Shown: positions 1 through 64,000 of the stretch, one piece after another
Position numbering within the stretch: the first letter of the stretch is position 1
Layout: the number at the start of each line of letters is the position of its first letter
Origin: Ignavibacteriales bacterium
GTDB taxonomy: Bacteria; Bacteroidota; Ignavibacteria; Ignavibacteriales; Melioribacteraceae
Reading direction: 5' to 3'
Assembly (NCBI GenBank): GCA_026390775.1
Contig: JAPLFF010000007.1
Span: forward strand, 248,001-312,000
Length of the DNA: 64,000 bases
The notes under the pieces: generated by a model
Seen by the model: the letters and a program-made list of their open reading frames with translations, nothing else
The model's database searches: none
Told to the model about the DNA's origin: nothing
Position numbers and translations under genes: made by a program

Positions 1-525
1 TTGATTTAATGCTCGATTCCATTCGGTTTCAAGTAAAGAATTTCTGAATTCAACTGCTTTATTATAATCGTTAAATTTAATTTCATTAAATCTATATGCA
101 TCATCAACTAGTTTGAAATCATCTTTATTGTTATCAAAATATTTTTTTATTTCGTCATCAGTCGGTTCGATTTTATTCTCATCAACTATTTTCCTAATGA
201 ATAAAGCAGAAGCTAATTCTTTTTTAGTGCGGTCCAACAATGATTTGAACTCTTTATCATTTAATAATCCTTTATTAGCCGCTTCTTGAAATAGAATTTC
301 AGTTTGTATCCAGTTGTTGATATACTCTTCTCTATATATACCTTTATTACGTTCTTCCGATAAAGCAGATTTTACATCATCCTCCGTTAATACGGACTTG
401 TTCACTTTTGCAACATGCTTTGATGGTTTCTCTTCTTTAGAACAACCATACTGAGTGAAAGCAAAAGCAAAAATTATTATAATATAATAATTGTTACTTC
501 TTAAATGCTTTGCTGAGTTCTTCAT
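1..525 (-). CDS. Lipoprotein, probable SurA/PpiC-related chaperone (3' end outside window)
   Basis: This reading frame is open from an ATG at 525 to the window edge (175 codons seen, no stop). The N-terminus is a short basic stretch, a run of Tyr/Ile/Phe/Ala and then TQYGC followed by SKEE, which reads as a signal peptide with lipobox and lipid-carrying Cys at residue 28. The remainder is charged and helical, resembling the N-terminal region of SurA/PrsA-type periplasmic chaperones. It overlaps the 3' end of the upstream parvulin lipoprotein gene by 32 bp, so the two are translationally linked and probably work together in outer-membrane protein folding. The catalytic part, if any, lies outside the window, so the family call is inference from shape and neighbour. 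Confidence 0.7.
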   Translation of the reverse strand, partial: MKNSAKHLRSNNYYIIIIFAFAFTQYGCSKEEKPSKHVAKVNKSVLTEDDVKSALSEERNKGIYREEYINNWIQTEILFQEAANKGLLNDKEFKSLLDRTKKELASALFIRKIVDENKIEPTDDEIKKYFDNNKDDFKLVDDAYRFNEIKFNDYNKAVEFRNSLLETEWNRALNQ

Positions 526-2476
526 AATAGAGTTTTGGTTTATAAATATTTTTCAGTTTATTCAAATACTCATCTTCAAGACGTTTGCTTTCGCTTTCCT
601 GTAATTGACTGCTTGCTTCTGCTTTTGCTTCATCAAAAGTTTTTAAGCGGGCTGAATCGCGTTTAATTAGTTTTACAATTGACCAACCTTTTTCAAAATG
701 GAAAGGTTTGGAAATATCACCTATGTTCTTCAATTCGTTTGATTGTTTTGATAATTCATTGGAATCAATATCTACTAAACCATGATAACCGGGAGTATTA
801 TCATATCCGGTTCTTTGATTGTACTTTGCAAACAAAGTATCATAGTTAGTACTTGATGTTACAAGTGAATAACACTTGTTCATCAAAGAATCTGATTGAC
901 AGAAGATCTCTTTGAACTCAACTCGATTTTTCCATTTATAGTTTTGTTTATTCTGTTCCCAAAAAGAATAAGCTTTTGCACTGTCAACAGAAATTTTAGA
1001 CCATACTTCCTCTTCAAGAATTTGGAATAAATAAATTCCTTTTTCGTATTCGTCAATCAGTTTTGCAAATTCGGGATTCTCATTATCGTATATCAAAGCT
1101 TTTTCTTTGATTGATACGTCTCTGGAATATATTTTTAACGATTCTTCAAGTACCGATGAATTTATAACCATATTTAAGCTGATACCATGTTTGATCATAT
1201 AAGCGAACAAACTATCGCATGGATAAGATTTATTATTGATTTTAAATAGTTCTTGGCTTCCAACTACTTTTTGCAGTTTACTTTTCCAGTAACTCTCTGC
1301 GATTTTTGTTGTATCGCTGTTAGCCATTATCTTGGCAAATGTTTCTCTATTTATGGAATACTTCAATTCCACTTTTAATTTTTCAGTTAATTGTTCATAA
1401 TCTGTTTTATAACGCATCCGGTCGTAAATCTCTTTAAGCTCTTCTTTCTCTTGATCGTAGGTGGGATATGGTGATTCATCAGCTAATCTTATTAAGTGAT
1501 AACCATATTGCGTTTTAACAATTGGAGAAATTTCACCTTTCTTTAGTTTGAAAGCAGCTTCTTCAAATTCTTTTACAGTACGTCTACGTGAAATTGATCC
1601 TATAGAACCTCTCTGCACAGCGCTTCCTTTATCTTGAGAATATTTACGCGCCATTTCACCAAAGTCAGCACCACCTTTAATTTTCTGCTCTATATCTTGA
1701 ATTGTTTTGAATGCATTGGCAGTATCCGCTTTGCCTGTTGAATCGGCAAAAGTAATTAGGATATGTTCTAATGTAAGTGATGGTCTGCGTGGATGTTTTT
1801 CTGTTATCTTTATTATATGAAACCCTGAACCGGAAAAGACTAATTCAGGATAAATTTTTCCTAGTTCGGTCCCGTAAACAGCATCTTCAATTGCAATATT
1901 ATTTACTAAACCGGCAGTAAAATAGTAAACATCTCCACCATTATTTTTTGAATAGGTATCTTTGGAATATTGTTTAGCCAGCGTTGCAAAATCTTCTCCG
2001 TTTTGAATACGCTTTATTAGCTCATTACCCAGTTCTTTCACTTTATCAACATTCATAGTTGAATCCGGTGTTAGAAAAATATGACTCGCTCTATATTCCG
2101 TTTTTCTTTTTTCATAAAGCTTATGCATATTTGGTTCATATAATTTATCGCTTAAATATAAAGTAGAACCAATGTTTATCTTATAATCACGTAATTCTTT
2201 TTGCATATCTGAGTCTTTAGTATAACCCCGGACTTCTGCATCACGTAATTTCAATTTATAGTTAAGATAGAGATCGAGAAATTTTTGATAAGAACTCAAC
2301 GAATCTGTTTTAGCTTTTTCAAATCCGCCGGAATTTCTTTCATAAGCTTTTTCAAAATCATCTAAATAAATTTTGTAATTGCCGTATTCTGCAACAACTA
2401 TCCCTTGGTTTTGGGATGAGCATGAGATGAAAATAAATAATGGCAAAATGAGTAAGAGTAATTTCGTTCTATGCAT
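494..2476 (-). CDS. Parvulin-type peptidyl-prolyl isomerase lipoprotein with two PpiC domains
   Basis: A 660-residue exported foldase. The signal peptide ends in FISC, placing the lipid-modified Cys at residue 19. Two parvulin (PpiC rotamase) modules follow in tandem, at about residues 128-226 (starting YRASHIFLTPD and ending GFHIIKITE) and 235-333 (LTLEHILITFAD to GYHLIRLADE), after a SurA-like helical N-domain. A long C-terminal region (about 340-660) is helical and carries a possible weak third module ending in GWSIVKLIKRD. Start: ATG with a GGAGGTTTCC ribosome-binding site upstream. Role expected from the family: periplasmic or outer-membrane-anchored chaperone for beta-barrel proteins. 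A second lipoprotein gene overlaps its 3' end. Confidence 0.85.
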   Translation of the reverse strand: MHRTKLLLLILPLFIFISCSSQNQGIVVAEYGNYKIYLDDFEKAYERNSGGFEKAKTDSLSSYQKFLDLYLNYKLKLRDAEVRGYTKDSDMQKELRDYKINIGSTLYLSDKLYEPNMHKLYEKRKTEYRASHIFLTPDSTMNVDKVKELGNELIKRIQNGEDFATLAKQYSKDTYSKNNGGDVYYFTAGLVNNIAIEDAVYGTELGKIYPELVFSGSGFHIIKITEKHPRRPSLTLEHILITFADSTGKADTANAFKTIQDIEQKIKGGADFGEMARKYSQDKGSAVQRGSIGSISRRRTVKEFEEAAFKLKKGEISPIVKTQYGYHLIRLADESPYPTYDQEKEELKEIYDRMRYKTDYEQLTEKLKVELKYSINRETFAKIMANSDTTKIAESYWKSKLQKVVGSQELFKINNKSYPCDSLFAYMIKHGISLNMVINSSVLEESLKIYSRDVSIKEKALIYDNENPEFAKLIDEYEKGIYLFQILEEEVWSKISVDSAKAYSFWEQNKQNYKWKNRVEFKEIFCQSDSLMNKCYSLVTSSTNYDTLFAKYNQRTGYDNTPGYHGLVDIDSNELSKQSNELKNIGDISKPFHFEKGWSIVKLIKRDSARLKTFDEAKAEASSQLQESESKRLEDEYLNKLKNIYKPKLYYEELSKAFKK

Positions 2477-2511
2477 TCGGAAACCTCCATTAGTGTAAAT
2501 TTTAGTTTGCT

Positions 2512-2540
2512 ATTTTACCCATTGAGGGTTAGAAAATCAA
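2512..2540 (-). promoter_or_regulatory. Candidate promoter for the parvulin lipoprotein operon
   Basis: Read on the minus strand: TTGATT at 2540-2535, a 17-bp spacer, then TAAAAT at 2517-2512. It lies in the 90-bp gap between the methyltransferase stop and the lipoprotein ATG, giving a short leader of about 30 nt. Sequence match only. Confidence 0.45.
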
Positions 2541-2566
2541 GGAATGAAGCGGTTGTTCTTTAAGTG

Positions 2567-3550
2567 CTAATGCTTCTTTCGTTGAGTTTTTATACTAATT
2601 GGTGCGGTATTGCGTTCCCAGAAAACACCAAATTTATATCCTTGAATTGTTTTATTTTTTTCTGCTTCTTCGAGTCGTTTTTCAGCGATACATGCAAAAA
2701 ATCTGTCTAATTCGATACCAACAAATTTGCGGTCTAACTTCTTGGCAACAACAGATGAAGTTCCCGAGCCAAGGAAAGGATCAAAAACCAAATCGCCTTT
2801 GTTGGATCCGGCGAGAATTAATTTAGCAATCAGCTTCTCCGGCTTTTGAGTAGGATGAGGAGTGTTCTCGCTCATAGACCAAAACGGAACTGAAATATCA
2901 TTCCAAATATTAGAAGGAAAAGTTAAACGGTAATCGCCATTCTTCAGTGAACTCCAATCTTTCGGTTTCCCATTTGAATCACGATACGGGGCAAGAACTC
3001 TTCTGTTCAATTTAACAGTATCAGTATTAAATGTATATTTATTTGAGTTAGTGCAGAACCAAATATCTTCCGAATTATTCTTCCAATTTTTTTGAGCTCC
3101 CCTCCCTTTTTCTCTTTCCCATGTAATTCGATTTCTAACAATAAAATATTTTTCGAGAACAAGAGGAATGGAAATCGAAGTATGCCAATCACCGCAAAAA
3201 TAAATTGAAGAAGTTGGTTTCAATATTCGTTTTAGTTTTGATACAAAACTTTCTATCCATTCAGCATATTCAAGAACAGATTTTTCTTTGAAAGAATTTG
3301 AATTAAAAACTTTAGTAAGATTATACGGCGGATCAATAATAATCAAGTCAACAAATCTTTCCGGTAAAAAATCTAAAATATCAGATAAGTTTTGGTTGAT
3401 AGTCTTATTAATAATTTCTGTTAAAGAAGTTTGGTCATTCAGTTTTATTAAACGTTTAGAATATTTCGCAATTTCGCTTTTACTAAGAGTAATTGTTTTG
3501 TTGCGTGGTGATTTGGGTTTATTCAATTTGTTTAGTTTTCTTATAGCCAT
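2567..3550 (-). CDS. Solitary DNA methyltransferase, beta class (N6-adenine or N4-cytosine)
   Basis: A 327-residue site-specific DNA methylase. The catalytic motif IV reads DPPYNL at residues 73-78. The AdoMet-binding motif I is C-terminal (FDPFLGSGTSSV, followed by KFVGIE). The order IV, target-recognition region, motif I defines the beta class, and DPPY is typical of amino-methyltransferases acting on adenine N6 or cytosine N4. No restriction endonuclease or specificity subunit is visible on either side, so it is an orphan methylase, perhaps epigenetic rather than defensive. The annotated ATG (3550-3548) lies inside one arm of a palindromic element that fills the gap to metG, so the N-terminus (basic, Lys/Asn/Ser-rich, about 60 residues) may be partly acquired. 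Recognition site cannot be told from sequence. Confidence 0.85.
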   Translation of the reverse strand: MAIRKLNKLNKPKSPRNKTITLSKSEIAKYSKRLIKLNDQTSLTEIINKTINQNLSDILDFLPERFVDLIIIDPPYNLTKVFNSNSFKEKSVLEYAEWIESFVSKLKRILKPTSSIYFCGDWHTSISIPLVLEKYFIVRNRITWEREKGRGAQKNWKNNSEDIWFCTNSNKYTFNTDTVKLNRRVLAPYRDSNGKPKDWSSLKNGDYRLTFPSNIWNDISVPFWSMSENTPHPTQKPEKLIAKLILAGSNKGDLVFDPFLGSGTSSVVAKKLDRKFVGIELDRFFACIAEKRLEEAEKNKTIQGYKFGVFWERNTAPISIKTQRKKH

Positions 3551-3601
3551 GAGCTTTAGCTCGTGGTTTTTTTTAATCCCCGATCTGAAGATCGGGGCTA
3601 T
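3543..3601. repeat. Compound REP-like palindromic element
   Basis: Two hairpins lie between outer arms ATAGCC (3543-3548) and GGCTAT (3596-3601). Hairpin one: CCATGAGC (3547-3554), loop TTTA, GCTCGTGG (3559-3566). Then a run of eight T. Hairpin two: CCCCGATC (3578-3585), loop TGAA, GATCGGGG (3590-3597). It starts 2 bp from the metG stop and includes the ATG of the methyltransferase. On the transcribed (minus) strand no U-run follows hairpin two, so it is a poor intrinsic terminator. The nested symmetry resembles REP/MITE-type dispersed elements; copy number cannot be judged from one window. Confidence 0.7.
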
Positions 3602-3603
3602 AA

Positions 3604-5658
3604 TTATTTTACTGTTTTGCCGAGCTCAATTGTTTCGTCTATTTCAATGATCTTTACTTTTCCTTCTTCCGGAGTATCAACAGCTAAGATCATTCCTTGA
3701 GATTCAATTCCAAATAATTTTGCCGCTTTAAGATTAGCAACAATTAAAACTTTCTTTCCAATAAGCTCTTCCGGTTTATAACTTTTCGCAATTCCGGCAA
3801 CTAATTGACGCTGTTCACCACCTAAATCAATTTGAAGCTTAAGAAGTTTATCACTCTTCTTCACACTTTCAGCAGCAATAATTTTTGCAACCTTTAACTT
3901 TATCCGCTTGAATTCATCAATTGTTATTTCTTCTATTGATTCTATTGGCTTATCTGCCATTGGTTCGAGTTTATTAATTTGTTCTTCTATCACTTTATCT
4001 TCAATTTTTGTGAATAAAATTTCTGCTTCATTAAGTTTTTGTCCCGCTTGTAAAATTGAGTTTCCGGATTTTGACCACTCAGTCGGTCTCGCATTCAACA
4101 TTTTTAAAATTTTAACACTAGTATTAGGAATTACCGGTTCAAAAATTACTCCAAGAGTGTAAATTGTGTTCAAGCAAATATTGATTGTGGTTGCGCATTG
4201 CTCTTTATTTTTCTTTGAAGTTACCCAAGGTTCTGAGTCATTAAAATATTTGTTCCCGGCACGTGCGAGGTTCATCATTTCGAAGACTGCATCTCTAATT
4301 TTATAACGCTCAATTAAATCTGCAATCTTTTGAGGTTGAGATGTTAAATAATCAAGCATCTCTTCATCAATTTTCTGCAGCTTACTTCTTTCCGGAACTT
4401 TACCATCAAAATGTTTGTGTGCAAAAGTAAATGTTCTGTTTACAAAGTTTCCCAGTATATCAGCAAGTTCACTGTTAGTACGCGATTGGAATTCCTTCCA
4501 GAAGAAGTCCGTGTCCTTATTCTCCGGTAAGTTTGCAGCAAGTGTGTAACGCAGAAGATCCGCTGGAAATAACTGAAGGAATTCTTCAAGATCAATTCCC
4601 CATCCGCGGCTTTTAGAAAATTTCTTCCCTTCAAAATTTAAAAATTCATTTGCAGGAACATTCTGAGGCAGAATAAATTTATCTTTGTTAGCATCGTTCC
4701 ACGCCATAAGTATTGCCGGAAAAATAATTGTGTGAAAAACAACATTATCCTTACCGATGAAAGCAATGTATTTTGTTTTTTCTCCCTGCCAATATTCTTT
4801 CCACAAATTCGGTTCGCTACGCTGATGCGATAATTCTTTTGTAGCTGAGATATAACCAAGAACTGCTTCAAACCAAACATAAAGAACTTTGTTTTCCACT
4901 CCGTCCAGCGGAACTTTAACGCCCCAGTCAAGATCGCGGGTAATTGCGCGGTCTTTCAAACCATCGTTGAACCATCCTCTGCAATAATTAAGAACATTAT
5001 CTTTCCAACCATATTTTTCATTCATCTCATCAATATATTTTTTTAACCGATCTTGATATTTTCCTAAAGGGAAATAATAGTGAGACGTTTCCTTCAATAC
5101 AGGAGTTTGTCCGCTGATCTTACTCTTTGGATTTTTCAATTCGGAAGGATCATAAAGCGAACCGCATTTCTCACATTCATCACTTCGGGCTTCTTCATTT
5201 CCGCATCGTGGACAAGTTCCTTCTACATAACGATCCGGTAAAAACATTTTTACTTTCTCATCGTAGAATTGCATCGTTTTCTTTTCTACAAGAATTCCTT
5301 GATCATAGAATGACTTGAAAAAAGATTGCGCTGTTTCGTGATGGATTGGTAAACTCGTTCGTGAATAGATGTCGAAGCTCATTCCAAATTTTTCAAAAGC
5401 GGATTTGTTTGCATTATGGAATCGGTCTATAACTTCTTTTGGTGAGATCTTTTCTTTATCGGCAGTAATTGTAATTGGCACACCGTGTTCATCTGAACCG
5501 CAGATGTAAAGGATATCATCGCCGTTCAATCTTTTGTAGCGGACATAAATATCAGCCGGCAGATATGCACCGCTTAAGTGTCCGAGATGAATATTTCCAT
5601 TTGCATATGGGAGCGCTGAAGTAACTAAAACTTTTTCTTTAGCCAAGATATAACTCAA
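3604..5658 (-). CDS. metG: Methionyl-tRNA synthetase with C-terminal tRNA-binding domain
   Basis: Class I aminoacyl-tRNA synthetase charging tRNA-Met, 684 residues. Visible signatures are the HIGH-type motif HLGH in the first 30 residues, four zinc-ligand cysteines arranged as CPRCG and CEKCG in the CP insertion, the KMSKS-type motif KFSKS, and an OB-fold EMAP-II/Trbp111-like dimerisation and tRNA-binding domain over roughly the last 110 residues (from DEFKRIKLKVAKI). This is the long bacterial MetRS form. No in-frame ATG exists before the conserved start; either TTG at 5658 or a second TTG four codons on (before AKEKVLVTS) must serve as start. A stop codon lies a few codons upstream, so no longer N-terminus is possible. 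Confidence 0.95.
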   Translation of the reverse strand: MSYILAKEKVLVTSALPYANGNIHLGHLSGAYLPADIYVRYKRLNGDDILYICGSDEHGVPITITADKEKISPKEVIDRFHNANKSAFEKFGMSFDIYSRTSLPIHHETAQSFFKSFYDQGILVEKKTMQFYDEKVKMFLPDRYVEGTCPRCGNEEARSDECEKCGSLYDPSELKNPKSKISGQTPVLKETSHYYFPLGKYQDRLKKYIDEMNEKYGWKDNVLNYCRGWFNDGLKDRAITRDLDWGVKVPLDGVENKVLYVWFEAVLGYISATKELSHQRSEPNLWKEYWQGEKTKYIAFIGKDNVVFHTIIFPAILMAWNDANKDKFILPQNVPANEFLNFEGKKFSKSRGWGIDLEEFLQLFPADLLRYTLAANLPENKDTDFFWKEFQSRTNSELADILGNFVNRTFTFAHKHFDGKVPERSKLQKIDEEMLDYLTSQPQKIADLIERYKIRDAVFEMMNLARAGNKYFNDSEPWVTSKKNKEQCATTINICLNTIYTLGVIFEPVIPNTSVKILKMLNARPTEWSKSGNSILQAGQKLNEAEILFTKIEDKVIEEQINKLEPMADKPIESIEEITIDEFKRIKLKVAKIIAAESVKKSDKLLKLQIDLGGEQRQLVAGIAKSYKPEELIGKKVLIVANLKAAKLFGIESQGMILAVDTPEEGKVKIIEIDETIELGKTVK

Positions 5659-5723
5659 TATTGTGGTTTATTTGCGGGTAAATATAAGAAAAATAAGAGA
5701 AAGGATTGAGCAGAATGAAATAT

Positions 5724-5765
5724 TCTTGCTCTCAATCTATAATGAATACAAGACTGAGAGCAAGA
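5724..5765 (-). terminator. Hairpin downstream of the acyl-CoA ligase gene, possible terminator
   Basis: Perfect 11-bp inverted repeat, TCTTGCTCTCA (5724-5734) against TGAGAGCAAGA (5755-5765), with a 20-nt loop. It lies between the stop of the acyl-CoA ligase gene and the metG start. No clean U-tract follows on the minus strand, so it could be a weak terminator, an mRNA-stabilising hairpin or a dispersed palindrome. Confidence 0.4.
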
Positions 5766-5776
5766 TTAAGATATTT

Positions 5777-7600
5777 TTAACCTTCGAGACCCTTGTACAT
5801 ACCCTCAATCAAATCTTTGTAACGCTCTTCAACAAATTTACGTTTTATTTTAAGTGAAGGAGTAAGTTCACCTGTTTCGATCGTAAATGGTTTATCCAAA
5901 ATTGCAAACTTGCGCACGCGTTCAAAGTTGGCAAGTTTTTTCTGGAATTGATCAAGCTCTTTATCAAGCAGTTCATAGATCTGTTTCATCTCCACGAGTT
6001 CATCAATTGACTTGTATTGGATTCTATTTGCATCGGCATATTCTTTAAGAGCATCATAATCCGGTACAATAAGAGCACTCACGAACATTCTGCGATCACC
6101 GATCAAAATAAATTGATCAATGTATTTGCTTGCCAAGAACATATTCTCAATTGGTGTCGGTGCAATATATTTTCCACCGGATGTTTTGAACAAATGTTTC
6201 TTTCTATCAGTAATAATTAAAAAACCTTCGGCATCAAAAACACCGATGTCGCCAGTGTAGAGCCAGCCGTCTTTAATTGTTTCATCTGTTTCTTTTTTGT
6301 TTTTGTAATAACCTTGCATAATGTTAGGACCGAAAGCGAGGATCTCTCCATCCTTTGCAATTTTTATTTCCACGCCCGGCAATGGTTTGCCTACTGTTCC
6401 AAATTTATAATCGTTTACTCTGTTTGCAGCTATTACCGGAGATGACTCGGTTAGACCAAATCCTTCTATAATTAAAATTCCGGCAGATTCAAAAAATAAT
6501 CCTAACTCACGGGCAAGAGCTGCACCGCCCGAAATAAAGAAACGCAATTTTCCGCCTGTTTTTTCTCTCAATTTATGGAAGACAAGCTTATCAGCAAGTT
6601 TATGTTTAAGTGTTAAAAAGATTGGAATTGGATGACCGGATTTTTTTGCAACACAATATTCTTTACCAATTTCAATAGCCCAATTAAATATTTTCTGTTT
6701 TTTCTCCGGTTGTGATTCAACATTGCGTTTTATCTTGCTGTACATTCGTTCAAAGAGACGCGGAACCGCAGTCATTATTGTAGGATGAATATCTTCCATG
6801 TTGCTCGCAATTTTTTCTATGCTTTCTGCGTAAGCTACAGTGGCTCCGCATGAGAATGCAGTATAGTATCCGCCCATTCTTTCAAAGATATGGCAAAGCG
6901 GTAGGAATGAAAGAAATATATCATTCTCGCCGATATCAAGAATTTCATGTGCTGCTTTTATATTGGATACAATATTTTTATGAGTCAGCATTACCCCTTT
7001 AGGTACACCGGTTGTACCTGAAGTATAAATAATTGTGCAAAGCTCATTCTCTTGAGTGAGTTTAGAACTCTCTCTAAAATAATTCGGATGATCTTTACCG
7101 AAGTCCATCCCTTTTGCCTTAACATCCGAGAAACTGAATACATTTTTCTCCGTTCCTTTGTCTTCATTATTCATTACAACTATGAACTTAAGAGTTTTAC
7201 ATTCATTCCTCACCTTCAACACTTTATTCAGCTGAAATTTATTCGATACAACTATTCCAACAGATTCGGAATTGTTGAGACAAAACTCTATAGTTTCCGA
7301 AGTTGAGATTGGATAGAGCGGAACGTCAATACCGCCCAATCCGAGTACCGCCATATCTGCATAAACCCATTCAGGTCGGTTCTCAGCTATAATAGCGACC
7401 TTATCGTTCCGTTTAACACCCAACGTAGCAAGACCTAATGCAAAACTTTCTGTGTCTCTATAAACTTCATCATACTTAATTCCCAACCACTGATCATTAG
7501 CTTTATATTTAAGTACCGGTCTTTCTTTTCCCTTTCCAAAATCCTGAGTAATAATTTGAAACATTTGCGAGATTGTTTTGAAGTCTTTATAGATTGGCAT
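5777..7600 (-). CDS. fadD: Long-chain fatty acid-CoA ligase (AMP-forming)
   Basis: ANL-superfamily adenylating enzyme of 607 residues, activating long-chain fatty acids to acyl-CoA through an acyl-AMP. Motif A3 (P-loop) reads YTSGTTGVPKG at about residues 192-202. Further on are the A5-type FGLTESSPV, the A7-type GWLYTGDIG and the A8-type TDRKKHLFKTSGGKYIAP. Its length and the extended C-domain match the FAA1/LC-FACS type of Bacteroidota rather than short acetyl-CoA synthetases. ATG start with AGGAG ribosome-binding site. It appears monocistronic: a terminator and a promoter candidate lie upstream and a hairpin downstream. The symbol is by function; substrate chain length is inferred from family. 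Confidence 0.88.
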   Translation of the reverse strand: MPIYKDFKTISQMFQIITQDFGKGKERPVLKYKANDQWLGIKYDEVYRDTESFALGLATLGVKRNDKVAIIAENRPEWVYADMAVLGLGGIDVPLYPISTSETIEFCLNNSESVGIVVSNKFQLNKVLKVRNECKTLKFIVVMNNEDKGTEKNVFSFSDVKAKGMDFGKDHPNYFRESSKLTQENELCTIIYTSGTTGVPKGVMLTHKNIVSNIKAAHEILDIGENDIFLSFLPLCHIFERMGGYYTAFSCGATVAYAESIEKIASNMEDIHPTIMTAVPRLFERMYSKIKRNVESQPEKKQKIFNWAIEIGKEYCVAKKSGHPIPIFLTLKHKLADKLVFHKLREKTGGKLRFFISGGAALARELGLFFESAGILIIEGFGLTESSPVIAANRVNDYKFGTVGKPLPGVEIKIAKDGEILAFGPNIMQGYYKNKKETDETIKDGWLYTGDIGVFDAEGFLIITDRKKHLFKTSGGKYIAPTPIENMFLASKYIDQFILIGDRRMFVSALIVPDYDALKEYADANRIQYKSIDELVEMKQIYELLDKELDQFQKKLANFERVRKFAILDKPFTIETGELTPSLKIKRKFVEERYKDLIEGMYKGLEG

Positions 7601-7626
7601 TGATCTCTCCTATTAAGTTGCTGTTC

Positions 7627-7655
7627 AAGATAAGGTGGGGTATGAAAAAATGCAA
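7627..7655 (-). promoter_or_regulatory. Candidate promoter for the acyl-CoA ligase gene
   Basis: TTGCAT (7655-7650), 17-bp spacer, TATCTT (7632-7627) on the minus strand, about 27 bp before the ATG and downstream of the terminator of the preceding operon. Sequence match only. Confidence 0.45.
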
Positions 7656-7680
7656 ATAAAAGGTTGGGGCGATAGATAGA

Positions 7681-7710
7681 AAAAAGGACTGAAGATATTC
7701 AGTCCTTTTT
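7681..7710 (-). terminator. Intrinsic terminator after the ECF sigma operon
   Basis: Near-perfect hairpin: AAAAAGGACTGAA (7681-7693), loop GATA, TTCAGTCCTTTTT (7698-7710). The flanking A and T runs make it functional in both directions. It lies 16 bp after the stop of the last gene of the sigma/anti-sigma operon. Confidence 0.85.
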
Positions 7711-7726
7711 CATTTAAGAAAAGAAT

Positions 7727-8431
7727 TTATTTATCGCTTTCGAGGGAAAGGATGAGGTAATCATTAAAATAGTCGTAATAATCTTTATTACTTTCAAAAA
7801 CTACCTTTTTACCATCAACAATATCTTCAACAAACCACTGGAATGAATGAAAATTATCTGTGTTTAATTTTACTTTTTCACCAATAGTTAATTCAATCTT
7901 CTTTGAATATTCAAAACCAGAAGAATTAGAGTTTATTCGCTTACCTTCTGGAGTGTAATAACTAAAATCTTCAAAAATATTAATAATGTTAACATTCAAA
8001 GTGTAAGTGCTTCCTTTTTTATCAATCGGGATTATTTCCAGCACATACGTAATTTGTGCATCCTGTATTTTTTTAGATTTTAATGCAAGATCCTTTTGGG
8101 CAGTATTATAGATCTGCAGCGGGATTATTATTTTACCTTCATAGATACTCAACTTGAAATTGTTGGGATTAAAAAGTTTTGTAGTTTTAAAACCTAAAGG
8201 ATATTCTGATTTCTTCAACCAAATCTGTTGATCTTTTTTATCCGTTCTTAATAGCTCCAAACCTAAATTCAATTTAGGTTTTACCACATTATTCTCCAGA
8301 GCAGTTTTTTCGAGCTTACCATAAAGACTTTTTACTACTTCTTCAACACTTCTATGTTTTGTTTTCTTTTCAGTCTGTGCAAACAAGAATAGATTTGTTA
8401 GCACTATTAAAAAAATAATTATCTTTTTCAT
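7727..8431 (-). CDS. Exported protein of unknown function, third gene of an ECF sigma operon
   Basis: A 234-residue protein with a clear signal peptide (MKKIIIF, hydrophobic core, cleavage near FAQ-TE) and no lipobox Cys, so it is probably soluble in the periplasm. The mature part is Lys-rich with alternating beta-type segments and no motif I recognise. Its ATG overlaps the anti-sigma stop by 4 bp (ATGA), so the two are translationally coupled. Position suggests a role tied to the envelope signal sensed by the sigma/anti-sigma pair, for example as sensor, effector or target, but that is inference from context only. An intrinsic terminator follows. Confidence 0.75.
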   Translation of the reverse strand: MKKIIIFLIVLTNLFLFAQTEKKTKHRSVEEVVKSLYGKLEKTALENNVVKPKLNLGLELLRTDKKDQQIWLKKSEYPLGFKTTKLFNPNNFKLSIYEGKIIIPLQIYNTAQKDLALKSKKIQDAQITYVLEIIPIDKKGSTYTLNVNIINIFEDFSYYTPEGKRINSNSSGFEYSKKIELTIGEKVKLNTDNFHSFQWFVEDIVDGKKVVFESNKDYYDYFNDYLILSLESDK

Positions 8432-8934
8432 TGTATACTCCCATTATCTAATTTTATTAAATCTGCTTCTGTAAATTTCTCCGTACGCAAGCTCATTACA
8501 TAATGCAGATATTCTTGTTGAGATGTTTGTATGTACTCTTTCTTCCCGGGAGTTAAAGAGTTGGTGTTTGTTATTTGATTCTGAGCAGTTGGAATTTCTT
8601 TTTGAACAAAGACAGTGTCGACCCTGGCTTGGTTCTTAGTAATAAATGTATCTTTTGGATTCTGTAAAACTAAAAAAAATAAAAGAAAAACAGCTGCAGC
8701 AGATGCTGCATAGAATCCAAACTTGTAAAACGACTTTGCTACACTTGGTTTCTGTTTTAACTGATTTATACTTTCAGAGCAATGCGCTTTAGATTTCTCT
8801 TTAAGCAGCAGTAAATCGGCAAATGTATTCCGGCATTCATTGCATTCGGCAAGGTGAAGAAATAATTCTTCCCTGTTTTCTTCTTCAAGTTCCCCATCTA
8901 TAAATAAATTGATTTCATAATCATAGTGTTTCAT
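8428..8934 (-). CDS. Membrane-anchored zinc-finger anti-sigma factor
   Basis: 168 residues with the ZAS anti-sigma layout: an N-terminal cytoplasmic zinc-binding motif H27-x3-C31-x2-C34 (HLAECNEC), one transmembrane segment at about residues 74-91 and a periplasmic tail of about 75 residues. It should hold the ECF sigma factor encoded just upstream at the membrane until an envelope signal arrives. I place the start at the ATG at 8934 because GAGGTG lies properly spaced before it; an in-frame ATG at 8946 overlaps the sigma-factor stop and would add four residues. It overlaps the following gene by 4 bp. No RseB-like or carboxypeptidase-like domain is seen in the periplasmic part. Confidence 0.88.
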   Translation of the reverse strand: MKHYDYEINLFIDGELEEENREELFLHLAECNECRNTFADLLLLKEKSKAHCSESINQLKQKPSVAKSFYKFGFYAASAAAVFLLFFLVLQNPKDTFITKNQARVDTVFVQKEIPTAQNQITNTNSLTPGKKEYIQTSQQEYLHYVMSLRTEKFTEADLIKLDNGSIQ

Positions 8935-8942
8935 TCCGCACC

Positions 8943-9416
8943 TCATTTTAAATATTTTCTTAATTGTTGACGAACCCGAAATAGTTTTACTTTCACGTTA
9001 TCGATAGAGATTCCAAGTATCTCAGCCATTTCTTGATATGAATGACATGCATACTCACGCAAGTAAATCAGTTCATATTCTTCATGGCTTAGTCTCGACA
9101 TTGCATCGTTAAGTGAAATCTTATCTTCATATTTAGGCTCATAAGTTCTTAAGAAGTTTTCGTCAAGTGGTATTGGTTTGTTTGCTTTGCCGTTAAGTTT
9201 TTTAAAACAATAATTCCGTGTTATTGTCAAAAGCCATGTTTTGTAACTGCACTCACCGCGAAAGGAATCTTTACTATTGATATACTTAATAAAAACTTCT
9301 TGAAGAGCATCCTTTGCATCGTCGTAATCTTTAAGCAGACTCATTGAGTAGTTTAGAATGTCATTGGAATAAGAAGAAAACAATTCTTTTACAGTTTTTT
9401 CTTCTTCTCGTTTCAC
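8943..9416 (-). CDS. ECF (group 4) RNA polymerase sigma factor
   Basis: 157 residues, the normal length for an ECF sigma factor with only regions 2 and 4. Region 2 is recognisable from the stretch DYDDAKDALQEVFIKY through SYKTWLLTITRNYC; region 4 carries the helix-turn-helix SYQEMAEILGISIDNVKVKLFRVRQQL in the last 35 residues. Start is GTG. The next gene is its cognate zinc-finger anti-sigma factor. The upstream gap holds a TGTAAC and GTCTA pair typical of ECF-dependent promoters, which suggests autoregulation. The signal is probably envelope-related, judged from the membrane-bound anti-sigma and the exported third gene. Confidence 0.92.
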   Translation of the reverse strand: MKREEEKTVKELFSSYSNDILNYSMSLLKDYDDAKDALQEVFIKYINSKDSFRGECSYKTWLLTITRNYCFKKLNGKANKPIPLDENFLRTYEPKYEDKISLNDAMSRLSHEEYELIYLREYACHSYQEMAEILGISIDNVKVKLFRVRQQLRKYLK

Positions 9417-9442
9417 TTAAATCCTAAAATTGACTTTGTAAA

Positions 9443-9470
9443 TAGACCCCGTTTATGCAAATATGTTACA
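9443..9470 (-). promoter_or_regulatory. Candidate ECF-type autoregulatory promoter
   Basis: On the minus strand: TGTAAC (9470-9465), a spacer of 16-17 bp, then GGTCTA/GTCTA (ending at 9443), followed after about 26 bp by the GTG start of the ECF sigma gene. The AAC at -35 and GTC at -10 are general hallmarks of ECF promoters. Inference from motif and position. Confidence 0.4.
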
Positions 9471-9486
9471 ACAAATTGCAGGAAAA

Positions 9487-9813
9487 CTATTTCGCCCAGA
9501 CCTCGCCATCAACAACAGGGGTTACACAGATAATGGGTTTTTCCGGTACACGGAATTTTTCAAATATCTCTTCAAACAATTTGTATTGTAATCCTTGCGA
9601 TTCGATCTTGGAAAATTTTTTGTACGACATGAATTCGTCATTTTTATTCTGAGGTGCACTAAAATGAAATGAAGTACTTAAATCTTCCTTTGCACGTTCT
9701 TTCAGAAATTTTATTTTTTCTTTGTCGCTTCCTTCCATTTGGTATGACTTTGCTTTGAAAGCTGTAACAAAATTATTATCAATGATCAGGTAAATATTTA
9801 GAATCGTTTCCAA
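9487..9813 (-). CDS. Hypothetical protein, 108 residues
   Basis: Family not recognised. The start is a TTG at 9813 with AGGA about ten bases upstream, 8 bp after the stop of the membrane-protein gene, so the two are likely co-transcribed. The protein is soluble and mixed alpha/beta: it opens with short hydrophobic strands (ILNIYLIID), has a charged middle rich in Lys/Glu and ends in CVTPVVDGEVWAK. No signal peptide or membrane segment, no metal motif. It lies immediately upstream of the candidate ECF promoter. Confidence 0.6.
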   Translation of the reverse strand: METILNIYLIIDNNFVTAFKAKSYQMEGSDKEKIKFLKERAKEDLSTSFHFSAPQNKNDEFMSYKKFSKIESQGLQYKLFEEIFEKFRVPEKPIICVTPVVDGEVWAK

Positions 9814-9821
9814 TAAAAGTC

Positions 9822-10481
9822 CTATTTGGTTATTGTTTTGTTCTTCAGTACAAATATCATTAAGAATGTTGCAAAAACAAATGCGAGTTTACACAATAAA
9901 CTATCAACCGCTGTTATGAATGCCGGGATTGCTATAGCAAGAATCATTGACGGAATGAAAGTGAAAAGATACCCGAACAGAAATGTACGGGTGAGAGTTT
10001 TCTGGAGTGGATCGGTTTCTGCACCCCACTTCTTGTTAAGAATGATCATTGAAAAAATAATAGGTAAGTAATAGAATATTCCATACAAATCTCCAAGCGG
10101 GTAATGATATGATGCATACAGCACCGTGCATTTTGTAACTGCGAATTGTTCAATAACAAAAGGATAATAAATGATAAAGAATAATGCCGGAATGAAAACA
10201 AGCTTACTGTATTGAGATTCTTTTGCAAAAAATTTAATTACCGTGTACAATCCAAGCGGCGGAAGAAGAGATATATCAAAGAATGCGAGATAGATTAATA
10301 TTTGTTTCTGCAAACCTACAAAGCAAATCAAGAACTCAATGAACTGATAACCAAACAAAAGGAAAATCATCCCAATTACAAGTTTGTTTATAGAGTTCTT
10401 CTTAGCAAAGATTAGAAGATTAATAATGTAGAGTAATTCAACACATGCGATCAATAAGGAAATTATGCCGTCAAGTTTCAT
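9822..10481 (-). CDS. Seven-helix integral membrane protein, unknown function
   Basis: 219 residues, overwhelmingly hydrophobic, with about seven predicted membrane segments and short loops; the N-terminus lacks a cleavable signal. The layout resembles the 7TM sensory modules found before histidine kinases (7TMR/MASE-like), but no kinase, GGDEF or other output domain follows; the gene stops after the last helix and the neighbouring gene encodes a small soluble protein. ATG start. Function cannot be assigned from sequence; a two-gene unit with the following 108-residue protein is likely. Confidence 0.65.
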   Translation of the reverse strand: MKLDGIISLLIACVELLYIINLLIFAKKNSINKLVIGMIFLLFGYQFIEFLICFVGLQKQILIYLAFFDISLLPPLGLYTVIKFFAKESQYSKLVFIPALFFIIYYPFVIEQFAVTKCTVLYASYHYPLGDLYGIFYYLPIIFSMIILNKKWGAETDPLQKTLTRTFLFGYLFTFIPSMILAIAIPAFITAVDSLLCKLAFVFATFLMIFVLKNKTITK

Positions 10482-10511
10482 ACAGAACTCTCATTTTTAG
10501 AACTAAATTTT

Positions 10512-10637
10512 TTATAACCAATCAGAATATAATTCCGGTCTTCTATCTTTCAAGAATAATCTCCTTGCATGAGACTTACCATATTCACTCAAATCAAAAT
10601 TTCTTTCAAAAACCTTATCATTAATTTCATAATAGAG
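10512..10637 (-). pseudogene. Gene remnant in frame with, and directly after, the CDGSH gene
   Basis: Immediately after the CDGSH stop the same frame stays open for 41 codons and ends in TAA at 10512. The translation (YYEINDKVFERNFDLSEYG, then KSHARRLFLKDRRPELYSDWL) is amphipathic, looks like the end of a real soluble protein and is unlike random translation of AT-rich DNA. It has no start codon of its own in the usual place. It may be the tail of a decayed gene or a former C-terminal extension of the CDGSH protein cut off by a nonsense mutation. I do not recognise the family. Confidence 0.35.
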
Positions 10638-10874
10638 CTATAGAGCTCTATGCGTTCCGTCGCAGAATGGTTTTGTGAATGAATGTTTACAACCGCACCA
10701 AGCAACTTTTTTTTCTACAGTGATCTCTTCAATGAGCGGAGAGAATTCACTCCCTTTGTGAGAACCATCGCAAAATGGTTGACTATTTGATTTACCGCAT
10801 GCGCACCAATAATATTTTCCAGGCTGCATCGTCAAAACGATTGGCAATTTTTGAGCAATCTTTGGATCAGACAT
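10638..10874 (-). CDS. CDGSH iron-sulfur domain protein (two motifs)
   Basis: A 78-residue protein made of two tandem CDGSH cores. The first reads CACGKS..PFCDGSH, the second CGCKHS..PFCDGTH, each with the 3-Cys/1-His ligand set that binds a redox-active, acid-labile [2Fe-2S] cluster as in mitoNEET-type proteins. Nothing else is present besides a short N-terminus, which is usual for the small double-CDGSH bacterial family. It probably works as an electron or Fe-S carrier in the cytoplasm, partner unknown. ATG with GGAGAA just upstream, 14 bp after the stop of a small lipoprotein gene. Confidence 0.92.
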   Translation of the reverse strand: MSDPKIAQKLPIVLTMQPGKYYWCACGKSNSQPFCDGSHKGSEFSPLIEEITVEKKVAWCGCKHSFTKPFCDGTHRAL

Positions 10875-10888
10875 AAATTCTCCTTGAT

Positions 10889-11191
10889 TTATTTTAATTC
10901 TCGTATCTCAAGAATTTCGATTATCGCACCCCACATATGAAAGCTTGCCATCTCTTTTTTCTCTACATATTTAAAGTAGATTCGTTTACCGTCAACTTGA
11001 AATTCTTTTGATAGATTGAGCGGGTCAAGATTTTTATTATCATCTGTTGTGATTCCATAAAATCCGCCTTCAAGAGAAATATATTTAACTGTTCCGGTTG
11101 TGAATTTAACATCGGATTCAAGTGATGAGCATGAAATTGATAAAAGGAAAACAACCGTCACCAGAAAAATATTTTTCACCGGAAGTTTCAT
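10889..11191 (-). CDS. Small lipoprotein of unknown function
   Basis: 100 residues. The signal peptide (MKLPVKNIF then a Val/Leu/Ser core) ends in the lipobox ISC, giving a lipidated Cys about residue 21. The mature domain is a small beta-rich fold with GTVKYISLEGGFYGI, a conserved-looking LNLSKEF and a C-terminal ASFHMWGAIIEI. I have the impression of a widespread small uncharacterised family but cannot name it. Located between a 12-bp inverted repeat on its upstream side and the CDGSH gene downstream. Confidence 0.75.
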   Translation of the reverse strand: MKLPVKNIFLVTVVFLLSISCSSLESDVKFTTGTVKYISLEGGFYGITTDDNKNLDPLNLSKEFQVDGKRIYFKYVEKKEMASFHMWGAIIEILEIRELK

Positions 11192-11207
11192 GGTTTAATT
11201 TATTAAA

Positions 11208-11255
11208 GTAGGGACAACTTCACACCAAAGGTTGACAAGCGCGAGTTGTCCCTAC
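11208..11255. repeat. Inverted repeat between fumC and a lipoprotein gene
   Basis: Perfect 12-bp arms GTAGGGACAACT (11208-11219) and AGTTGTCCCTAC (11244-11255) enclose 24 bp. No U-run follows on the minus strand beyond ATTAA-type sequence. The GTAGGGACA ends resemble short palindromic dispersed elements; it could also act as a processing or termination hairpin for fumC, whose stop is 7 bp away. Confidence 0.6.
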
Positions 11256-11261
11256 AATTAA

Positions 11262-12653
11262 TTATTTTTTTGTACCAATCATCTTTTCAGGACGAACAAC
11301 TTCATCAAATTTTTCTGCAGTTAATAGACCGAGTTCAAGTACAGCTTCTTTCAAAGTTTTATTTTCTTTGTGAGCTTTCTTGGCAACTTTCGCAGCATTA
11401 TCGTAACCAATAACCGGATTCAAAGAAGTAACCAGCATCAATGAATTTTCGAGGTGTCTCTTGATATTGATTTCATTGGCTGTAATGCCTTCCACACAAT
11501 GTTCGCTGAAACTTTCGCAAGCATCTGCAATTAATTTTATTGATTGAAGAACGTTGAATGCTATAACCGGCATAAAAACATTCAGTTCAAAATTTCCACT
11601 TGAACCGGCAATGTTTATAGTTACATCATTCCCGAAAACTTGAGTACAAACCATCGTCATAGCTTCGCATTGCGTTGGATTAACTTTTCCGGGCATGATT
11701 GAACTGCCAGGTTCGTTTTCCGGTAAAGAGATTTCACCTATTCCGCATCTCGGTCCGGAACCAAGCCAACGGATATCATTTGATATTTTTAATAATGAAG
11801 CACCAAGTGTTTTTAGTACACCGCTTATTTCTACTAAAGCATCTTTTGCCGCCATCGCTTCATATTTATTCGGTGCGGTTTTGAATGGCTTTCCGGTTAG
11901 TTTAGAAATTGTCTCAGCAACTTTAACTGCATAATCGGGATGAGCATTTAATCCTGTACCTACAGCAGTTCCGCCAAGAGGAATTTCGTATAATCTTTTT
12001 AGTGAATCACTAATACGTGCTAATCCGTTTGTTAATTGTTGAACGTAGCCCGAAAATTCATGACCAAGTGTAAGTGGAGTTGCATCCATTAAATGTGTTC
12101 TGCCGATTTTGATTATGTCTTTAAATTCTTTTGCTTTTGCATCTAATGAATCGCGCAACTTTGTTACCATAGGAATTAATCGGCGATGAATTTCTTCTAC
12201 CGCTGCAACATGAATTGATGTTGGGAAAGCATCATTAGTTGATTGAGCTTTGTTCACATCATCATTCGGATGGATCGGCTTTTTGCTACCCATAACTCCG
12301 CCTGCCATTTCGATCGCACGATTGGAGATAACTTCGTTTGCATTCATGTTTGTTTGAGTACCACTTCCGGTTTGCCAAACAACTAAAGGAAAATGATCAT
12401 TCAATTTTCCTTCAATAACTTCATCAGCTGCTTTTACAATCAAATCAAGTTTGTCCTTAGGTAAAATTCCTAATTCATTGTTAGTGATTGCTGCAGCTTT
12501 TTTTACAATACCCAGCGCTCTAATCATCTCAGCAGGAAATCTTTCTCCGCCAATTTTAAAATTCATTAACGATCTTGCTGTCTGCGCGCCATAATACTTA
12601 TCAACGGGGACTTTCATTTCACCCATAGTATCGGTTTCAATTCTGTATTCCAT
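11262..12653 (-). CDS. fumC: Class II fumarate hydratase
   Basis: 463 residues, the usual length for the iron-independent homotetrameric fumarase that interconverts fumarate and L-malate in the TCA cycle. The superfamily signature [10 protein letters not shown] sits at residues 316-325, with the catalytic flexible SS loop serine. [14 protein letters not shown] (about 96-109) and the active-site [14 protein letters not shown] (about 184-197) match the FumC subgroup rather than aspartase or argininosuccinate lyase. ATG with GGAGCT ribosome-binding site; a promoter candidate lies in the 104-bp gap before it. Appears monocistronic. Confidence 0.95.
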
Positions 12654-12685
12654 TTTAGCTCCAATAGGTTTTTGTTTGCTTTGTC

Positions 12686-12714
12686 AAATTAATAGAATAT
12701 GGTTTTATTATCAA
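12686..12714 (-). promoter_or_regulatory. Candidate fumC promoter
   Basis: Minus strand TTGATA (12714-12709), 17-bp spacer, TAATTT (12691-12686), about 32 bp ahead of the fumC ATG in a gene-free gap. Motif match only. Confidence 0.4.
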
Positions 12715-12757
12715 CGAGGTTTTAGGTAAGATTTGAGCGGTTAAGAATGAATCTAAA

Positions 12758-13471
12758 TTATTGTTCTCCAATTGTCTCTACACGTCTTGCACCGACAAAA
12801 CGTTTTTTGTAGTATGCATCTTCAAGAGAAGAGACAGTAACACCAATTGAACGGCTTGCGTGTACAAATTGATTTTCACCGAGATAAATTCCTACATGAC
12901 CCGGAAAAGATCTTTTTGTAGTATTGAAGAAAACCAGGTCGCCGAATTTCAATTCATCCATAGAAATTTTTTCTCCGGCAGAATATTGCTCACTTGCTGA
13001 TCGTGGAATTTCGATAGCAAGAGAATTTTGATAAACTTGCAAAGTAAAGGCAGAACAATCCATTCCTTTTTGCGTATTGCCGCCATATTTGTAAGGCGTT
13101 TCTAAATATTTAATCACTTCGAACAAAACTTTTTCGCGTGGTGTAAGAGCAACATTGAATGTTTTTAGTTTTTCAAAGTGAGATACAAAATTTGTTTTAT
13201 CAACGGGATTTTCTTCAACCGGTATTTCATCAAATTCAGCCGAAGTATCTGCAGGTAGATCATTAAAAATAATTCGCTCGTTTTTAGGTGTTGTGCGTGA
13301 ATATCTTTTTGTTGTATCTGAGGATTCAAATCTCGGATTTGAATTACCGTTTCTATCACTTTTACTTTGCTTAAATCTTTGTGTACTTGAAGAAGAAGAA
13401 CAACCGCTGAAGATCATGAATACAAAAACTGAACAAATAATTTTTTTGAAAATTCTGTTGAGTATAATCAT
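12758..13471 (-). CDS. NlpC/P60-family cell-wall peptidase lipoprotein
   Basis: About 237 residues. A lipoprotein signal ends in FSGC (lipidated Cys at residue 24), followed by a Ser/Arg/Asn-rich linker of roughly 80 residues and a C-terminal NlpC/P60 cysteine-peptidase domain. Catalytic residues visible: C139 in GMDCSAF, H192 in GHVGIYLG, and H204 in FVHAS. Such enzymes cut stem-peptide bonds in peptidoglycan during growth and remodelling. I chose the ATG at 13471; a TTG two codons upstream also exists. It follows the primary sigma gene by 8 bp or less and is likely in the same transcript. Confidence 0.9.
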   Translation of the reverse strand: MIILNRIFKKIICSVFVFMIFSGCSSSSSTQRFKQSKSDRNGNSNPRFESSDTTKRYSRTTPKNERIIFNDLPADTSAEFDEIPVEENPVDKTNFVSHFEKLKTFNVALTPREKVLFEVIKYLETPYKYGGNTQKGMDCSAFTLQVYQNSLAIEIPRSASEQYSAGEKISMDELKFGDLVFFNTTKRSFPGHVGIYLGENQFVHASRSIGVTVSSLEDAYYKKRFVGARRVETIGEQ

Positions 13472-13479
13472 AAGCAAAC

Positions 13480-14334
13480 TTAACCTAAGTAAGATCTTAA
13501 ATTTTTACTGCGAGATGCATGTCGTAATCTTCTAATTGCTTTTTCTTTTATTTGACGAACGCGCTCGCGGGTTAGATTAAATTTCTCGCCGATTTCTTCA
13601 AGTGTAAGAGAATGTTCCTTATTCAGTCCGAAATAAAGTTTTATTACTTCACCTTCCCTTTCAGAAAGAGTAGAAAGCGCCCGCTCAATTTCACTTCGTA
13701 GAGATTCCGACATTAGTGTGAAATCCGGTGATGGCTCCTCATCATTTTCAAGAATATCAAGCAACCGATTTTCCTCACCTTGATTAAACGGTGCATCCAT
13801 TGAAACAGCACGTCCCGCAATTTTTAGAGTATCTGAAACTTCACTTATATCCATATCAAGTTCTTGTGCAAGTTCATGTGCATTCGGCTCACGTTCATAT
13901 TCCTGCTCAAGATTGCTGTAAGCTTTCCCGATCTTGTTCAATGCACCAACTCTATTTAATGGTAATCTTACAATCCTTGATTGTTCCGCCAATGCTTGAA
14001 GAATAGATTGACGAATCCACCAAACAGCATACGAAATAAATTTGAATCCGCGCGTTTCATCAAATCTTTTTGCCGCTTTAATCAAACCCAAATTACCTTC
14101 ATTAATCAAATCGCCAAGCGAGAGCCCTTGATTTTGATATTGTTTAGCAACCGAAACAACAAACCGTAAATTTGCTTTAACTAATTTTTCTAATGCCAAC
14201 GAATCATTTTTTCTTATTCTTATTGCCAGTTCAATTTCGTCGTCTGGTGTTAATAGATCTACTTTACCAATTTCTTGAAGATATTTATCTAAAGATTGAC
14301 TTTCTCTATTAGTGTATTGTTTTGTGATTTTCAA
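13480..14334 (-). CDS. rpoD: Primary sigma factor (RpoD/SigA), short FCB type
   Basis: 284 residues holding regions 1.2 to 4.2 but no region 1.1, as in Bacteroidota and Chlorobi housekeeping sigma factors. It opens with the lineage-typical [19 protein letters not shown] (first residue from TTG). Region 2.3-2.4 includes [29 protein letters not shown] and region 4.2 ends [22 protein letters not shown]. No in-frame ATG is available near the start: the initiator is TTG at 14334 with GGAG properly spaced, and an in-frame stop lies upstream. It begins 13 bp after the second BMC-P gene, so the three are probably one operon, with the NlpC/P60 gene behind. Confidence 0.93.
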
Positions 14335-14347
14335 AATTACATCTCCG

Positions 14348-14617
14348 CTAGGATTCTATATTAATTGAATCAACAATTCCAACGATTGAAGCATCAACCG
14401 GAGCCATATCAACATCAAGAGGTATAACAGCTTCGCTTGCTGTTACGTAATAAATTATTTCTCCTGAACCGGCTCCAACCGTATCTAAAGCAATAATCGG
14501 TTCTCCAATATTTTTCCCCTCGGAATTAATTGGCTGGACAAACAGCATTTTATAGCCTGTAACAGCATCATCTTTTCTTGTTGCCCAAATAGTCCCTATG
14601 ATTTTGCCAAGCTGCAT
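14348..14617 (-). CDS. Bacterial microcompartment vertex protein (BMC-P, EutN/CcmL family)
   Basis: 89 residues, the full length of an EutN/CcmL protein. Diagnostic pieces: [16 protein letters not shown] at the N-terminus, the turn VGAGSGE and the C-terminal [12 protein letters not shown]. Family members form pentamers that cap the vertices of protein-shelled organelles. ATG start, overlapping the stop of the preceding paralogue by 1 bp (TGATG), so the two are translationally coupled. No hexameric shell protein (BMC-H/T), aldolase or aldehyde dehydrogenase of a compartment is present in the window; the next gene is the primary sigma factor. Confidence 0.92.
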
Positions 14618-14916
14618 CAGAACACAACGGTTTCTTTTTGTTTATCTTTTACTGAGATATCAAGTTTATCAACAATAGCCATAATTACTGCATCCACAGG
14701 TTTATTTTTTGTAAATGCTGTTTGGCGTGCGGAACTGCCTTGTGCAACAATTACTATTTCACCAACCCCAGCACCAACAGAATCAACTGCGATCACTGTT
14801 GATTCTTTCGGTTTATATTCCAGATCAATGTGACGAACTATTAAAAATTTGGCTCCGACCAGATTTTCATCTTTACGCGTCGACCATACAGTTCCAATAA
14901 CTTTACCGAGTATCAA
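14617..14916 (-). CDS. Bacterial microcompartment vertex protein (BMC-P), second copy
   Basis: 99 residues, clearly a paralogue of the gene that follows: ILGKVIGTVWSTRKDENLVG at the start, VGAGVGE in the middle and VDAVIMAIVDKL near the end, then a 13-residue polar tail the other copy lacks. Start is TTG with GAGGAT spaced about 8 bp before it; the apparent ATG just upstream runs into a stop. Two divergent BMC-P proteins usually mean a shell with different vertex types, or mixed pentamers. A remnant of a PIN-domain gene precedes it by 10 bp. Confidence 0.9.
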   Translation of the reverse strand: MILGKVIGTVWSTRKDENLVGAKFLIVRHIDLEYKPKESTVIAVDSVGAGVGEIVIVAQGSSARQTAFTKNKPVDAVIMAIVDKLDISVKDKQKETVVF

Positions 14917-14926
14917 ATCATCCTCT

Positions 14927-15103
14927 CTATTCTAATGATGTAATAATTTTAATTCCGCTCTCTTTATATCTGTAACTATCGTTTGTAAAAATAGGAAGTT
15001 TATTGTTTTTTGCAACTGAACAAACAATTGCGTCACGTGTGGTCGCAACTTTATTAAAAAAATCTGTAATGTTCAAACCGAAACAAGATAATTGACGGTT
15101 GTT
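14927..15103 (-). pseudogene. PIN-domain (VapC-like) C-terminal remnant
   Basis: An open stretch of 58 codons plus stop with no ATG. The translation TTRDAIVCSVAKNNKLPIFTND, read in two pieces TTRDAIVCSVA and KNNKLPIFTND, followed by GIKIITSLE, matches the C-terminal third of PIN-domain ribonucleases, including the conserved Asp of the RDA segment and the TND turn. The N-terminal part with the first acidic residues is missing: upstream comes a stop codon and then the end of deoB. Best read as a leftover of a toxin-type gene. A TTG-started small protein cannot be fully excluded. Confidence 0.5.
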
Positions 15104-15113
15104 TTAGTTTGCT

Positions 15114-16277
15114 TTATTCATTCAAAAAACTTGTCCCTTTCAAATCATTATTGATCTTAAAATAATGTGCAACTGTTTGAGCAACATCAGAAAAGGTTTT
15201 ACGTGTGCCTAAATTTTTACCTTGAATATTTTTTCTATAATAGAGAAGAGGTACATATTCCCGGGTATGATCTGTGCTTATATCGGTCGGGTCATTACCA
15301 TGATCGGCTGTTAGGATTAAACGGTCTGTTTCATCAAGACAGTTTACGATCTCGGGTAATCGTGTATCAAATTCTTTAAGAGCGTTGTGAAGTCCTTCGG
15401 GATCGTTTCGATGTCCGTAGTAAACATCAAAATCTACAAGATTTGTGAAAATGAAAGATCCTTTAACATTTTTTGCTGTCTCGATTATTTTTTCAATTCC
15501 CTCTTGATTTGATTTTGTTTTCAGTTTGTGTTTTATCCCCTGGTAATTGAATAGATCATTTACTTTCCCGATTGCATAGGTTTCAATTCCATCATTCAAA
15601 CAATAATCCAATATTGTTGGTGATGGCGGATCAAGAGAAAAGTCTTTTCGATTTGTTGTACGGGTATAATTTCCTTCCGTCCCGATAAATGGTCTCGCTA
15701 TAATTCTTCCAACAGCATCTTTACCAACAAAAACTTTTTCACGTGAGATTGAACAGATTTCATAAAGTTTATTTAATGGAATTATTTCTTCATGTGCTGC
15801 AATCTGAAAAACAGAATCAGCAGAAGTGTAGACAATCGGGTATCCGGTTCTTACATGTTCCGCACCGAGGTCCTTAATAATTTCTGTTCCCGATGCGGCA
15901 TAATTCCCTAGAATATCTTTTAAGCCTGTAGCATTTAAAAATCTATTGATAAGTTCTTGTGGAAAACCATTAGGATAAAACGGAAATTCAATCTCTACTT
16001 TTAATCCGCCTAATTCCCAATGCCCGGTGGTAGAATCTTTTCCATGAGAGATCTCTGATAACTTTCCATAAGAAGCTAATGGTTGGTTTTGTGCTTTAAT
16101 ACCAAGTATAGGATTAATATTGCCTAATCCAAATTGTTCTAGATTAGGTAGATTCAAACCGCCAAGACGATTTGCCATATTGCCAAGTGTATTGCTTCCT
16201 TGATCTGAATAATTTTTAGCATCGGGCAGTTCACCAATCCCGATACCATCGAGAACTATAACAAAGAAATTGTTCAC
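15114..16277 (-). CDS. deoB: Phosphopentomutase
   Basis: 387 residues, alkaline-phosphatase-superfamily metalloenzyme that interconverts (deoxy)ribose 1- and 5-phosphate in nucleoside salvage. The N-terminus IVLDGIGIGELPDA supplies the first metal Asp; the acceptor Thr lies in GSNTLGNMA; further metal ligands are in LTADHGNDPT and STDHTREYVPLL. The SKDSTTGHWE segment, here HGKDSTTGHWELGG, is typical for DeoB. Start is GTG at 16277, 17 bp after the stop of the GAF/GGDEF gene, so the two may share a transcript. The usual deo partners (deoA/C/D) are not next to it. Confidence 0.95.
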   Translation of the reverse strand: MNNFFVIVLDGIGIGELPDAKNYSDQGSNTLGNMANRLGGLNLPNLEQFGLGNINPILGIKAQNQPLASYGKLSEISHGKDSTTGHWELGGLKVEIEFPFYPNGFPQELINRFLNATGLKDILGNYAASGTEIIKDLGAEHVRTGYPIVYTSADSVFQIAAHEEIIPLNKLYEICSISREKVFVGKDAVGRIIARPFIGTEGNYTRTTNRKDFSLDPPSPTILDYCLNDGIETYAIGKVNDLFNYQGIKHKLKTKSNQEGIEKIIETAKNVKGSFIFTNLVDFDVYYGHRNDPEGLHNALKEFDTRLPEIVNCLDETDRLILTADHGNDPTDISTDHTREYVPLLYYRKNIQGKNLGTRKTFSDVAQTVAHYFKINNDLKGTSFLNE

Positions 16278-16294
16278 CAGGGTACTTTCGAATG

Positions 16295-18172
16295 TTAGTT
16301 GATACTTTTTACCGTGTTGCCGCCTTTTTCTAATGCTTTATTAAGTGCAAGTTCGGCATTAGTTAAGATCTCTTGAACATCGGTTTTGTTTGTTGTTGAA
16401 GCAACTCCGATCGAAACAGTAAATGTTGTTTGCTTAGAAACTATAGCAATCGGTTTGCGGGCAATTTTAATTCGTAATTTTTCTGCCCATAGAAAAACAT
16501 CTTTCGGTGACATATTGAAAAAATATACTGCAAAAACTTTTTGACTTAATCGCCCGATTAAATTTAACGGTGTCATTTCATCTTTAATAATCTGAGAAAT
16601 CACACGTACAATTTTAGGGAAAGGGTCGCTTTCAAATAATGAATCTTGTTCTAAAAAATCATCAATTTTGATCATCGCAATTGCACCTTGAATTCCTAAT
16701 TCTTTACTGCGAACAAGATCAACGGTAAACCGCTCGAGGAACGAATCATAATTCAAAGTTTTTGTTTCTGCATCAACAGAAAGCAAACTTTTTAGAACAG
16801 TTATGGTTGAATACGAATGAAGTATAAAAGCAAATATCTTAGTCGCATTCTTGATAAAAGTGACTTCATTATTTGAATAAACATTTTTTTTCAAACTTTC
16901 GAAACACAGAACTCCAAAGTTTTGCTCATCATAAACTAAAGGAATTGCTAAGAAAGAACCATCGAAACTAACATCTTCACTTTTTGCAAAGCGAGGAATT
17001 TCTGAAATTGAAGTATCATCAATCTTAACAGGAGTTGCACTTAATATAGCTCTTCCAACCAAAGTTCCCGCAAGATCAATTTCTAAATTTTCACCGACAT
17101 ACTTTAACGAAGTTTTATTAATGATCTTCGAAGTTTTAAATTTTTGTTCCGACGTATAATAAGAAACAAAAGTAAAAGAATCCCAATCCATTAAACCTTG
17201 AACTGCATTTTCAATAGTTTTATGAAGATCGGATTCCGATTCAATTTTTTTATCGTGACTCAACATATTGAGCAGAGTATTTAATCTCAGCTCTGCTTGT
17301 GATTCGGAAAATTTTTCTTCGAATAATGTTATTATAATCGAAATAACACGGACAATTCTACCAAGTGCATAAACTTGTTCAATACCAAATGCATCATTTA
17401 CTTTAGAATCGAGAACAAGAATACCGGTTAATGATTTACCATAAAACAATGGCACACCGACAAAACTCTTAATTCCTTGTGGGGCGCTGTAATATCTTAT
17501 CACATCAATTTCGGCATTTGAAGAAATGTCGGTCAATAATTCCGGTTCTTCTTTTTGTACAATCTTTCCGAGTATATCATCTTCAAGATCAAATTTTTGT
17601 TGTGTGATTTGAGATGAGCTGGTTACATAACGTTCAAGCGTTAATCGTTTTCTGTTTTTATTGTACCAGAAAAAAGCCGCGGTGTGAGCCATGAAAGAAT
17701 CTTTAACTACACTTAAGATTTTTTCAAGAACAAAACCGAATTGTTCGTCATGATTAACATCTTCCGGAAGTTGTTCGTGAACAATCCTTTCAAAATTTTG
17801 TTTGAAGTCAGGCGGTTTAAAAAGATCTTTATTGCCGCGGTTAATCCCCGAAGCAAAATTATCAGCTGTAATTACTTCAATATTTTTTGTAGGAGAAATT
17901 ATTTTGAAATCTTCACCGGCATCTGTCTCATATCGGTCATTCTCATTTGTATTATCTTCTTCAAAAAGATCTGATTGCAAATCAATATCATTATCAATTG
18001 CATTACTTTTCATGGAATCGCGCAAGAAAATAATGAAGCCGGCATAAACAATAAGAATAACACCGGAAATCATTTTGAGGGTTAAATCATCTGTAAAAAA
18101 TGGAATGACTACAAGGATTGGAATAAATATGAAAATGAAAATTCTCTTTCTGATTTTTTCTGTAATTCCCAT
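16295..18172 (-). CDS. Membrane protein with two GAF domains and a degenerate GGDEF domain
   Basis: 625 residues. Two membrane helices occupy about residues 10-50, followed by a charged linker, a first GAF-like domain (roughly 145-285), a second GAF-like domain (roughly 300-460) and a C-terminal GGDEF-fold domain (roughly 470-620). In the latter the signature loop, expected as GR-x-GGDEF-A, reads GRLSQKVFAV, so the catalytic acidic residues are lost and diguanylate cyclase activity is unlikely; the fold is still clear from TFTVSIGVAS and NAELALNKALEKGGN. It may act as a membrane-linked sensor or scaffold. ATG with AAGAAGGG before it. Confidence 0.85.
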   Translation of the reverse strand: MGITEKIRKRIFIFIFIPILVVIPFFTDDLTLKMISGVILIVYAGFIIFLRDSMKSNAIDNDIDLQSDLFEEDNTNENDRYETDAGEDFKIISPTKNIEVITADNFASGINRGNKDLFKPPDFKQNFERIVHEQLPEDVNHDEQFGFVLEKILSVVKDSFMAHTAAFFWYNKNRKRLTLERYVTSSSQITQQKFDLEDDILGKIVQKEEPELLTDISSNAEIDVIRYYSAPQGIKSFVGVPLFYGKSLTGILVLDSKVNDAFGIEQVYALGRIVRVISIIITLFEEKFSESQAELRLNTLLNMLSHDKKIESESDLHKTIENAVQGLMDWDSFTFVSYYTSEQKFKTSKIINKTSLKYVGENLEIDLAGTLVGRAILSATPVKIDDTSISEIPRFAKSEDVSFDGSFLAIPLVYDEQNFGVLCFESLKKNVYSNNEVTFIKNATKIFAFILHSYSTITVLKSLLSVDAETKTLNYDSFLERFTVDLVRSKELGIQGAIAMIKIDDFLEQDSLFESDPFPKIVRVISQIIKDEMTPLNLIGRLSQKVFAVYFFNMSPKDVFLWAEKLRIKIARKPIAIVSKQTTFTVSIGVASTTNKTDVQEILTNAELALNKALEKGGNTVKSIN

Positions 18173-18211
18173 CCGCCCTTCTTAAGATCTTGTGAAAGAA
18201 ATATGTTCTAA

Positions 18212-18240
18212 ATTATTATTCCTTACAACTTTACATTCAA
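18212..18240 (-). promoter_or_regulatory. Candidate promoter for the GAF/GGDEF-deoB unit
   Basis: Minus strand TTGAAT (18240-18235), 17-bp spacer, AATAAT (18217-18212; TAATAA with a 16-bp spacer), about 40 bp before the ATG. Motif match only. Confidence 0.4.
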
Positions 18241-18264
18241 TAATAAGAAAGATTTAAGAGATTT

Positions 18265-18846
18265 TCATATAAGGAATAGTGAGGTAAGCAACTTTACAAC
18301 TTCTTTTTTGCCAGTACCTTTTATCGTGGAATAGAAAAGCATATTCTCGCCGTATATGAGTTCAGGGAAAAATTTTTTGATTTGCTTTCGTGCTGAAGCA
18401 AGTTCGGATTGTTTTAGTTTATCAGATTTGTTAAGAATAACAAAATACGGTATTCTCTGTTTGTGCAGGAATTCATTTAGTTCAATATCCAACTGCATTG
18501 GGTCGTGGCGACTGTCAATTATATGAACAGCAAGATCAATATTTTTATTAAGTGAAAAATATTTTTCCAGCAAAAGCTGCCAAGCGTCCCGTTCACTTTT
18601 TGAAACTCTTGCATAACCAAATCCAGGCAAGTCAACTAAAAAAAATTTGTTTTCTACCAAATAGTAATTGATGGAACGTGTTTTACCAGGATGAGATGAA
18701 GTCTTGGCTAATTTTGTATTAAACAAGGAATTTATAAATGAAGATTTTCCCACGTTTGAACGACCGCAAAGAACAACCGTTGGTAAATTTCGTTTCGGTA
18801 ATTCGATCAGATTATAAACCGGTTTTATGAATTCTATTTTTTTCAT
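18265..18846 (-). CDS. engB: Ribosome biogenesis GTPase EngB/YsxC
   Basis: 193 residues, the standard length of this TRAFAC GTPase needed for 50S subunit maturation. G1 reads GRSNVGKSS, G2 lies in KTSSHPGKTRSIN, G3 is DLPGFG and G4 is NKSD. The family-typical YARVSKSE follows G3. Its ATG is only 6 bp from the terminator hairpin that ends the ribosomal supercluster, so it must be expressed by read-through or by a promoter embedded in that hairpin region; functionally it fits with the ribosomal genes upstream. Confidence 0.95.
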   Translation of the reverse strand: MKKIEFIKPVYNLIELPKRNLPTVVLCGRSNVGKSSFINSLFNTKLAKTSSHPGKTRSINYYLVENKFFLVDLPGFGYARVSKSERDAWQLLLEKYFSLNKNIDLAVHIIDSRHDPMQLDIELNEFLHKQRIPYFVILNKSDKLKQSELASARKQIKKFFPELIYGENMLFYSTIKGTGKKEVVKLLTSLFLI

Positions 18847-18852
18847 AGAAAC

Positions 18853-18883
18853 AAAAAAGAGTAACCGAAGCCGATTACTCTTT
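18853..18883 (-). terminator. Intrinsic terminator of the ribosomal supercluster
   Basis: On the minus strand AAAGAGTAA (18883-18875), a 10-nt loop containing CTTC, TTACTCTTT (18864-18856) and then three more T, giving a run of six. It lies 27 bp after the rplQ stop and ends the transcript that begins near 49.97 kb. Confidence 0.88.
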
Positions 18884-18909
18884 CCAAAAATAATTTATGA
18901 TTTATTTTA

Positions 18910-19482
18910 TCAACTGCCTTTTTTCTGCGGAGTTTTAGTCGTCTTAATTTTTTTCTCTTTTACGCCGGGTTTTTCTTTGGGTGATTTTTCTTTTTTGGAT
19001 TTTGGAGCTGTTTTCTTTTTCGGTTTCTCAGCTTTCTTCTCTTCAGTTTTAGTTTCTTCTACTTTAGTATCTGTTGGCTTCTCTTCATCTTTAGTTTTCT
19101 TTGGTGTTTTTGGTTTTACTATTCCGCTAAAATCAACTAATTCAATAATTGCCATTTCAGCGCCATCGCCTTTTCTTCGTCCTAAACGAACAACGCGAGT
19201 GTACCCGCCTGCTCTATCACCAATTTTAGAAATAATGTCTGAAAATAATCCCGACACAATTTCTCTATCGTTAATTTGTGCGGAGACATATCTTCTTGTA
19301 TGAACAGAATCTATTTTTGCTTTTGTGATTAGAGGTTCAACAAAACCGCGCAGTTCCTTTGCTTTTGCTGTAGTAGTTGTAATCTTTTTATGCTTTAATA
19401 AAGATGCAGCTAATGATCTCAATAATGCAAGTCTGTGACTTGCTGTTCTGCCTAATTTTCTACCTTTAACTCTATGTCTCAT
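18910..19482 (-). CDS. rplQ: 50S ribosomal protein L17 with long charged C-terminal tail
   Basis: The first ~118 residues are L17 (MRHRVKGRKLGRTASHR, RRYVSAQI, GYTRVVRLGRRKGDGAEMAIIEL), which lines the peptide exit region of the large subunit. Residues about 119-190 form a low-complexity Lys/Glu/Pro/Thr tail that ordinary L17 (about 120-130 residues) lacks; similar tails are known from Bacteroidota. Last gene of the alpha operon, 20 bp after rpoA, followed by a terminator. Confidence 0.95.
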   Translation of the reverse strand: MRHRVKGRKLGRTASHRLALLRSLAASLLKHKKITTTTAKAKELRGFVEPLITKAKIDSVHTRRYVSAQINDREIVSGLFSDIISKIGDRAGGYTRVVRLGRRKGDGAEMAIIELVDFSGIVKPKTPKKTKDEEKPTDTKVEETKTEEKKAEKPKKKTAPKSKKEKSPKEKPGVKEKKIKTTKTPQKKGS

Positions 19483-19502
19483 TCTTTAACCTTCTGGAAA
19501 TA

Positions 19503-20498
19503 CTAGTTGTTTTCTGGTTTATCTTTTATATACTTGTCAACATCCATACCGAACTCAAGTCCGTAATTTTCAACGATCTCGATCAACTCAGCCAAAGATT
19601 TTCTTCCGAAATTTCTAAACTTAAGCATCTCGCTTTCATCTCTCTTAACAAGGTCGGATAAGTTCTTGATGTTTGCAGCTTTTAAGCAATTATGTGAACG
19701 GACACTCAACTCAAGATCGTCTACACCTGTTAAAAGAATCTTTTTGATTCTTTCTGCTTCAGCATCTTTTTCATTTTCAACTTTTTCTTCTTCTGGTTCA
19801 GCATCAAAATTGATGAACATTTGAATATGATCTTTCAAAATTTTTGCAGAACAAGAAAGAGCTTCTTCCGGTGTTACTGATCCGTCAGTGTGAATATCAA
19901 TCGATAATTTTTCAAAATCATTTCTTTCACCGATACGTACATTCTCAATATTGTAATGAACATTAACTATTGGTGTAAATATAGAATCAATCGGAATTGT
20001 TCCGATAGTCATTTCCGGAATTTTCTGCTCATTGGAAGGAACATATCCTTTTCCAATTCCGAACTTTAATTCCATATTCAACTTTGCATCAGAGTTTAAG
20101 CGAGCAATGTGAAGCTCCGGGTTCAATATTTCAATATCCGGACAAGCTTTTTGAATATCTCCCGCTCTAAATTCTTTTGAACCGTTAAAAGAAATTTCAC
20201 AACCGGTAACTTTCTTATTAACAATTCTCATTCTTACTTTTTTCAAATTAAGAATAAGTTCTGTAACGTCTTCAACTACACCGGGAACTGTTGAAAACTC
20301 GTGTAAAACTCCCTCAATCTTAATAGCAGTAACTGCAGCTCCGGTAAGGGATGATAACAACACTCTTCTTAAAGCATTGCCTAATGTAACTCCAAATCCT
20401 CTCTCAAGAGGTTGGATCATAAATCTTCCAAAATTTTCTTTACTTGAAGATTCATCGAGTACGACACCATCGGGCATCTTTATGAATGGATAACTCAT
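19503..20498 (-). CDS. rpoA: DNA-directed RNA polymerase subunit alpha
   Basis: 331 residues. The N-terminal assembly domain (to about 235) carries PLERGFGVTLGNALRRVLLSSL, the alpha dimer signature. The C-terminal domain (about 255-325) has the helix-hairpin-helix LSVRSHNCLKAANIKNL and FGRKSLAEL used for UP-element DNA and activator contact. Seeds polymerase assembly with beta and beta-prime, both encoded upstream in the same supercluster. Lies between rpsD and rplQ in the standard alpha-operon order. Confidence 0.97.
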   Translation of the reverse strand: MSYPFIKMPDGVVLDESSSKENFGRFMIQPLERGFGVTLGNALRRVLLSSLTGAAVTAIKIEGVLHEFSTVPGVVEDVTELILNLKKVRMRIVNKKVTGCEISFNGSKEFRAGDIQKACPDIEILNPELHIARLNSDAKLNMELKFGIGKGYVPSNEQKIPEMTIGTIPIDSIFTPIVNVHYNIENVRIGERNDFEKLSIDIHTDGSVTPEEALSCSAKILKDHIQMFINFDAEPEEEKVENEKDAEAERIKKILLTGVDDLELSVRSHNCLKAANIKNLSDLVKRDESEMLKFRNFGRKSLAELIEIVENYGLEFGMDVDKYIKDKPENN

Positions 20499-20523
20499 TT
20501 AGTATCCTCTTTATAATTTTAAA

Positions 20524-21150
20524 TTACTTAGAATACAACTCTACTATTAGCTGTTCGTTTGCATTCAATGGAATATCTTCTCTTTCAGGAATATTTAAGA
20601 ATGTACCTGAGAGAGTAGCTTTATCTACGGATAACCAACTGTAAACGTTGTCTTTTGTTCTTCTTAAGGAATTGTGAATAGCATCAAGCTTTTTACTTTT
20701 TTCTCTTACAGAAATTACATCGCCGGAAGAAAGTGAGAATGAAGGAATATTAACAATTTGCCCATTAACGGTAAAGTGTCTGTGAAGAACTAATTGTCGG
20801 GCAGATTTTCTTGAAGGTGCAAACCCAAGACGGAAAATGGTATTATCCAATCTCTTTTCTAAAAGTTTAATTAAGTTACCGCCGGTAACACCTTTTTGAC
20901 GAATTGCATTATCAAAATAATTATGGAATTGAGTTTCCTGCAATCCATAAATTCTTTTTACTTTCTGTTTTTCTCGAAGTTGAACGCCGTATTCCGAAAA
21001 TTTTGTTCTTCGTGTTAAGCCGTGTTGCCCCGGTGCATAATTCTTCTGTTCCAACGGACATTTTTCGGATAAGCACTTAGATCCTTTTAAAAATAATTTT
21101 GTCTTTTCCCTTCTGCATAATCTGCAACTCGGGCCAGTGTATCTTGCCAT
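20524..21150 (-). CDS. rpsD: 30S ribosomal protein S4, zinc-binding form
   Basis: 208 residues. The N-terminus has four cysteines, C9, C12, C26 and C31 (CRLC..KCLSEKC), so this is the zinc-binding (C+) version of S4. The S4 RNA-binding domain follows ([25 protein letters not shown]). S4 nucleates 30S assembly on the 5' domain of 16S rRNA and in many bacteria represses the alpha operon; the operon position here, between rpsK and rpoA, is the classical one. Confidence 0.97.
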
Positions 21151-21166
21151 CTAAAGTTTCTCCTGA

Positions 21167-21553
21167 TTAAACTCTTCTGCGTTTTGGTGGTCTGCAACCG
21201 TTATGAGGAATTGGCGTTTGATCTTTGATTGATAGAATATCCAATCCTGCTGTATTTAATGCTCTAATTGCTGCTTCTCTTCCAGAACCGGGACCTTTAA
21301 CAAGCACATCAATTTTTCTTAGACCCAAAGCATGCGCTTCTTTACCGGCAGCTTCTGCGGTAACTTGTGCAGCAAATGGAGTATTTTTTCTTGAACCCTT
21401 AAAACCGTTTTTACCGGCTGAAGACCAAGAAATAGTATTTCCATAAATATCGGTAATCGTAACTATCACGTTGTTGAAAGTGGCTTTAATATGTGCAACG
21501 CCAACCGCATCAACATGAACTTTCTTTTTAGTCTTTTTAACTACTTTTGCCAA
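21167..21553 (-). CDS. rpsK: 30S ribosomal protein S11
   Basis: 128 residues with the S11 core [20 protein letters not shown], the conserved [20 protein letters not shown] and the C-terminal [19 protein letters not shown]11 sits on the 30S platform near the mRNA exit. ATG start; 27 bp after rpsM, 16 bp before rpsD. Confidence 0.97.
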
Positions 21554-21580
21554 TTTAACTCCTCAATAAAAAATAATTAA

Positions 21581-21964
21581 TTACTTCTTAGCCGGTGTTT
21601 TCTTTTTGCCGGCAACTGTTTTACGTTTTCCTTTACGTGTTCTTGAGTTGGTTCTTGTACGTTGTCCGCGAACAGGTAAACTTCTTCTGTGACGGAGACC
21701 GCGATATGAACCAATATCCATTAATCGTTTAATATTCTGTTGAACTTCACTTCTTAATGAACCTTCAACTTTATAATCAGCAGTCATTACAGAACGAATC
21801 TTTGCAATTTCTTCTTCTGTTAATTCACTAACTTTTTTATTCGGATTAACATTCGCTCTTGTAAGAATTTCCATTGCCGATTTATCACCGATACCGAAAA
21901 TGTAGGTAAGGCCGATGAAAGCTTTTTTATTTTTTGGTAAATCAATACCTGCTAAACGAGCCAA
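21581..21964 (-). CDS. rpsM: 30S ribosomal protein S13
   Basis: 127 residues. [25 protein letters not shown] at the start and [24 protein letters not shown] near the end are diagnostic; a basic Lys-rich tail completes it. S13 lies in the 30S head and contacts the 50S subunit and P-site tRNA. Initiation is at TTG (not ATG), backed by a strong AGGAGG ribosome-binding site about 9 bp upstream. Confidence 0.97.
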
Positions 21965-21982
21965 ATCTATAACCTCCTAAGT

Positions 21983-22096
21983 TTAACCTTGTCTCTGTTT
22001 ATGTTTAGGGTTTTTACAAATAACTCTAACAACCCCTTTTCTTTTAATTATCTTACAGTTCTCACAAATCTTGCGAACTGATGAGCGAACCTTCAT
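21983..22096 (-). CDS. rpmJ: 50S ribosomal protein L36, zinc-binding
   Basis: 37 residues, found by translating the gap between infA and rpsM. The protein begins [14 protein letters not shown] and continues to a basic end; C11, C14, C27 and H32 form the zinc ribbon of the C+ form of L36. Located where rpmJ is expected, 10 bp after infA and 18 bp before rpsM. It is one of the smallest large-subunit proteins. Confidence 0.97.
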
Positions 22097-22106
22097 TTCA
22101 ACTCCG

Positions 22107-22325
22107 TTATTTATATCTGTATGTAATTCTACCTTTATTCAAATCGTATGGTGAAAGTTCGATTGCAACTTTATCACCGACCAAAATTTTTATGAAATGC
22201 ATTCTCATTTTACCGGAAATATGAGCAAGTATTTCATGACCGTTATCGAGGCGGACTTTAAAATGTGCATTAGGCAAAGTTTCAGTAACTATTCCGTCAA
22301 CCTTTATCGGTCCTTGTTTAGCCAT
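22107..22325 (-). CDS. infA: Translation initiation factor IF-1
   Basis: 72 residues, the universal OB-fold factor that occupies the 30S A site during initiation. Hallmarks: EGIV-type start here [40 protein letters not shown] and the end [16 protein letters not shown], 3 bp after map. Order map-infA-rpmJ-rpsM is the usual junction of spc and alpha operons in many non-gamma bacteria. Confidence 0.97.
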
Positions 22326-22328
22326 TTA

Positions 22329-23090
22329 TCAGCACTTTGTTAATATTTCTGGTTTACCATCAATTATTAAAACAGTATGTTCAAAATGTGCAGAAGGTTT
22401 TCCGTCTGCAGTTAAAACTGTCCAACCATCTTCAGCAACAATAACTTTATAAGATCCCATATTAACCATCGGTTCAAGAGCCAGTGTCATACCATTCTTT
22501 ATTAAAGGTCCGTTTCCTTTTTTTCCGTAGTTGGAAATTTGCGGATCTTCATGAAGATGTTTACCAACTCCGTGACCGCATAGATCTCGTACTACCGAGA
22601 ATCCGTTTTCTTCAACAAGTGTTTGAACAGTACTGGAATAATCACCAAGTCTGTTTCCTTCTCTCAATTGTTCAATACCTAAGTACAATGATTTTTCAGT
22701 TACATCCATCAATTTTTGTTTCTCATTGGAAATATTTCCAACTGCAACCGAAAGAGCCGCATCTCCAAAGTATTTATTCTTTTCAACACCAACATCAATC
22801 GAAAGAATTTCACCTTCTTTTAGAACTCTGTTGCCGGGAATCCCGTGAACAACCTCGTCATCAATTGAAGAACAAATAGAACCGGGAAAATCAAAAGAAC
22901 CTGCTTGAGAATATCCTTTGAATGCCGGTCTCCCATTATTACTTAAAATATAATCTTCAGCAATCTTATCCAGTTCAATAGTCGCTATGCCCGGTTTAAC
23001 ATAACTCTTCACTAATTGTAGAACTTCAGCAACTATAAAACAGCTTTCACGAATTAAATCAATTTCTTTTTTACTTTTTATTAGAATCAC
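22329..23090 (-). CDS. map: Methionine aminopeptidase, type I
   Basis: 253 residues; removes the initiator Met from nascent chains. The pita-bread metalloenzyme ligands are visible: Asp in LSIDVGV, Asp in GDAALSVAV, His in GHGVGKHLHEDP, Glu in LALEPMV and Glu in FEHTVLI. No N-terminal zinc-finger or extension, so type Ia. Start is GTG at 23090, 12 bp after secY. Co-location with secY and infA is conserved in many phyla. Confidence 0.95.
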   Translation of the reverse strand: MILIKSKKEIDLIRESCFIVAEVLQLVKSYVKPGIATIELDKIAEDYILSNNGRPAFKGYSQAGSFDFPGSICSSIDDEVVHGIPGNRVLKEGEILSIDVGVEKNKYFGDAALSVAVGNISNEKQKLMDVTEKSLYLGIEQLREGNRLGDYSSTVQTLVEENGFSVVRDLCGHGVGKHLHEDPQISNYGKKGNGPLIKNGMTLALEPMVNMGSYKVIVAEDGWTVLTADGKPSAHFEHTVLIIDGKPEILTKC

Positions 23091-23102
23091 ATTAAAACTT
23101 AA

Positions 23103-24443
23103 TTAGAATCTTCTTCCCTTCATTTTTCCGGATTTCATAAATCCATCGTAATGCCTCATCAACAAATGAGATTCAATTTGCTGTAACGTATCAAGTGCAA
23201 CACCAACAATAATAAGCAAACTTGTTCCGCCAAAGAATGAAGCAAAACTACCGCTAACACCAAATTTTGAGATGAACGCCGGAAGAATTGCAATGATTGC
23301 CAGAAAGAATGATCCGGGCAATGTAATCTTTGTTAAAATATTATCTATAAAATCTGCAGTTTGTTTTCCTGGTCTTATACCGGGGATAAATCCGCCCTGC
23401 TTTTTCATATTCTCTGCAACGTCCTGCGGGTTGAATGCAATTGCTGTATAGAAATATGTAAAGAAGATAATCATCAACGCATAGATAACTGAATATGTTA
23501 CGGACTGATAATGAAAATAATTTGCTAACGTACCTATAAATTCACTATTAGGGAAAAATGAAAATAAAGTACTTGGAATAAACATAATTGACTGAGCAAA
23601 AATAATCGGCATAACTCCGGCTGTGTTAACTCTCAATGGGATGTATTGAGTAACTCCGCCGTAAACTTTTCTTCCGACAACTCTTTTAGCATATTGAACT
23701 GGAATTCGCCTGGTTCCTTGAGTAACAAGTACAACACCTGCAATAATCAACACCATCAAAGAAATAATAACAACTTCAATAACTAAATTACGTTGCCCGG
23801 CAGCTATTAATCTATATTCATCAAGTAAAGCAAAAGGAAATCTGTTAATAATGCCAATAAAAATTATTAAGGAGATTCCGTTACCAATTCCTTTTTCAGT
23901 GATCTGTTCACCCATCCACATAATGAACATTGTGCCGGCGACTAAAATAGCTATTGTAGAAAAACTCCATAACACTCCACGAACTGCTTCTGGTACAATT
24001 GATCCGCCTGAAGGAACACTAATATTTAACAAATGAATTGTTACTCCCCATGCTTGCATAGCAGATATCAGTACAGTTCCGTATCGTGTTAGCTGAGTTA
24101 ATTTTTTTCTTCCTTCTTCGCCTTCTCTCTGCAATTTTTGAAAATATGGAATTACAGCACCAGCGATCTGCAAAATGATTGAAGCAGAAATGTAGGGCAT
24201 AATTCCAAGCGCAAGAATTGCAGCATTTGAAAATGCACCGCCTACAAATAAATCGTACAGACCGAATAAATTATCTGAAGTTTTATTTTGCGTTGCGGCA
24301 TGAAGCAATGTAGTATCAATGCCCGGTAATGTAATATGCGTACCGATTCTAACGATTACAAGCAGAGCAAGTGTGTAAAGAATCCTCTGACGCAATTCAT
24401 GAATCTTAAAAATATTCCGGAATGTTTCTTGAATTTTTGCCAT
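23103..24443 (-). CDS. secY: Preprotein translocase subunit SecY
   Basis: 446 residues with ten membrane segments, the pore-forming subunit of the Sec translocon. The N-terminus (LRQRILYTLALLVIVRIGTHI) and the conserved loops GIGNGISLIIF and RVVGRKVYGG match. ATG overlaps the rplO stop by 1 bp (TAATG). SecE, its partner, is encoded far upstream in the same supercluster. Confidence 0.97.
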   Translation of the reverse strand: MAKIQETFRNIFKIHELRQRILYTLALLVIVRIGTHITLPGIDTTLLHAATQNKTSDNLFGLYDLFVGGAFSNAAILALGIMPYISASIILQIAGAVIPYFQKLQREGEEGRKKLTQLTRYGTVLISAMQAWGVTIHLLNISVPSGGSIVPEAVRGVLWSFSTIAILVAGTMFIMWMGEQITEKGIGNGISLIIFIGIINRFPFALLDEYRLIAAGQRNLVIEVVIISLMVLIIAGVVLVTQGTRRIPVQYAKRVVGRKVYGGVTQYIPLRVNTAGVMPIIFAQSIMFIPSTLFSFFPNSEFIGTLANYFHYQSVTYSVIYALMIIFFTYFYTAIAFNPQDVAENMKKQGGFIPGIRPGKQTADFIDNILTKITLPGSFFLAIIAILPAFISKFGVSGSFASFFGGTSLLIIVGVALDTLQQIESHLLMRHYDGFMKSGKMKGRRF

Positions 24444-24907
24444 TAAAATTTAATCTCTTTAATAGTTCCACCGACAGATTCAATTTTTTCTTTTGCTGAG
24501 ACACTAAAAAAATGAGCTTCGATATTTAACTTTGCTTTTAGTTCTCCAAAGCCAAGAATTTTAAAAGGAGCTGCGGCTTTAGAAATTACTCCATTCTTAT
24601 ATAAAGAAACTGCGTTGATTACTCCATCCTGAATTTTTTTATCATCTACCAATTTTTGTAATCTTGCAAGATTAATAACTTGATTAACAATTTTGAACGG
24701 GCTGTGAAATCCTCTTTTAGGAATTCTTCTTTGAAGCGGCATCTGACCGCCTTCAAACCAAGCAGGAAATTTTGCACCGGAACGCGAACGCTGACCGTTT
24801 TCACCACGCGTAGCCGTACCTCCGTGCCCAGAACCTTCGCCTCGTCCTATTCTTTTAATTTTTTTATGAGAACCTTTTGCAGGTTTTAGATTACTTAGAA
24901 TATCCAT
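24443..24907 (-). CDS. rplO: 50S ribosomal protein L15
   Basis: 154 residues. Gly/Arg-rich N-terminal extension with KRIGRGEGSGHGGTATRGENGQ, then the globular domain with GGQMPLQRRIPKRGF. Late assembly protein of the large subunit. 8 bp after rpmD; stop overlaps the secY start. Confidence 0.96.
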   Translation of the reverse strand: MDILSNLKPAKGSHKKIKRIGRGEGSGHGGTATRGENGQRSRSGAKFPAWFEGGQMPLQRRIPKRGFHSPFKIVNQVINLARLQKLVDDKKIQDGVINAVSLYKNGVISKAAAPFKILGFGELKAKLNIEAHFFSVSAKEKIESVGGTIKEIKF

Positions 24908-24915
24908 TTATTCCT

Positions 24916-25104
24916 CTATGCTTCAATTTCTTCTACTTTAACAAGATGATGAACTTTTTTTACCATTCCTCTTATTTGAGGAGTATCATTGTGAACAACA
25001 AAATGATTAGGTCTGTTAAGACCTAATGCTTTAATCGTTAGCTTTTGTGGAACAGGTCTGTCAATAACACTTCCTACTTGAGTAATTTTTATTTTCTTTG
25101 CCAT
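24916..25104 (-). CDS. rpmD: 50S ribosomal protein L30
   Basis: 62 residues: [20 protein letters not shown], then [22 protein letters not shown], typical L30. I use the ATG at 25104: the longer frame would start at a TTG four codons upstream, which itself forms part of the TTGAGG ribosome-binding site. 12 bp after rpsE. L30 is absent from some lineages, so its presence is informative. Confidence 0.95.
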
Positions 25105-25116
25105 TATAATCCTCAA

Positions 25117-25629
25117 TTACAAATTGAATAACTCGGAAACTTTCAATCCGCGTTTACGAGCCATTGCTCTAGCATCAACAAGATTTAGCAAAGCATTTAA
25201 AGTTGCTTTTACTTGATTGTGCGGATTACTTGAACCGAGAGATTTTGTCAAAATATCTTGCACGCCTGCAGCTTCAAGAACAGCACGAACACCGCCGCCT
25301 GCTATTAATCCTGTACCGGGAGTAGCTGGTTTTAATAGAACCGAACCGGCTCCAAACTTGCCAATAATGGTATGAGGAATTGTTCCTTTTAATAGATGTA
25401 CACGGTAAACATTTTTCTTTGCATCATCTACGCCTTTCGAAATAGCATCGGTAACTTCGTTTGCTTTACCAAGACCAACGCCTACATGACCGTTTCCGTC
25501 TCCAACAACAACAATTGCATTAAAGCTGAATCTTCTACCGCCTTTAACAACTTTTGCAACTCTGTTAATGTGAACAATTTTTTCTTTTAAATTCTCAAGA
25601 CCGGATACTTTTTTGTACTTGAAATTCAA
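25117..25629 (-). CDS. rpsE: 30S ribosomal protein S5
   Basis: 170 residues. The double-stranded-RNA-binding N-domain is shown by [17 protein letters not shown] and [17 protein letters not shown]; the C-domain by [17 protein letters not shown]5 helps decoding accuracy and mRNA unwinding. Initiation at TTG with GGGAG upstream. Unusually, the previous gene on the transcript is a tRNA (57 bp away), not rplR, so the mRNA 5' of rpsE should be trimmed when the tRNA is excised. Confidence 0.96.
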
Positions 25630-25686
25630 TTTTAACTCCCTTGTTTACAGACTTTATTAATCAACTTTTTTTTGAACCGTCTAACC

Positions 25687-25760
25687 TGGCTGCCGGGAGA
25701 GGAGTCGAACCTCTACAGACGCCTCCAAAGGGCGTTGTCCTGCCATTAGACGACCCGGCA
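25687..25760 (-). tRNA. tRNA-Gln (UUG), with encoded CCA, inside the spc operon
   Basis: 74 nt cloverleaf on the minus strand: acceptor TGCCGGG/CCCGGCA, D-stem GTC/GAC, anticodon stem ACGCC/GGCGT with loop CTTTGGA (anticodon TTG), T-arm AGAGG-TTCGACT-CCTCT, discriminator G and CCA encoded. It lies 4 bp after the rplR stop and 57 bp before rpsE, in the direction of the ribosomal genes, so it must be cut out of the ribosomal-protein mRNA. The four other tRNAs in the window have no encoded CCA. Confidence 0.95.
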
Positions 25761-25764
25761 GTTT

Positions 25765-26130
25765 CTATAACTTTAATCCGCCTTCGCGAGCTCCCTCGGC
25801 TACAGCTTGAACTCTGCCGTGGTACTCATAACCACTTCTATCAAATACAACAGTGGTAATACCTTTTTCCAATGCTTTCTTTGCTACTAATTTTCCAACC
25901 ATTTTACTTTTCGAAACTTTTCCTTTTAAACTTTTTACTTCTTCAACTATTTCTTTCGAAAGTGAAGATGCAGCAACTAATGTTACACCTTTTACATCAT
26001 CAACCAACTGAGCATGCATGTTGTTCAAACTTCTAAACACAGTTAAACGCGGACGATCTGCAGTCCCGGAAAGTTTTTTACGAACTCTAACTTTTTTTCT
26101 TGTTCTTCTTTTATTGTCTTTCAAAAACAT
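25765..26130 (-). CDS. rplR: 50S ribosomal protein L18
   Basis: 121 residues, binds 5S rRNA. Signatures: [37 protein letters not shown] and the end [28 protein letters not shown] start, 16 bp after rplF. Directly followed by the tRNA-Gln gene rather than rpsE. Confidence 0.96.
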
Positions 26131-26146
26131 TTTTCAAATTCTCCTA

Positions 26147-26683
26147 TTACTTACCTGCAGTTTTGCCAGCTTTGCGGACAATAACTTCTCCGGTATACTT
26201 AATACCTTTACCTTTGTAAGGTTCAGGTTTCTTGAATGATCTTATTTTAGCTGCAATTAATCCCACTAACTCTTTATCGCTTCCGAATATTTTTATTTGC
26301 GTAGGAAGAGGAATTTCAAATTTAATTCCTGGTGGAGGCATAAGAAGAATCGGGTGAGAATAACCCAAATTAAATAATGCTGCTTCTCCTTTTGCTTCAA
26401 CTTTATAACCTACGCCAACTATTTCTAGAGATTTAGAATATCCTTCGGTAACACCTTTAACCATATTTGCAATAAGTGCACGTGTTAAACCGTGAAGCGC
26501 TCTATTTTGTTTTTGATCATCCGGTCTTGTAACAATAATTTCATCCTTTTGAATATCAACTATCATATTAGGATGAATTTTCATTTGAAGTTCGCCTAGT
26601 TTACCTTTTACTTTTATGGTCCCGTCGGTCTTCGTTACTGTTACTCCTTGGATCGGTACTGGTTTTTTACCTATTCGTGACAA
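26147..26683 (-). CDS. rplF: 50S ribosomal protein L6
   Basis: 178 residues in two repeated RNA-binding folds; SRIGKKPVPIQGVTV at the start and PEPYKGKGIKYTGEVIVRKAGK at the end are diagnostic. Start codon is TTG, preceded by AAGGA. Lies near the factor-binding site of the ribosome. 23 bp after rpsH. Confidence 0.96.
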   Translation of the reverse strand: MSRIGKKPVPIQGVTVTKTDGTIKVKGKLGELQMKIHPNMIVDIQKDEIIVTRPDDQKQNRALHGLTRALIANMVKGVTEGYSKSLEIVGVGYKVEAKGEAALFNLGYSHPILLMPPPGIKFEIPLPTQIKIFGSDKELVGLIAAKIRSFKKPEPYKGKGIKYTGEVIVRKAGKTAGK

Positions 26684-26706
26684 TTTCTATTCCTTATTAA
26701 AATTTT

Positions 26707-27102
26707 TTACCAAACGTGGCAGACTACTTCTCCACCAACAGTTTCTTTTTTTGCTTGTTTACCAGTTAATAAACCTTTGGGTGTTGAAAGAACTGCCATT
26801 CCAAGTCCATTCAACACGCGCGGAAGTTCATCCTTGCTTACGTAATTTCTTAAGCCGGGTTTTGAAATTCTTTTTATTCCGGTAATTGATGGAACTCCGT
26901 TAACATACTGAAGATGTACTCTAAGAACATTCTGTTTATGATCTTCAACGACGTTAAAATCTCTGATAAATTTGTTGTTCTTTAAAATCTCTGCTAAACT
27001 AATCTTCATTTTTGATGATGGAATATCAACAAATTTCTTTTTTGCCTTAGCAGCGTTTCTAATTCTAGTTAAAAAATCCGCAATCGGATCGGTAGTATTC
27101 AT
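26707..27102 (-). CDS. rpsH: 30S ribosomal protein S8
   Basis: 131 residues: [26 protein letters not shown], read as [13 protein letters not shown] plus a basic segment, and the C-terminal [22 protein letters not shown]. Primary 16S rRNA binder and, in many bacteria, translational repressor of the spc operon. ATG, 17 bp after rpsN. Confidence 0.96.
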
Positions 27103-27119
27103 TTACATTTCTCCTTCGA

Positions 27120-27389
27120 TTACCAACTTGCTTTTTTTAAACCGGGAATTTCACCTCGCAAAGCCATTTCGCGAAGCACTAAACGAGAGACACCAAATTT
27201 TCTGTAATAAGCTCTCGGTCTTCCGGTCATTTTACATCTGTTATGCAAACGGGTGGCAGAAGAATTTCTGGGAAGGAGCTGCAATGCATCATAATCACCC
27301 TTCTCTTTCAATTCTTTTCTCTGCTTTGCGAATTTCTCATTGAGTACTCTTCTTTTTTCTTCGCGTGCGAGTAAACTTTTTCTTGCCAT
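27120..27389 (-). CDS. rpsN: 30S ribosomal protein S14, zinc-independent long form
   Basis: 89 residues. [29 protein letters not shown] is the S14 core in two adjoining pieces; only a single Cys is present where the short zinc-binding form would have CxxC pairs, so this is the C-minus long form. Note that S4 and L36 in the same cluster keep their zinc sites. ATG start. Confidence 0.95.
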
Positions 27390-27398
27390 GTTTTCCCT

Positions 27399-28052
27399 TT
27401 AATTAATTTCTTTTTTTCTAAACGGTAACCCAAAAGCAACTAACAATTCGAAAGCTTCTTTATCTGTTTTTGCTGTTGTAACAAATGTAATATCCATTCC
27501 TAAAATCTTTGTTACTTTGTCCGAATTGATCTCAGGGAATATGATTTGATCTTTTATTCCAAGAGTATAGTTTCCACGACCATCGAATGATTTATCAGGT
27601 ACACCGCGGAAATCTCGAACTCGAGGTAATGCAAGAGAAACGAAACGATCTAAAAATTCATACATCATTTCTCTTCGTAAAGTTACTTTTGCACCAATTT
27701 TCATTCCTTCGCGCAACTTGAAATTGGATATTGATTTTTTAGAAATTCGTACGGATGCTTTTTGACCGGTTATTGTTTCAAGATCTTTAACAGCTTCATC
27801 TAATATTTTAGGATCTTGAACTGCCTGACCAACACCCATATTAACAACTATCCTATCTAACCGAGGAACTTCCATAATACTTTTGTAGCCGAATTGCTCT
27901 TTAAGTTTTGGAACGATCTCTTTAGAATATTTTTCTTTTAACCGAGCAGGAATTTTAGGTTCAACAACTTTAGGTTCAGCAGTTTTTTTAACTTCTGCTT
28001 CCTTACCTTTTTTTTCTTTCTGCTCTTTTTTCTCTTTTTGTTCTTTTGCCAT
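27399..28052 (-). CDS. rplE: 50S ribosomal protein L5 with charged N-terminal extension
   Basis: 217 residues against about 180 in most bacteria. Residues 1-36 are almost entirely Lys/Glu with a few Ala/Pro; the L5 domain starts at [21 protein letters not shown] and includes [16 protein letters not shown] and [13 protein letters not shown]5 carries 5S rRNA and touches P-site tRNA and the 30S head. ATG start 24 bp after rplX; the extension is in the same good frame, so it looks genuine. Confidence 0.95.
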
Positions 28053-28076
28053 TGCGATTATGCATCCTTAAAATTA

Positions 28077-28403
28077 TTAACCAAGCATTTCGCCGCTTGT
28101 TCTGCTGACTCTTGCACTTTTCTTTTTGCCAGTTTTTTCATCTATAATTAATTTAGAACCGATTCTTGTTTTTTCATTTGTTTTAGGATCAAGAATCATA
28201 ATATTAGAAACATTAACCGGAGCTTCTTTTTCTGTGATTCCACCTTGAGGATTTTTCTGAGTCGGTTTTGTATGACGTTTACGTAGATTAACGCCTTCCA
28301 CAATAACTCTATTAATCTTTGGTAATACTTTTAAAACTTTTCCGGTTTTACCTCTGTTATTTCCGGCTATCACTATAACATTATCGTTTTTTCTGATCTT
28401 CAT
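28077..28403 (-). CDS. rplX: 50S ribosomal protein L24
   Basis: 108 residues with a KOW motif at the start (VIVIAGNNRGKTGKVLKVL) and VEGVNLRKRHTKPTQKNPQGG. Early assembly initiator at the 5' domain of 23S rRNA. ATG, 9 bp after rplN. Confidence 0.96.
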   Translation of the reverse strand: MKIRKNDNVIVIAGNNRGKTGKVLKVLPKINRVIVEGVNLRKRHTKPTQKNPQGGITEKEAPVNVSNIMILDPKTNEKTRIGSKLIIDEKTGKKKSARVSRTSGEMLG

Positions 28404-28412
28404 TTTCTATCC

Positions 28413-28781
28413 TTATAAAACTTCTGGTGCTAGAGAAATTATTTTCATAAATTTTTTATCTCTTAGTTCTCTTGCAACCGGGCCAAAGATACGTGTTCCT
28501 TTCGGTTCACCTTGAGGATTTAATAATACTGCAGCATTTTCATCAAAGCGTATATATGAACCGTCTTTTCTTCTAACTTCTTTTTTAGTTCTAACAACAA
28601 CGGCGCGAGATACTTCCCCTTTTTTAACGCCGCCGCCTGGAATAGCGGATCTAACACTAACAACAATAACATCACCAACACTAGCATAACGACGGTTACT
28701 TCCGCCAAGTACTCTAATGCATCTTACTTTCTTGGCTCCGGAATTATCCGCAACAACTAAATTTGTTTCTTCTTGTACCAT
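28413..28781 (-). CDS. rplN: 50S ribosomal protein L14
   Basis: 122 residues: [37 protein letters not shown] and the end IISLAPEVL are typical. It forms an intersubunit bridge with 16S rRNA. ATG; the 43-bp gap to rpsQ upstream is longer than its neighbours because it holds a short GC-rich palindrome. Confidence 0.97.
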
Positions 28782-28803
28782 GATCTATCTGCTCCTCATC
28801 AAA

Positions 28804-28820
28804 CCTGCCTGCCGGCAAGC
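28804..28820. repeat. GC-rich palindromic element of the CCTGCCTGCCGGCA type
   Basis: CCTGCCTGCCGGCAAGC between rplN and rpsQ, with the perfect core TGCCGGCA (28810-28817), stands out in an AT-rich context. Read on the plus strand it encodes Lys-Pro-Ala-Cys-Arg-Gln-Ala, the PACRQA peptide that marks dispersed palindromes mistranslated in many Bacteroidota-type genomes. Here the second arm is shortened. Confidence 0.5.
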
Positions 28821-28824
28821 TTAT

Positions 28825-29082
28825 TTACTTGGCTTTTTCAACAACTTCAACCAAGCGCCATTTTTTTCTTTTACTCAAAGGACGAGTTTCCATAATCTTA
28901 ACAACATCTCCGATAGTGCATTCATTTTTCTCATCGTGAGCCATTAATTTTGTGGTCTTCTTAAAATATTTTTTGTAAAGCGGATGAGCAATGCGTCTCT
29001 CAATAGCTACTATAATACTTTTCTGCATCTTATTGCTAACAACAGTACCGATCCTTGTCTTTCTAATACTTCTTTTCTCCAT
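28825..29082 (-). CDS. rpsQ: 30S ribosomal protein S17
   Basis: 85 residues: [38 protein letters not shown] and [20 protein letters not shown] identify S17, an OB-fold primary 16S rRNA binder. ATG with AGGA-type site. 17 bp after rpmC. Confidence 0.97.
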
Positions 29083-29099
29083 AGGAAATCGAATACTCC

Positions 29100-29318
29100 T
29101 TATTTATTTGCCTTTGAGTTTTTTGTTTCCTGCATCTCTCGTTCTTTTAGAATAGTTTTCATCTTTGCAATATCTCTTCTGACAAGACGCAGTTTTGCTG
29201 TGTTAGTTAATTGTTTTAATTCCTGTTGAAATTTCAGATCCACTAAATTTTTTTGATCCTCAAGAATTCTTTTCTTGATCTCATCAGTAGACATTTCTCT
29301 TATTTCAAAAATCTTCAT
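29100..29318 (-). CDS. rpmC: 50S ribosomal protein L29
   Basis: 72 residues, a two-helix hairpin protein near the peptide exit: [26 protein letters not shown] then [19 protein letters not shown], given here as two short pieces. ATG; 16 bp after rplP. Confidence 0.95.
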
Positions 29319-29334
29319 TTTCTCTTAAATCCTT

Positions 29335-29754
29335 TTATGATTCTAAGTCCGGACGTTGAGTAATTTTTGTTTTGATCGGTAGTTTATGAGAAGCAAGGTT
29401 TAATGCTTCAACTGCTGTCTTCTTATCAACACCGCCAATCTCAAACATAATTCTACCGGGTTTTACTACAGCAACCCAAAATTCCGGTGGACCTTTTCCT
29501 TTGCCCATTCTTGTTTCAAGAGGTTTCTTAGTAACTGGTTTATCCGGAAAAATTCTAATCCACATTTTTCCATCTCTCTTCATATGACGTGATAAAGCAA
29601 CACGGCATGCTTCAATCTGACGACTTGTAATCCAAGCCGGTTCCAATGCTTTCAATCCGTAATCGCCAAAGTTAACAAGATAACCGCGTGTAGCTTTTCC
29701 GGCTCTTCTACCTCTATGTGCTTTACGAAACTTTACTCTTTTGGGCATTAACAT
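29335..29754 (-). CDS. rplP: 50S ribosomal protein L16
   Basis: 139 residues. [16 protein letters not shown] at the start, [19 protein letters not shown] and the universally conserved [17 protein letters not shown]16 is needed for A-site tRNA placement and late 50S assembly. The start MLMPKR matches the family pattern MLxPKR, so the first ATG is kept although another lies two codons on. Confidence 0.97.
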
Positions 29755-29775
29755 TAGAAAAACTCCTCAAGCTCT

Positions 29776-30417
29776 TTATTCGGATGAACGTTTACCTAAA
29801 ATTTCTCCGCGGCAAATCCAAACTTTAACACCAATCGAACCATAAATTGTATGCGCGGTTGCCGTTGCATAATCTATATCTGCTCGGATTGTGTGCAACG
29901 GAATTCTTCCTTCTTTATATTGTTCGGTACGGGCCATTTCAGAACCGGCTAATCTTCCTGCGCACATAATTCTTATTCCTTCAGCACCCATTCTCATAGC
30001 AGATGTAATTGATTGCTTCATGGCTCTTCTAAATGAAACTCTTCCTTCGATCTGACGTGAAATGTTTTCTGCAACTAATGCTGCATCAAGTTCAGGTCTC
30101 TTAATTTCTGTAATTTGAATCTTAACTTCTTTTTCGGTTAATTTTCTTAATTCTTCTTCGATCTGTGCTATCTCTTTTCCACTTTTGCCAATTACTACAC
30201 CGGGTCTTGATGTATGAATAGTCAAAATTATATTCTTGGAAGTTCTATCTATTATAATAGATGAGATACCTGCATTTTGTAATCTTTTTCTTATATAGGT
30301 TCTAAGTTTTTTATCTTCAACAAGTTTTGTTGCATAACTTTTGTTTTCGTACCAATTCGAATCCCATCCTCTAATGATACCTACTCTAAAACCAATTGGA
30401 TTTACCTTTTGACCCAA
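29776..30417 (-). CDS. rpsC: 30S ribosomal protein S3
   Basis: 213 residues with a KH domain carrying [17 protein letters not shown] and the C-terminal domain [21 protein letters not shown] plus [10 protein letters not shown]. Part of the mRNA entry helicase site. Start is TTG ([12 protein letters not shown] follows) with GAGGAAG close upstream. Confidence 0.97.
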
Positions 30418-30432
30418 AACTTCCTCCTCAGA

Positions 30433-30777
30433 TTACTTTTTTGTAGCAACGACAATTGTTACGTGATTAGATCGTTTTCTTATTCTATATGCTCTCCCCA
30501 TTGGTGCGGGAGAAATTCTCTTTAGTGTTGGTCCTACATTTACAAAAGCTTCTTTAACAAATAAGTCAGAGACTTCGTGCTTAGTATTATCATCTTTATT
30601 CATTAAATTAGAAACAGCGGAACGTAAAACTTTTTCCGCATCCTTTGAAGAATGCTTTGGCGAAAAGTGAAGTATCTCAATTGCTTGATCTACAGATTTA
30701 CCTCTGATTATATCCACCACCAATCTCATCTTACGGGGAGATGTTCCAATATATCTATGAATTGATTTAGCTTCCAT
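30433..30777 (-). CDS. rplV: 50S ribosomal protein L22
   Basis: 114 residues from the ATG at 30777: MEAKSIHRYIGTSPRKMRLV, then the tunnel-loop hairpin RISPAPMGRAYRIRKRSNHVTI. A longer open frame reaches back to 30882 but would overlap rpsS by about 90 bp; the ribosome-binding site AAGGATAGGA just before 30777 decides for the shorter form, which has the normal family length. 13 bp after rpsS. Confidence 0.95.
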   Translation of the reverse strand: MEAKSIHRYIGTSPRKMRLVVDIIRGKSVDQAIEILHFSPKHSSKDAEKVLRSAVSNLMNKDDNTKHEVSDLFVKEAFVNVGPTLKRISPAPMGRAYRIRKRSNHVTIVVATKK

Positions 30778-30790
30778 TATCCTATCCTTA

Positions 30791-31081
30791 TTACTCTTTA
30801 ACTTTAGATGCTTTTTCAGCTTTTGTACCGGGATGACCTCTGAAAATTCTTGTCGGTGAAAATTCTCCGAGCTTATGGCCAACCATATTTTCAGAAATAT
30901 AAACCGGAATCATTTTATTACCGTTATGAACAGCAATTGTATGTCCCACAAAATCCGGAGTAATAGTGCTTGAACGTGACCAGGTTTTGATTATTTTTTT
31001 CTGATTAGTTTCGTTGAGCTTTTTTACTTTCTCCATCAACTTAATGTCGATGTATGGACCTTTTTTTACTGACCTTGGCAT
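30791..31081 (-). CDS. rpsS: 30S ribosomal protein S19
   Basis: 96 residues: [40 protein letters not shown] and [16 protein letters not shown] are diagnostic. Forms the S13-S19 head dimer. ATG, 13 bp after rplB. Confidence 0.97.
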
Positions 31082-31094
31082 ATTTTATTCTAAC

Positions 31095-31919
31095 CTATTT
31101 TCTTCTTTTAACTATGTATTTGTTAGTTCTATTTTTTTTCTTTCTTGTCTTCAAACCTTTTGCTTTTTGTCCCCAAGGTGAAACCGGATGTCCTCCACCT
31201 GATGTTTTACCTTCACCGCCACCCATCGGGTGATCAACTGGATTCATTGCAACACCACGAGTATGTGGACGAATACCTAACCATCTGCTTCTTCCTGCTT
31301 TACCAAGACTAATATTTTCATGATCAATATTTCCAACAACACCATAAGTAGCCATACACTCAACACTAACCATTCTTACTTCACCTGATGGCATTTTTAA
31401 TTGAGCAAACTTTCCCTCACGTGCCATTAACTGAATTGATGCACCTGCTGATCTTCCAAGCTGTCCGCCTTTACCGGGTTTCATTTCCACGTTATGAATA
31501 AAACTTGCAAGTGGAATTTCTTTTAATGGTAATGCATTACCGACTTTTATTTCTGAACCGCTACCGGAAATAATAGAATCACCAACTTTCAAACCGTCAG
31601 GAGCGATAATATATCTTTTTTCTCCATCTGCATAATTAAGAAGAGCTATTCTTGAAGTTCTATTAGGATCATATTCAATTGAAAAAACTTTTGCAGGAAT
31701 TCCATTTTTATCACGTTTAAAATCAATTACTCTGTAACGTCTCTTATGTCCACCGCCGCGATGACGTGAAGTCACTCTACCAAGATTATTTCTTCCACCG
31801 GATTTTTTTATTACACCGGTCAAAGATTTTTCCGGAGTAGATTTTGTAATCTCTTCAAACGAAGAGATACTCATAAATCTTGTTCCGGGAGTATTTGGTT
31901 TTAATTTTCTAATTGCCAT
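31095..31919 (-). CDS. rplB: 50S ribosomal protein L2
   Basis: 274 residues. Two SH3-like/OB folds with [17 protein letters not shown], and the functionally essential C-terminal loop [20 protein letters not shown] containing the conserved His near the peptidyl-transferase centre. ATG; 26 bp after rplW. Confidence 0.98.
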
Positions 31920-31945
31920 TTAATTTAAGCTCCGATTCGGTAATA

Positions 31946-32242
31946 CTATGCTTGACTAAAAATATCTATTGTCTGACCTTCTTTTAAGGTAATAACTGCT
32001 TTTTTGAATTTAGCTGTTCTTCCAGAAAATTTGCCTTTTTTAGTAAGCTGGGTTTTCATTTTCCCTTTATATCGAATTGTATTCACGGAAGTAACATCAA
32101 CATTAAATTTTTCTTTGAGGGCTTTTGCGATTTGAATTTTATTAGCATCTACTGCAACAATAAATCCAAATTTATTAGAATGTTTTTCGCTGATACCACT
32201 CATCTTTTCAGTAACTAAAGGGCGTATTAAAACACTTTTCAT
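31946..32242 (-). CDS. rplW: 50S ribosomal protein L23
   Basis: 98 residues: LIRPLVTEKMSGISEKHSNKFGFIV and VTSVNTIRYKGKMK identify L23, the docking site for trigger factor and SRP at the tunnel exit. ATG, 12 bp after rplD. Confidence 0.96.
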   Translation of the reverse strand: MKSVLIRPLVTEKMSGISEKHSNKFGFIVAVDANKIQIAKALKEKFNVDVTSVNTIRYKGKMKTQLTKKGKFSGRTAKFKKAVITLKEGQTIDIFSQA

Positions 32243-32254
32243 TTTTAAACCAGT

Positions 32255-32881
32255 TTAATTAATTGAGCTTTCTAAAAGATTAACTGCACTTTTTTGTAAA
32301 ACTAAAACTTGATTATTCAATAGATCATATGCTGAAGCTTTGTTTGCTTCAAGAATATTTATCTTAGGAACATTTCGTCCAGACTTATATACATTCTCCT
32401 GCGTGCCATTTGTAAGTAGTAAAGTCCTTTTACCTTTTACTTTCAAAGCATTCAAAATTGAAATAAAATCTTTTGTCTTCGGCGCTTCAAAATTGAAATC
32501 TTCCACAATAAGAATTTGATTAGCTTTTGCTTTGTATGATAAAGCTGATCTTCTTGCAAGAGCTAAAACTTTCTTGTTGAGTTTCTGTCTATAATCTCTA
32601 GGTTTAGGGCCAAATATTGATCCGCCGCCAATCCAAAGAGGAGAACGTGTTGTACCTGCACGAGCACCGCCACGACCTTTTTGTTTCCAAGGTTTTTTAC
32701 CGCCGCCGCTAACTTCACTTCTTTCTTTTGCTTTGTGAGTACCTTGACGTTGATTTGCAAGGTAAGCTTTGACAGCTAAGTAAATCACATGATCGTTTGG
32801 TTCGATTTCGAAAATTTCTTTTGAGAGCTCAACTGTCTCGCCAGATTTTGTACCGTCTTGTTTATAAACTTCTAATTTCAT
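32255..32881 (-). CDS. rplD: 50S ribosomal protein L4
   Basis: 208 residues. Extended tunnel loop with RQGTHKAKERSEVSGGGKKPW and GRGGARAGTTRSP, and a C-terminal Rossmann-like domain. I prefer the ATG at 32881 (KLEVYKQDGTK follows) to a TTG three codons upstream. In other bacteria L4 represses its own S10 operon; no leader structure for that could be recognised here, where tuf precedes rpsJ. Confidence 0.96.
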   Translation of the reverse strand: MKLEVYKQDGTKSGETVELSKEIFEIEPNDHVIYLAVKAYLANQRQGTHKAKERSEVSGGGKKPWKQKGRGGARAGTTRSPLWIGGGSIFGPKPRDYRQKLNKKVLALARRSALSYKAKANQILIVEDFNFEAPKTKDFISILNALKVKGKRTLLLTNGTQENVYKSGRNVPKINILEANKASAYDLLNNQVLVLQKSAVNLLESSIN

Positions 32882-32893
32882 CTTATTCAAAAA

Positions 32894-33514
32894 TTATTTA
32901 TTGATAGCTACAATTGAATTAATGGAGCCTGGAACAGCTCCTTTTACCATAACAATATTTTTATCAGCAATTACTTTTACAACTTTAAGATTGGAAATAG
33001 TTGTATTCTCAAAACCCATTCTTCCAGCCATACGTTGACCTTTGAAAACTCTTGATGGATAAGAACTTGAACCAATAGATCCGGGAGCTCTTAATCTATC
33101 GCTTTGGCCGTGTGTTGTACCGCCGACACCGCCGAAGTTATGTCTTCTCATTACTCCTTGAAAACCTTTACCTTTATTCTTACCTGAAACTTTAACTTTA
33201 TCACCGATCTGAAAAATATCTACTTTAACTTCATCACCAATTTTAAATTGAGAAGATTCAAAGTTTCTAAACTCTTTTAGAGTCTGTGGAATTTTTAATC
33301 CGTGTTTTTTATAATAATCGAGCTGAGGTTTACTTGTTCTCTTTTCTTTCTTTTCTCCGAAACCAAGTTGAACAGCTTCATAGCCATCCTTTTCTTTTGA
33401 ACGCACAGCATAAACATTACACGGACCGGCTTCCAAGATAGTTACGGGAATAATTTGACCGTCTTCCGAGAATATATTTGTCATTCCTAATTTTTTTGCT
33501 AGCAAGCCAGGCAT
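32894..33514 (-). CDS. rplC: 50S ribosomal protein L3
   Basis: 206 residues: GLLAKKLGMTNIFSEDGQIIPVT at the start (two adjacent short pieces), GKGFQGVMRRHNFGG and GSIGSSSYPSRVFKGQRMAGRMG. L3 starts 50S assembly and reaches the peptidyl-transferase centre. ATG, 11 bp after rpsJ. Confidence 0.97.
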   Translation of the reverse strand: MPGLLAKKLGMTNIFSEDGQIIPVTILEAGPCNVYAVRSKEKDGYEAVQLGFGEKKEKRTSKPQLDYYKKHGLKIPQTLKEFRNFESSQFKIGDEVKVDIFQIGDKVKVSGKNKGKGFQGVMRRHNFGGVGGTTHGQSDRLRAPGSIGSSSYPSRVFKGQRMAGRMGFENTTISNLKVVKVIADKNIVMVKGAVPGSINSIVAINK

Positions 33515-33525
33515 TTCTATGGTTC

Positions 33526-33834
33526 CTATAACTTAATCTCAATATCGACGCCGGCAGGAATATCTAACTTGCTCAACGCGTCTACTGTTTTGTTGTTTGA
33601 GTTATGAATATCTATAATTCTTTTATGAGCCCTGATCTCAAATTGCTCTCGTGATTTTTTATCAACGTGAGGCGATCTTAAAACTGTAAAAACGGTTCTG
33701 CGTGTTGGGAGCGGAATAGGACCGGATACAACAGCACCAGTACTTTTTACAGTCTTGATAATCTTTTCAGTTGATTTATCAATAAGAATATGATCATAAG
33801 ACTTCAACTTGATTCTAATTTTCTGACCGGACAC
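33526..33834 (-). CDS. rpsJ: 30S ribosomal protein S10 (NusE)
   Basis: 102 residues: [37 protein letters not shown] and [17 protein letters not shown]. Besides its 30S-head role it partners NusB/NusG in antitermination. Start is GTG at 33834. First gene of the S10 block, 60 bp after tuf with a small hairpin between. Confidence 0.97.
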
Positions 33835-33864
33835 TTTTTCTGATCTCCTTGTTCAACATAATGC

Positions 33865-33878
33865 CCCGCATTAGCGGG
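33865..33878. repeat. Short GC hairpin between tuf and rpsJ
   Basis: CCCGC (33865-33869), loop ATTA, GCGGG (33874-33878) in an otherwise AT-rich 60-bp gap. No U-run follows on the minus strand, so not a standard terminator. May be another small dispersed palindrome or a processing hairpin between str and S10 blocks. Confidence 0.45.
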
Positions 33879-33894
33879 ACTCAAATAATTTATT

Positions 33895-35100
33895 TTACTC
33901 TATAATCTTTGTTACGAAACCTGCACCAACTGTTCTACCGCCTTCACGAATAGCGAATTTCAATCCTTCTTCCATAGCAATCTCAGAAATTAGATCAATC
34001 TTAAGTTGTACGCTATCACCAGGCATCACCATTTCTGTACCTTCAGGCAATGTTGCAATACCTGTAACGTCAGTTGTTCTGAAATAGAATTGTGGTCTGT
34101 AACCATTGAAGAACGGTGTATGACGTCCGCCTTCATCTTTTGAAAGAATATAAACTTTACCTTCAAATTTCTTATGAGGGGTAATGGAACCTGTCTTTGC
34201 AAGAACCATTCCTCTTTCGATTTCATCTTTATCAATACCGCGTAAAAGAATACCGGCATTATCACCGGCTATAGCTGCATCAAGTTCTTTACGGAACATT
34301 TCGATACCGGTAACAACTGTTTTCTTATGAACTCCTAAACCGATCAATTCGATTTCTTCTGCTAATTTTACTTGACCTCTTTCAACTCTTCCTGTTGCAA
34401 CAGTACCACGACCTGTAATAGAAAATACGTCTTCAACAGGCATCAAGAACGGTTTCTCAATACTTCTTTCAGGAACAGGAATATAAGTATCAACAGCATT
34501 CATTAATTCCCAAATACAATTGTATCGAGGATCTGAAGGATCCGCACCAGATGCACCTGCTTCCAATGCATGCAAAGCAGAACCTTTAATAATTGGAATT
34601 TCGTCGCCAGGGAATTCATATTTTGTTAATAACTCTCTTAATTCCATTTCGACTAAGTCAATTAATTCTTGATCGTCAACAGCATCAACTTTATTCATGA
34701 ACACTACAATTTTTGGAACACCAACTTGACGTGCAAGCAAAATGTGTTCGCGTGTCTGTGGCATAGGACCATCTGTTGCGGCAACTACAAGAATTGCACC
34801 GTCCATTTGAGCAGCACCAGTGATCATGTTCTTAACGTAATCTGCGTGACCTGGACAGTCAACGTGAGCATAGTGCCTGTTTGCAGTTGAATATTCAACG
34901 TGAGCAGTAGCGATAGTAATACCTCTTTCTCTTTCTTCAGGTGCGTTATCGATACTGTCAAATGTTCTTATTTGAGATAAACCTTTTTTTGCTAGTGCCA
35001 TGGTGATTGCTGCAGTAAGAGTAGTTTTACCATGGTCGACGTGTCCGATAGTACCAATATTAACGTGAGGTTTACTACGGTCAAATTTTTCTTTTGCCAT
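33895..35100 (-). CDS. tuf: Elongation factor Tu
   Basis: 401 residues; brings aminoacyl-tRNA to the ribosome with GTP. G1 GHVDHGKT, G3 DCPGHAD, G4 NKVD, G5 GSALHAL, domains 2 and 3 complete to [15 protein letters not shown]. It follows fusA by 51 bp. In many Bacteroidota a tuf copy sits just before tRNA-Trp/secE; here that position holds rpmG only, so this may be the sole copy nearby. Confidence 0.98.
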
Positions 35101-35151
35101 CTTAAATACTCTCCTTAATGTGTTTTATTTCTTTAATGATTTATTTATTGT

Positions 35152-37251
35152 CTAATAAGATTCAACATGTTTCTTCGCTTGAGATTTTTCCTGAATCTCT
35201 TCGGCAACAGATTTTGGTACTTCGGAATAATGTGCAAACTGCATTGAGTAAATCGCACGTCCTTGTGTGGCAGATCTTAGTGTAGTAGCATAACCAAACA
35301 TTTGTGCTAATGGAACCATTGCTTTAATAACCTGCGCATCTTTTCTGGAAGTGAAACCTTCAATCTTTCCTCTTCTTGAATTTAGATCGCCCATAACATC
35401 GCCTAAATATTCTTCAGGAGTAATAACTTCTACACTCATCATTGGTTCAAGTAAAATAGGATTAGCTTTTAGTGCACCTTGTTTAAATGCCATTGAAGCA
35501 GCGACTTTAAATGAAATTTCATCCGAATCAACATCATGGTAAGAACCATCGTATAATCTTGCTTTTACATCAACAACGGGATAACCAGCCAAAACACCAT
35601 TTCTCATAGAGTCCTGTAAACCATGCATAATAGGATTAATATATTCTTTTGGCACTACTCCACCAACAATATCATTTTCAAATTCAAAACCTTTTCCAGG
35701 TTCATTCGGAGAAAGTTCAATCCAAACATGTCCATATTTTCCACGACCGCCGGATTGTTTAACAAATTTACCTTCAGCCTGAACTGTTTTAGAAATTGTT
35801 TCTCTATAAGCAACCTGAGGTTTACCAACATTAGCTTCTACTTTAAATTCGCGTTTCATTCTATCAACAAGAATTTCGAGATGTAATTCACCCATTCCGC
35901 TAATTAGAGTCTGACCAGTTTCATCATCAACTTTTACTTTAAATGTTGGATCTTCATCAGAAAGTTTTGCTAATGATTCAGAAAGTTTATCCTGATCCGC
36001 TTTAGTTTTAGGTTCAATTGCAATTTGAATTACAGGTTCTGGGAATACCATTTTCTCGAGAACAATAGCATCCTCTTCTGTACAAAGAGTATCTCCGGTT
36101 CTTGTGTGTTTCAAACCAACAATTGCAGCAATATCACCACATCTAATTTCTTCTAAATCTTCTCTTGTGTTAGCATGCATCTGAAGAACACGACTAACTC
36201 TTTCTTTTTTATCAGAGACAGAATTAAAAATATAAGAACCGGCTTTTAATTCACCTGTGTAAACTCTAATAAATGTTAACTTTCCTACATATGGATCTGT
36301 CATAATCTTAAAAGCAAGAGCAGCAAATTTTTCATTGGGAGATATTTTTCTTTCAATGTGATCATTCTTAAAAATATGATGAGCAGAGAGCGCTCCTGAA
36401 TCTAAAGGAGATGGCAGAAAATCCACAACAGCATCAAGCAGCTGCTGAACGCCTTTATTCTTAAACGATGATCCGCATAATACAGGAATAATTTTCCCTT
36501 GAATTGTAGCTTCACGTAATACGTTTTTAATTTCTGCTTCAGAAATTTCTTTACCTTCAAGATATTTTCCCAATAATGTATCATCAACATCTGATACAGC
36601 TTCAAGCATTTCTGTTCTATATTTTTGAGTTAATGCTAACAGATCAGTAGGTATATCTACAATTTCGAATTCAGCACCAAGAGATTCTTCAATAAACATT
36701 ATTGCTTTCATTTTCATTAGATCGATAATGCCTCTAAAGAGATCGCCTTCACCAACAGGTAAATTAAGTGGTACAGCAGGGGCTCCTAATTTTTCTTTCA
36801 TCATTTGAACAGCATGGAAAAAATCAGCTCCTACTCTATCCATTTTATTTACAAAAGAAATTCTTGGAACATTATATTTATCAGCTTGTCTCCAAACCGT
36901 CTCTGATTGTGGTTCCACTCCGCCAACAGCACAAAAAAGTGCAATAGCACCATCAAGAACTCTCAGAGATCTTTCAACTTCAACAGTAAAATCAACGTGC
37001 CCGGGAGTATCAATAATATTTATTTGATGATCTCTCCAAAATGTTGTGGTAGCAGCACTCGTAATTGTTATTCCTCTTTCTTTTTCCTGTTCCATCCAAT
37101 CCATAGTTGCTGCACCATCATGAACCTCACCCATTCTGTGTAATTTTCCAGTATAATATAGAATGCGTTCAGTTGTAGTGGTCTTTCCAGCATCAATATG
37201 AGCCATGATACCAATATTTCTTACTCTATTTATTTCGACACGTTTTGACAT
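35152..37251 (-). CDS. fusA: Elongation factor G
   Basis: 699 residues, five-domain translocase. G1 [15 protein letters not shown], switch-region [12 protein letters not shown]3 DTPGHVDF, G4 NKMD; domain IV carries [10 protein letters not shown] and [10 protein letters not shown], domain [25 protein letters not shown] (in parts). The length and the conserved histidine-containing domains fit canonical EF-G1, not the shorter paralogues. ATG, 22 bp after rpsG. Confidence 0.97.
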
Positions 37252-37273
37252 CTAACTTAATAATTCCTTTCAA

Positions 37274-37741
37274 CTACCATTTAAAATGTGCAAAAGCTTT
37301 ATTCGCTTCTGCCATACGATGTGTATCATCTTTTTTCTTAACTGCAGAACCTTCACCGTTTGCAGCAGCCATTAATTCTGATGCAACCTTTAATGCCATA
37401 GATTTATCTTTACGATCTCGTGCATATGTTTTGATCCAACGAAATGCTAATGCAGTCCTTCTTTCAGGTCTTACTTCCATTGGTACTTGATATGTAGCTC
37501 CACCAACTCTTCTACTTCTAACTTCTACCAAAGGCTGAACATTCTGTACCGCTTTCTTAAAAACATCTAGAGCAGGTTTCTTTGTTTTTTGTTCAATCAA
37601 ACCGAAGCTATTGTAGACAATAGTCCTTGCTGTAGATTTTTTACCATCCCACATCAAATAGTTAATGAATTTCGAAACTAGTATATCATTATACTTTGGA
37701 TCTGGTTTTAAATATCTTTTCTCTGATCTTTTTTTTCTCAT
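37274..37741 (-). CDS. rpsG: 30S ribosomal protein S7
   Basis: 155 residues: [23 protein letters not shown], read in two short parts, [22 protein letters not shown] and the end [19 protein letters not shown]-type, here [18 protein letters not shown]. Organises the 16S 3' domain and in other bacteria regulates the str operon. ATG, 5 bp after rpsL. Confidence 0.97.
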
Positions 37742-37746
37742 AGTAA

Positions 37747-38124
37747 TTATTTTACTTTAGGTTTTTTAGTACCGTATTTAGATCTGCTTTTTTTCCTATC
37801 TTCAACACCACTTGTATCTAATGTACCTCTGATAATATGATAGCGTACACCTGGTAAATCTTTAACTCTACCGCCTCTAATTAAAACTATAGAATGCTCT
37901 TGTAAATTGTGACCTTCACCTGGAATATATGCAGTAACTTCCATTCCATTTGTTAATCTTACTCTTGCAACTTTTCTTAATGCTGAATTTGGTTTTTTAG
38001 GAGTCGTAGTATAAACTCTTGTACAAACACCTCTTTTCTGCGGACACGCATCTAATGCCGGAGCCTTATTTTTTGAGGTTACAACTACTCTTCCTTTTCT
38101 AACCAACTGGTTTATCGTTGGCAC
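37747..38124 (-). CDS. rpsL: 30S ribosomal protein S12
   Basis: 125 residues. The decoding-centre loops [18 protein letters not shown] and [17 protein letters not shown] carry the wild-type lysines whose mutation confers streptomycin resistance. Start is GTG with a strong GGAGGAA site. A near-consensus promoter lies in the 108-bp gap upstream, so rpsL probably opens a separately boosted str transcript. Confidence 0.97.
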
Positions 38125-38170
38125 GCAAATTCCTCCAAAATTATACTTTTTGATAAAAATTCAGACTTTG

Positions 38171-38199
38171 AATTTATTGATAATCGCTTGAATTGTCAA
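38171..38199 (-). promoter_or_regulatory. Strong candidate promoter of the str operon (rpsL-rpsG-fusA-tuf)
   Basis: Minus strand: perfect TTGACA (38199-38194), 17-bp spacer, TAAATT (38176-38171), in the gap between rpoC and rpsL. The start point would be about 40 nt before the rpsL GTG. A GCTTG/CAAGC inverted repeat overlaps the -35 region. Confidence 0.6.
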
Positions 38200-38232
38200 G
38201 CAAGCCTGTTCTAATTTTTTAACTTTTATACA

Positions 38233-41200
38233 TTATGCTGATTCTTTTTCTGCATCTATTTCTTCTTTAACAACTGTAGATTCAGTTTCATCAGCAGTTA
38301 ATATTATGCTACGGTATTTCTTCAACCCAGTTCCAGCAGGTATAAGATGTCCCATAACAACATTTTCTTTCAAACCAATTAAATTATCAACCTTAGCTTC
38401 AGTTGCTGCATTTGTTAATACTTTTGTTGTTTCTTGGAATGATGCTGCTGAAATAAAACTCTCAGTTGAAAGCGCTGCATGAGTAATACCTAACAAAATA
38501 TTATCAAATGTTGCAGGTTCTGCATCGCGAGTTTTAATAAGCTTTTTACTTTTTCTAGTTAAATCAGAATTAATTTCTCTTAGTTTCGTTTTAGTAAGAA
38601 GCTGAGCCATTTTAGACTTTGATTGTCCAGGATCTTCTATATAAACCATCTGTTTAACTTTTTCATTTTCTTCGATGAATTTATTTCTATCAACTAAATC
38701 CTCTTCGATGAAAATAGTATCACCAGCAGAAATTACTTGAAGCTTTTGTAGCATTTGTCGTACGATAACTTCAATATGCTTGTCGTTGATCTTAACACCT
38801 TGTAAACGGTAAACATCTTGAATTTCATTTACTAAATATTCCTGTACTGCATTAGTCCCTTTAATTTTTAATATATCATGAGGATCAATCGGACCGTCTG
38901 TTATTTTTTCGCCAGCAGGAATTTCATCACCTTCCTGAACAAGAATATGTTTACCATAAGAAACATTGTAAATTTTCTGAATAGAACAGTCTAATGATTC
39001 AATAATAATTTCACGCGAACCTTTCTTACGTACACCAAATTTAACTTTACCTTCAATCTCAGAAACGACTGCTGGATCATGCGGACTCCTTGCTTCAAAA
39101 AGTTCTGTAACTCGAGGTAAACCGCCAGTGATATCACGTGATTTAGTTGAAGATTTTGAAATCTTAGCAAGGATTGTTCCTGCTTGAATCTCTTCGCCTT
39201 CTTCAACGGATAGATATGCACGTGTTGGAATATTAAATACTTTTTCATTTCCCTTATTATCTTTGACAAGAATACTTGGTGTTAAAGTTTTATCCTTTGA
39301 TTCGATTACAACTTTTTGAACGTGACCGGTTTGTTCATCAGCAACTTGCTGAATTGTAACGTTGTCTAATAAATCTATAAATGAAACTTTACCTGCATTA
39401 TCAGCAACGATTACAGAGTTGTATGGATCGTGATTGTAAAGCGGTTGACCTTTTTTAATTTCTTGTTCTTCAGAAACCAATAATTCTGCACCGTAAGGAA
39501 TCTCAAATTTCTTGATCTGTCTATTATCTTCATCGTAAAGTCCGATTGATCCTCTACGACCGATAACTACTTTTACTTTTCCAAAGAAATCAGTTTTTTC
39601 GACAAATGTAATTCTATCAAACTTAACCGTGCCGTTTACATTTGCTTCAACTTGTGATTGAGATGCAATACGTGATGAAGTTCCACCCAAGTGGAATGTA
39701 CGCAATGTTAATTGTGTACCGGGTTCACCGATTGATTGAGCCGCAATAATTCCTACAGCTTCGCCGTTTTCTACAAGCTGACCTGTAGTTAAATTACGTC
39801 CATAACATTTTGCACAAACACCGCGTTTAGCTTCGCATGTTAGAACTGTTCGGATATAAACTTGATCAATATTTGCTTCATCTATTTTTTCTGCAATATC
39901 TTCAGTAATCACCTCGCCTGCTTCTATCAATAAATCATCTGTACGGGGATCATAAATATCTTCTTGTGCTACACGACCGATAATTCTTTCTGCCAATGGT
40001 TCTCTTTCAAGTTCTATATCTTTAAGAGCGGAAATGTAAACACCTCTAATAGTACCGCAATCTAATTCAGTAATAATAACATCTTGAGCAACATCGCATA
40101 AACGGCGAGTTAAATAACCAGCATCTGCTGTTTTCAAAGCTGTATCTGCTAACCCTTTACGAGCACCGTGAGTAGAAATAAAATATTCCAGTACAGACAA
40201 TCCTTCTTTGAAATTCGCAACAATAGGATTCTCAATAATTTCTCCGGATTGACCAGTTAAACTTTTTTGCGGTTTCATCATCAAGCCACGCATACCGGCA
40301 AGCTGACGAACTTGATCTTGCGAACCTCTTGCACCTGAATCAACCATCATATGCAATGAATTGAATCCGCCTTGATCGGTTTTGATTCTATCCATTAATG
40401 ATTTTGCAACGTTGTTTGTAGTATGAGTCCAGACGTCAACAATCTTATTATATCTTTCTGCGTCTGTAATCAAACCTTGTTCGTGTTCACTAAGAATGCC
40501 GGATACTTTTTTATTTGAATCGTCAATCAATTTTACTTTTTCATCAGGAACAATCATATCGCTGAAACTGATAGAGATTCCTGCTGCTGTTGCATAACGG
40601 TAACCGAGCTCTTTAAGATCATCCAAGAATTTTGCAGTTGCTTCGTTACCGATTTTAATAAACATTTTATAAATAAATCCCGAGAAACTTTTCTTAACAA
40701 GTAACTCGTTAATGTAGCCCATTTCTTTTGGAACAATTTCATTATAAATTACACGTCCGACTGTAGTTTCTACAAATTCTTTATCAATTTTTACTTTTAC
40801 CTTCGCATGAAGATCAACTACTTTAGAATTGTATGCGATCTGCACTTCTTCAATACTACCAAATATTTTACCTTCACCTTTTGCACCGGCACGAACTTTT
40901 GTCAAATAATAGAGTCCTAAAACTATATCTTGAGATGGGAGAACGATAGGCAAACCATTTTGTGGAGATAAAATATTATGACTACTTAACATTAAAATTG
41001 ATGCTTCAAGTTGTGCTTCGTATGATAACGGAATGTGAACTGCCATTTGATCGCCATCAAAATCCGCATTGAATGCAGTACAAACTAACGGATGCAGTTG
41101 AATTGCTTTTCCATCTACTAAGATTGGTTGGAATGCTTGAATACCGAGACGGTGCAATGTAGGAGCGCGATTCAACATAACCGGATGACCGTCAATCAAT

Positions 41201-42474
41201 TTTTCAAGAATATCCCAAATAGTTGCATCTTTTCTATCAACAGCTTTTCGTGCACTCTTTACTGTTTTGAAATTTCCACGTTCAATAAGTTTACGAATAA
41301 TAAATGGTTTGAAAAGTTCAACTGCCATATCTTTCGGTAAACCGCACTGATGTAATTTCAATTCGGGACCAACAACAATAACAGAACGGCCTGAATAATC
41401 AACACGTTTACCAAGTAAGTTTTGACGGAAACGACCTTGCTTACCTTTCAACATATCACTGAGAGATTTCAACGGTCTGTTACCATCACTGCGAACTGCA
41501 CTTGCTCTACGAGAATTATCGAACAATGCATCTACAGCTTCTTGAAGCATTCTCTTTTCGTTTCTAAGAATTACTTCCGGCGCTTTAATATCAATTAATC
41601 TTTTTAAACGATTGTTACGAATAATCACTCTTCTATAAAGATCGTTTAAATCTGATGTAGCAAATCTTCCGCCTTCAAGTGGAACAAGCGGACGAAGTTC
41701 CGGTGGAATTACCGGTACAACATTTAATACCATCCATTCCGGTTTGTTTGGAACTTTTCCTTCATATTCACGAAAAGCCTCAAGAACTCTTAATCTTTTT
41801 AATAAATCAGCGCGTTTTTGTTGAGATGTGTCAGGTCCAAGTTGAGATTTCAAATCAGCAAAAGTAACTTCAATATCAATCTTCTTTAATAATTCTTTAA
41901 TTGCATCGCCGCCGATTCTAGCCAGAAACTTTTTCGGATCTTCATCTTCGAGAGAATCATTATCATGCGGAAGTGAACCCATAATTTCATAATACTGATC
42001 TTCAGAAATCAAATCCTTCTTACTCAAACCTGTTGGCCCGGGATTAATTACAACATAAGATTCATAATAAATAACCTTCTCAAGTTCTTTTGTGGTCATT
42101 CCAATTAAGTTACCAATCTTTGACGGTAACGCTTTGAAAAACCAAATATGAACAACAGGAACAGCAAGCTGAATGTGTCCCATTCTTTCACGACGAACAC
42201 TCTTTAACGTAACTTCAACTCCGCAGCGGTCGCACACAATTCCTTTATAACGTATTCCTTTATATTTTCCGCATGCGCATTCCCAATCTTTAACGGGACC
42301 AAAAATTTTCTCGCAGAATAAACCATCTTTTTCAGGACGAAATGAACGATAGTTTATTGTTTCCGGTTTGGTAACTTCTCCGTGAGATCTTGATAAGATA
42401 TCATCAGGGCTTGCCAAACTGATCGTCATTTTTTCGATCTGTCTAATCTTATTTTCTTGCGGTTTAAATCGCAT
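38233..42474 (-). CDS. rpoC: DNA-directed RNA polymerase subunit beta-prime
   Basis: 1413 residues. Catalytic Mg-binding motif [12 protein letters not shown] is present; the N-terminal zinc finger reads [17 protein letters not shown]; the second zinc site includes [13 protein letters not shown]. The clamp, bridge helix and trigger-loop region ([16 protein letters not shown]) are intact, and a beta-barrel insertion follows the trigger loop as usual for Gram-negatives. ATG; 62 bp after rpoB with a palindrome in the gap. The last ~15 residues are acidic. Confidence 0.98.
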
Positions 42475-42507
42475 TTTCTACTCCTTTAGTCAAACTCTTG
42501 GTTGATC

Positions 42508-42530
42508 CCGATTGAATTAAACTCAATCGG
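42508..42530. repeat. Palindrome between rpoB and rpoC
   Basis: Perfect 8-bp arms CCGATTGA (42508-42515) and TCAATCGG (42523-42530) with a 7-nt loop ATTAAAC. No U-run follows on the minus strand. Could be an RNA-processing hairpin that separates rpoB and rpoC messages, or a small dispersed palindrome. Confidence 0.5.
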
Positions 42531-42536
42531 AATAGC

Positions 42537-45500
42537 TTAGTTAATTTTTATATCAAGACCGAGACCTTGAAGCTCTTTAATCAACACATTAAATGCTTCG
42601 GGAATATTTGGTTCAGGTAAATTTTCTCCTTTAACGATAGCCTCGTAGGTTTTTGCTCTTCCTGTTACATCATCGCTCTTCACTGTTAAGATTTCCTGAA
42701 GAACATGCGCAGCACCATAACCTTCGAGAGCCCAAACTTCCATTTCTCCAAATCTCTGACCGCCAAATTGAGCTTTACCGCCTAGAGGTTGTTGAGTAAT
42801 AAGCGAGTAAGGACCAATGGAACGAGCATGAATCTTGTCATCAACCATATGGCCAAGCTTCATCATATATATATAACCGGTTGTAACTTTTAGATGGAAT
42901 TTTTCTCCGCTTCTTCCATCGTACAACCAGGTTTTACTTCCTTCACTTAATTCCGCACTCTTCAACCAAGCTTCAACATCGCTTACTTTTGCGCCATCGA
43001 AAATTGGTGTTTCGAACTTAACGCCAAGTTTATTTCCAACCCATCCAAGAGCTGTTTCATATAATTGACCTAAGTTCATACGTGAAGGTACGCCAAGCGG
43101 ATTTAGAACTATATCAACCGGAGTTCCGTCTTCATGATGTGGCATATCTTCAACGGGAACAACTTTTGCAACAACACCTTTGTTGCCGTGACGGCCAGCC
43201 ATTTTATCACCTACAGAAACTTTTCTCTTCTTGGCTACATAAACTTTTGCAAGTTGAGTAATTCCCGGAGACAGTTCATCGCCGCTTTGTATTTTTAGTT
43301 TCTCGCGTTTGTAGTCTTCTTCTATTTCTGCTAAGAGTGTGAAATAGTTTGAATATAAATGCTTGATTAATTCGTTTGTGTTTTTTCTTTCGAACCAATC
43401 TTTTGTGTAATCTAATTTTGAAATATCCTCTATATCTGTAAATGTTTCATCCTTGATTGAGGTACCGCTTCTCAATACAACACTGCCGTCCAAATCACGA
43501 ATACCCGAAGTTGTTTTTGCATGAGTAATTCGAGTTAATTTAGTTACCAGTTTGTTGTAATGATTTTCTTTTCGTTTCTTATAATCGGTTTCAAGATTAT
43601 CCATCAATTTTTTTTCAACTTTCTTTGAATCAGCATCTTTTCTTTTTCGGCTGAATAATCTTGTTTTAATTACAACACCTTTCAATCCTGGAGGTGCTTT
43701 CAAAGATGCATCTTTCACATCGCCGGCTTTATCACCGAAGATTGCTTTTAATAATTTTTCTTCCGGAGTAGGATCTGTTTCACCTTTTGGGGTGATCTTG
43801 CCAATTAGAATATCACCTTCTTTAACTTCAGCGCCTTCTCTGACAATACCATGCTCATCCAAATCCTTTGTAGCTTCTTCACTAACGTTAGGAATATCTC
43901 TTGTTAATTCTTCTTCTCCACGTTTTGTTTCGCGAACTTGAAGTTCAAATTCCTCAATATGAATAGATGTAAACACATCATCAGCTACAAGTCGTTCACT
44001 TAAGACAATTGCATCTTCAAAATTATATCCGCGCCAAGGCATGAATGCAACCGATACGTTTCTTCCAAGTGCAAGTTCGCCTTTATCAATAGCAGGACCA
44101 TCAGCTATGACTTCACCTTTTTTCAAACGTTGTCCGGTTACTACAATCGGTTTTTGATTAAAACATGTTTCCTGGTTGGTACCATTAAATTTTGTAAGAA
44201 CATGTTCAACTCTTCTCTCGTCATCAAAACTTACTAATGTTTCAGGAGCGCTTTCATCAACATCATACTTAACAATAATTCTCTTTGAATCTGCATACTC
44301 AACAACACCGTTATCTTCAGCAATAATAATAGAACGTGAATCACGAGCAATTTTTTGTTCCATGCCGGTTCCAACAATTGGAGCTTGAGGAACAAGAAGC
44401 GGAACTGCTTGACGTTGCATATTAGATCCCATCAATGCTCTGTTTGCATCATCGTGCTCAAGGAATGGAATTAATGCAGCGGCAGCAGAAACAATTTGAG
44501 CAGGAGCTACATCCATATAATGAACTTCTTCCGGAGCAACAACAGGAAAATCACCGCGCTCTCTACATTTAACTCTATCTAAAACATAACGACCCTGGTC
44601 ATCTAAAGGCGCATTCGCTTGTGCAATAATAAATTCATCTTCTTGATCAGCACTTAAAAAATCAATACTGTTAGAAACTTTTCCTTCTTTAACTTTTCTA
44701 TATGGTGTTTCTAAAAATCCGTAGTGATTAACACGTGCAAAAATTGTAAGTGAAGAAATAAGGCCGATGTTCGGACCTTCAGGCGTTTCGATTGGACATA
44801 AACGGCCATAATGAGAATGGTGAACATCACGTACTTCGAAGCCTGCACGTTCACGTGTTAAACCGCCAGGTCCTAACGCAGAAATTCTTCTTTTGTGTGT
44901 AAGCTCTGAAAGCGGATTAGTTTGATCCATGAATTGCGAAAGCTGGTTAGTACCGAAGAATGCATTTATAACACTGCTTATAGTTCTTGCATTTACCAAA
45001 TCTTGCGGCTGCATATTTTCGTTATCGCGTATGTTCATTCTTTCTTTTATTGTACGCGCCATTCTTGCTAAACCAACATTATATTGCTGCATTAACTGTT
45101 CGCCAACAGTTCTTACTCTTCTGTTACCTAAATGATCTATATCATCAACATTAACATTACCGTTTTTCAGTTTAATGATATTGTTCATGATTGCAATAAT
45201 ATCTTCCACCGTAAGCACTTTAATATTTTCTGGAACGTTGAGATTTAATTTGTCATTCATTCTAAAACGACCAACTTCACCCAGATCATATCTTTTCTCA
45301 TTAAAAAATAATTTATCAATTAAACCAACAGCAGCATCAACATCAGGAGCTTCGCCCGAACGCAATTGTCTGTAAATTGCATATAGAGCTTCTTCTTTAT
45401 TTGTTGATGTATCTTTTTTAAGTGTATTTATTATTAAGTCTTGTTCAAAAGTAGTTTCAATGCTTAGTAATTGAACTTTAGATACACCTGAGCCTTTTAT

Positions 45501-46316
45501 ACTTTCAATAATTTCTTCTGTTAATTCGGCATCTTTGGATGCATAAATTTCTCCGGTCGCTGTATCAATCACATCGTTAGCAACAATTCTTCCAATGTGT
45601 TTATCAATACTTAAATGTTTAACTGTTACTTCTTCAATAAGATTGAACAAATTTAAAATTTGTTCATCTGTTTCATAACCGAGAGCTCTTAATAAAGTTG
45701 TTGAAGGGAATTTTTTTCTGCGATCTATATAAACATAAAGTATATTATTAATGTCTGTTGCAAATTCAACCCATGAACCTCTGAATGGGATAATTCTTGC
45801 GGAGTAAATCGGGGTTCCGTTTGGATGTAAAGTTTGAGAGAAAGCAACACCGGGTGAACGATGTAATTGACTTACAATTACTCTTTCAGCACCGTTAATT
45901 ATAAACGTACCTCGTCCTGTCATATAAGGAAGATTACCGAGATAAACTTCCTGTTCAACAGAATTTACATATTCGCCTGTTTCATCATCTTTAGTTGAAA
46001 GACGAAGTTTTGCTTTTAAAGGTGCAGAGTATGTTAATCCTCTCTCTTCACATTCTGCCATTGAAAAGCGGGGCTTCTCAATGTAATACTCAATAAAATC
46101 TAATCTGTAAAATTCTTTATTGTCGAAGATTGGGTAGTTGGTATTAAATACCGCTTGTAAACCTTTGTTTTCTCTTTGTGACGGTAAAACTTTTAATTGA
46201 ATAAATTCTTCAAATGAATCTAACTGAATATTTAGAAGATCCGGAACTTTAACCGACTGAGAAAATTGAGCAAAGGTAATTCTTCCAGTGCTTTTGTTAA
46301 TTTTTTGTTTTTCCAA
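42537..46316 (-). CDS. rpoB: DNA-directed RNA polymerase subunit beta
   Basis: 1259 residues. The rifampicin pocket reads LSQFMDQTNPLSELTHKRR followed by ISALGPGGL, with no residue known to cause resistance; KPIVVTGQRLKKGEVIADG and GRHGNKGVVAKVVPVEDMP are the conserved catalytic-side blocks. Acidic insertion of moderate size around residues 900-1000 (GEEELTRDIPN and KKRKENHYNKL). Start is TTG with GGAGGTTAGGG just upstream. Preceded by a terminator-like hairpin after rplL. Confidence 0.98.
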   Translation of the reverse strand: MEKQKINKSTGRITFAQFSQSVKVPDLLNIQLDSFEEFIQLKVLPSQRENKGLQAVFNTNYPIFDNKEFYRLDFIEYYIEKPRFSMAECEERGLTYSAPLKAKLRLSTKDDETGEYVNSVEQEVYLGNLPYMTGRGTFIINGAERVIVSQLHRSPGVAFSQTLHPNGTPIYSARIIPFRGSWVEFATDINNILYVYIDRRKKFPSTTLLRALGYETDEQILNLFNLIEEVTVKHLSIDKHIGRIVANDVIDTATGEIYASKDAELTEEIIESIKGSGVSKVQLLSIETTFEQDLIINTLKKDTSTNKEEALYAIYRQLRSGEAPDVDAAVGLIDKLFFNEKRYDLGEVGRFRMNDKLNLNVPENIKVLTVEDIIAIMNNIIKLKNGNVNVDDIDHLGNRRVRTVGEQLMQQYNVGLARMARTIKERMNIRDNENMQPQDLVNARTISSVINAFFGTNQLSQFMDQTNPLSELTHKRRISALGPGGLTRERAGFEVRDVHHSHYGRLCPIETPEGPNIGLISSLTIFARVNHYGFLETPYRKVKEGKVSNSIDFLSADQEDEFIIAQANAPLDDQGRYVLDRVKCRERGDFPVVAPEEVHYMDVAPAQIVSAAAALIPFLEHDDANRALMGSNMQRQAVPLLVPQAPIVGTGMEQKIARDSRSIIIAEDNGVVEYADSKRIIVKYDVDESAPETLVSFDDERRVEHVLTKFNGTNQETCFNQKPIVVTGQRLKKGEVIADGPAIDKGELALGRNVSVAFMPWRGYNFEDAIVLSERLVADDVFTSIHIEEFELQVRETKRGEEELTRDIPNVSEEATKDLDEHGIVREGAEVKEGDILIGKITPKGETDPTPEEKLLKAIFGDKAGDVKDASLKAPPGLKGVVIKTRLFSRKRKDADSKKVEKKLMDNLETDYKKRKENHYNKLVTKLTRITHAKTTSGIRDLDGSVVLRSGTSIKDETFTDIEDISKLDYTKDWFERKNTNELIKHLYSNYFTLLAEIEEDYKREKLKIQSGDELSPGITQLAKVYVAKKRKVSVGDKMAGRHGNKGVVAKVVPVEDMPHHEDGTPVDIVLNPLGVPSRMNLGQLYETALGWVGNKLGVKFETPIFDGAKVSDVEAWLKSAELSEGSKTWLYDGRSGEKFHLKVTTGYIYMMKLGHMVDDKIHARSIGPYSLITQQPLGGKAQFGGQRFGEMEVWALEGYGAAHVLQEILTVKSDDVTGRAKTYEAIVKGENLPEPNIPEAFNVLIKELQGLGLDIKIN

Positions 46317-46359
46317 CCCTAACCTCCAATGTGGTTTTTGTCAATTTTTCTCTCATCAA

Positions 46360-46404
46360 AAAATGAAAGAAAGTGGCAAGACGGATTTTACCTTCTTGCC
46401 ACTT
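46360..46404 (-). terminator. Terminator-like hairpin (possible attenuator) between rplL and rpoB
   Basis: On the minus strand AAGTGGCAAG (46404-46395), a 14-nt loop, CTTGCCACTT (46380-46371), then a T-rich stretch TCTTTCATTTTTT. It stands in the 121-bp rplL-rpoB gap, the place where enterobacteria have a partial terminator setting the ratio of ribosomal proteins to polymerase. No promoter match was seen between it and rpoB. Confidence 0.65.
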
Positions 46405-46437
46405 CAATTTATATCGAATGAAGGGAATTGAATCAGT

Positions 46438-46815
46438 TTATTTAACTTGAACAGTCGCGCCAGCTGCTTCAAGTTCTTTTCTGATCTTTTCAGCTTCGTC
46501 TTTTGAAACTGCTTCCTTCACAGGTTTCGGTGCACCATCAACTAAATCTTTAGCTTCTTTTAAGCCGAGTCCTGTATGTGCACGAACAACCTTGATTACA
46601 TTAATTTTGGTAGCGCCAGCTGCTTGAAGAATAACATCGAACTCAGTTTTTTCTTCAACGGGAGCTGCTGCTGCACCTGCAGCCGGTCCAGCCATCATCA
46701 TTGGAGCTGCTGCGGTTACTCCGAATTCTTCTTCTAATGCTTTCTTTAATTCAGAAGCTTCAACAAGTGTAAGCGCTTTAATCTTTTCTACAATTTCAAC
46801 AATTTTCTCTGACAT
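46438..46815 (-). CDS. rplL: 50S ribosomal protein L7/L12
   Basis: 125 residues. N-terminal dimerisation helices ([22 protein letters not shown]), an Ala/Gly/Pro/Met-rich hinge (about 35-55) and the globular factor-binding domain [21 protein letters not shown] with [21 protein letters not shown]. Recruits translational GTPases. ATG with GGAGTAG site. Located 46 bp after rplJ. Confidence 0.97.
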
Positions 46816-46861
46816 TTTACTACTCCTATTACTTTAATTAATTATTCAAATTTATGATTGA

Positions 46862-47383
46862 TTATGCAGCTTTCTTTTTCCCAACCTCATCAATAACACT
46901 AATGAGATCTCTGATAACTGCATTGATTGAACCGACAATTCCACTCGCTGGGGCTGCAATACTACCAACAATACCTGCCATGATTTCTTCTTTTGTAGGC
47001 ATCGAAGCAATAGTATCCAATTGATCAGCACCGTAAAATGCTGATTCAATATAGCATCCTTTAAAAGTAAACTTTTTCGATTCATCAAAATATTTTTTAA
47101 TGATCTTGGCAGGTGCAACAAAATTTTCACCAGCAAAAGCAACACCTGTCATTCCAACAAGTTGTGAATTGAATTTTTCAAATCCACCAACTTGTTCCAA
47201 AGCTTTTTTGAACAGAGTATTTTTTAGAACTTTGTAATTAATTCCATCTTTTCTAAAATTTGATCGCAGCTTATTAATATCAGCGACATTAACACCACGG
47301 TAATCAACAAGAAACATTGCAGAGGAATTTTTCACAAGCTTTTTAATCTGTTCAATTCTTTCGGCTTTTTCTTCCTTTTTCAT
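46862..47383 (-). CDS. rplJ: 50S ribosomal protein L10
   Basis: 173 residues, base of the L7/L12 stalk. SSAMFLVDYRGVNVADINKLR, KNTLFKKALEQ and MAGIVGSIAAPASGIVGSINAVIRDL, each typical. In other bacteria L10-L12 represses its own mRNA; the 69-bp gap upstream is too short to show the full known L10 leader. ATG. Confidence 0.96.
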   Translation of the reverse strand: MKKEEKAERIEQIKKLVKNSSAMFLVDYRGVNVADINKLRSNFRKDGINYKVLKNTLFKKALEQVGGFEKFNSQLVGMTGVAFAGENFVAPAKIIKKYFDESKKFTFKGCYIESAFYGADQLDTIASMPTKEEIMAGIVGSIAAPASGIVGSINAVIRDLISVIDEVGKKKAA

Positions 47384-47452
47384 CGTACTCCCAATCGGTT
47401 ATAACTGCACACTTAATAATGTAGAAGCATTTATGAGTGCGTAAAATTTTAT

Positions 47453-48160
47453 TTAATCGTGCTTTGTAGCAATGGTTGTTTCATCTTTAGTAATTTTTAA
47501 ACCGGGACCCATAGTGGAGGAGAGATATAAACTTTTTACATATATTCCTTTAGCGGATGAAGGTCTCATTTTTATAATTGTTTGAAGAAAAGCTCTTGTA
47601 TTTTCGGCAAGTTGTTCAACACTAAAATTCATTTTGCCGAGCGATGTATGAATTATTCCAGCTTTCTCAACTCTGAATTCGATTTTACCTGCTTTAACTT
47701 CCTTAACAGCTTTTGCTACATCGTTAGTTACTGTTCCACTTTTAGGATTAGGCATTAAACCTTTTGGACCTAAAACACGGCCAAGTTTACCAAGCTCGCC
47801 CATTGAATCCGGCGTAGCGACAATAACATCAACTTCAGCCCAACCGCCTTTAATTTTTTCGAGATATTCTTCAAACCCAGCAAATTCAGCACCGGCTTTT
47901 AAAGCTTCTTCTGCTTGTGCACCTTTTGCAATTACAAGAACAGTAACTTTTTTCCCGGTACCATGCGGTAGTGAAACTGTTCCTCTTACCATTTGGTCTG
48001 CATGGCGGGGATCAACACCAAGTCTCATTGCACAATCGAGTGATTCGGTAAATTTAACTTTTGCATTATCTTTTAAAAGTTTAATAGCTTCTTCAACAGT
48101 GTAATCTTTTGTTCTATCAATATTTTTATTGACAGCTTTAATTCTTTTGGTAACTTTCAT
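47453..48160 (-). CDS. rplA: 50S ribosomal protein L1
   Basis: 235 residues: [35 protein letters not shown], cited only through its core [11 protein letters not shown], plus [18 protein letters not shown] and MGPGLKI near the end. Forms the mobile L1 stalk at the E site; in many bacteria represses the L11 operon. ATG, 29 bp after rplK. Confidence 0.97.
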
Positions 48161-48189
48161 TTTGATTCCAGTAAAAAATTATTTTAAAA

Positions 48190-48615
48190 TTAGTCTTCGA
48201 CAGTAAAACCCATACTTCGTGCAGTACCAGAAACCATGCTCATTGCATGATCAACATCATGAGCATTAAGATCCGGCATTTTCATCTGTGCAATTTCACG
48301 AACTTGAGCTTTTGTTACTTGAGCAACTTTTGTTTTGTTTGGTTCAGCAGAACCTTTTTCAACTTTTGCAGCTTTTTTTAATAAGATTGCAGCCGGAGGT
48401 GTTTTTGTAATAAAGGTAAAGGACTTGTCGGAGAAAACTGTTATCACAACAGGAATAATTAACCCTTGTTTATCAGAAGTTCTTGCATTAAACTGCTTGC
48501 AAAACTCCATGATATTAACACCTTTCTGACCTAAAGCAGGGCCTACTGGTGGCGAAGGATTAGCTGCACCGGCGGGTATTTGTAATTTAATATAACTATC
48601 AATTTTTTTTGCCAT
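48190..48615 (-). CDS. rplK: 50S ribosomal protein L11
   Basis: 141 residues: [38 protein letters not shown] and the C-terminal RNA-binding [28 protein letters not shown] (in parts). Conserved prolines of the thiostrepton site (PSPPVGP) are intact. ATG, 18 bp after nusG. Confidence 0.97.
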
Positions 48616-48633
48616 TGTTTAACCTATATCAAT

Positions 48634-49179
48634 TTATTTTTCAAATTCAGCTTGAGCAAAATCAATTTCGACCGGAGTTTTTCTTCCAAAGATCGAAACC
48701 ATGACTTTGATTTTTAATTTTTCTTCATTCACTTCTTGTATAAAACCAGAAAAATTATTAAAAGGACCGTCAACAATTTTTACAAAATCGCCTGTCCTAA
48801 AAATAGTCTCAGTTCTTTCTGTTTCATTATCCTGAGATAATCTACCAACGATTCTTTTTACTTCTTCAGGTTGAAGCGGTACAGGATGATTTAATGATCC
48901 TAAAAAGCCCATAACAGATGGTGTGTTGATAATAAAATCTTTTGCTTTAATATTGAGATCAACACAAATCAAGATATAACCGGGAAAAAAATTTTTCTTT
49001 TTAGTTTTTTTCTTGCCGTCTTTTACTTCAAAAACTTTCTCGGTTGGAACAAGTATATCAAAGATTCTTGAACGAAGTTCTTCATTCTCTTTTAATTCAG
49101 CATCTATCAATGTCTTAACTTTATTCTCATGACCAGAAAAGGTTCTGACAACATACCATCTAGCTTTTTCGTTTTCCAA
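48634..49179 (-). CDS. nusG: Transcription termination/antitermination factor NusG
   Basis: 181 residues. NGN domain with RWYVVRTFSGHENKV and FFPGYILICVDL; C-terminal KOW domain with GDFVKIVDGPFNNFSGFIQEV. Couples polymerase to ribosomes or Rho. Start is TTG with AAGGAA upstream, 2 bp after secE. Confidence 0.96.
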   Translation of the reverse strand: MENEKARWYVVRTFSGHENKVKTLIDAELKENEELRSRIFDILVPTEKVFEVKDGKKKTKKKNFFPGYILICVDLNIKAKDFIINTPSVMGFLGSLNHPVPLQPEEVKRIVGRLSQDNETERTETIFRTGDFVKIVDGPFNNFSGFIQEVNEEKLKIKVMVSIFGRKTPVEIDFAQAEFEK

Positions 49180-49181
49180 GA

Positions 49182-49364
49182 TTAAAAAATTCCTTGTAAT
49201 ATTTTATTTACGGCCATATCAACTATATATGTAAAAGCCGCAAGGACTAAGCAAACTATGATCACAACTGAAGTTGATTCTTTCAATTCTTCACGAGTTG
49301 GCCAAGTAACTTTTTTCATTTCTTTTACTACATCATTAACAAAGTTGACTATTTTTTCTTTCAT
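49182..49364 (-). CDS. secE: Preprotein translocase subunit SecE
   Basis: 60 residues, single-span SecE: MKEKIVNFVNDVVKEMKKVTWPTREEL, cited by its diagnostic KKVTWPTREEL, then one membrane helix and a short tail. A longer open frame reaches 49415 but runs into the tRNA-Trp gene, so the ATG at 49364 is the start. SecE stabilises SecY, encoded downstream in the same cluster. Followed directly by nusG as in most bacteria. Confidence 0.95.
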   Translation of the reverse strand: MKEKIVNFVNDVVKEMKKVTWPTREELKESTSVVIIVCLVLAAFTYIVDMAVNKILQGIF

Positions 49365-49388
49365 GAAATTTTTTCTTTTTATTGGTTG

Positions 49389-49461
49389 CACGTCAGGAGG
49401 GACTCGAACCCCCAACCTGCGGTTTTGGAGACCGCTGCTCTACCAATTGAGCCACTGACGT
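49389..49461 (-). tRNA. tRNA-Trp (CCA)
   Basis: Minus-strand cloverleaf: acceptor ACGTCAG/CTGACGT, anticodon stem GCGGT/ACCGC with loop CTCCAAA (anticodon CCA), T-arm GGGGG-TTCGAGT-CCCTC, discriminator G. CCA is not encoded (CAA follows). Located between rpmG and secE, the position kept in many bacteria. Confidence 0.95.
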
Positions 49462-49462
49462 A

Positions 49463-49630
49463 TTATTTAGTTTCCTTAAAAACTACGTGTTTACGAACTA
49501 CCGGATCATATTTCTTAAACTCAACTCGATTCGGATGTTCTCTTTTATTTTTTTTTGTTGAGTAACGAAATCCTGTATTAGCAGTGCTCTCTAATACAAT
49601 TATTTGTCTAACGTTTTTTGATTTTGCCAT
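49463..49630 (-). CDS. rpmG: 50S ribosomal protein L33, cysteine-free form
   Basis: 55 residues: [40 protein letters not shown] and the end HVVFKETK. No cysteine is present, so it is the zinc-independent (C-minus) form. A longer open frame extends into the tRNA-Thr region; the ATG at 49630, with AAGG upstream, matches the family start. Lies between tRNA-Thr and tRNA-Trp. Confidence 0.96.
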
Positions 49631-49678
49631 TTCACCTTTCCTTATTAAAACTATTTCCCGAATTATTATTCGGCATTG

Positions 49679-49751
<73 letters not shown>

Positions 49752-49757
49752 AGTTAG

Positions 49758-49831
49758 AGCGGGAGACGGGACTCGAACCCGCGACCAACAGCTTGGAAGG
49801 CTGTGACTCTAGCCAACTGAGTTACTCCCGC
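49758..49831 (-). tRNA. tRNA-Gly (UCC)
   Basis: Acceptor GCGGGAG/CTCCCGC, anticodon stem ACAGC/GCTGT with loop CTTCCAA (anticodon TCC), T-loop TTCGAGT, discriminator T. CCA not encoded. Six bp from tRNA-Thr. Confidence 0.95.
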
Positions 49832-49855
49832 ATAAAACACTACGTAAAGAACTCG

Positions 49856-49939
49856 TGGGCGGCGAGGGATTCGAACCCCCAAAGGCGTATGCCAACGGAT
49901 TTACAGTCCGCCCCGGCTCTCCAACTCCGGCGTCCGCCC
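49856..49939 (-). tRNA. tRNA-Tyr (GUA)
   Basis: 84-nt class II tRNA with a long variable arm. Anticodon stem GCGGA/TCCGT, loop CTGTAAA (anticodon GTA); T-arm GGGGG-TTCGAAT-CCCTC; acceptor GGGCGG pairs with CCGCCC, discriminator A, CCA not encoded. First gene after the supercluster promoter. Confidence 0.93.
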
Positions 49940-49975
49940 AGACGTATTTCACCCGTTTCTGTAAAAACCGAGCTT

Positions 49976-50006
49976 CAAATATAGAATGACTTGGTTAAAA
50001 AAGCAA
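49976..50006 (-). promoter_or_regulatory. Candidate promoter of the tRNA/ribosomal/rpoBC supercluster
   Basis: Minus strand TTGCTT (50006-50001), 17-bp spacer, TATATT (49983-49978); the same sequence also contains TATATTTG (49983-49976), a perfect match to the Bacteroidota -7 box TAnnTTTG, with a TTG 20 bp upstream. It lies between comM and tRNA-Tyr, about 35 bp before the tRNA 5' end. Confidence 0.65.
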
Positions 50007-50040
50007 TAAATGTATATAATAATTCTTCTTAAATGTAGTA

Positions 50041-51579
50041 TTAATGACCCCAGAGTTCACGGTCTAAGCTTCTGTACTGTATCGCTTCGGAAATAAATTG
50101 AGGTAAGATATCTTTAGATTTTTCAAGATCTGCAATTGTACGACTAACTTTTATAATTCTATCAAAAGCACGCGCTGATAAACCAAGTCGTGTCATAGCC
50201 ATTTTTAAAAGTTCTTCACTATTAGAATCCAGTTTGCAAAATTTACGTAATTCTTTTGATGACATATCAGCATTTTTATAAATGTTTTTCAATCCAATAA
50301 ATCTGTCATGCTGAATTTCTCTTGCTACTATTACTCTTTTCCTAATGTCGGTAGATCTTTCTCCCACAGAACTAGATGCTAGGTCTTTAAATTTTACTGC
50401 CGGTACTTCAATGTGAATATCAATACGATCTAAGAGTGGACCTGAAATCCTTGCCATATATTTTTGAATCTGCATCGTATTACATGTGCATTCTTTTGAC
50501 GGATCGGTGAAGAAACCACACGGGCACGGATTCATAGCAGCAGCAAGCATAAAATTTGCGGGAAATTCTAAAGACATTTTCGAACGACTAACCGTTACTT
50601 TGTAATCTTCTAATGGTTGCCTTAAAACCTCTAACACATTTTTTTTGAATTCCGGCAGCTCATCTAAAAACAAAACTCCATGATGTGCATAAGAAACTTC
50701 ACCCGGGCGCGGTATAGTTCCGCCGCCAATAAGTGCTGCATCGGAGATTGTATGGTGTGGACTTCTAAATGGTCGTTCAGTTATTAATGCTTGATCTTTT
50801 CTAAGAATGCCTGCTACAGAATGAATTTTAGTTGTTTCAAGTGCTTCTTCAAAATTAAGTGGAGGCAGAATAGATGGAAATCTTTTTGCTAACATTGTTT
50901 TGCCTGAGCCTGGCGGACCAATCATTAAAATGTTATGACCTCCGGCAGCGGCAATCTCTAAAGCGCGTTTAACATTCTCTTGCCCTTTCACATCGGAAAA
51001 ATCGAGAGCGTATGTATTGACTTGAGCAAACACATCATCTTTGTTCGTATAAACAGGTGTAAATTTTTCTTCTTCGTTTAGAAATTGAATTACTTCCATT
51101 AGATTATGAAGTCCAAAGACTTCAATGCCATCAACTATTGAAGCTTCTTTTACTGAATCAAATGGTAAAATTATTTTTTTAATTCCTCTTCTTCTTGCTT
51201 CAACAGTGATTGGTAGTGCACCTTTTATTTTTCGTAGAGAACCATCTAAAGAAAGTTCTCCTAATAAAACCGTTTCGTTTAATAAATCTAGTTTAACAAT
51301 TTCATTTGAAGAAAGAAGTCCGATTGCCACTGCGAGATCAAATGCACTTCCTTCTTTTTTTATATCTGCAGGCGCAAGATTTATTGTGTGTTTTCTGTGA
51401 GGTAATTCTATTCCAGAATTTTTGATTGCAGCCGTAACCCGCTCGCGGCTTTCTTTAACTGCATTATCAGGTAATCCAACGATTGTAATTGAGGGAAGTT
51501 GTTTATCCGAATGAGTTTCAACTTCTACTAAGAATGCATCTATACCTAATGTTGCCCCGGATAAAACTTTTGAAAACAT
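50041..51579 (-). CDS. comM: YifB/ComM-family Mg-chelatase-like AAA+ ATPase
   Basis: 512 residues. N-terminal Lon-protease-like domain (about 1-170, with VEVETHSDKQLPSITIVGLPDNA in parts), then the Mg-chelatase AAA+ domain with Walker A GPPGSGKT at 221-228 and Walker B LFLDELPEF, and a cysteine cluster CPCGFF..CTC. Relatives act as branch-migration helicases that help integrate DNA during natural transformation; no other competence gene is in the window. ATG start; its stop is 35 bp before the supercluster promoter. Confidence 0.9.
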   Translation of the reverse strand: MFSKVLSGATLGIDAFLVEVETHSDKQLPSITIVGLPDNAVKESRERVTAAIKNSGIELPHRKHTINLAPADIKKEGSAFDLAVAIGLLSSNEIVKLDLLNETVLLGELSLDGSLRKIKGALPITVEARRRGIKKIILPFDSVKEASIVDGIEVFGLHNLMEVIQFLNEEEKFTPVYTNKDDVFAQVNTYALDFSDVKGQENVKRALEIAAAGGHNILMIGPPGSGKTMLAKRFPSILPPLNFEEALETTKIHSVAGILRKDQALITERPFRSPHHTISDAALIGGGTIPRPGEVSYAHHGVLFLDELPEFKKNVLEVLRQPLEDYKVTVSRSKMSLEFPANFMLAAAMNPCPCGFFTDPSKECTCNTMQIQKYMARISGPLLDRIDIHIEVPAVKFKDLASSSVGERSTDIRKRVIVAREIQHDRFIGLKNIYKNADMSSKELRKFCKLDSNSEELLKMAMTRLGLSARAFDRIIKVSRTIADLEKSKDILPQFISEAIQYRSLDRELWGH

Positions 51580-51655
51580 TTATTGCCCCCAGTTTTATGA
51601 TTTCAATCTACAAAAAAATCATCCAATAAAAACATGTGACAGAGAACTAAAAATT

Positions 51656-52150
51656 TTATTTAAACTTTCTTAAAAATTCTAACCTGTCTTTCAGATTTTC
51701 GACTGGAACTAAAAGTTTATCTTTTCCAAAAATTGCATCATTTCTATTTTTGAAAACCAACTCATAATCTTTGCTCATTACAATTGCTTCTTCGGGACAA
51801 ACTTCTTCACAGAAACCGCAGAAGATACAGCGCAGCATATTAATTTCAAATTTTACCGGATATCTTTCTTTGTCTAAATCAGTTTCAGAAGCTTGAACTT
51901 CAATCGCAAGAGCCGGACAAACTCGTGAACATAATCCGCATGCAACACAACGTTCAACTCCATTATTTTCTTGAACGAGAACAGGACGACCTCTGTAAGA
52001 TGCCGGCGGTTCAAATCTTACTTCAGGATATTGCAAAGTAACATTTGGCCGAAACATACTTTTTAATGTGAGCGCCATTCCTTTTGCAATTTCGGGAATG
52101 TACAATTTTTCAAAAATGTTCAAATCTTTTTCTCTTTTTTGCCCGGGCAT
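51656..52150 (-). CDS. nuoI: NADH-quinone oxidoreductase subunit I
   Basis: 164 residues, the hydrophilic arm subunit carrying clusters N6a and N6b. Two 4Fe-4S motifs are complete: CVACGLCSRVCP and CIFCGFCEEVCP. N-terminal part KGMALTLKSMFRPNVTLQYPE, cited by LTLKSMFRP, is typical. ATG at 52150, 19 bp after nuoH. Last gene of a nuoG-nuoH-nuoI run; nuoJKLMN would be expected next but the gene that follows is comM. Confidence 0.94.
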   Translation of the reverse strand: MPGQKREKDLNIFEKLYIPEIAKGMALTLKSMFRPNVTLQYPEVRFEPPASYRGRPVLVQENNGVERCVACGLCSRVCPALAIEVQASETDLDKERYPVKFEINMLRCIFCGFCEEVCPEEAIVMSKDYELVFKNRNDAIFGKDKLLVPVENLKDRLEFLRKFK

Positions 52151-52169
52151 CTTATTCCTTTAAAACTTT

Positions 52170-53201
52170 TTATAAGTTGAAAATCATTATCAGTAGCGCA
52201 ACCCAAATTAAATTTGCAAGCGCCAGTGGAAACATAACTTTCCAACCAAGATTCATTAACTGATCATATCTAAACCGAGGTATTGACCATCTTACCCAAA
52301 TAAAGAAAAACAATATTGCACCCATCTTAAATAAAAATGCAGCTACTTGAATTATCGTTGTTATTGTCGTACTCAAACTAAGTTTATCAATATAAGGAAC
52401 TTGCCAACCGCCAAGATACAACGTAACTATCATGCCGCTTGCAATAATCATATTTGCATATTCTGCTAAAAAGAATCCGGCAAATTTGAATGAACTGTAT
52501 TCGGTGTGATATCCTCCGACGAGTTCCGGTTCGGCTTCGGGTAGATCGAATGGCAACCTATTTGTTTCTGCAAATGCCGAGACTACAAATGTTATGAATC
52601 CTACCGGCTGAATAATTGCATTCCACATCCAACCGTATTGAGATTCAACAATTTTCATTGGACTTAATGATTGCGACATTAATAAAACGCCGGCAATCGA
52701 AAATCCCATTGAGACTTCATAAGATATCATTTGTGCAGAAGAACGAATTCCGCCAAGCAAAGAATATTTACTTCCGGAAGACCAACCGGCAAATGTAATT
52801 CCATAAACACCAAGAGACGTTAAAGCAAAAACATAAAGCACACCAATATTTACATCAGCTACAACCAAATTAATTTTATAACCAAAGACTTCTATTGGCG
52901 GACCAATCGGGATAACAGCATAAGTAGTAAACGAAACAAATAGTGCAATGAATGGTGCAAGTGTGTGTAACGGTTTATTAGCAGCATCGGGAACTATATC
53001 TTCTTTAAGAAGAAGTTTAAACACATCGGCAAACGGTTGAAGTAATCCCAACCATCCGACTCGATTTGGCCCAACTCTATTTTGAACCCAAGCGCTGATC
53101 TTTCTCTCAAAATACACCATGTACGCAACCGATAACAACAATAGAACAACAATGATCAAAATTTTGATCAGCGAAATAATTATTATTTCCAAAATGTTCA
53201 T
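52170..53201 (-). CDS. nuoH: NADH-quinone oxidoreductase subunit H
   Basis: 343 residues, eight membrane helices. ERKISAWVQNRVGPNRVGW near residue 32, and PFDLPEAEPELVGGYHTEYSS with the conserved acidic loop next to the quinone tunnel, identify NuoH. It joins the peripheral arm to the proton-pumping arm of complex I. ATG, 15 bp after nuoG. Confidence 0.96.
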   Translation of the reverse strand: MNILEIIIISLIKILIIVVLLLLSVAYMVYFERKISAWVQNRVGPNRVGWLGLLQPFADVFKLLLKEDIVPDAANKPLHTLAPFIALFVSFTTYAVIPIGPPIEVFGYKINLVVADVNIGVLYVFALTSLGVYGITFAGWSSGSKYSLLGGIRSSAQMISYEVSMGFSIAGVLLMSQSLSPMKIVESQYGWMWNAIIQPVGFITFVVSAFAETNRLPFDLPEAEPELVGGYHTEYSSFKFAGFFLAEYANMIIASGMIVTLYLGGWQVPYIDKLSLSTTITTIIQVAAFLFKMGAILFFFIWVRWSIPRFRYDQLMNLGWKVMFPLALANLIWVALLIMIFNL

Positions 53202-53216
53202 TAAACCAAACTCCGT

Positions 53217-54890
53217 TTATGCATTTACTGTTTGTTTGATTTTTAATTGTACACCGTGTTTTCCAACTTCATCGTAATCTAATCCTTTGAAAGCAGAAAT
53301 CGAATTTGCTATTTCGGCAAAGATTTCTTCTGCCATATTAAATTTCATTTTAAAACCAAGAAGTTGAGAAAGAGCTACAAAAATTTTCCAGCTTGGTTTA
53401 GAATCGTATTTATGTCCTTGCATCCAGCGGTCGAACTCAGTTCCAAATTTATCCCAGCGACTCATTTCCATTCCATCTAATGCACGATCCATTTCTTCAG
53501 TTGCAACAGCAGGACGAATTCTCTGAACTCTTCCTTGAAAGTTTACGAATGTGCCGTTCTTTTCCGCAAATGTTGATGCCGGAAAAACTATATCCGCTAA
53601 TGCCGTTGTTTTATTTTCATTTGTTGCATGCACAATTAAGAGATCAAGATTTCCGATTGTTGATTCCCATTCCTCATTAAATGAAACAGCATCATCTTCT
53701 AAAACATATAATGCTTTTATCTTGCCTTCTTTAATTCCTTTTAAAATTGCTGAGATATTAATTCCGCTTGAACCGGGCTGAACTCCAACTAATTCTGTTC
53801 CGAATGAATTTGGAGTTTTGTCTTCGCGAATTAAAATATCATCTTGATCGCCCGGAATAACATGATCAGCATAATCAATATTTGTAACACCAAGTGACCT
53901 AACAAATTTTACAAGTGCATAATTGTCTTCGCAAGTTGCATAAGCTGAACCTATAAATGCGATCTCTCCGCTTTTATAATCTTTCAAACTTTTTGCAGCA
54001 ACATTTAAAGCTTCACTCCAGGAAACTTTTTGAAGTTGTCCTTCTTTACGAATGTAAGTTCCGTCAATACGATTTCCGGCGTTTACATTTTTAAATGTTT
54101 CAAGTCTTCCTTTATCGCACATCCAGTAACTGTTAACATCTTCATTATGTCTTGGTGTTAATCTTAAGATCTCGTTGTTGCGAACCCAAACTTCCGTATT
54201 GCATCCGCGTGAACATCCGACACAAATAGAATCTGTCTTAGACATTTCCCATACGCGAGATTTAAATCTAAAATCTTGATTTGTAAGTGCACCCACGGGA
54301 CAAATATCAGTTGTGTTTAATGTATATGGATTATCAAACGATTCACCAGGAAAAGTTGTAATCGTTACTTTATCTCCTCGCTGCACAAATGTAAGTTGAT
54401 TCTTCTTTGCAATCTCATCTGAAAATCGAATGCATCTTGAACATGAGATACAACGTTCACCATCAAATTTAATATGAGGTCCAAGTTGAACACGTTTTTC
54501 TTTTCTGTTTTTAATTTCTTCAAATCTGCTTTCGCCCTTTCCGTTGTCGTACGCATATTCTTGTAGTTTACATTCACCTGCTTCATCGCAGATTGGGCAA
54601 TCGAGAGGATGATTGATGAGAATGAATTCCATCACGGCATTTCGAGCTTCAATAGTTTTTTGAGATTGTGTATGAACTACCATTCCGTCAGAGGCATACG
54701 TTGAACACGAAATTGCAAGCTTCGGCATCTTTTCAATTTCTACTAAACAAATTCGACAATTACCGGAAATTGATAAACTCGGATGCCAGCAAAAATGTGG
54801 AATTTCTATTCCGGCAAAACGCGCTGCTTCAATTATAGTCTGTCCTTGTTTAAATTCTACCGGTTTTCCGTCAACAGTAAATGTTGGCAT
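53217..54890 (-). CDS. nuoG: NADH-quinone oxidoreductase subunit G, short form
   Basis: 557 residues from the ATG at 54890 (GAGGAAAG site; a TTG six codons upstream gives a longer but unlikely frame). Order of Fe-S ligands: 2Fe-2S C34, C45, C48 and a later Cys; the His/Cys cluster after HPLDCPICDEAGEC; the 4Fe-4S CISCSRCIRF; and CVGCSRGCN of the molybdopterin-oxidoreductase fold. The C-terminal part is much reduced compared with NuoG of 700-900 residues. It follows the M16 peptidase gene by 10 bp; nuoE and nuoF are not adjacent. Confidence 0.92.
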   Translation of the reverse strand: MPTFTVDGKPVEFKQGQTIIEAARFAGIEIPHFCWHPSLSISGNCRICLVEIEKMPKLAISCSTYASDGMVVHTQSQKTIEARNAVMEFILINHPLDCPICDEAGECKLQEYAYDNGKGESRFEEIKNRKEKRVQLGPHIKFDGERCISCSRCIRFSDEIAKKNQLTFVQRGDKVTITTFPGESFDNPYTLNTTDICPVGALTNQDFRFKSRVWEMSKTDSICVGCSRGCNTEVWVRNNEILRLTPRHNEDVNSYWMCDKGRLETFKNVNAGNRIDGTYIRKEGQLQKVSWSEALNVAAKSLKDYKSGEIAFIGSAYATCEDNYALVKFVRSLGVTNIDYADHVIPGDQDDILIREDKTPNSFGTELVGVQPGSSGINISAILKGIKEGKIKALYVLEDDAVSFNEEWESTIGNLDLLIVHATNENKTTALADIVFPASTFAEKNGTFVNFQGRVQRIRPAVATEEMDRALDGMEMSRWDKFGTEFDRWMQGHKYDSKPSWKIFVALSQLLGFKMKFNMAEEIFAEIANSISAFKGLDYDEVGKHGVQLKIKQTVNA

Positions 54891-54900
54891 ATCACTTTCC

Positions 54901-56151
54901 TCAGGCAACTTTATGAAGCAATGGATTTTTCGAAGACAAAATTACTCTTGTTAGGGTACCATTTTCAAATATTTCGTTGGATAAATCTCGAATATCTTTT
55001 GCTGTTACTGCTTGAATATATTTAACTGTTTCTTCAATGGTTTTAATTTTATTAAAGTAGATCATTGACTGTGCAATTCTTAACATTCTATTAGTAGTGC
55101 TTTCCAAACTCATCAGCATATTGCCGATTAAATATTCTTTTGCTCTTTCAAGTTCAACATTTCCAACTTTTTTCTTTTTGATCTTTTCAATCTCTTCATA
55201 GATTAACTCTTGTGCTTTATTAACCGATTTATCATTAGTAGAAAGATAGATGCCGAATGTTGAGATATCAAAAAAAGAATTAAGGAATGAATTTATTTGA
55301 TAAGCAATTCCGTTCTCTTCTCTTACTTTTTGAAAGAGACGTGAACTGCTTCCTTCACCTAAAATATGAGAAAGCACACTTACTTTAACCCGGCTTTTTT
55401 CTTTGTGGCCGTATGTTGATCTTCCTAAAATATAGTGAACTTGCTGAGTCTCTTTAGAAACATGAAGATCGCCGGTTAGATTTACAATCAGTTCCCGTTT
55501 ATTATCATTTGTTGCTTTGAGATTTTTTGAAATGTATTTCTTAGCAAAGCGAATCAGATCGGAGTGATTGATATTTCCCGAAGCAACAACATAGAAACGA
55601 TCCCGGGTGTAATTTTCATTTACATATTTGAAAAGATCTTTTTGTTTGAAGCTTCGCAGATTTTTTTCCGTTCCGATAATCGGCATTCCAAGAGAATTGC
55701 CATGGAAAACATTGCTTTCGAATTTATCGAAGATCAATTCATCAGGTGAATCTTCAATGTCATATAATTCATCAATAACTACTGCAGATTCTTTTTCAAT
55801 TTCTTTAGGATCGAAGATTGAATTCTGAACCATGTCGGCTAGTACTTCAAAAGTTTTTTCTACATGGTCCGTTAAACCTCTGCCGTAAAAACATGTATGT
55901 TCTTTTGATGTGAACGCATTTAAATAACCACCGAGTGATTCTATATCTTCTGCAATTTTTTTTGCGGAACGTTTTTTTGTTCCCTTAAAGAACATGTGTT
56001 CCAGAAAATGACTTATACCGCTGTTCTCTTCTTTTTCATCCCGAGAACCAACATTAAACCAAAATCCGAGAGAAAATGATTTAACATAATTTATTTTTTC
56101 CGAAATTATTTTTATTCCGTTTGGCAGTTCGGTTACATTTATATTTTTCAA
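54901..56151 (-). CDS. M16-family zinc metallopeptidase (processing-peptidase type)
   Basis: 416 residues. The inverted zinc motif HFLEH (HxxEH) lies at about 48-52, with the distal Glu expected in the helix around ESAVVIDELYDIEDSP. A second, inactive M16-type domain completes the single-subunit architecture (ILGEGSSSRLFQKVREENGIAY). Resembles mitochondrial processing peptidase/PqqL-type proteins. No signal peptide, so cytoplasmic or non-classically located. Initiation at TTG (56151). Placed just before nuoG, possibly co-transcribed; no functional link known. Confidence 0.9.
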   Translation of the reverse strand: MKNINVTELPNGIKIISEKINYVKSFSLGFWFNVGSRDEKEENSGISHFLEHMFFKGTKKRSAKKIAEDIESLGGYLNAFTSKEHTCFYGRGLTDHVEKTFEVLADMVQNSIFDPKEIEKESAVVIDELYDIEDSPDELIFDKFESNVFHGNSLGMPIIGTEKNLRSFKQKDLFKYVNENYTRDRFYVVASGNINHSDLIRFAKKYISKNLKATNDNKRELIVNLTGDLHVSKETQQVHYILGRSTYGHKEKSRVKVSVLSHILGEGSSSRLFQKVREENGIAYQINSFLNSFFDISTFGIYLSTNDKSVNKAQELIYEEIEKIKKKKVGNVELERAKEYLIGNMLMSLESTTNRMLRIAQSMIYFNKIKTIEETVKYIQAVTAKDIRDLSNEIFENGTLTRVILSSKNPLLHKVA

Positions 56152-56240
56152 TTAGGATATATATTATAGTTAAGAAAAATTGTGGGACAAATATAGAGAA
56201 GGTTGATTTGGTTATCAAATGAATGTATTGAACTAAGCTT

Positions 56241-56287
56241 AGAGCGTAGAGTGAAAATCTTTCTTTACATTCAATACTCTACGTTCT
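56241..56287. repeat. Inverted repeat after the aminotransferase gene
   Basis: 12-bp arms AGAGCGTAGAGT (56241-56252) and ACTCTACGTTCT (56276-56287) pair with one G-T; the loop is 23 nt. It lies 5 bp from the aminotransferase stop and has no U-run. Could be a stabilising 3' hairpin or a dispersed palindrome. Confidence 0.5.
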
Positions 56288-56292
56288 TCGTT

Positions 56293-57510
56293 CTACACTT
56301 TTACAGCAAAATTCTCAACATACTTTTTATGAAACTGTGCAATTGCTTTGTATGCTTTCTCCAAAATATTTTCCGGAGGAAGGAATACAATTCTAAAATG
56401 ATTTGTTCCAGGCACTTGTCCAAATCCGCTTCCGGGAACAACAACAACTCCCGTTTCTTTTATAAGTTCTGAAGTCCAATGAGCATCGTTGGAAATATTA
56501 TTTATTCTTGGGAAAGCATAAAATGCACCTTCCGGTTCCACACAAGAGATTCCCGGAATTGCATTCATCATTTCCACAGTAAGATTTCTTCGTCTAGTTA
56601 GTTTTTGTTTAGCAATTTCCAGATGAGTTTGATCTCCAAGCAACGACGGTGCAATTCCATATTGAGCCGGATGATTTGCACATAAACGTGCGCGCAAAAT
56701 TTTATTTATCGCTTCGATATATTCTTTTAAAACAGATTTATTTCCGCTTACAATTCCCCATCCGATTCTAAATCCCGGTACCATATAATTTTTTGAGAGT
56801 CCGCCGAAAGTTACCATCGGCACTTCAGAATTTAACGATGCTATTGATGTATGTTTTTTTCCATCCATCAAAAGTTTATCGTAAATCTCATCGGCAAAAA
56901 TCACAAGGTTATGTTCAATAGCGAGATCAATAATTTTCTTAAGAGTTTCCGGCGAAGCATTTGAGCCGGTTGGATTATTCGGATTGATTAATATTATTGC
57001 CCGCGTCTTAGAATTGATTTTACTTTTTATATCTTCAATGTCCGGCTGCCATCCGTTACTCTCATCTAAGTAATACGGATTTTCCATAGTCTGTAACTTG
57101 CTTTGGATTGCAGTGTAGAGAGGATATCCGGGCGTAGGTGTTAAAACATTTTCCCCGTTGTTCACTAAAGCTGTTAGACAAATATCAATTGCTTCGCTTG
57201 CACCGGTTGTAACAAAAATATCTTGAATGTTTTTAATTCCTTTCTTCTCAGCTTCTTTAGCAATTGCATCTATGGCTTGTTTAATACCGGATGACGGCGA
57301 GTAACCGTTATAATTTTTTTTCATCGCCTCGTAAGTAGCTTCAACCAAATGTTTGGGAGGTTCAAAATCAAAAATATTGGGATCGCCAATATTCAGGTAT
57401 AACATTTCTTTCCCTGTCTTAGCAACTTCGTTGGCAAGAATTATAACATCGCGCACGGCATAAGTAATATTTTCTGTTCTAACTGCAGGTTTGATTACAA
57501 AGTTTGACAT
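56293..57510 (-). CDS. Class I PLP-dependent aminotransferase (AlaA/AspC-like)
   Basis: 405 residues, fold-type I. The cofactor-binding Lys is in FGGLSKNYMVPGFRIGW; NPNNPTGSNAS and FADEIYDKLLMDG give the PLP-contacting Asn and Asp-x-x-Tyr, and FRIVFLPP supplies the C-terminal Arg for the substrate carboxylate. The SKNY-VPG-RIGW pattern is the alanine/glutamate-pyruvate aminotransferase subgroup rather than classical AspC, but substrate is inferred. ATG with GGAG site. Probably monocistronic. Confidence 0.9.
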   Translation of the reverse strand: MSNFVIKPAVRTENITYAVRDVIILANEVAKTGKEMLYLNIGDPNIFDFEPPKHLVEATYEAMKKNYNGYSPSSGIKQAIDAIAKEAEKKGIKNIQDIFVTTGASEAIDICLTALVNNGENVLTPTPGYPLYTAIQSKLQTMENPYYLDESNGWQPDIEDIKSKINSKTRAIILINPNNPTGSNASPETLKKIIDLAIEHNLVIFADEIYDKLLMDGKKHTSIASLNSEVPMVTFGGLSKNYMVPGFRIGWGIVSGNKSVLKEYIEAINKILRARLCANHPAQYGIAPSLLGDQTHLEIAKQKLTRRRNLTVEMMNAIPGISCVEPEGAFYAFPRINNISNDAHWTSELIKETGVVVVPGSGFGQVPGTNHFRIVFLPPENILEKAYKAIAQFHKKYVENFAVKV

Positions 57511-57600
57511 GTATTCTCCATTTCTTCAATCACACAAACAAAAATTAGTCTTTTTGAAATCTATTTTCCAGATCAGATTGTATTGAGGTAAGTTTTAAAA

Positions 57601-60588
57601 TTAATTTGGTTTAATAATTATTCCCTTGTTGCGGTGTCCGTTTATCTTTATCGTTATCGGGTTTTTCATTCTAATATGTTTCGTAAAATTTTTTTTCTCT
57701 GTAATATTTTGTTTTTGTAACCAGTCCCAATCAATAAATCCTTGTTCCATAAAATTATCTATTGTAAAATATCCGATCTTAAACGAAGTAAGGTTCTGAA
57801 AAAAATGTGAACCTTGCGAAGGAGAAACATTAAAATCGGTAAAGTTGGATTCTATGATTGCTTTAGCACCGTTGATCTGTTCCCATGTAACCGGAATTCC
57901 TAACCAAGGATCAAGAGTACCCCATCTGCCAACTCCTATTAATAGATAAGGTTTTTCTTCTCCAACCAGTTTTGCATTAAATTGTGCAATCTCGTGTGCA
58001 ACTTCTCGGGATAATTTTCTATCAAACTTTTCTATATCAACACAAACAATATCTCTAACATTGTTAATTATTCCATGCCCAAGGACTTGTTCACTTTTAC
58101 AGAGAAGATTTTTCGCTTCAAAATTATCCAACTCCAGTTCTTCGATTTCACTACTAACAACAAGTGGACGCATTTGAAGTAATCCGAATTCTTTTGGTTT
58201 CCCTTCGGGTACGGTCAAATTAACTGCAAATTCAAGTTCAACCGGAGAACCTGTTCCCCAACTGCCCATTTCTAAAAGCATATCTAAAATTTCCGGAAGA
58301 GGAAATACTTTGTATTTTAAAATTGGTGCAAGCGTAAATATTTTCGGTCCAGGATATTCTACACCGTCATAGATGGTTCTGTTATCATGCGAATAAGCAG
58401 AACCAACAGCTGCAAGAGTATTATCTTTTTCAGCTTCCGTGAGAGGATATTTTTTTACCAACCGATCTTCATTAATATTTTTATCGGTGTATTCTTCTTT
58501 AAGATCAAGAGCATAAAAATCATGCGGCGAATATTTTAAAAGATCATTTAAGCTGCCGAACTGCATCGGATGCGTAGGATACTTTGGGCAAAATCTAAAA
58601 CTTAATCCTCCATCAACAATTGTTTTACCAAGTCCCGGAGCTACTGCAACAGTTCCATCAGCTGATTTGAGCGGAGAATTTGGATAGAAGTTATATGATT
58701 TTGCAACTCCGGAAAATTCCGGGTAATATTTTCCGTTATGTTCTGCACCAACTAATTTTTGAATAATCACAGCCATCTTTTCTTCTTCAAGACGGTAGGT
58801 TGTAACTTTTATATAATCTTTTGATTTCTTGAAAAAGACCGAAACATATATCCGCTTAATTGCGTGAAGTAATTGTTTCAACCTCACGTTTAGATCGGGA
58901 TGATTATTCGGAAGCATAAAAGTTTCATACACACCTGCAAACGGCTGTCCTTGGGAATCTTCAAGCAAACTTGATGAACGAACTGCTAATGGTTCATTTA
59001 CAATTTCTAAAAATAATTTTAATTCGTGAAGAGCATTCTTAGGAAATTTTTTCACATTAAAAAATCTTTTCATTAGTTCATCATCATCTCGAGAGCGCAG
59101 TGCAAAATCAAGAAGATTATTATCATTAAGGAATTGATCAAAAACATCCGTTGCTAATACAACGGCGGAAGGAACAAATATTTTAACTTTATCGAATCGG
59201 TAGCGTATCTCAAAATTTGCGAGGAGATTATTTACAAATCCTAATCCTCTTGCTTTCCCTCCTAAAGAACCGCCTCCTATACGAGCGAAAGTTGTTGTTA
59301 CATCAAACATTTCTTTGTTGAAATCTGAGATAACCCCGATCTGCCGGGATTTTATAAACTCCCGTACATATTCTATTAATAATTTTCTTAAAGCAGATGC
59401 TGATTCAAAATCAGAAACTTTCTTTGGGCGAAGCTGATGTGCCAGCCAAAATTCCGTTCTAGCTTTTAACCAATTAGAAAAGTGATTTCTTGAAGCATGA
59501 AATAAAATACTTTCATCGGGTACTTTTTCCAATTGTTCTTGCAGTTCATTTAATGTATGAGCTCTTCCAACTTCTTGACCGGATTCATTTTTAAAAACAA
59601 AATCACCAAATCCAAAATGATTTATCATAAATCTTTTAAGATCTTCAAGCAGAGTAGGTGAATCTTTTTTTAGAAATGTTGTTCCAACAGAAAGAGCGTC
59701 TTTTTCTTTAGAAAGATTTGTTGATTGCAAAAGTATCGGAATATCAGGCTGTCTTTCTTTCACTTTTTTTGCAAATAGAATTCCCGCTTCAGGATCCGGT
59801 TTTGAATTATGAGTAAACTCTATATCGGAAATTATTCCAAGAATATATTCTTCATACTTCTCAAAATAATTCCAGGCTTCTTCGTATGTAGAACAAAGTA
59901 AAATTTTGGGACGTGCACGCATTCTTAAAAATTTATGAGATAAATTTACTCCTTCAGAAATTAAACTTTGCGATTGCTTCAATACTTCTGTATAAATTAT
60001 CGGCAAATAGGAAGAATAAAATCTAATATTATCTTCAATTAATATTATAGATTGAAGACCCACCTGCTGAGTATCATGTTCAACATTATACTTATCTTCT
60101 AAAAATTTAATAATACCAAGTACGATTCTATAATCACCCTGCCAAATAAAAACTTTATCAAAAACAGAAATATCTTTTGTAGAAATTAAATCAGTCATTT
60201 CGCGGTTATCGTAGCTTAGCAATACGACGGGAATATTTAACCCACTCATTTTTACTTTTTTGGCAAAAGTTAACGGCGACATATCTTCAATATGAAGAGT
60301 AGTAATAATCAAATCAAAACGTTTCTCGTCCATTGCCATATTTAATGCTTGCTCACCGTTTGAAACTTGAATCAATTCCGGCGAATGGCTCAAATTCAAT
60401 CCTTGGTATTCTTGCCGAATCAATTCGTAAAGTCTTTCATCCTCTTCAAAGATGTAAGAATCATATAAACTGGAAACAAGAAGAATATCGCGAATGCGAA
60501 AACGCATCAAGTTATGGAAGTCTTGAAATTTAGAATATCGGCTTTTCTGAATTAATTCTTTATCAAACTTGATTGTTTGAGAATGCAT
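57601..60588 (-). CDS. Receiver-like domains fused to PEP-synthase-type ATP-binding domain
   Basis: About 995 residues from the ATG at 60588. Residues ~30-160 and ~180-325 look like two receiver (CheY-like) folds (ILLVSSLYDSY..FDLIITTLHIEDMSP; IILIEDNIRFY..GIISDIEF), the second with a phosphoacceptor-like Asp in SDIEF. From ~435 a PPDK/PEP-synthase N-terminal ATP-grasp region follows: GGGSLGGKARGL, AVRSSSLLEDSQGQPFAGVYET, MAVIIQKLVG. The swivelling phosphohistidine domain and PEP-binding barrel are absent; the C-terminal ~150 residues (GVGRWGTLDPWLGIPV) are not recognised. A longer frame begins at 60675 but its first codons lie in the gdhA terminator. Function unknown; perhaps a signal-controlled phosphotransfer enzyme. 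Confidence 0.8.
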   Translation of the reverse strand: MHSQTIKFDKELIQKSRYSKFQDFHNLMRFRIRDILLVSSLYDSYIFEEDERLYELIRQEYQGLNLSHSPELIQVSNGEQALNMAMDEKRFDLIITTLHIEDMSPLTFAKKVKMSGLNIPVVLLSYDNREMTDLISTKDISVFDKVFIWQGDYRIVLGIIKFLEDKYNVEHDTQQVGLQSIILIEDNIRFYSSYLPIIYTEVLKQSQSLISEGVNLSHKFLRMRARPKILLCSTYEEAWNYFEKYEEYILGIISDIEFTHNSKPDPEAGILFAKKVKERQPDIPILLQSTNLSKEKDALSVGTTFLKKDSPTLLEDLKRFMINHFGFGDFVFKNESGQEVGRAHTLNELQEQLEKVPDESILFHASRNHFSNWLKARTEFWLAHQLRPKKVSDFESASALRKLLIEYVREFIKSRQIGVISDFNKEMFDVTTTFARIGGGSLGGKARGLGFVNNLLANFEIRYRFDKVKIFVPSAVVLATDVFDQFLNDNNLLDFALRSRDDDELMKRFFNVKKFPKNALHELKLFLEIVNEPLAVRSSSLLEDSQGQPFAGVYETFMLPNNHPDLNVRLKQLLHAIKRIYVSVFFKKSKDYIKVTTYRLEEEKMAVIIQKLVGAEHNGKYYPEFSGVAKSYNFYPNSPLKSADGTVAVAPGLGKTIVDGGLSFRFCPKYPTHPMQFGSLNDLLKYSPHDFYALDLKEEYTDKNINEDRLVKKYPLTEAEKDNTLAAVGSAYSHDNRTIYDGVEYPGPKIFTLAPILKYKVFPLPEILDMLLEMGSWGTGSPVELEFAVNLTVPEGKPKEFGLLQMRPLVVSSEIEELELDNFEAKNLLCKSEQVLGHGIINNVRDIVCVDIEKFDRKLSREVAHEIAQFNAKLVGEEKPYLLIGVGRWGTLDPWLGIPVTWEQINGAKAIIESNFTDFNVSPSQGSHFFQNLTSFKIGYFTIDNFMEQGFIDWDWLQKQNITEKKNFTKHIRMKNPITIKINGHRNKGIIIKPN

Positions 60589-60648
60589 AATGAAAGCTCT
60601 AAATCGGTTGGCGTAAAAGTAATCAATAACCTTTTTTATTTCTATTAT

Positions 60649-60673
60649 AAAAAGTGGGGCGATCTCTCGCCCC
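60649..60673 (-). terminator. Intrinsic terminator of gdhA
   Basis: Minus strand GGGGCGA (60673-60667), loop GAGA, TCGCCCC (60662-60656), then ACTTTTTAT. Starts 18 bp after the gdhA stop. The plus-strand side also ends in T-rich sequence. It shows that the ATG at 60675 cannot be a useful start for the following gene. Confidence 0.85.
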
Positions 60674-60691
60674 ATTTTCTATACTATTATA

Positions 60692-62086
<1,395 letters not shown>

Positions 62087-62111
62087 TTATTAATAGAAAG
62101 AGATAATGGGA

Positions 62112-62148
62112 ATCCTCCGTAAGGAGTCCTTCGGACACTCCTTCGGGG
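62112..62148. repeat. GC-rich palindromic element in the gdhA leader
   Basis: Contains TCC-GTAA-GGA (62115-62124) and the bulged hairpin GGAGTCC-TTC-GGACACTCC (62123-62141), then CTTCGGGG. It stands out in AT-rich DNA, 60-95 bp upstream of the gdhA ATG, and would lie in the mRNA leader. Repeated CCGAAGG-type units suggest a small dispersed element rather than a riboswitch. Confidence 0.5.
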
Positions 62149-62427
62149 AAAGAAAAATTTATGTGAAAGTTACAGTAATGCTTTGAAGCTAATGAAGCAA
62201 TTGCGTGGTTAGTTCCTAAAACCGGAAATCTATTTTTTGTGAAGCTATTACAAATTATCATAAAAGGATAATTGACTTCCATTTTCGGTAAGCAAATTAA
62301 ACTCATTATAAAATTTGTGCAAGAGAAAAAAGCTATTTGTAAAAAATAAATCCTTAAAAAAAGTTAAATCTTAATTTTGTAATGAAATAAATGGTAAGAC
62401 CGACAATTATTTTATGGTATTACTTGT

Positions 62428-62567
62428 TTAAGATGATTTACGTTTTAATTCTTCCCAATCGATGATTTTTATTATTGTAATATTTTTTTGCGGAAATTCG
62501 GATATGAATCATTCATATACCACCAATTTGAAGGAATTTTAATTGAGTATAATCGCGAAGAGTATAT
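62428..62567 (-). pseudogene. Frameshifted coding remnant, family unknown
   Basis: Two overlapping frames read as one protein if a run of seven A (minus strand, 62489-62483) is taken as eight. First frame: YSIKIPSNWWYMNDSYPNF-RKK; after the A-run the other frame: NITIIKIIDWEELKRKSS and TAA at 62428. The joined reading is protein-like (Trp pair, amphipathic end). No proper start is visible; an ATG at 62516 is inside. Either a decayed small gene or a homopolymer sequencing error in a real one. Confidence 0.35.
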
Positions 62568-62639
62568 CTAAAATTCTTTTTATTATTCTATAATTCAGCA
62601 TATACATTATTGAATGGAATAAAATGCATTCACTTTATT

Positions 62640-63413
62640 TTAAAATAATAAAGTCCATAATAAATAATCCAGAATAAGTATAAGTGCAGAGCTGAGAACA
62701 AATGAACGAATTGTGGAAGAACCAACACCTTCAGCGCCGCCTTCTGTTCTAAATCCAATATGGCAGCCTAACAATGATGTAACCCCGCCGAACATCATTC
62801 CTTTTATTAATCCGAAACCAAAATCACTAAATATAAAATAACGTTTAACTGAAAGAAAAAATACATTGAATGAAACTCCGAGAAAATAATTTGAAATTAA
62901 ATACGCACCCGTAATTGAAACAACATCGGCAAAAATTACTAATACAGGCAACATTAATAATGAAGCTAATACTCTTGGAGTTGCAAGAAATGCAACAGGA
63001 CTAATTCCCATTGTTTCAAGAGCATCAATTTGTTCGGTAACTTTCATTGAACCTAGTTCAGCAGCTATCGAAGCGCCGACTCTTCCAGCTAAAACAATTG
63101 CAGTTAGTACCGGACCTAACTCTGTAATGATTGATCTGCTAGTTGCGGCACCAAGAAAAGATAATGGAGCTAATCCTTTTAATTGATATGCGGCTTGCCA
63201 GGCAGCTACACCTCCTGTAAATACTGCAATAATAAAAACTAAGGGAAGTGAATTAACGCCGATATGTTCCATCTGGTAAAAGAAATTTCGCCGATTTTTA
63301 AAAAGGTGAGGTATAGATTTTATAATCTCAATAAAAAGTTGAACGACCTGTCCGAACTCCTGAAGAAAATCTAACGTCTTTCTTCCAACATTTTGAACTA
63401 TGGCAGTTATCAT
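62640..63413 (-). CDS. mlaE: MlaE/YrbE-type ABC transporter permease
   Basis: 257 residues, five to six membrane helices, MlaE family, the membrane subunit of importers/exporters that move phospholipids or sterols between inner and outer membrane. Signatures: FTGGVAAWQAAYQLKG, ITELGPVLTAIVLAGRVGASIAAELGSMKVTEQIDALE (cited by its core GRVGASIAAELG) and MGISPVAFLATPRVLA. The usual partners mlaF (ATPase) and mlaD (MCE protein) should follow but are absent: downstream comes the gene-poor stretch and gdhA. ATG start. Confidence 0.92.
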   Translation of the reverse strand: MITAIVQNVGRKTLDFLQEFGQVVQLFIEIIKSIPHLFKNRRNFFYQMEHIGVNSLPLVFIIAVFTGGVAAWQAAYQLKGLAPLSFLGAATSRSIITELGPVLTAIVLAGRVGASIAAELGSMKVTEQIDALETMGISPVAFLATPRVLASLLMLPVLVIFADVVSITGAYLISNYFLGVSFNVFFLSVKRYFIFSDFGFGLIKGMMFGGVTSLLGCHIGFRTEGGAEGVGSSTIRSFVLSSALILILDYLLWTLLF

Positions 63414-63440
63414 ATAAACTAATTTTATTTCGAAACAAAA

Positions 63441-63560
63441 CTAAGAAAGTTGTTTCAATTTTGAAATTACTTCTTCCGGTAATTTAGATTCAGTTTCTGC
63501 TAGTAGTATCATACAATTTGAAGAAAATCTAATGGTAAGAGCAAATATTCCGAAAACCAT
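63441..63560 (-). CDS. Possible small protein (39 residues)
   Basis: ATG-started frame ending 27 bp before mlaE: MVFGIFALTIRFSSNCMILL, then AETESKLPEEVISKLKQLS. The hydrophobic first half and an amphipathic helix in the second half look like a real small membrane-associated peptide, and the end (Leu-Pro-Glu-Glu-Val repeat-like) is protein-like. No clear ribosome-binding site. May also be a remnant. Family unknown. Confidence 0.35.
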   Translation of the reverse strand: MVFGIFALTIRFSSNCMILLAETESKLPEEVISKLKQLS

Positions 63561-63629
63561 ATTACTTTGTTTCCATTTTTATTATTAAAATGTTTAAGAT
63601 ATCTTGACTAAGATAACAAACTTTTACTA

Positions 63630-63658
63630 TTGGCAATTACTTTTATTTTTACATATTT
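63630..63658 (+). promoter_or_regulatory. Candidate promoter for the leader peptide/ilvE unit
   Basis: TTGGCA (63630-63635), 17 bp, ATATTT (63653-63658). An alternative -10 is TATAGT at 63661-63666 without a good -35. Either would start RNA about 25-35 nt before the leader peptide ATG. Weak match. Confidence 0.3.
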
Positions 63659-63698
63659 TTTATAGTAGAAAGTTGGATGCAAATTTCCTTAAGAGACA

Positions 63699-63758
63699 AT
63701 GAAAAAAATACTCGAAATAAATATCATTATCCTTGGTTTCATTGTGATTATAATTTAG
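63699..63758 (+). CDS. Leader peptide rich in Ile/Leu/Val (attenuator)
   Basis: A 19-codon frame, ATG to TAG, reading MKKILEINIIILGFIVIII: nine Ile, two Leu and one Val, i.e. 12 branched-chain residues of 19. It is followed 11 bp later by an intrinsic terminator and then, 83 bp after its stop, by a branched-chain aminotransferase start. This is the classical arrangement of ribosome-mediated transcription attenuation: starvation for charged tRNA-Ile stalls the ribosome in the Ile run and should prevent terminator formation. AAGAG precedes the ATG as a weak ribosome-binding site. Too small for standard gene callers. Confidence 0.75.
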   Translation: MKKILEINIIILGFIVIII

Positions 63759-63769
63759 ATTTTTAAGAG

Positions 63770-63798
63770 AGCCCGGCTATATACAGACCGGGTTTTTT
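63770..63798 (+). terminator. Intrinsic terminator of the ilvE attenuator
   Basis: CCCGG (63772-63776), loop CTATATACAGA, CCGGG (63788-63792), flanked by A-G and T-T that extend the stem (one G-T pair), followed by six T (63793-63798). Lies between the leader peptide and ilvE on the plus strand. Confidence 0.85.
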
Positions 63799-63841
63799 AT
63801 TTAATTATTTCCATTCCACAAAAAGAAAGAATGGTGAAACT

Positions 63842-64000
63842 ATGAACGATTTCAATATTGAAATACTTGAAAGAGAAACGAAAGTTATTTTACCCGAAAA
63901 AATAGTGTTTGGGAAAATTTATTCGGATCATATGTTTGAAATAGACTACGATGAAGATTTGGGAGGATGGCATAATCCTACAATAAGAAAATTCGGTAAC
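63842..64000 (+). CDS. ilvE: Branched-chain amino acid aminotransferase (start only)
   Basis: 53 codons are seen before the window ends. The stretch KIVFGKIYSDHMFEIDYDED followed by GGWHNPTIRKFGN matches the N-terminus of fold-type IV branched-chain aminotransferases, which begin with an FG-x-x-F/YTDHM-x-x-M/I-x-Y pattern and GWH-x-P-x-I. The enzyme makes the last step of Ile, Leu and Val synthesis (and the first of their breakdown). ATG at 63842. The preceding Ile-rich leader peptide and terminator support the assignment. It is the only large gene on the plus strand in this window. Confidence 0.85.
   Translation, partial: MNDFNIEILERETKVILPEKIVFGKIYSDHMFEIDYDEDLGGWHNPTIRKFGN

Follow-up and report, generated by a model that had tools for sequence, protein, structure and literature searches.

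The locus raises the question of why two genes for vertex proteins of a bacterial microcompartment (BMC) stand directly before the gene of a primary-type sigma factor, and whether they serve a compartment encoded elsewhere in the genome or have another role. In the window, which is the whole stretch of 64,000 nucleotides that was analysed, the minus strand carries BMC-P1 (14617..14916; TTG start, 99 aa) and BMC-P2 (14348..14617; ATG start, 89 aa), both encoding vertex proteins of the EutN/CcmL family. The Pfam domain PF03319 spans nearly the whole of each protein and was matched with 113.7 bits (E 5.8e-33) in P1 and 95.3 bits (E 3.3e-27) in P2 against a cut-off of 25 bits. The best solved relative of both was 5v74 (E 2.9e-24 for P1 and 2.9e-14 for P2), which we take to be a Haliangium shell. 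One base, within TGATG, is common to the two genes, and the ORF of the primary-type (RpoD/SigA) sigma factor (13480..14334, minus strand; TTG start, 284 aa) starts 13 bp past the P2 stop codon. The sigma protein showed Pfam regions 1.2, 2, 3 and 4 and its best solved relatives were SigA/RpoD chains, and it scored below the NCBIfam RpoD cut-offs. A second sigma gene with 79% identity to that of the window was found on contig C3. Overall, coordinates, Pfam and solved relatives confirmed what the first-pass annotation had described, namely two BMC-P genes with a 1-bp overlap placed 13 bp before rpoD. Its statement that there is no BMC-H gene within 50 kb of the pair also held, the nearest being approximately 94 kb away on the same contig.

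The surrounding genes lie on the same strand. An NlpC/P60-family gene (12758..13477, minus; Pfam NLPC_P60 E 3e-33) lies 2 bp past the sigma gene, while the next intact gene upstream of P1, which had not been remarked on before, is deoB for phosphopentomutase (15114..16277, minus; NCBIfam NF003766 with 532 bits and TIGR01696 with 482 bits, both above cut-off), itself preceded by a GAF/GGDEF-domain gene assigned with Pfam (16295..18172, minus). The decayed 3' end of a PIN-domain gene (approximate limits 14927..15070, minus) was recognised between deoB and P1 by alignment with relatives having an intact ORF there that matches Pfam PIN. In loci L022 (7429-7999), L045 and L064, the PIN-domain gene and a small ORF before it form a toxin-antitoxin-like arrangement between deoB and P1, and it is the end of that gene which the window keeps.

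The tight spacing of P1, P2 and rpoD makes it likely that they are read on one transcript. A scan of positions 12600-16400 with a sigma-70-type consensus produced 7 matches compared to 13.3 in shuffles, and one promoter-like match (14382-14353, minus; 9 of 12) falls at the very end of P2, a short way ahead of the sigma gene. Terminator-like sites numbered 2 in the same region compared to 2.0 in shuffles, one of them (15049-15032, minus) between deoB and P1. Of the promoter or terminator dividing the pair from rpoD that the first-pass annotation had named as evidence against a joint transcript, a terminator cannot fit wholly in the 13-bp gap, and the match at the end of P2 could be such a promoter. 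The promoter motif of Bacteroidota type is TAnnTTTG. In the best 80 of 160 contigs found with P1, chosen for P1 similarity, this motif was not consistently present: raw counts were 15 of 80 loci within 250 nt upstream of P1 and 14 of 79 (window included) upstream of the sigma gene, several of the latter overlapping the start codon.

The class sample consisted of 119 genomes, 45 with BMC-P (shell-positive) and 74 without (shell-negative). BMC-domain genes were present in all 45 shell-positive genomes compared to 2 of the 74 others, both of these below the family cut-off. A sigma match at E 1e-70 was obtained in 42 of the 45, and coordinate comparison showed that 38 of these 42 have two BMC-P genes directly upstream of a sigma gene on the same strand, with no more than about 140 bp between the end of the BMC-P profile match and that gene. 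The comparison of gene order in related genomes that had been proposed earlier therefore showed the rpoD-BMC-P linkage to be real and conserved, and the order is not a product of chance because dozens of genomes share it. In the four exceptions (G013, G065, G085 and G096), another contig holds three or four BMC-P; the three genomes with no sigma match (G035, G045 and G054) are 68-85% complete and gave a single BMC-P match apiece. Of the 14 genomes of family f1, 13 have one or more additional sigma genes elsewhere, with no BMC-P beside those.

Among the best 80 of 160 contigs, the order P1, P2, sigma was kept as far as the contigs reach, the exceptions being L031, which ends after P2, and L068. 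In L068 (8001-9304), P2 was not found and P1 stands directly before the sigma gene, a natural loss of one vertex gene, and L097 (8593-10326) has two sigma genes in tandem after the BMC-P pair. In this set of best 80 of 160, the gap between P2 and sigma did not exceed 30 bp in 72 of 78 loci or 100 bp in 77 of them, while that between P1 and P2 had a median of 0 with overlap in 38 of 79, one of which (L029) came from a run-on reading. P1 identity was 72-98%, nlpC followed sigma in nearly all loci reaching that far, and 76 of 80 loci carried deoB upstream on the strand of P1, at a gap of 15 bp to 3.9 kb (median 383 bp). Distances were correlated between P1 and sigma (Spearman 0.397) and between P2 and sigma (0.585), with 0 of 500 permutations as high, for 81 of 100 loci (L021-L100 and L141-L160) plus the window, 19 being dropped for broken or cut frames or for having no adjacent sigma; these values weakly suggest joint descent of the pair and the sigma gene. 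In addition, P1 and P2 had dN lower than dS when compared with the eight closest loci for which the two values were computable.

A phylum sample of 395 genomes produced a P1 match in 74, of which 26 were outside the class and 19 of these were examined. The sigma gene directly followed P1-P2 in 11 of the 19 loci (L141-L147, L149, L151, L153 and L154), and no deoB was found between or upstream in those 11. The other 8 loci had no sigma gene after the pair; deoB was upstream of P1 in six without sigma there, L148 (0.8 kb), L155 (2.8 kb) and L156-L159 (at most 63 bp). Thus some lineages link the pair to deoB and others to rpoD, and in the window's own class it is mostly linked to the two together. 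For sites without the compartment, a sigma gene was found in all 30 shell-negative genomes searched, and no BMC-P was found at 20 sigma loci of 19 shell-negative genomes. At those 20 loci, deoB was present as a broken fragment in L106 and intact in L118, and a GGDEF-type gene lay within about 0.8 kb upstream of sigma in six others, with no BMC-P or deoB found between. The order GGDEF, deoB, sigma was seen in the shell-negative genome L180. In the shell-positive G013, deoB adjoins sigma without the pair, and elsewhere a cluster (L139 and L140) combines a BMC-P triplet with BMC-H, a class II aldolase and a distant dehydrogenase (29%).

The remainder of the shell was sought in the whole assembly of eight contigs (3.0 Mb, rated 99.94% complete). 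The genome search for PF00936 that the first-pass annotation had recommended found four domains, of which two belong to a pair of BMC-H genes (C7:168 kb) and two to a single BMC-T gene (C3:565 kb). There were six BMC-P genes, these being the window pair, a triplet at C8:156 kb and a single gene at C6:80.7 kb, 1.1 kb from the contig end. The shell genes therefore occupy five places, with BMC-P at three, BMC-H at a fourth and BMC-T at a fifth. No BMC-H was found near any BMC-P in the assembly, so that no main locus in the published sense was seen from which the pair, as a satellite locus, would be distal.

Each of the dispersed shell genes has neighbours of its own. The two BMC-H genes are flanked by genes read by eye as ruvX and ybbR, and at four further BMC-H loci a ruvX or ybbR-like match was adjoining or near in L175, L176 and L178 and neither was found in L177. 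BMC-H2 (L011:9254-9952) has a C-terminal extension of about 150 residues, the end of which resembles the second BMC-H of L177. A PduS/RnfC-like gene (RnfC_N and Complex1_51K domains; TIGR01945 score just below cut-off) precedes that of the PduT-like BMC-T, and BMC-T lay within about 0.6 kb of a PduS-like gene in 14 of 14 cases examined. The single BMC-P on C6, which is the third vertex gene, stands directly before dprA (TIGR00732 above cut-off) and adjoins dprA in 17 of 17 genomes examined; in L138, the BMC-P by dprA scored best with the C8 member Tc. No PduL (PF06130) was found in the genome.

The C8 triplet (L013:9932-10790) is separated by about 3.6 kb from a class II aldolase gene (L013:14374-15147) with an amphipathic C-terminal end, for which 0.0034 of shuffles had a hydrophobic moment as high. 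A full BMC locus with its own BMC-P genes, which had been named as counter-evidence to a role of the pair, was not encountered as far as seen; the triplet does supply other BMC-P genes, and no BMC-H was found in 20 kb around it. It resembles the triplet in the G013 cluster (74, 68 and 61% identity), which also has a relative (69%) of the C8 aldolase. Triplet and aldolase may be what is left of a second, PVM-like compartment that shares the shell of the FRAG type of BMC, which is described below. The triplet is present in the same-genus genome G093 and was not found in G049, both of which have the window-type pair. In a BMC-P tree of 52 rows, with few columns and many weak forks, the P1 rows fell on one side of a branch, while P2 and P3 needed two label changes each, with the C8 triplet among them on long branches. 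P1 and P2 grouped with the pairs of other genomes, apart from the C8 triplet with the exception of Tb among the P2 rows. P1, P2 and P3 stood apart, which agrees with the FRAG description of a BMC-P triplet from different clades when clades of this tree are taken.

The predicted cargo was found away from the pair. The DeoC of this genome (L011:1609-2472; DeoC equivalog in NCBIfam) has about 65 extra N-terminal residues; its gene is found about 7 kb away from BMC-H and shares no locus with BMC-P. An N-terminal extension was scored from the query residue at which the best DeoC match starts. This was between 1 and 27 for 40 of the 44 shell-positive genomes with DeoC and 45 or later for 56 of 56 shell-negative ones, i.e. 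40/44 compared to 0/56 with the extension. The exceptions were G031, with the N-terminal part on another contig, and G065, G085 and G096, which have other BMC-P arrangements. The sixteen shell-positive DeoC that were read start with a hydrophobic stretch (such as IIDKVVSEVFIEK), and most of them have a linker that contains cysteine. In residues 20-45, conserved cysteines lie between helix and core, and C28 of this genome's protein was invariant in the 16 rows. Of seven shell-negative DeoC read, five start at most 18 residues before the core, and G043 and G008 are longer but with unlike frames. The structural model placed an N-terminal helix, itself of low confidence (block pLDDT 45-48), beyond a low-confidence linker, and the hydrophobic moment of the N-terminus was no higher than in shuffles (47% of which were as high).

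An acetylating acetaldehyde dehydrogenase was identified at L020:721-2361 (TIGR02518 624.5 bits, cut-off 620.1), and its presence agrees with the pfam00171 aldehyde dehydrogenase of FRAG genomes. Matches at E 1e-30 were obtained in 43 of 45 shell-positive genomes compared to 1 of 74 shell-negative ones; among the 43, those of G065 and G096 are distant (27-28% identity), and those of G085 (51%), G013 and G082 align short of the tail. This tail follows a variable linker, carries a GxG[IM] motif and has a short helix-like end; it was present in all 20 shell-positive dehydrogenases read, i.e. in 19 of 19 aligned rows and in L220, which was left out of the alignment as its frame overran the end of the sequence. 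In the 19 aligned rows, G529, G531 and F544 were invariant, and the tail was missing from L219, the sole shell-negative relative. Only 0.0004 of shuffles had a hydrophobic moment as high as the tail, and the model showed a C-terminal helix (pLDDT about 70) past a low-confidence linker. Five other aldehyde dehydrogenases (L015-L019) were read by eye as other enzymes and rejected as cargo, L018 having a hydrophobic C-terminal stretch.

A deoB match was found in 33 of 45 shell-positive genomes, leaving 12 without, compared to 4 of 74 shell-negative ones; as the genomes are related, Fisher tests on these co-occurrences overstate independence. Among the 14 genomes of family f1, 11 carry the third BMC-P and the dehydrogenase on the same contig, separated by 13-28 kb, and 10 have DeoC at a distance of 7-17 kb from the two BMC-H genes; in the remainder, for both, the partners are on different contigs or one partner was not found. 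In G033, deoC lies 2.6 kb beyond sigma on the same strand. It is new here that deoB, the extended DeoC and the tailed acetylating dehydrogenase travel with the shell.

We consider it probable that the pair encodes two of the three vertices of one dispersed, FRAG-type BMC for deoxyribose phosphate, with a transcript running into rpoD. This reading builds on the observed gene content, gene order, co-occurrence and terminal extensions, from which we infer assembly, encapsulation, substrate and co-transcription. The shell would be assembled from the window pair, the third BMC-P before dprA, the two BMC-H proteins and the PduT-like BMC-T encoded beside the PduS/RnfC-like gene, and would enclose DeoC, targeted by its N-terminal extension, and the acetylating acetaldehyde dehydrogenase, targeted by its C-terminal tail. 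Deoxynucleosides, probably from DNA, would give deoxyribose 1-phosphate, which DeoB would convert to deoxyribose 5-phosphate. Inside the shell, DeoC would cleave this to glyceraldehyde 3-phosphate and acetaldehyde, and the dehydrogenase would turn the acetaldehyde into acetyl-CoA, while the PduS/PduT-like pair could carry electrons across the shell.

Two other origins of the pair were weighed against a dispersed compartment. The first-pass annotation had suggested satellite vertex genes, and it was right that further shell genes exist elsewhere, but the assembly offered no main locus for them to be satellites of. A satellite role of the pair for a conventional BMC with clustered genes elsewhere could be argued from the BMC-H genes 94 kb away and from the C8 triplet with its nearby amphipathic-ended aldolase; the separation of BMC-H from every BMC-P, the independence of triplet and pair in G049 and the grouping of P1 and P2 apart from the triplet, Tb excepted, make it improbable. 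It is more improbable still that the two proteins no longer serve a shell and instead have the sigma factor or transcription as their target. Although the neighbourhood with sigma has long been kept and P1 is well conserved over the best 80 of 160 loci, all BMC-P genomes of the class have BMC-domain genes and nearly all have the cargo, and pairs are also found without sigma beside them. The other role that had been put forward is not needed, because shell genes, DeoC extension and dehydrogenase co-occur.

A regulatory purpose of the rpoD linkage is a possibility within the dispersed-compartment reading. The linkage may have been selected since it sets expression, with the shell made constitutively and in step with growth, unlike inducible BMCs; the tight P2-sigma spacing in the best 80 of 160 loci, the 38 of 42 class genomes and 11 of 19 outside loci with the pair before sigma and the constant company of the third BMC-P and dprA are in its favour. 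However, synteny extends over much of the rpoA-nlpC region, so that shared ancestry alone may explain the link, 8 of the 19 outside-class loci lack sigma there, G013 has sigma and deoB without the pair, and the promoter-like match stands just before sigma. Overall, selection for expression is regarded as a tentative explanation, with the balance against it. A wider and somewhat more speculative proposal is that Ignavibacteria and relatives have built the vertex, facet and electron-transfer genes of an organelle into separate core neighbourhoods (rpoD, dprA, ruvX and PduS), so that the organelle would be constitutive, set in number by the level of the rpoD messenger and feeding on DNA, with dprA sharing the operon of the third vertex gene. 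If so, this would be an organelle integrated in the core genome and not a mobile, inducible metabolic cassette. Generally, the vertex-rpoD arrangement shows that BMC genes can stay anchored by core genes across many genera of a class; cluster-based BMC searches may under-describe such genes, and the arrangement raises the question of whether vertex supply is tied to growth.

Among known systems, Melioribacter roseus is described in the available part of Axen et al. 2014 (PMC4207490) as having seven BMC-P genes distributed over five loci, of which four are satellite or satellite-like, and a PVM-like locus with a class II aldolase; that part links no DeoC to this organism, and the terms 'rpoD' and 'sigma factor' are absent from the main text. 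The main text of Sutter et al. 2021 (PMC8217296) likewise does not contain 'deoxyribose' or 'sigma', and no BMC-P adjoining rpoD and no FRAG function were found in a search of open-licence literature and in the passages of these two papers. The HO type of Haliangium ochraceum (PMC8217296) has a BMC-P triplet and a main locus, and some genomes have a distant pfam01791 enzyme bearing an N-terminal extension like an encapsulation peptide (EP). The present genome is similar in its BMC-P triplet and in 5v74 being the best solved relative of P1, whereas no main locus was seen here. The SPU (sugar phosphate utilization) BMC is proposed, in the sections of PMC4207490 and PMC8217296 available, to use DNA breakdown products with a DeoC-type aldolase making acetaldehyde and an aldehyde dehydrogenase, grouped with shell genes and RpiB. 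By analogy, DeoC and the acetylating dehydrogenase would follow the logic of SPU compartments, the genome likewise having a DeoC-type pfam01791 aldolase and an aldehyde dehydrogenase, but here the genes are dispersed, PduL was not found and no main locus joins BMC-H and BMC-P. Finally, the accessible text of Sutter et al. 2021 (PMC8217296) reports the FRAG type for Ignavibacteriae and related phyla, with shell genes at several places, a BMC-P triplet and a pfam00171 dehydrogenase, and this text gives no function and no obvious aldehyde-making enzyme. The genome resembles FRAG, as far as that published description goes, in a shell dispersed without a defined locus, a BMC-P triplet and a pfam00171 dehydrogenase, and the extended DeoC, deoB and the operon neighbours are added here. 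The co-occurring DeoC, dehydrogenase and deoB give the FRAG BMCs, catalogued in 2021, a testable function in deoxyribose catabolism.
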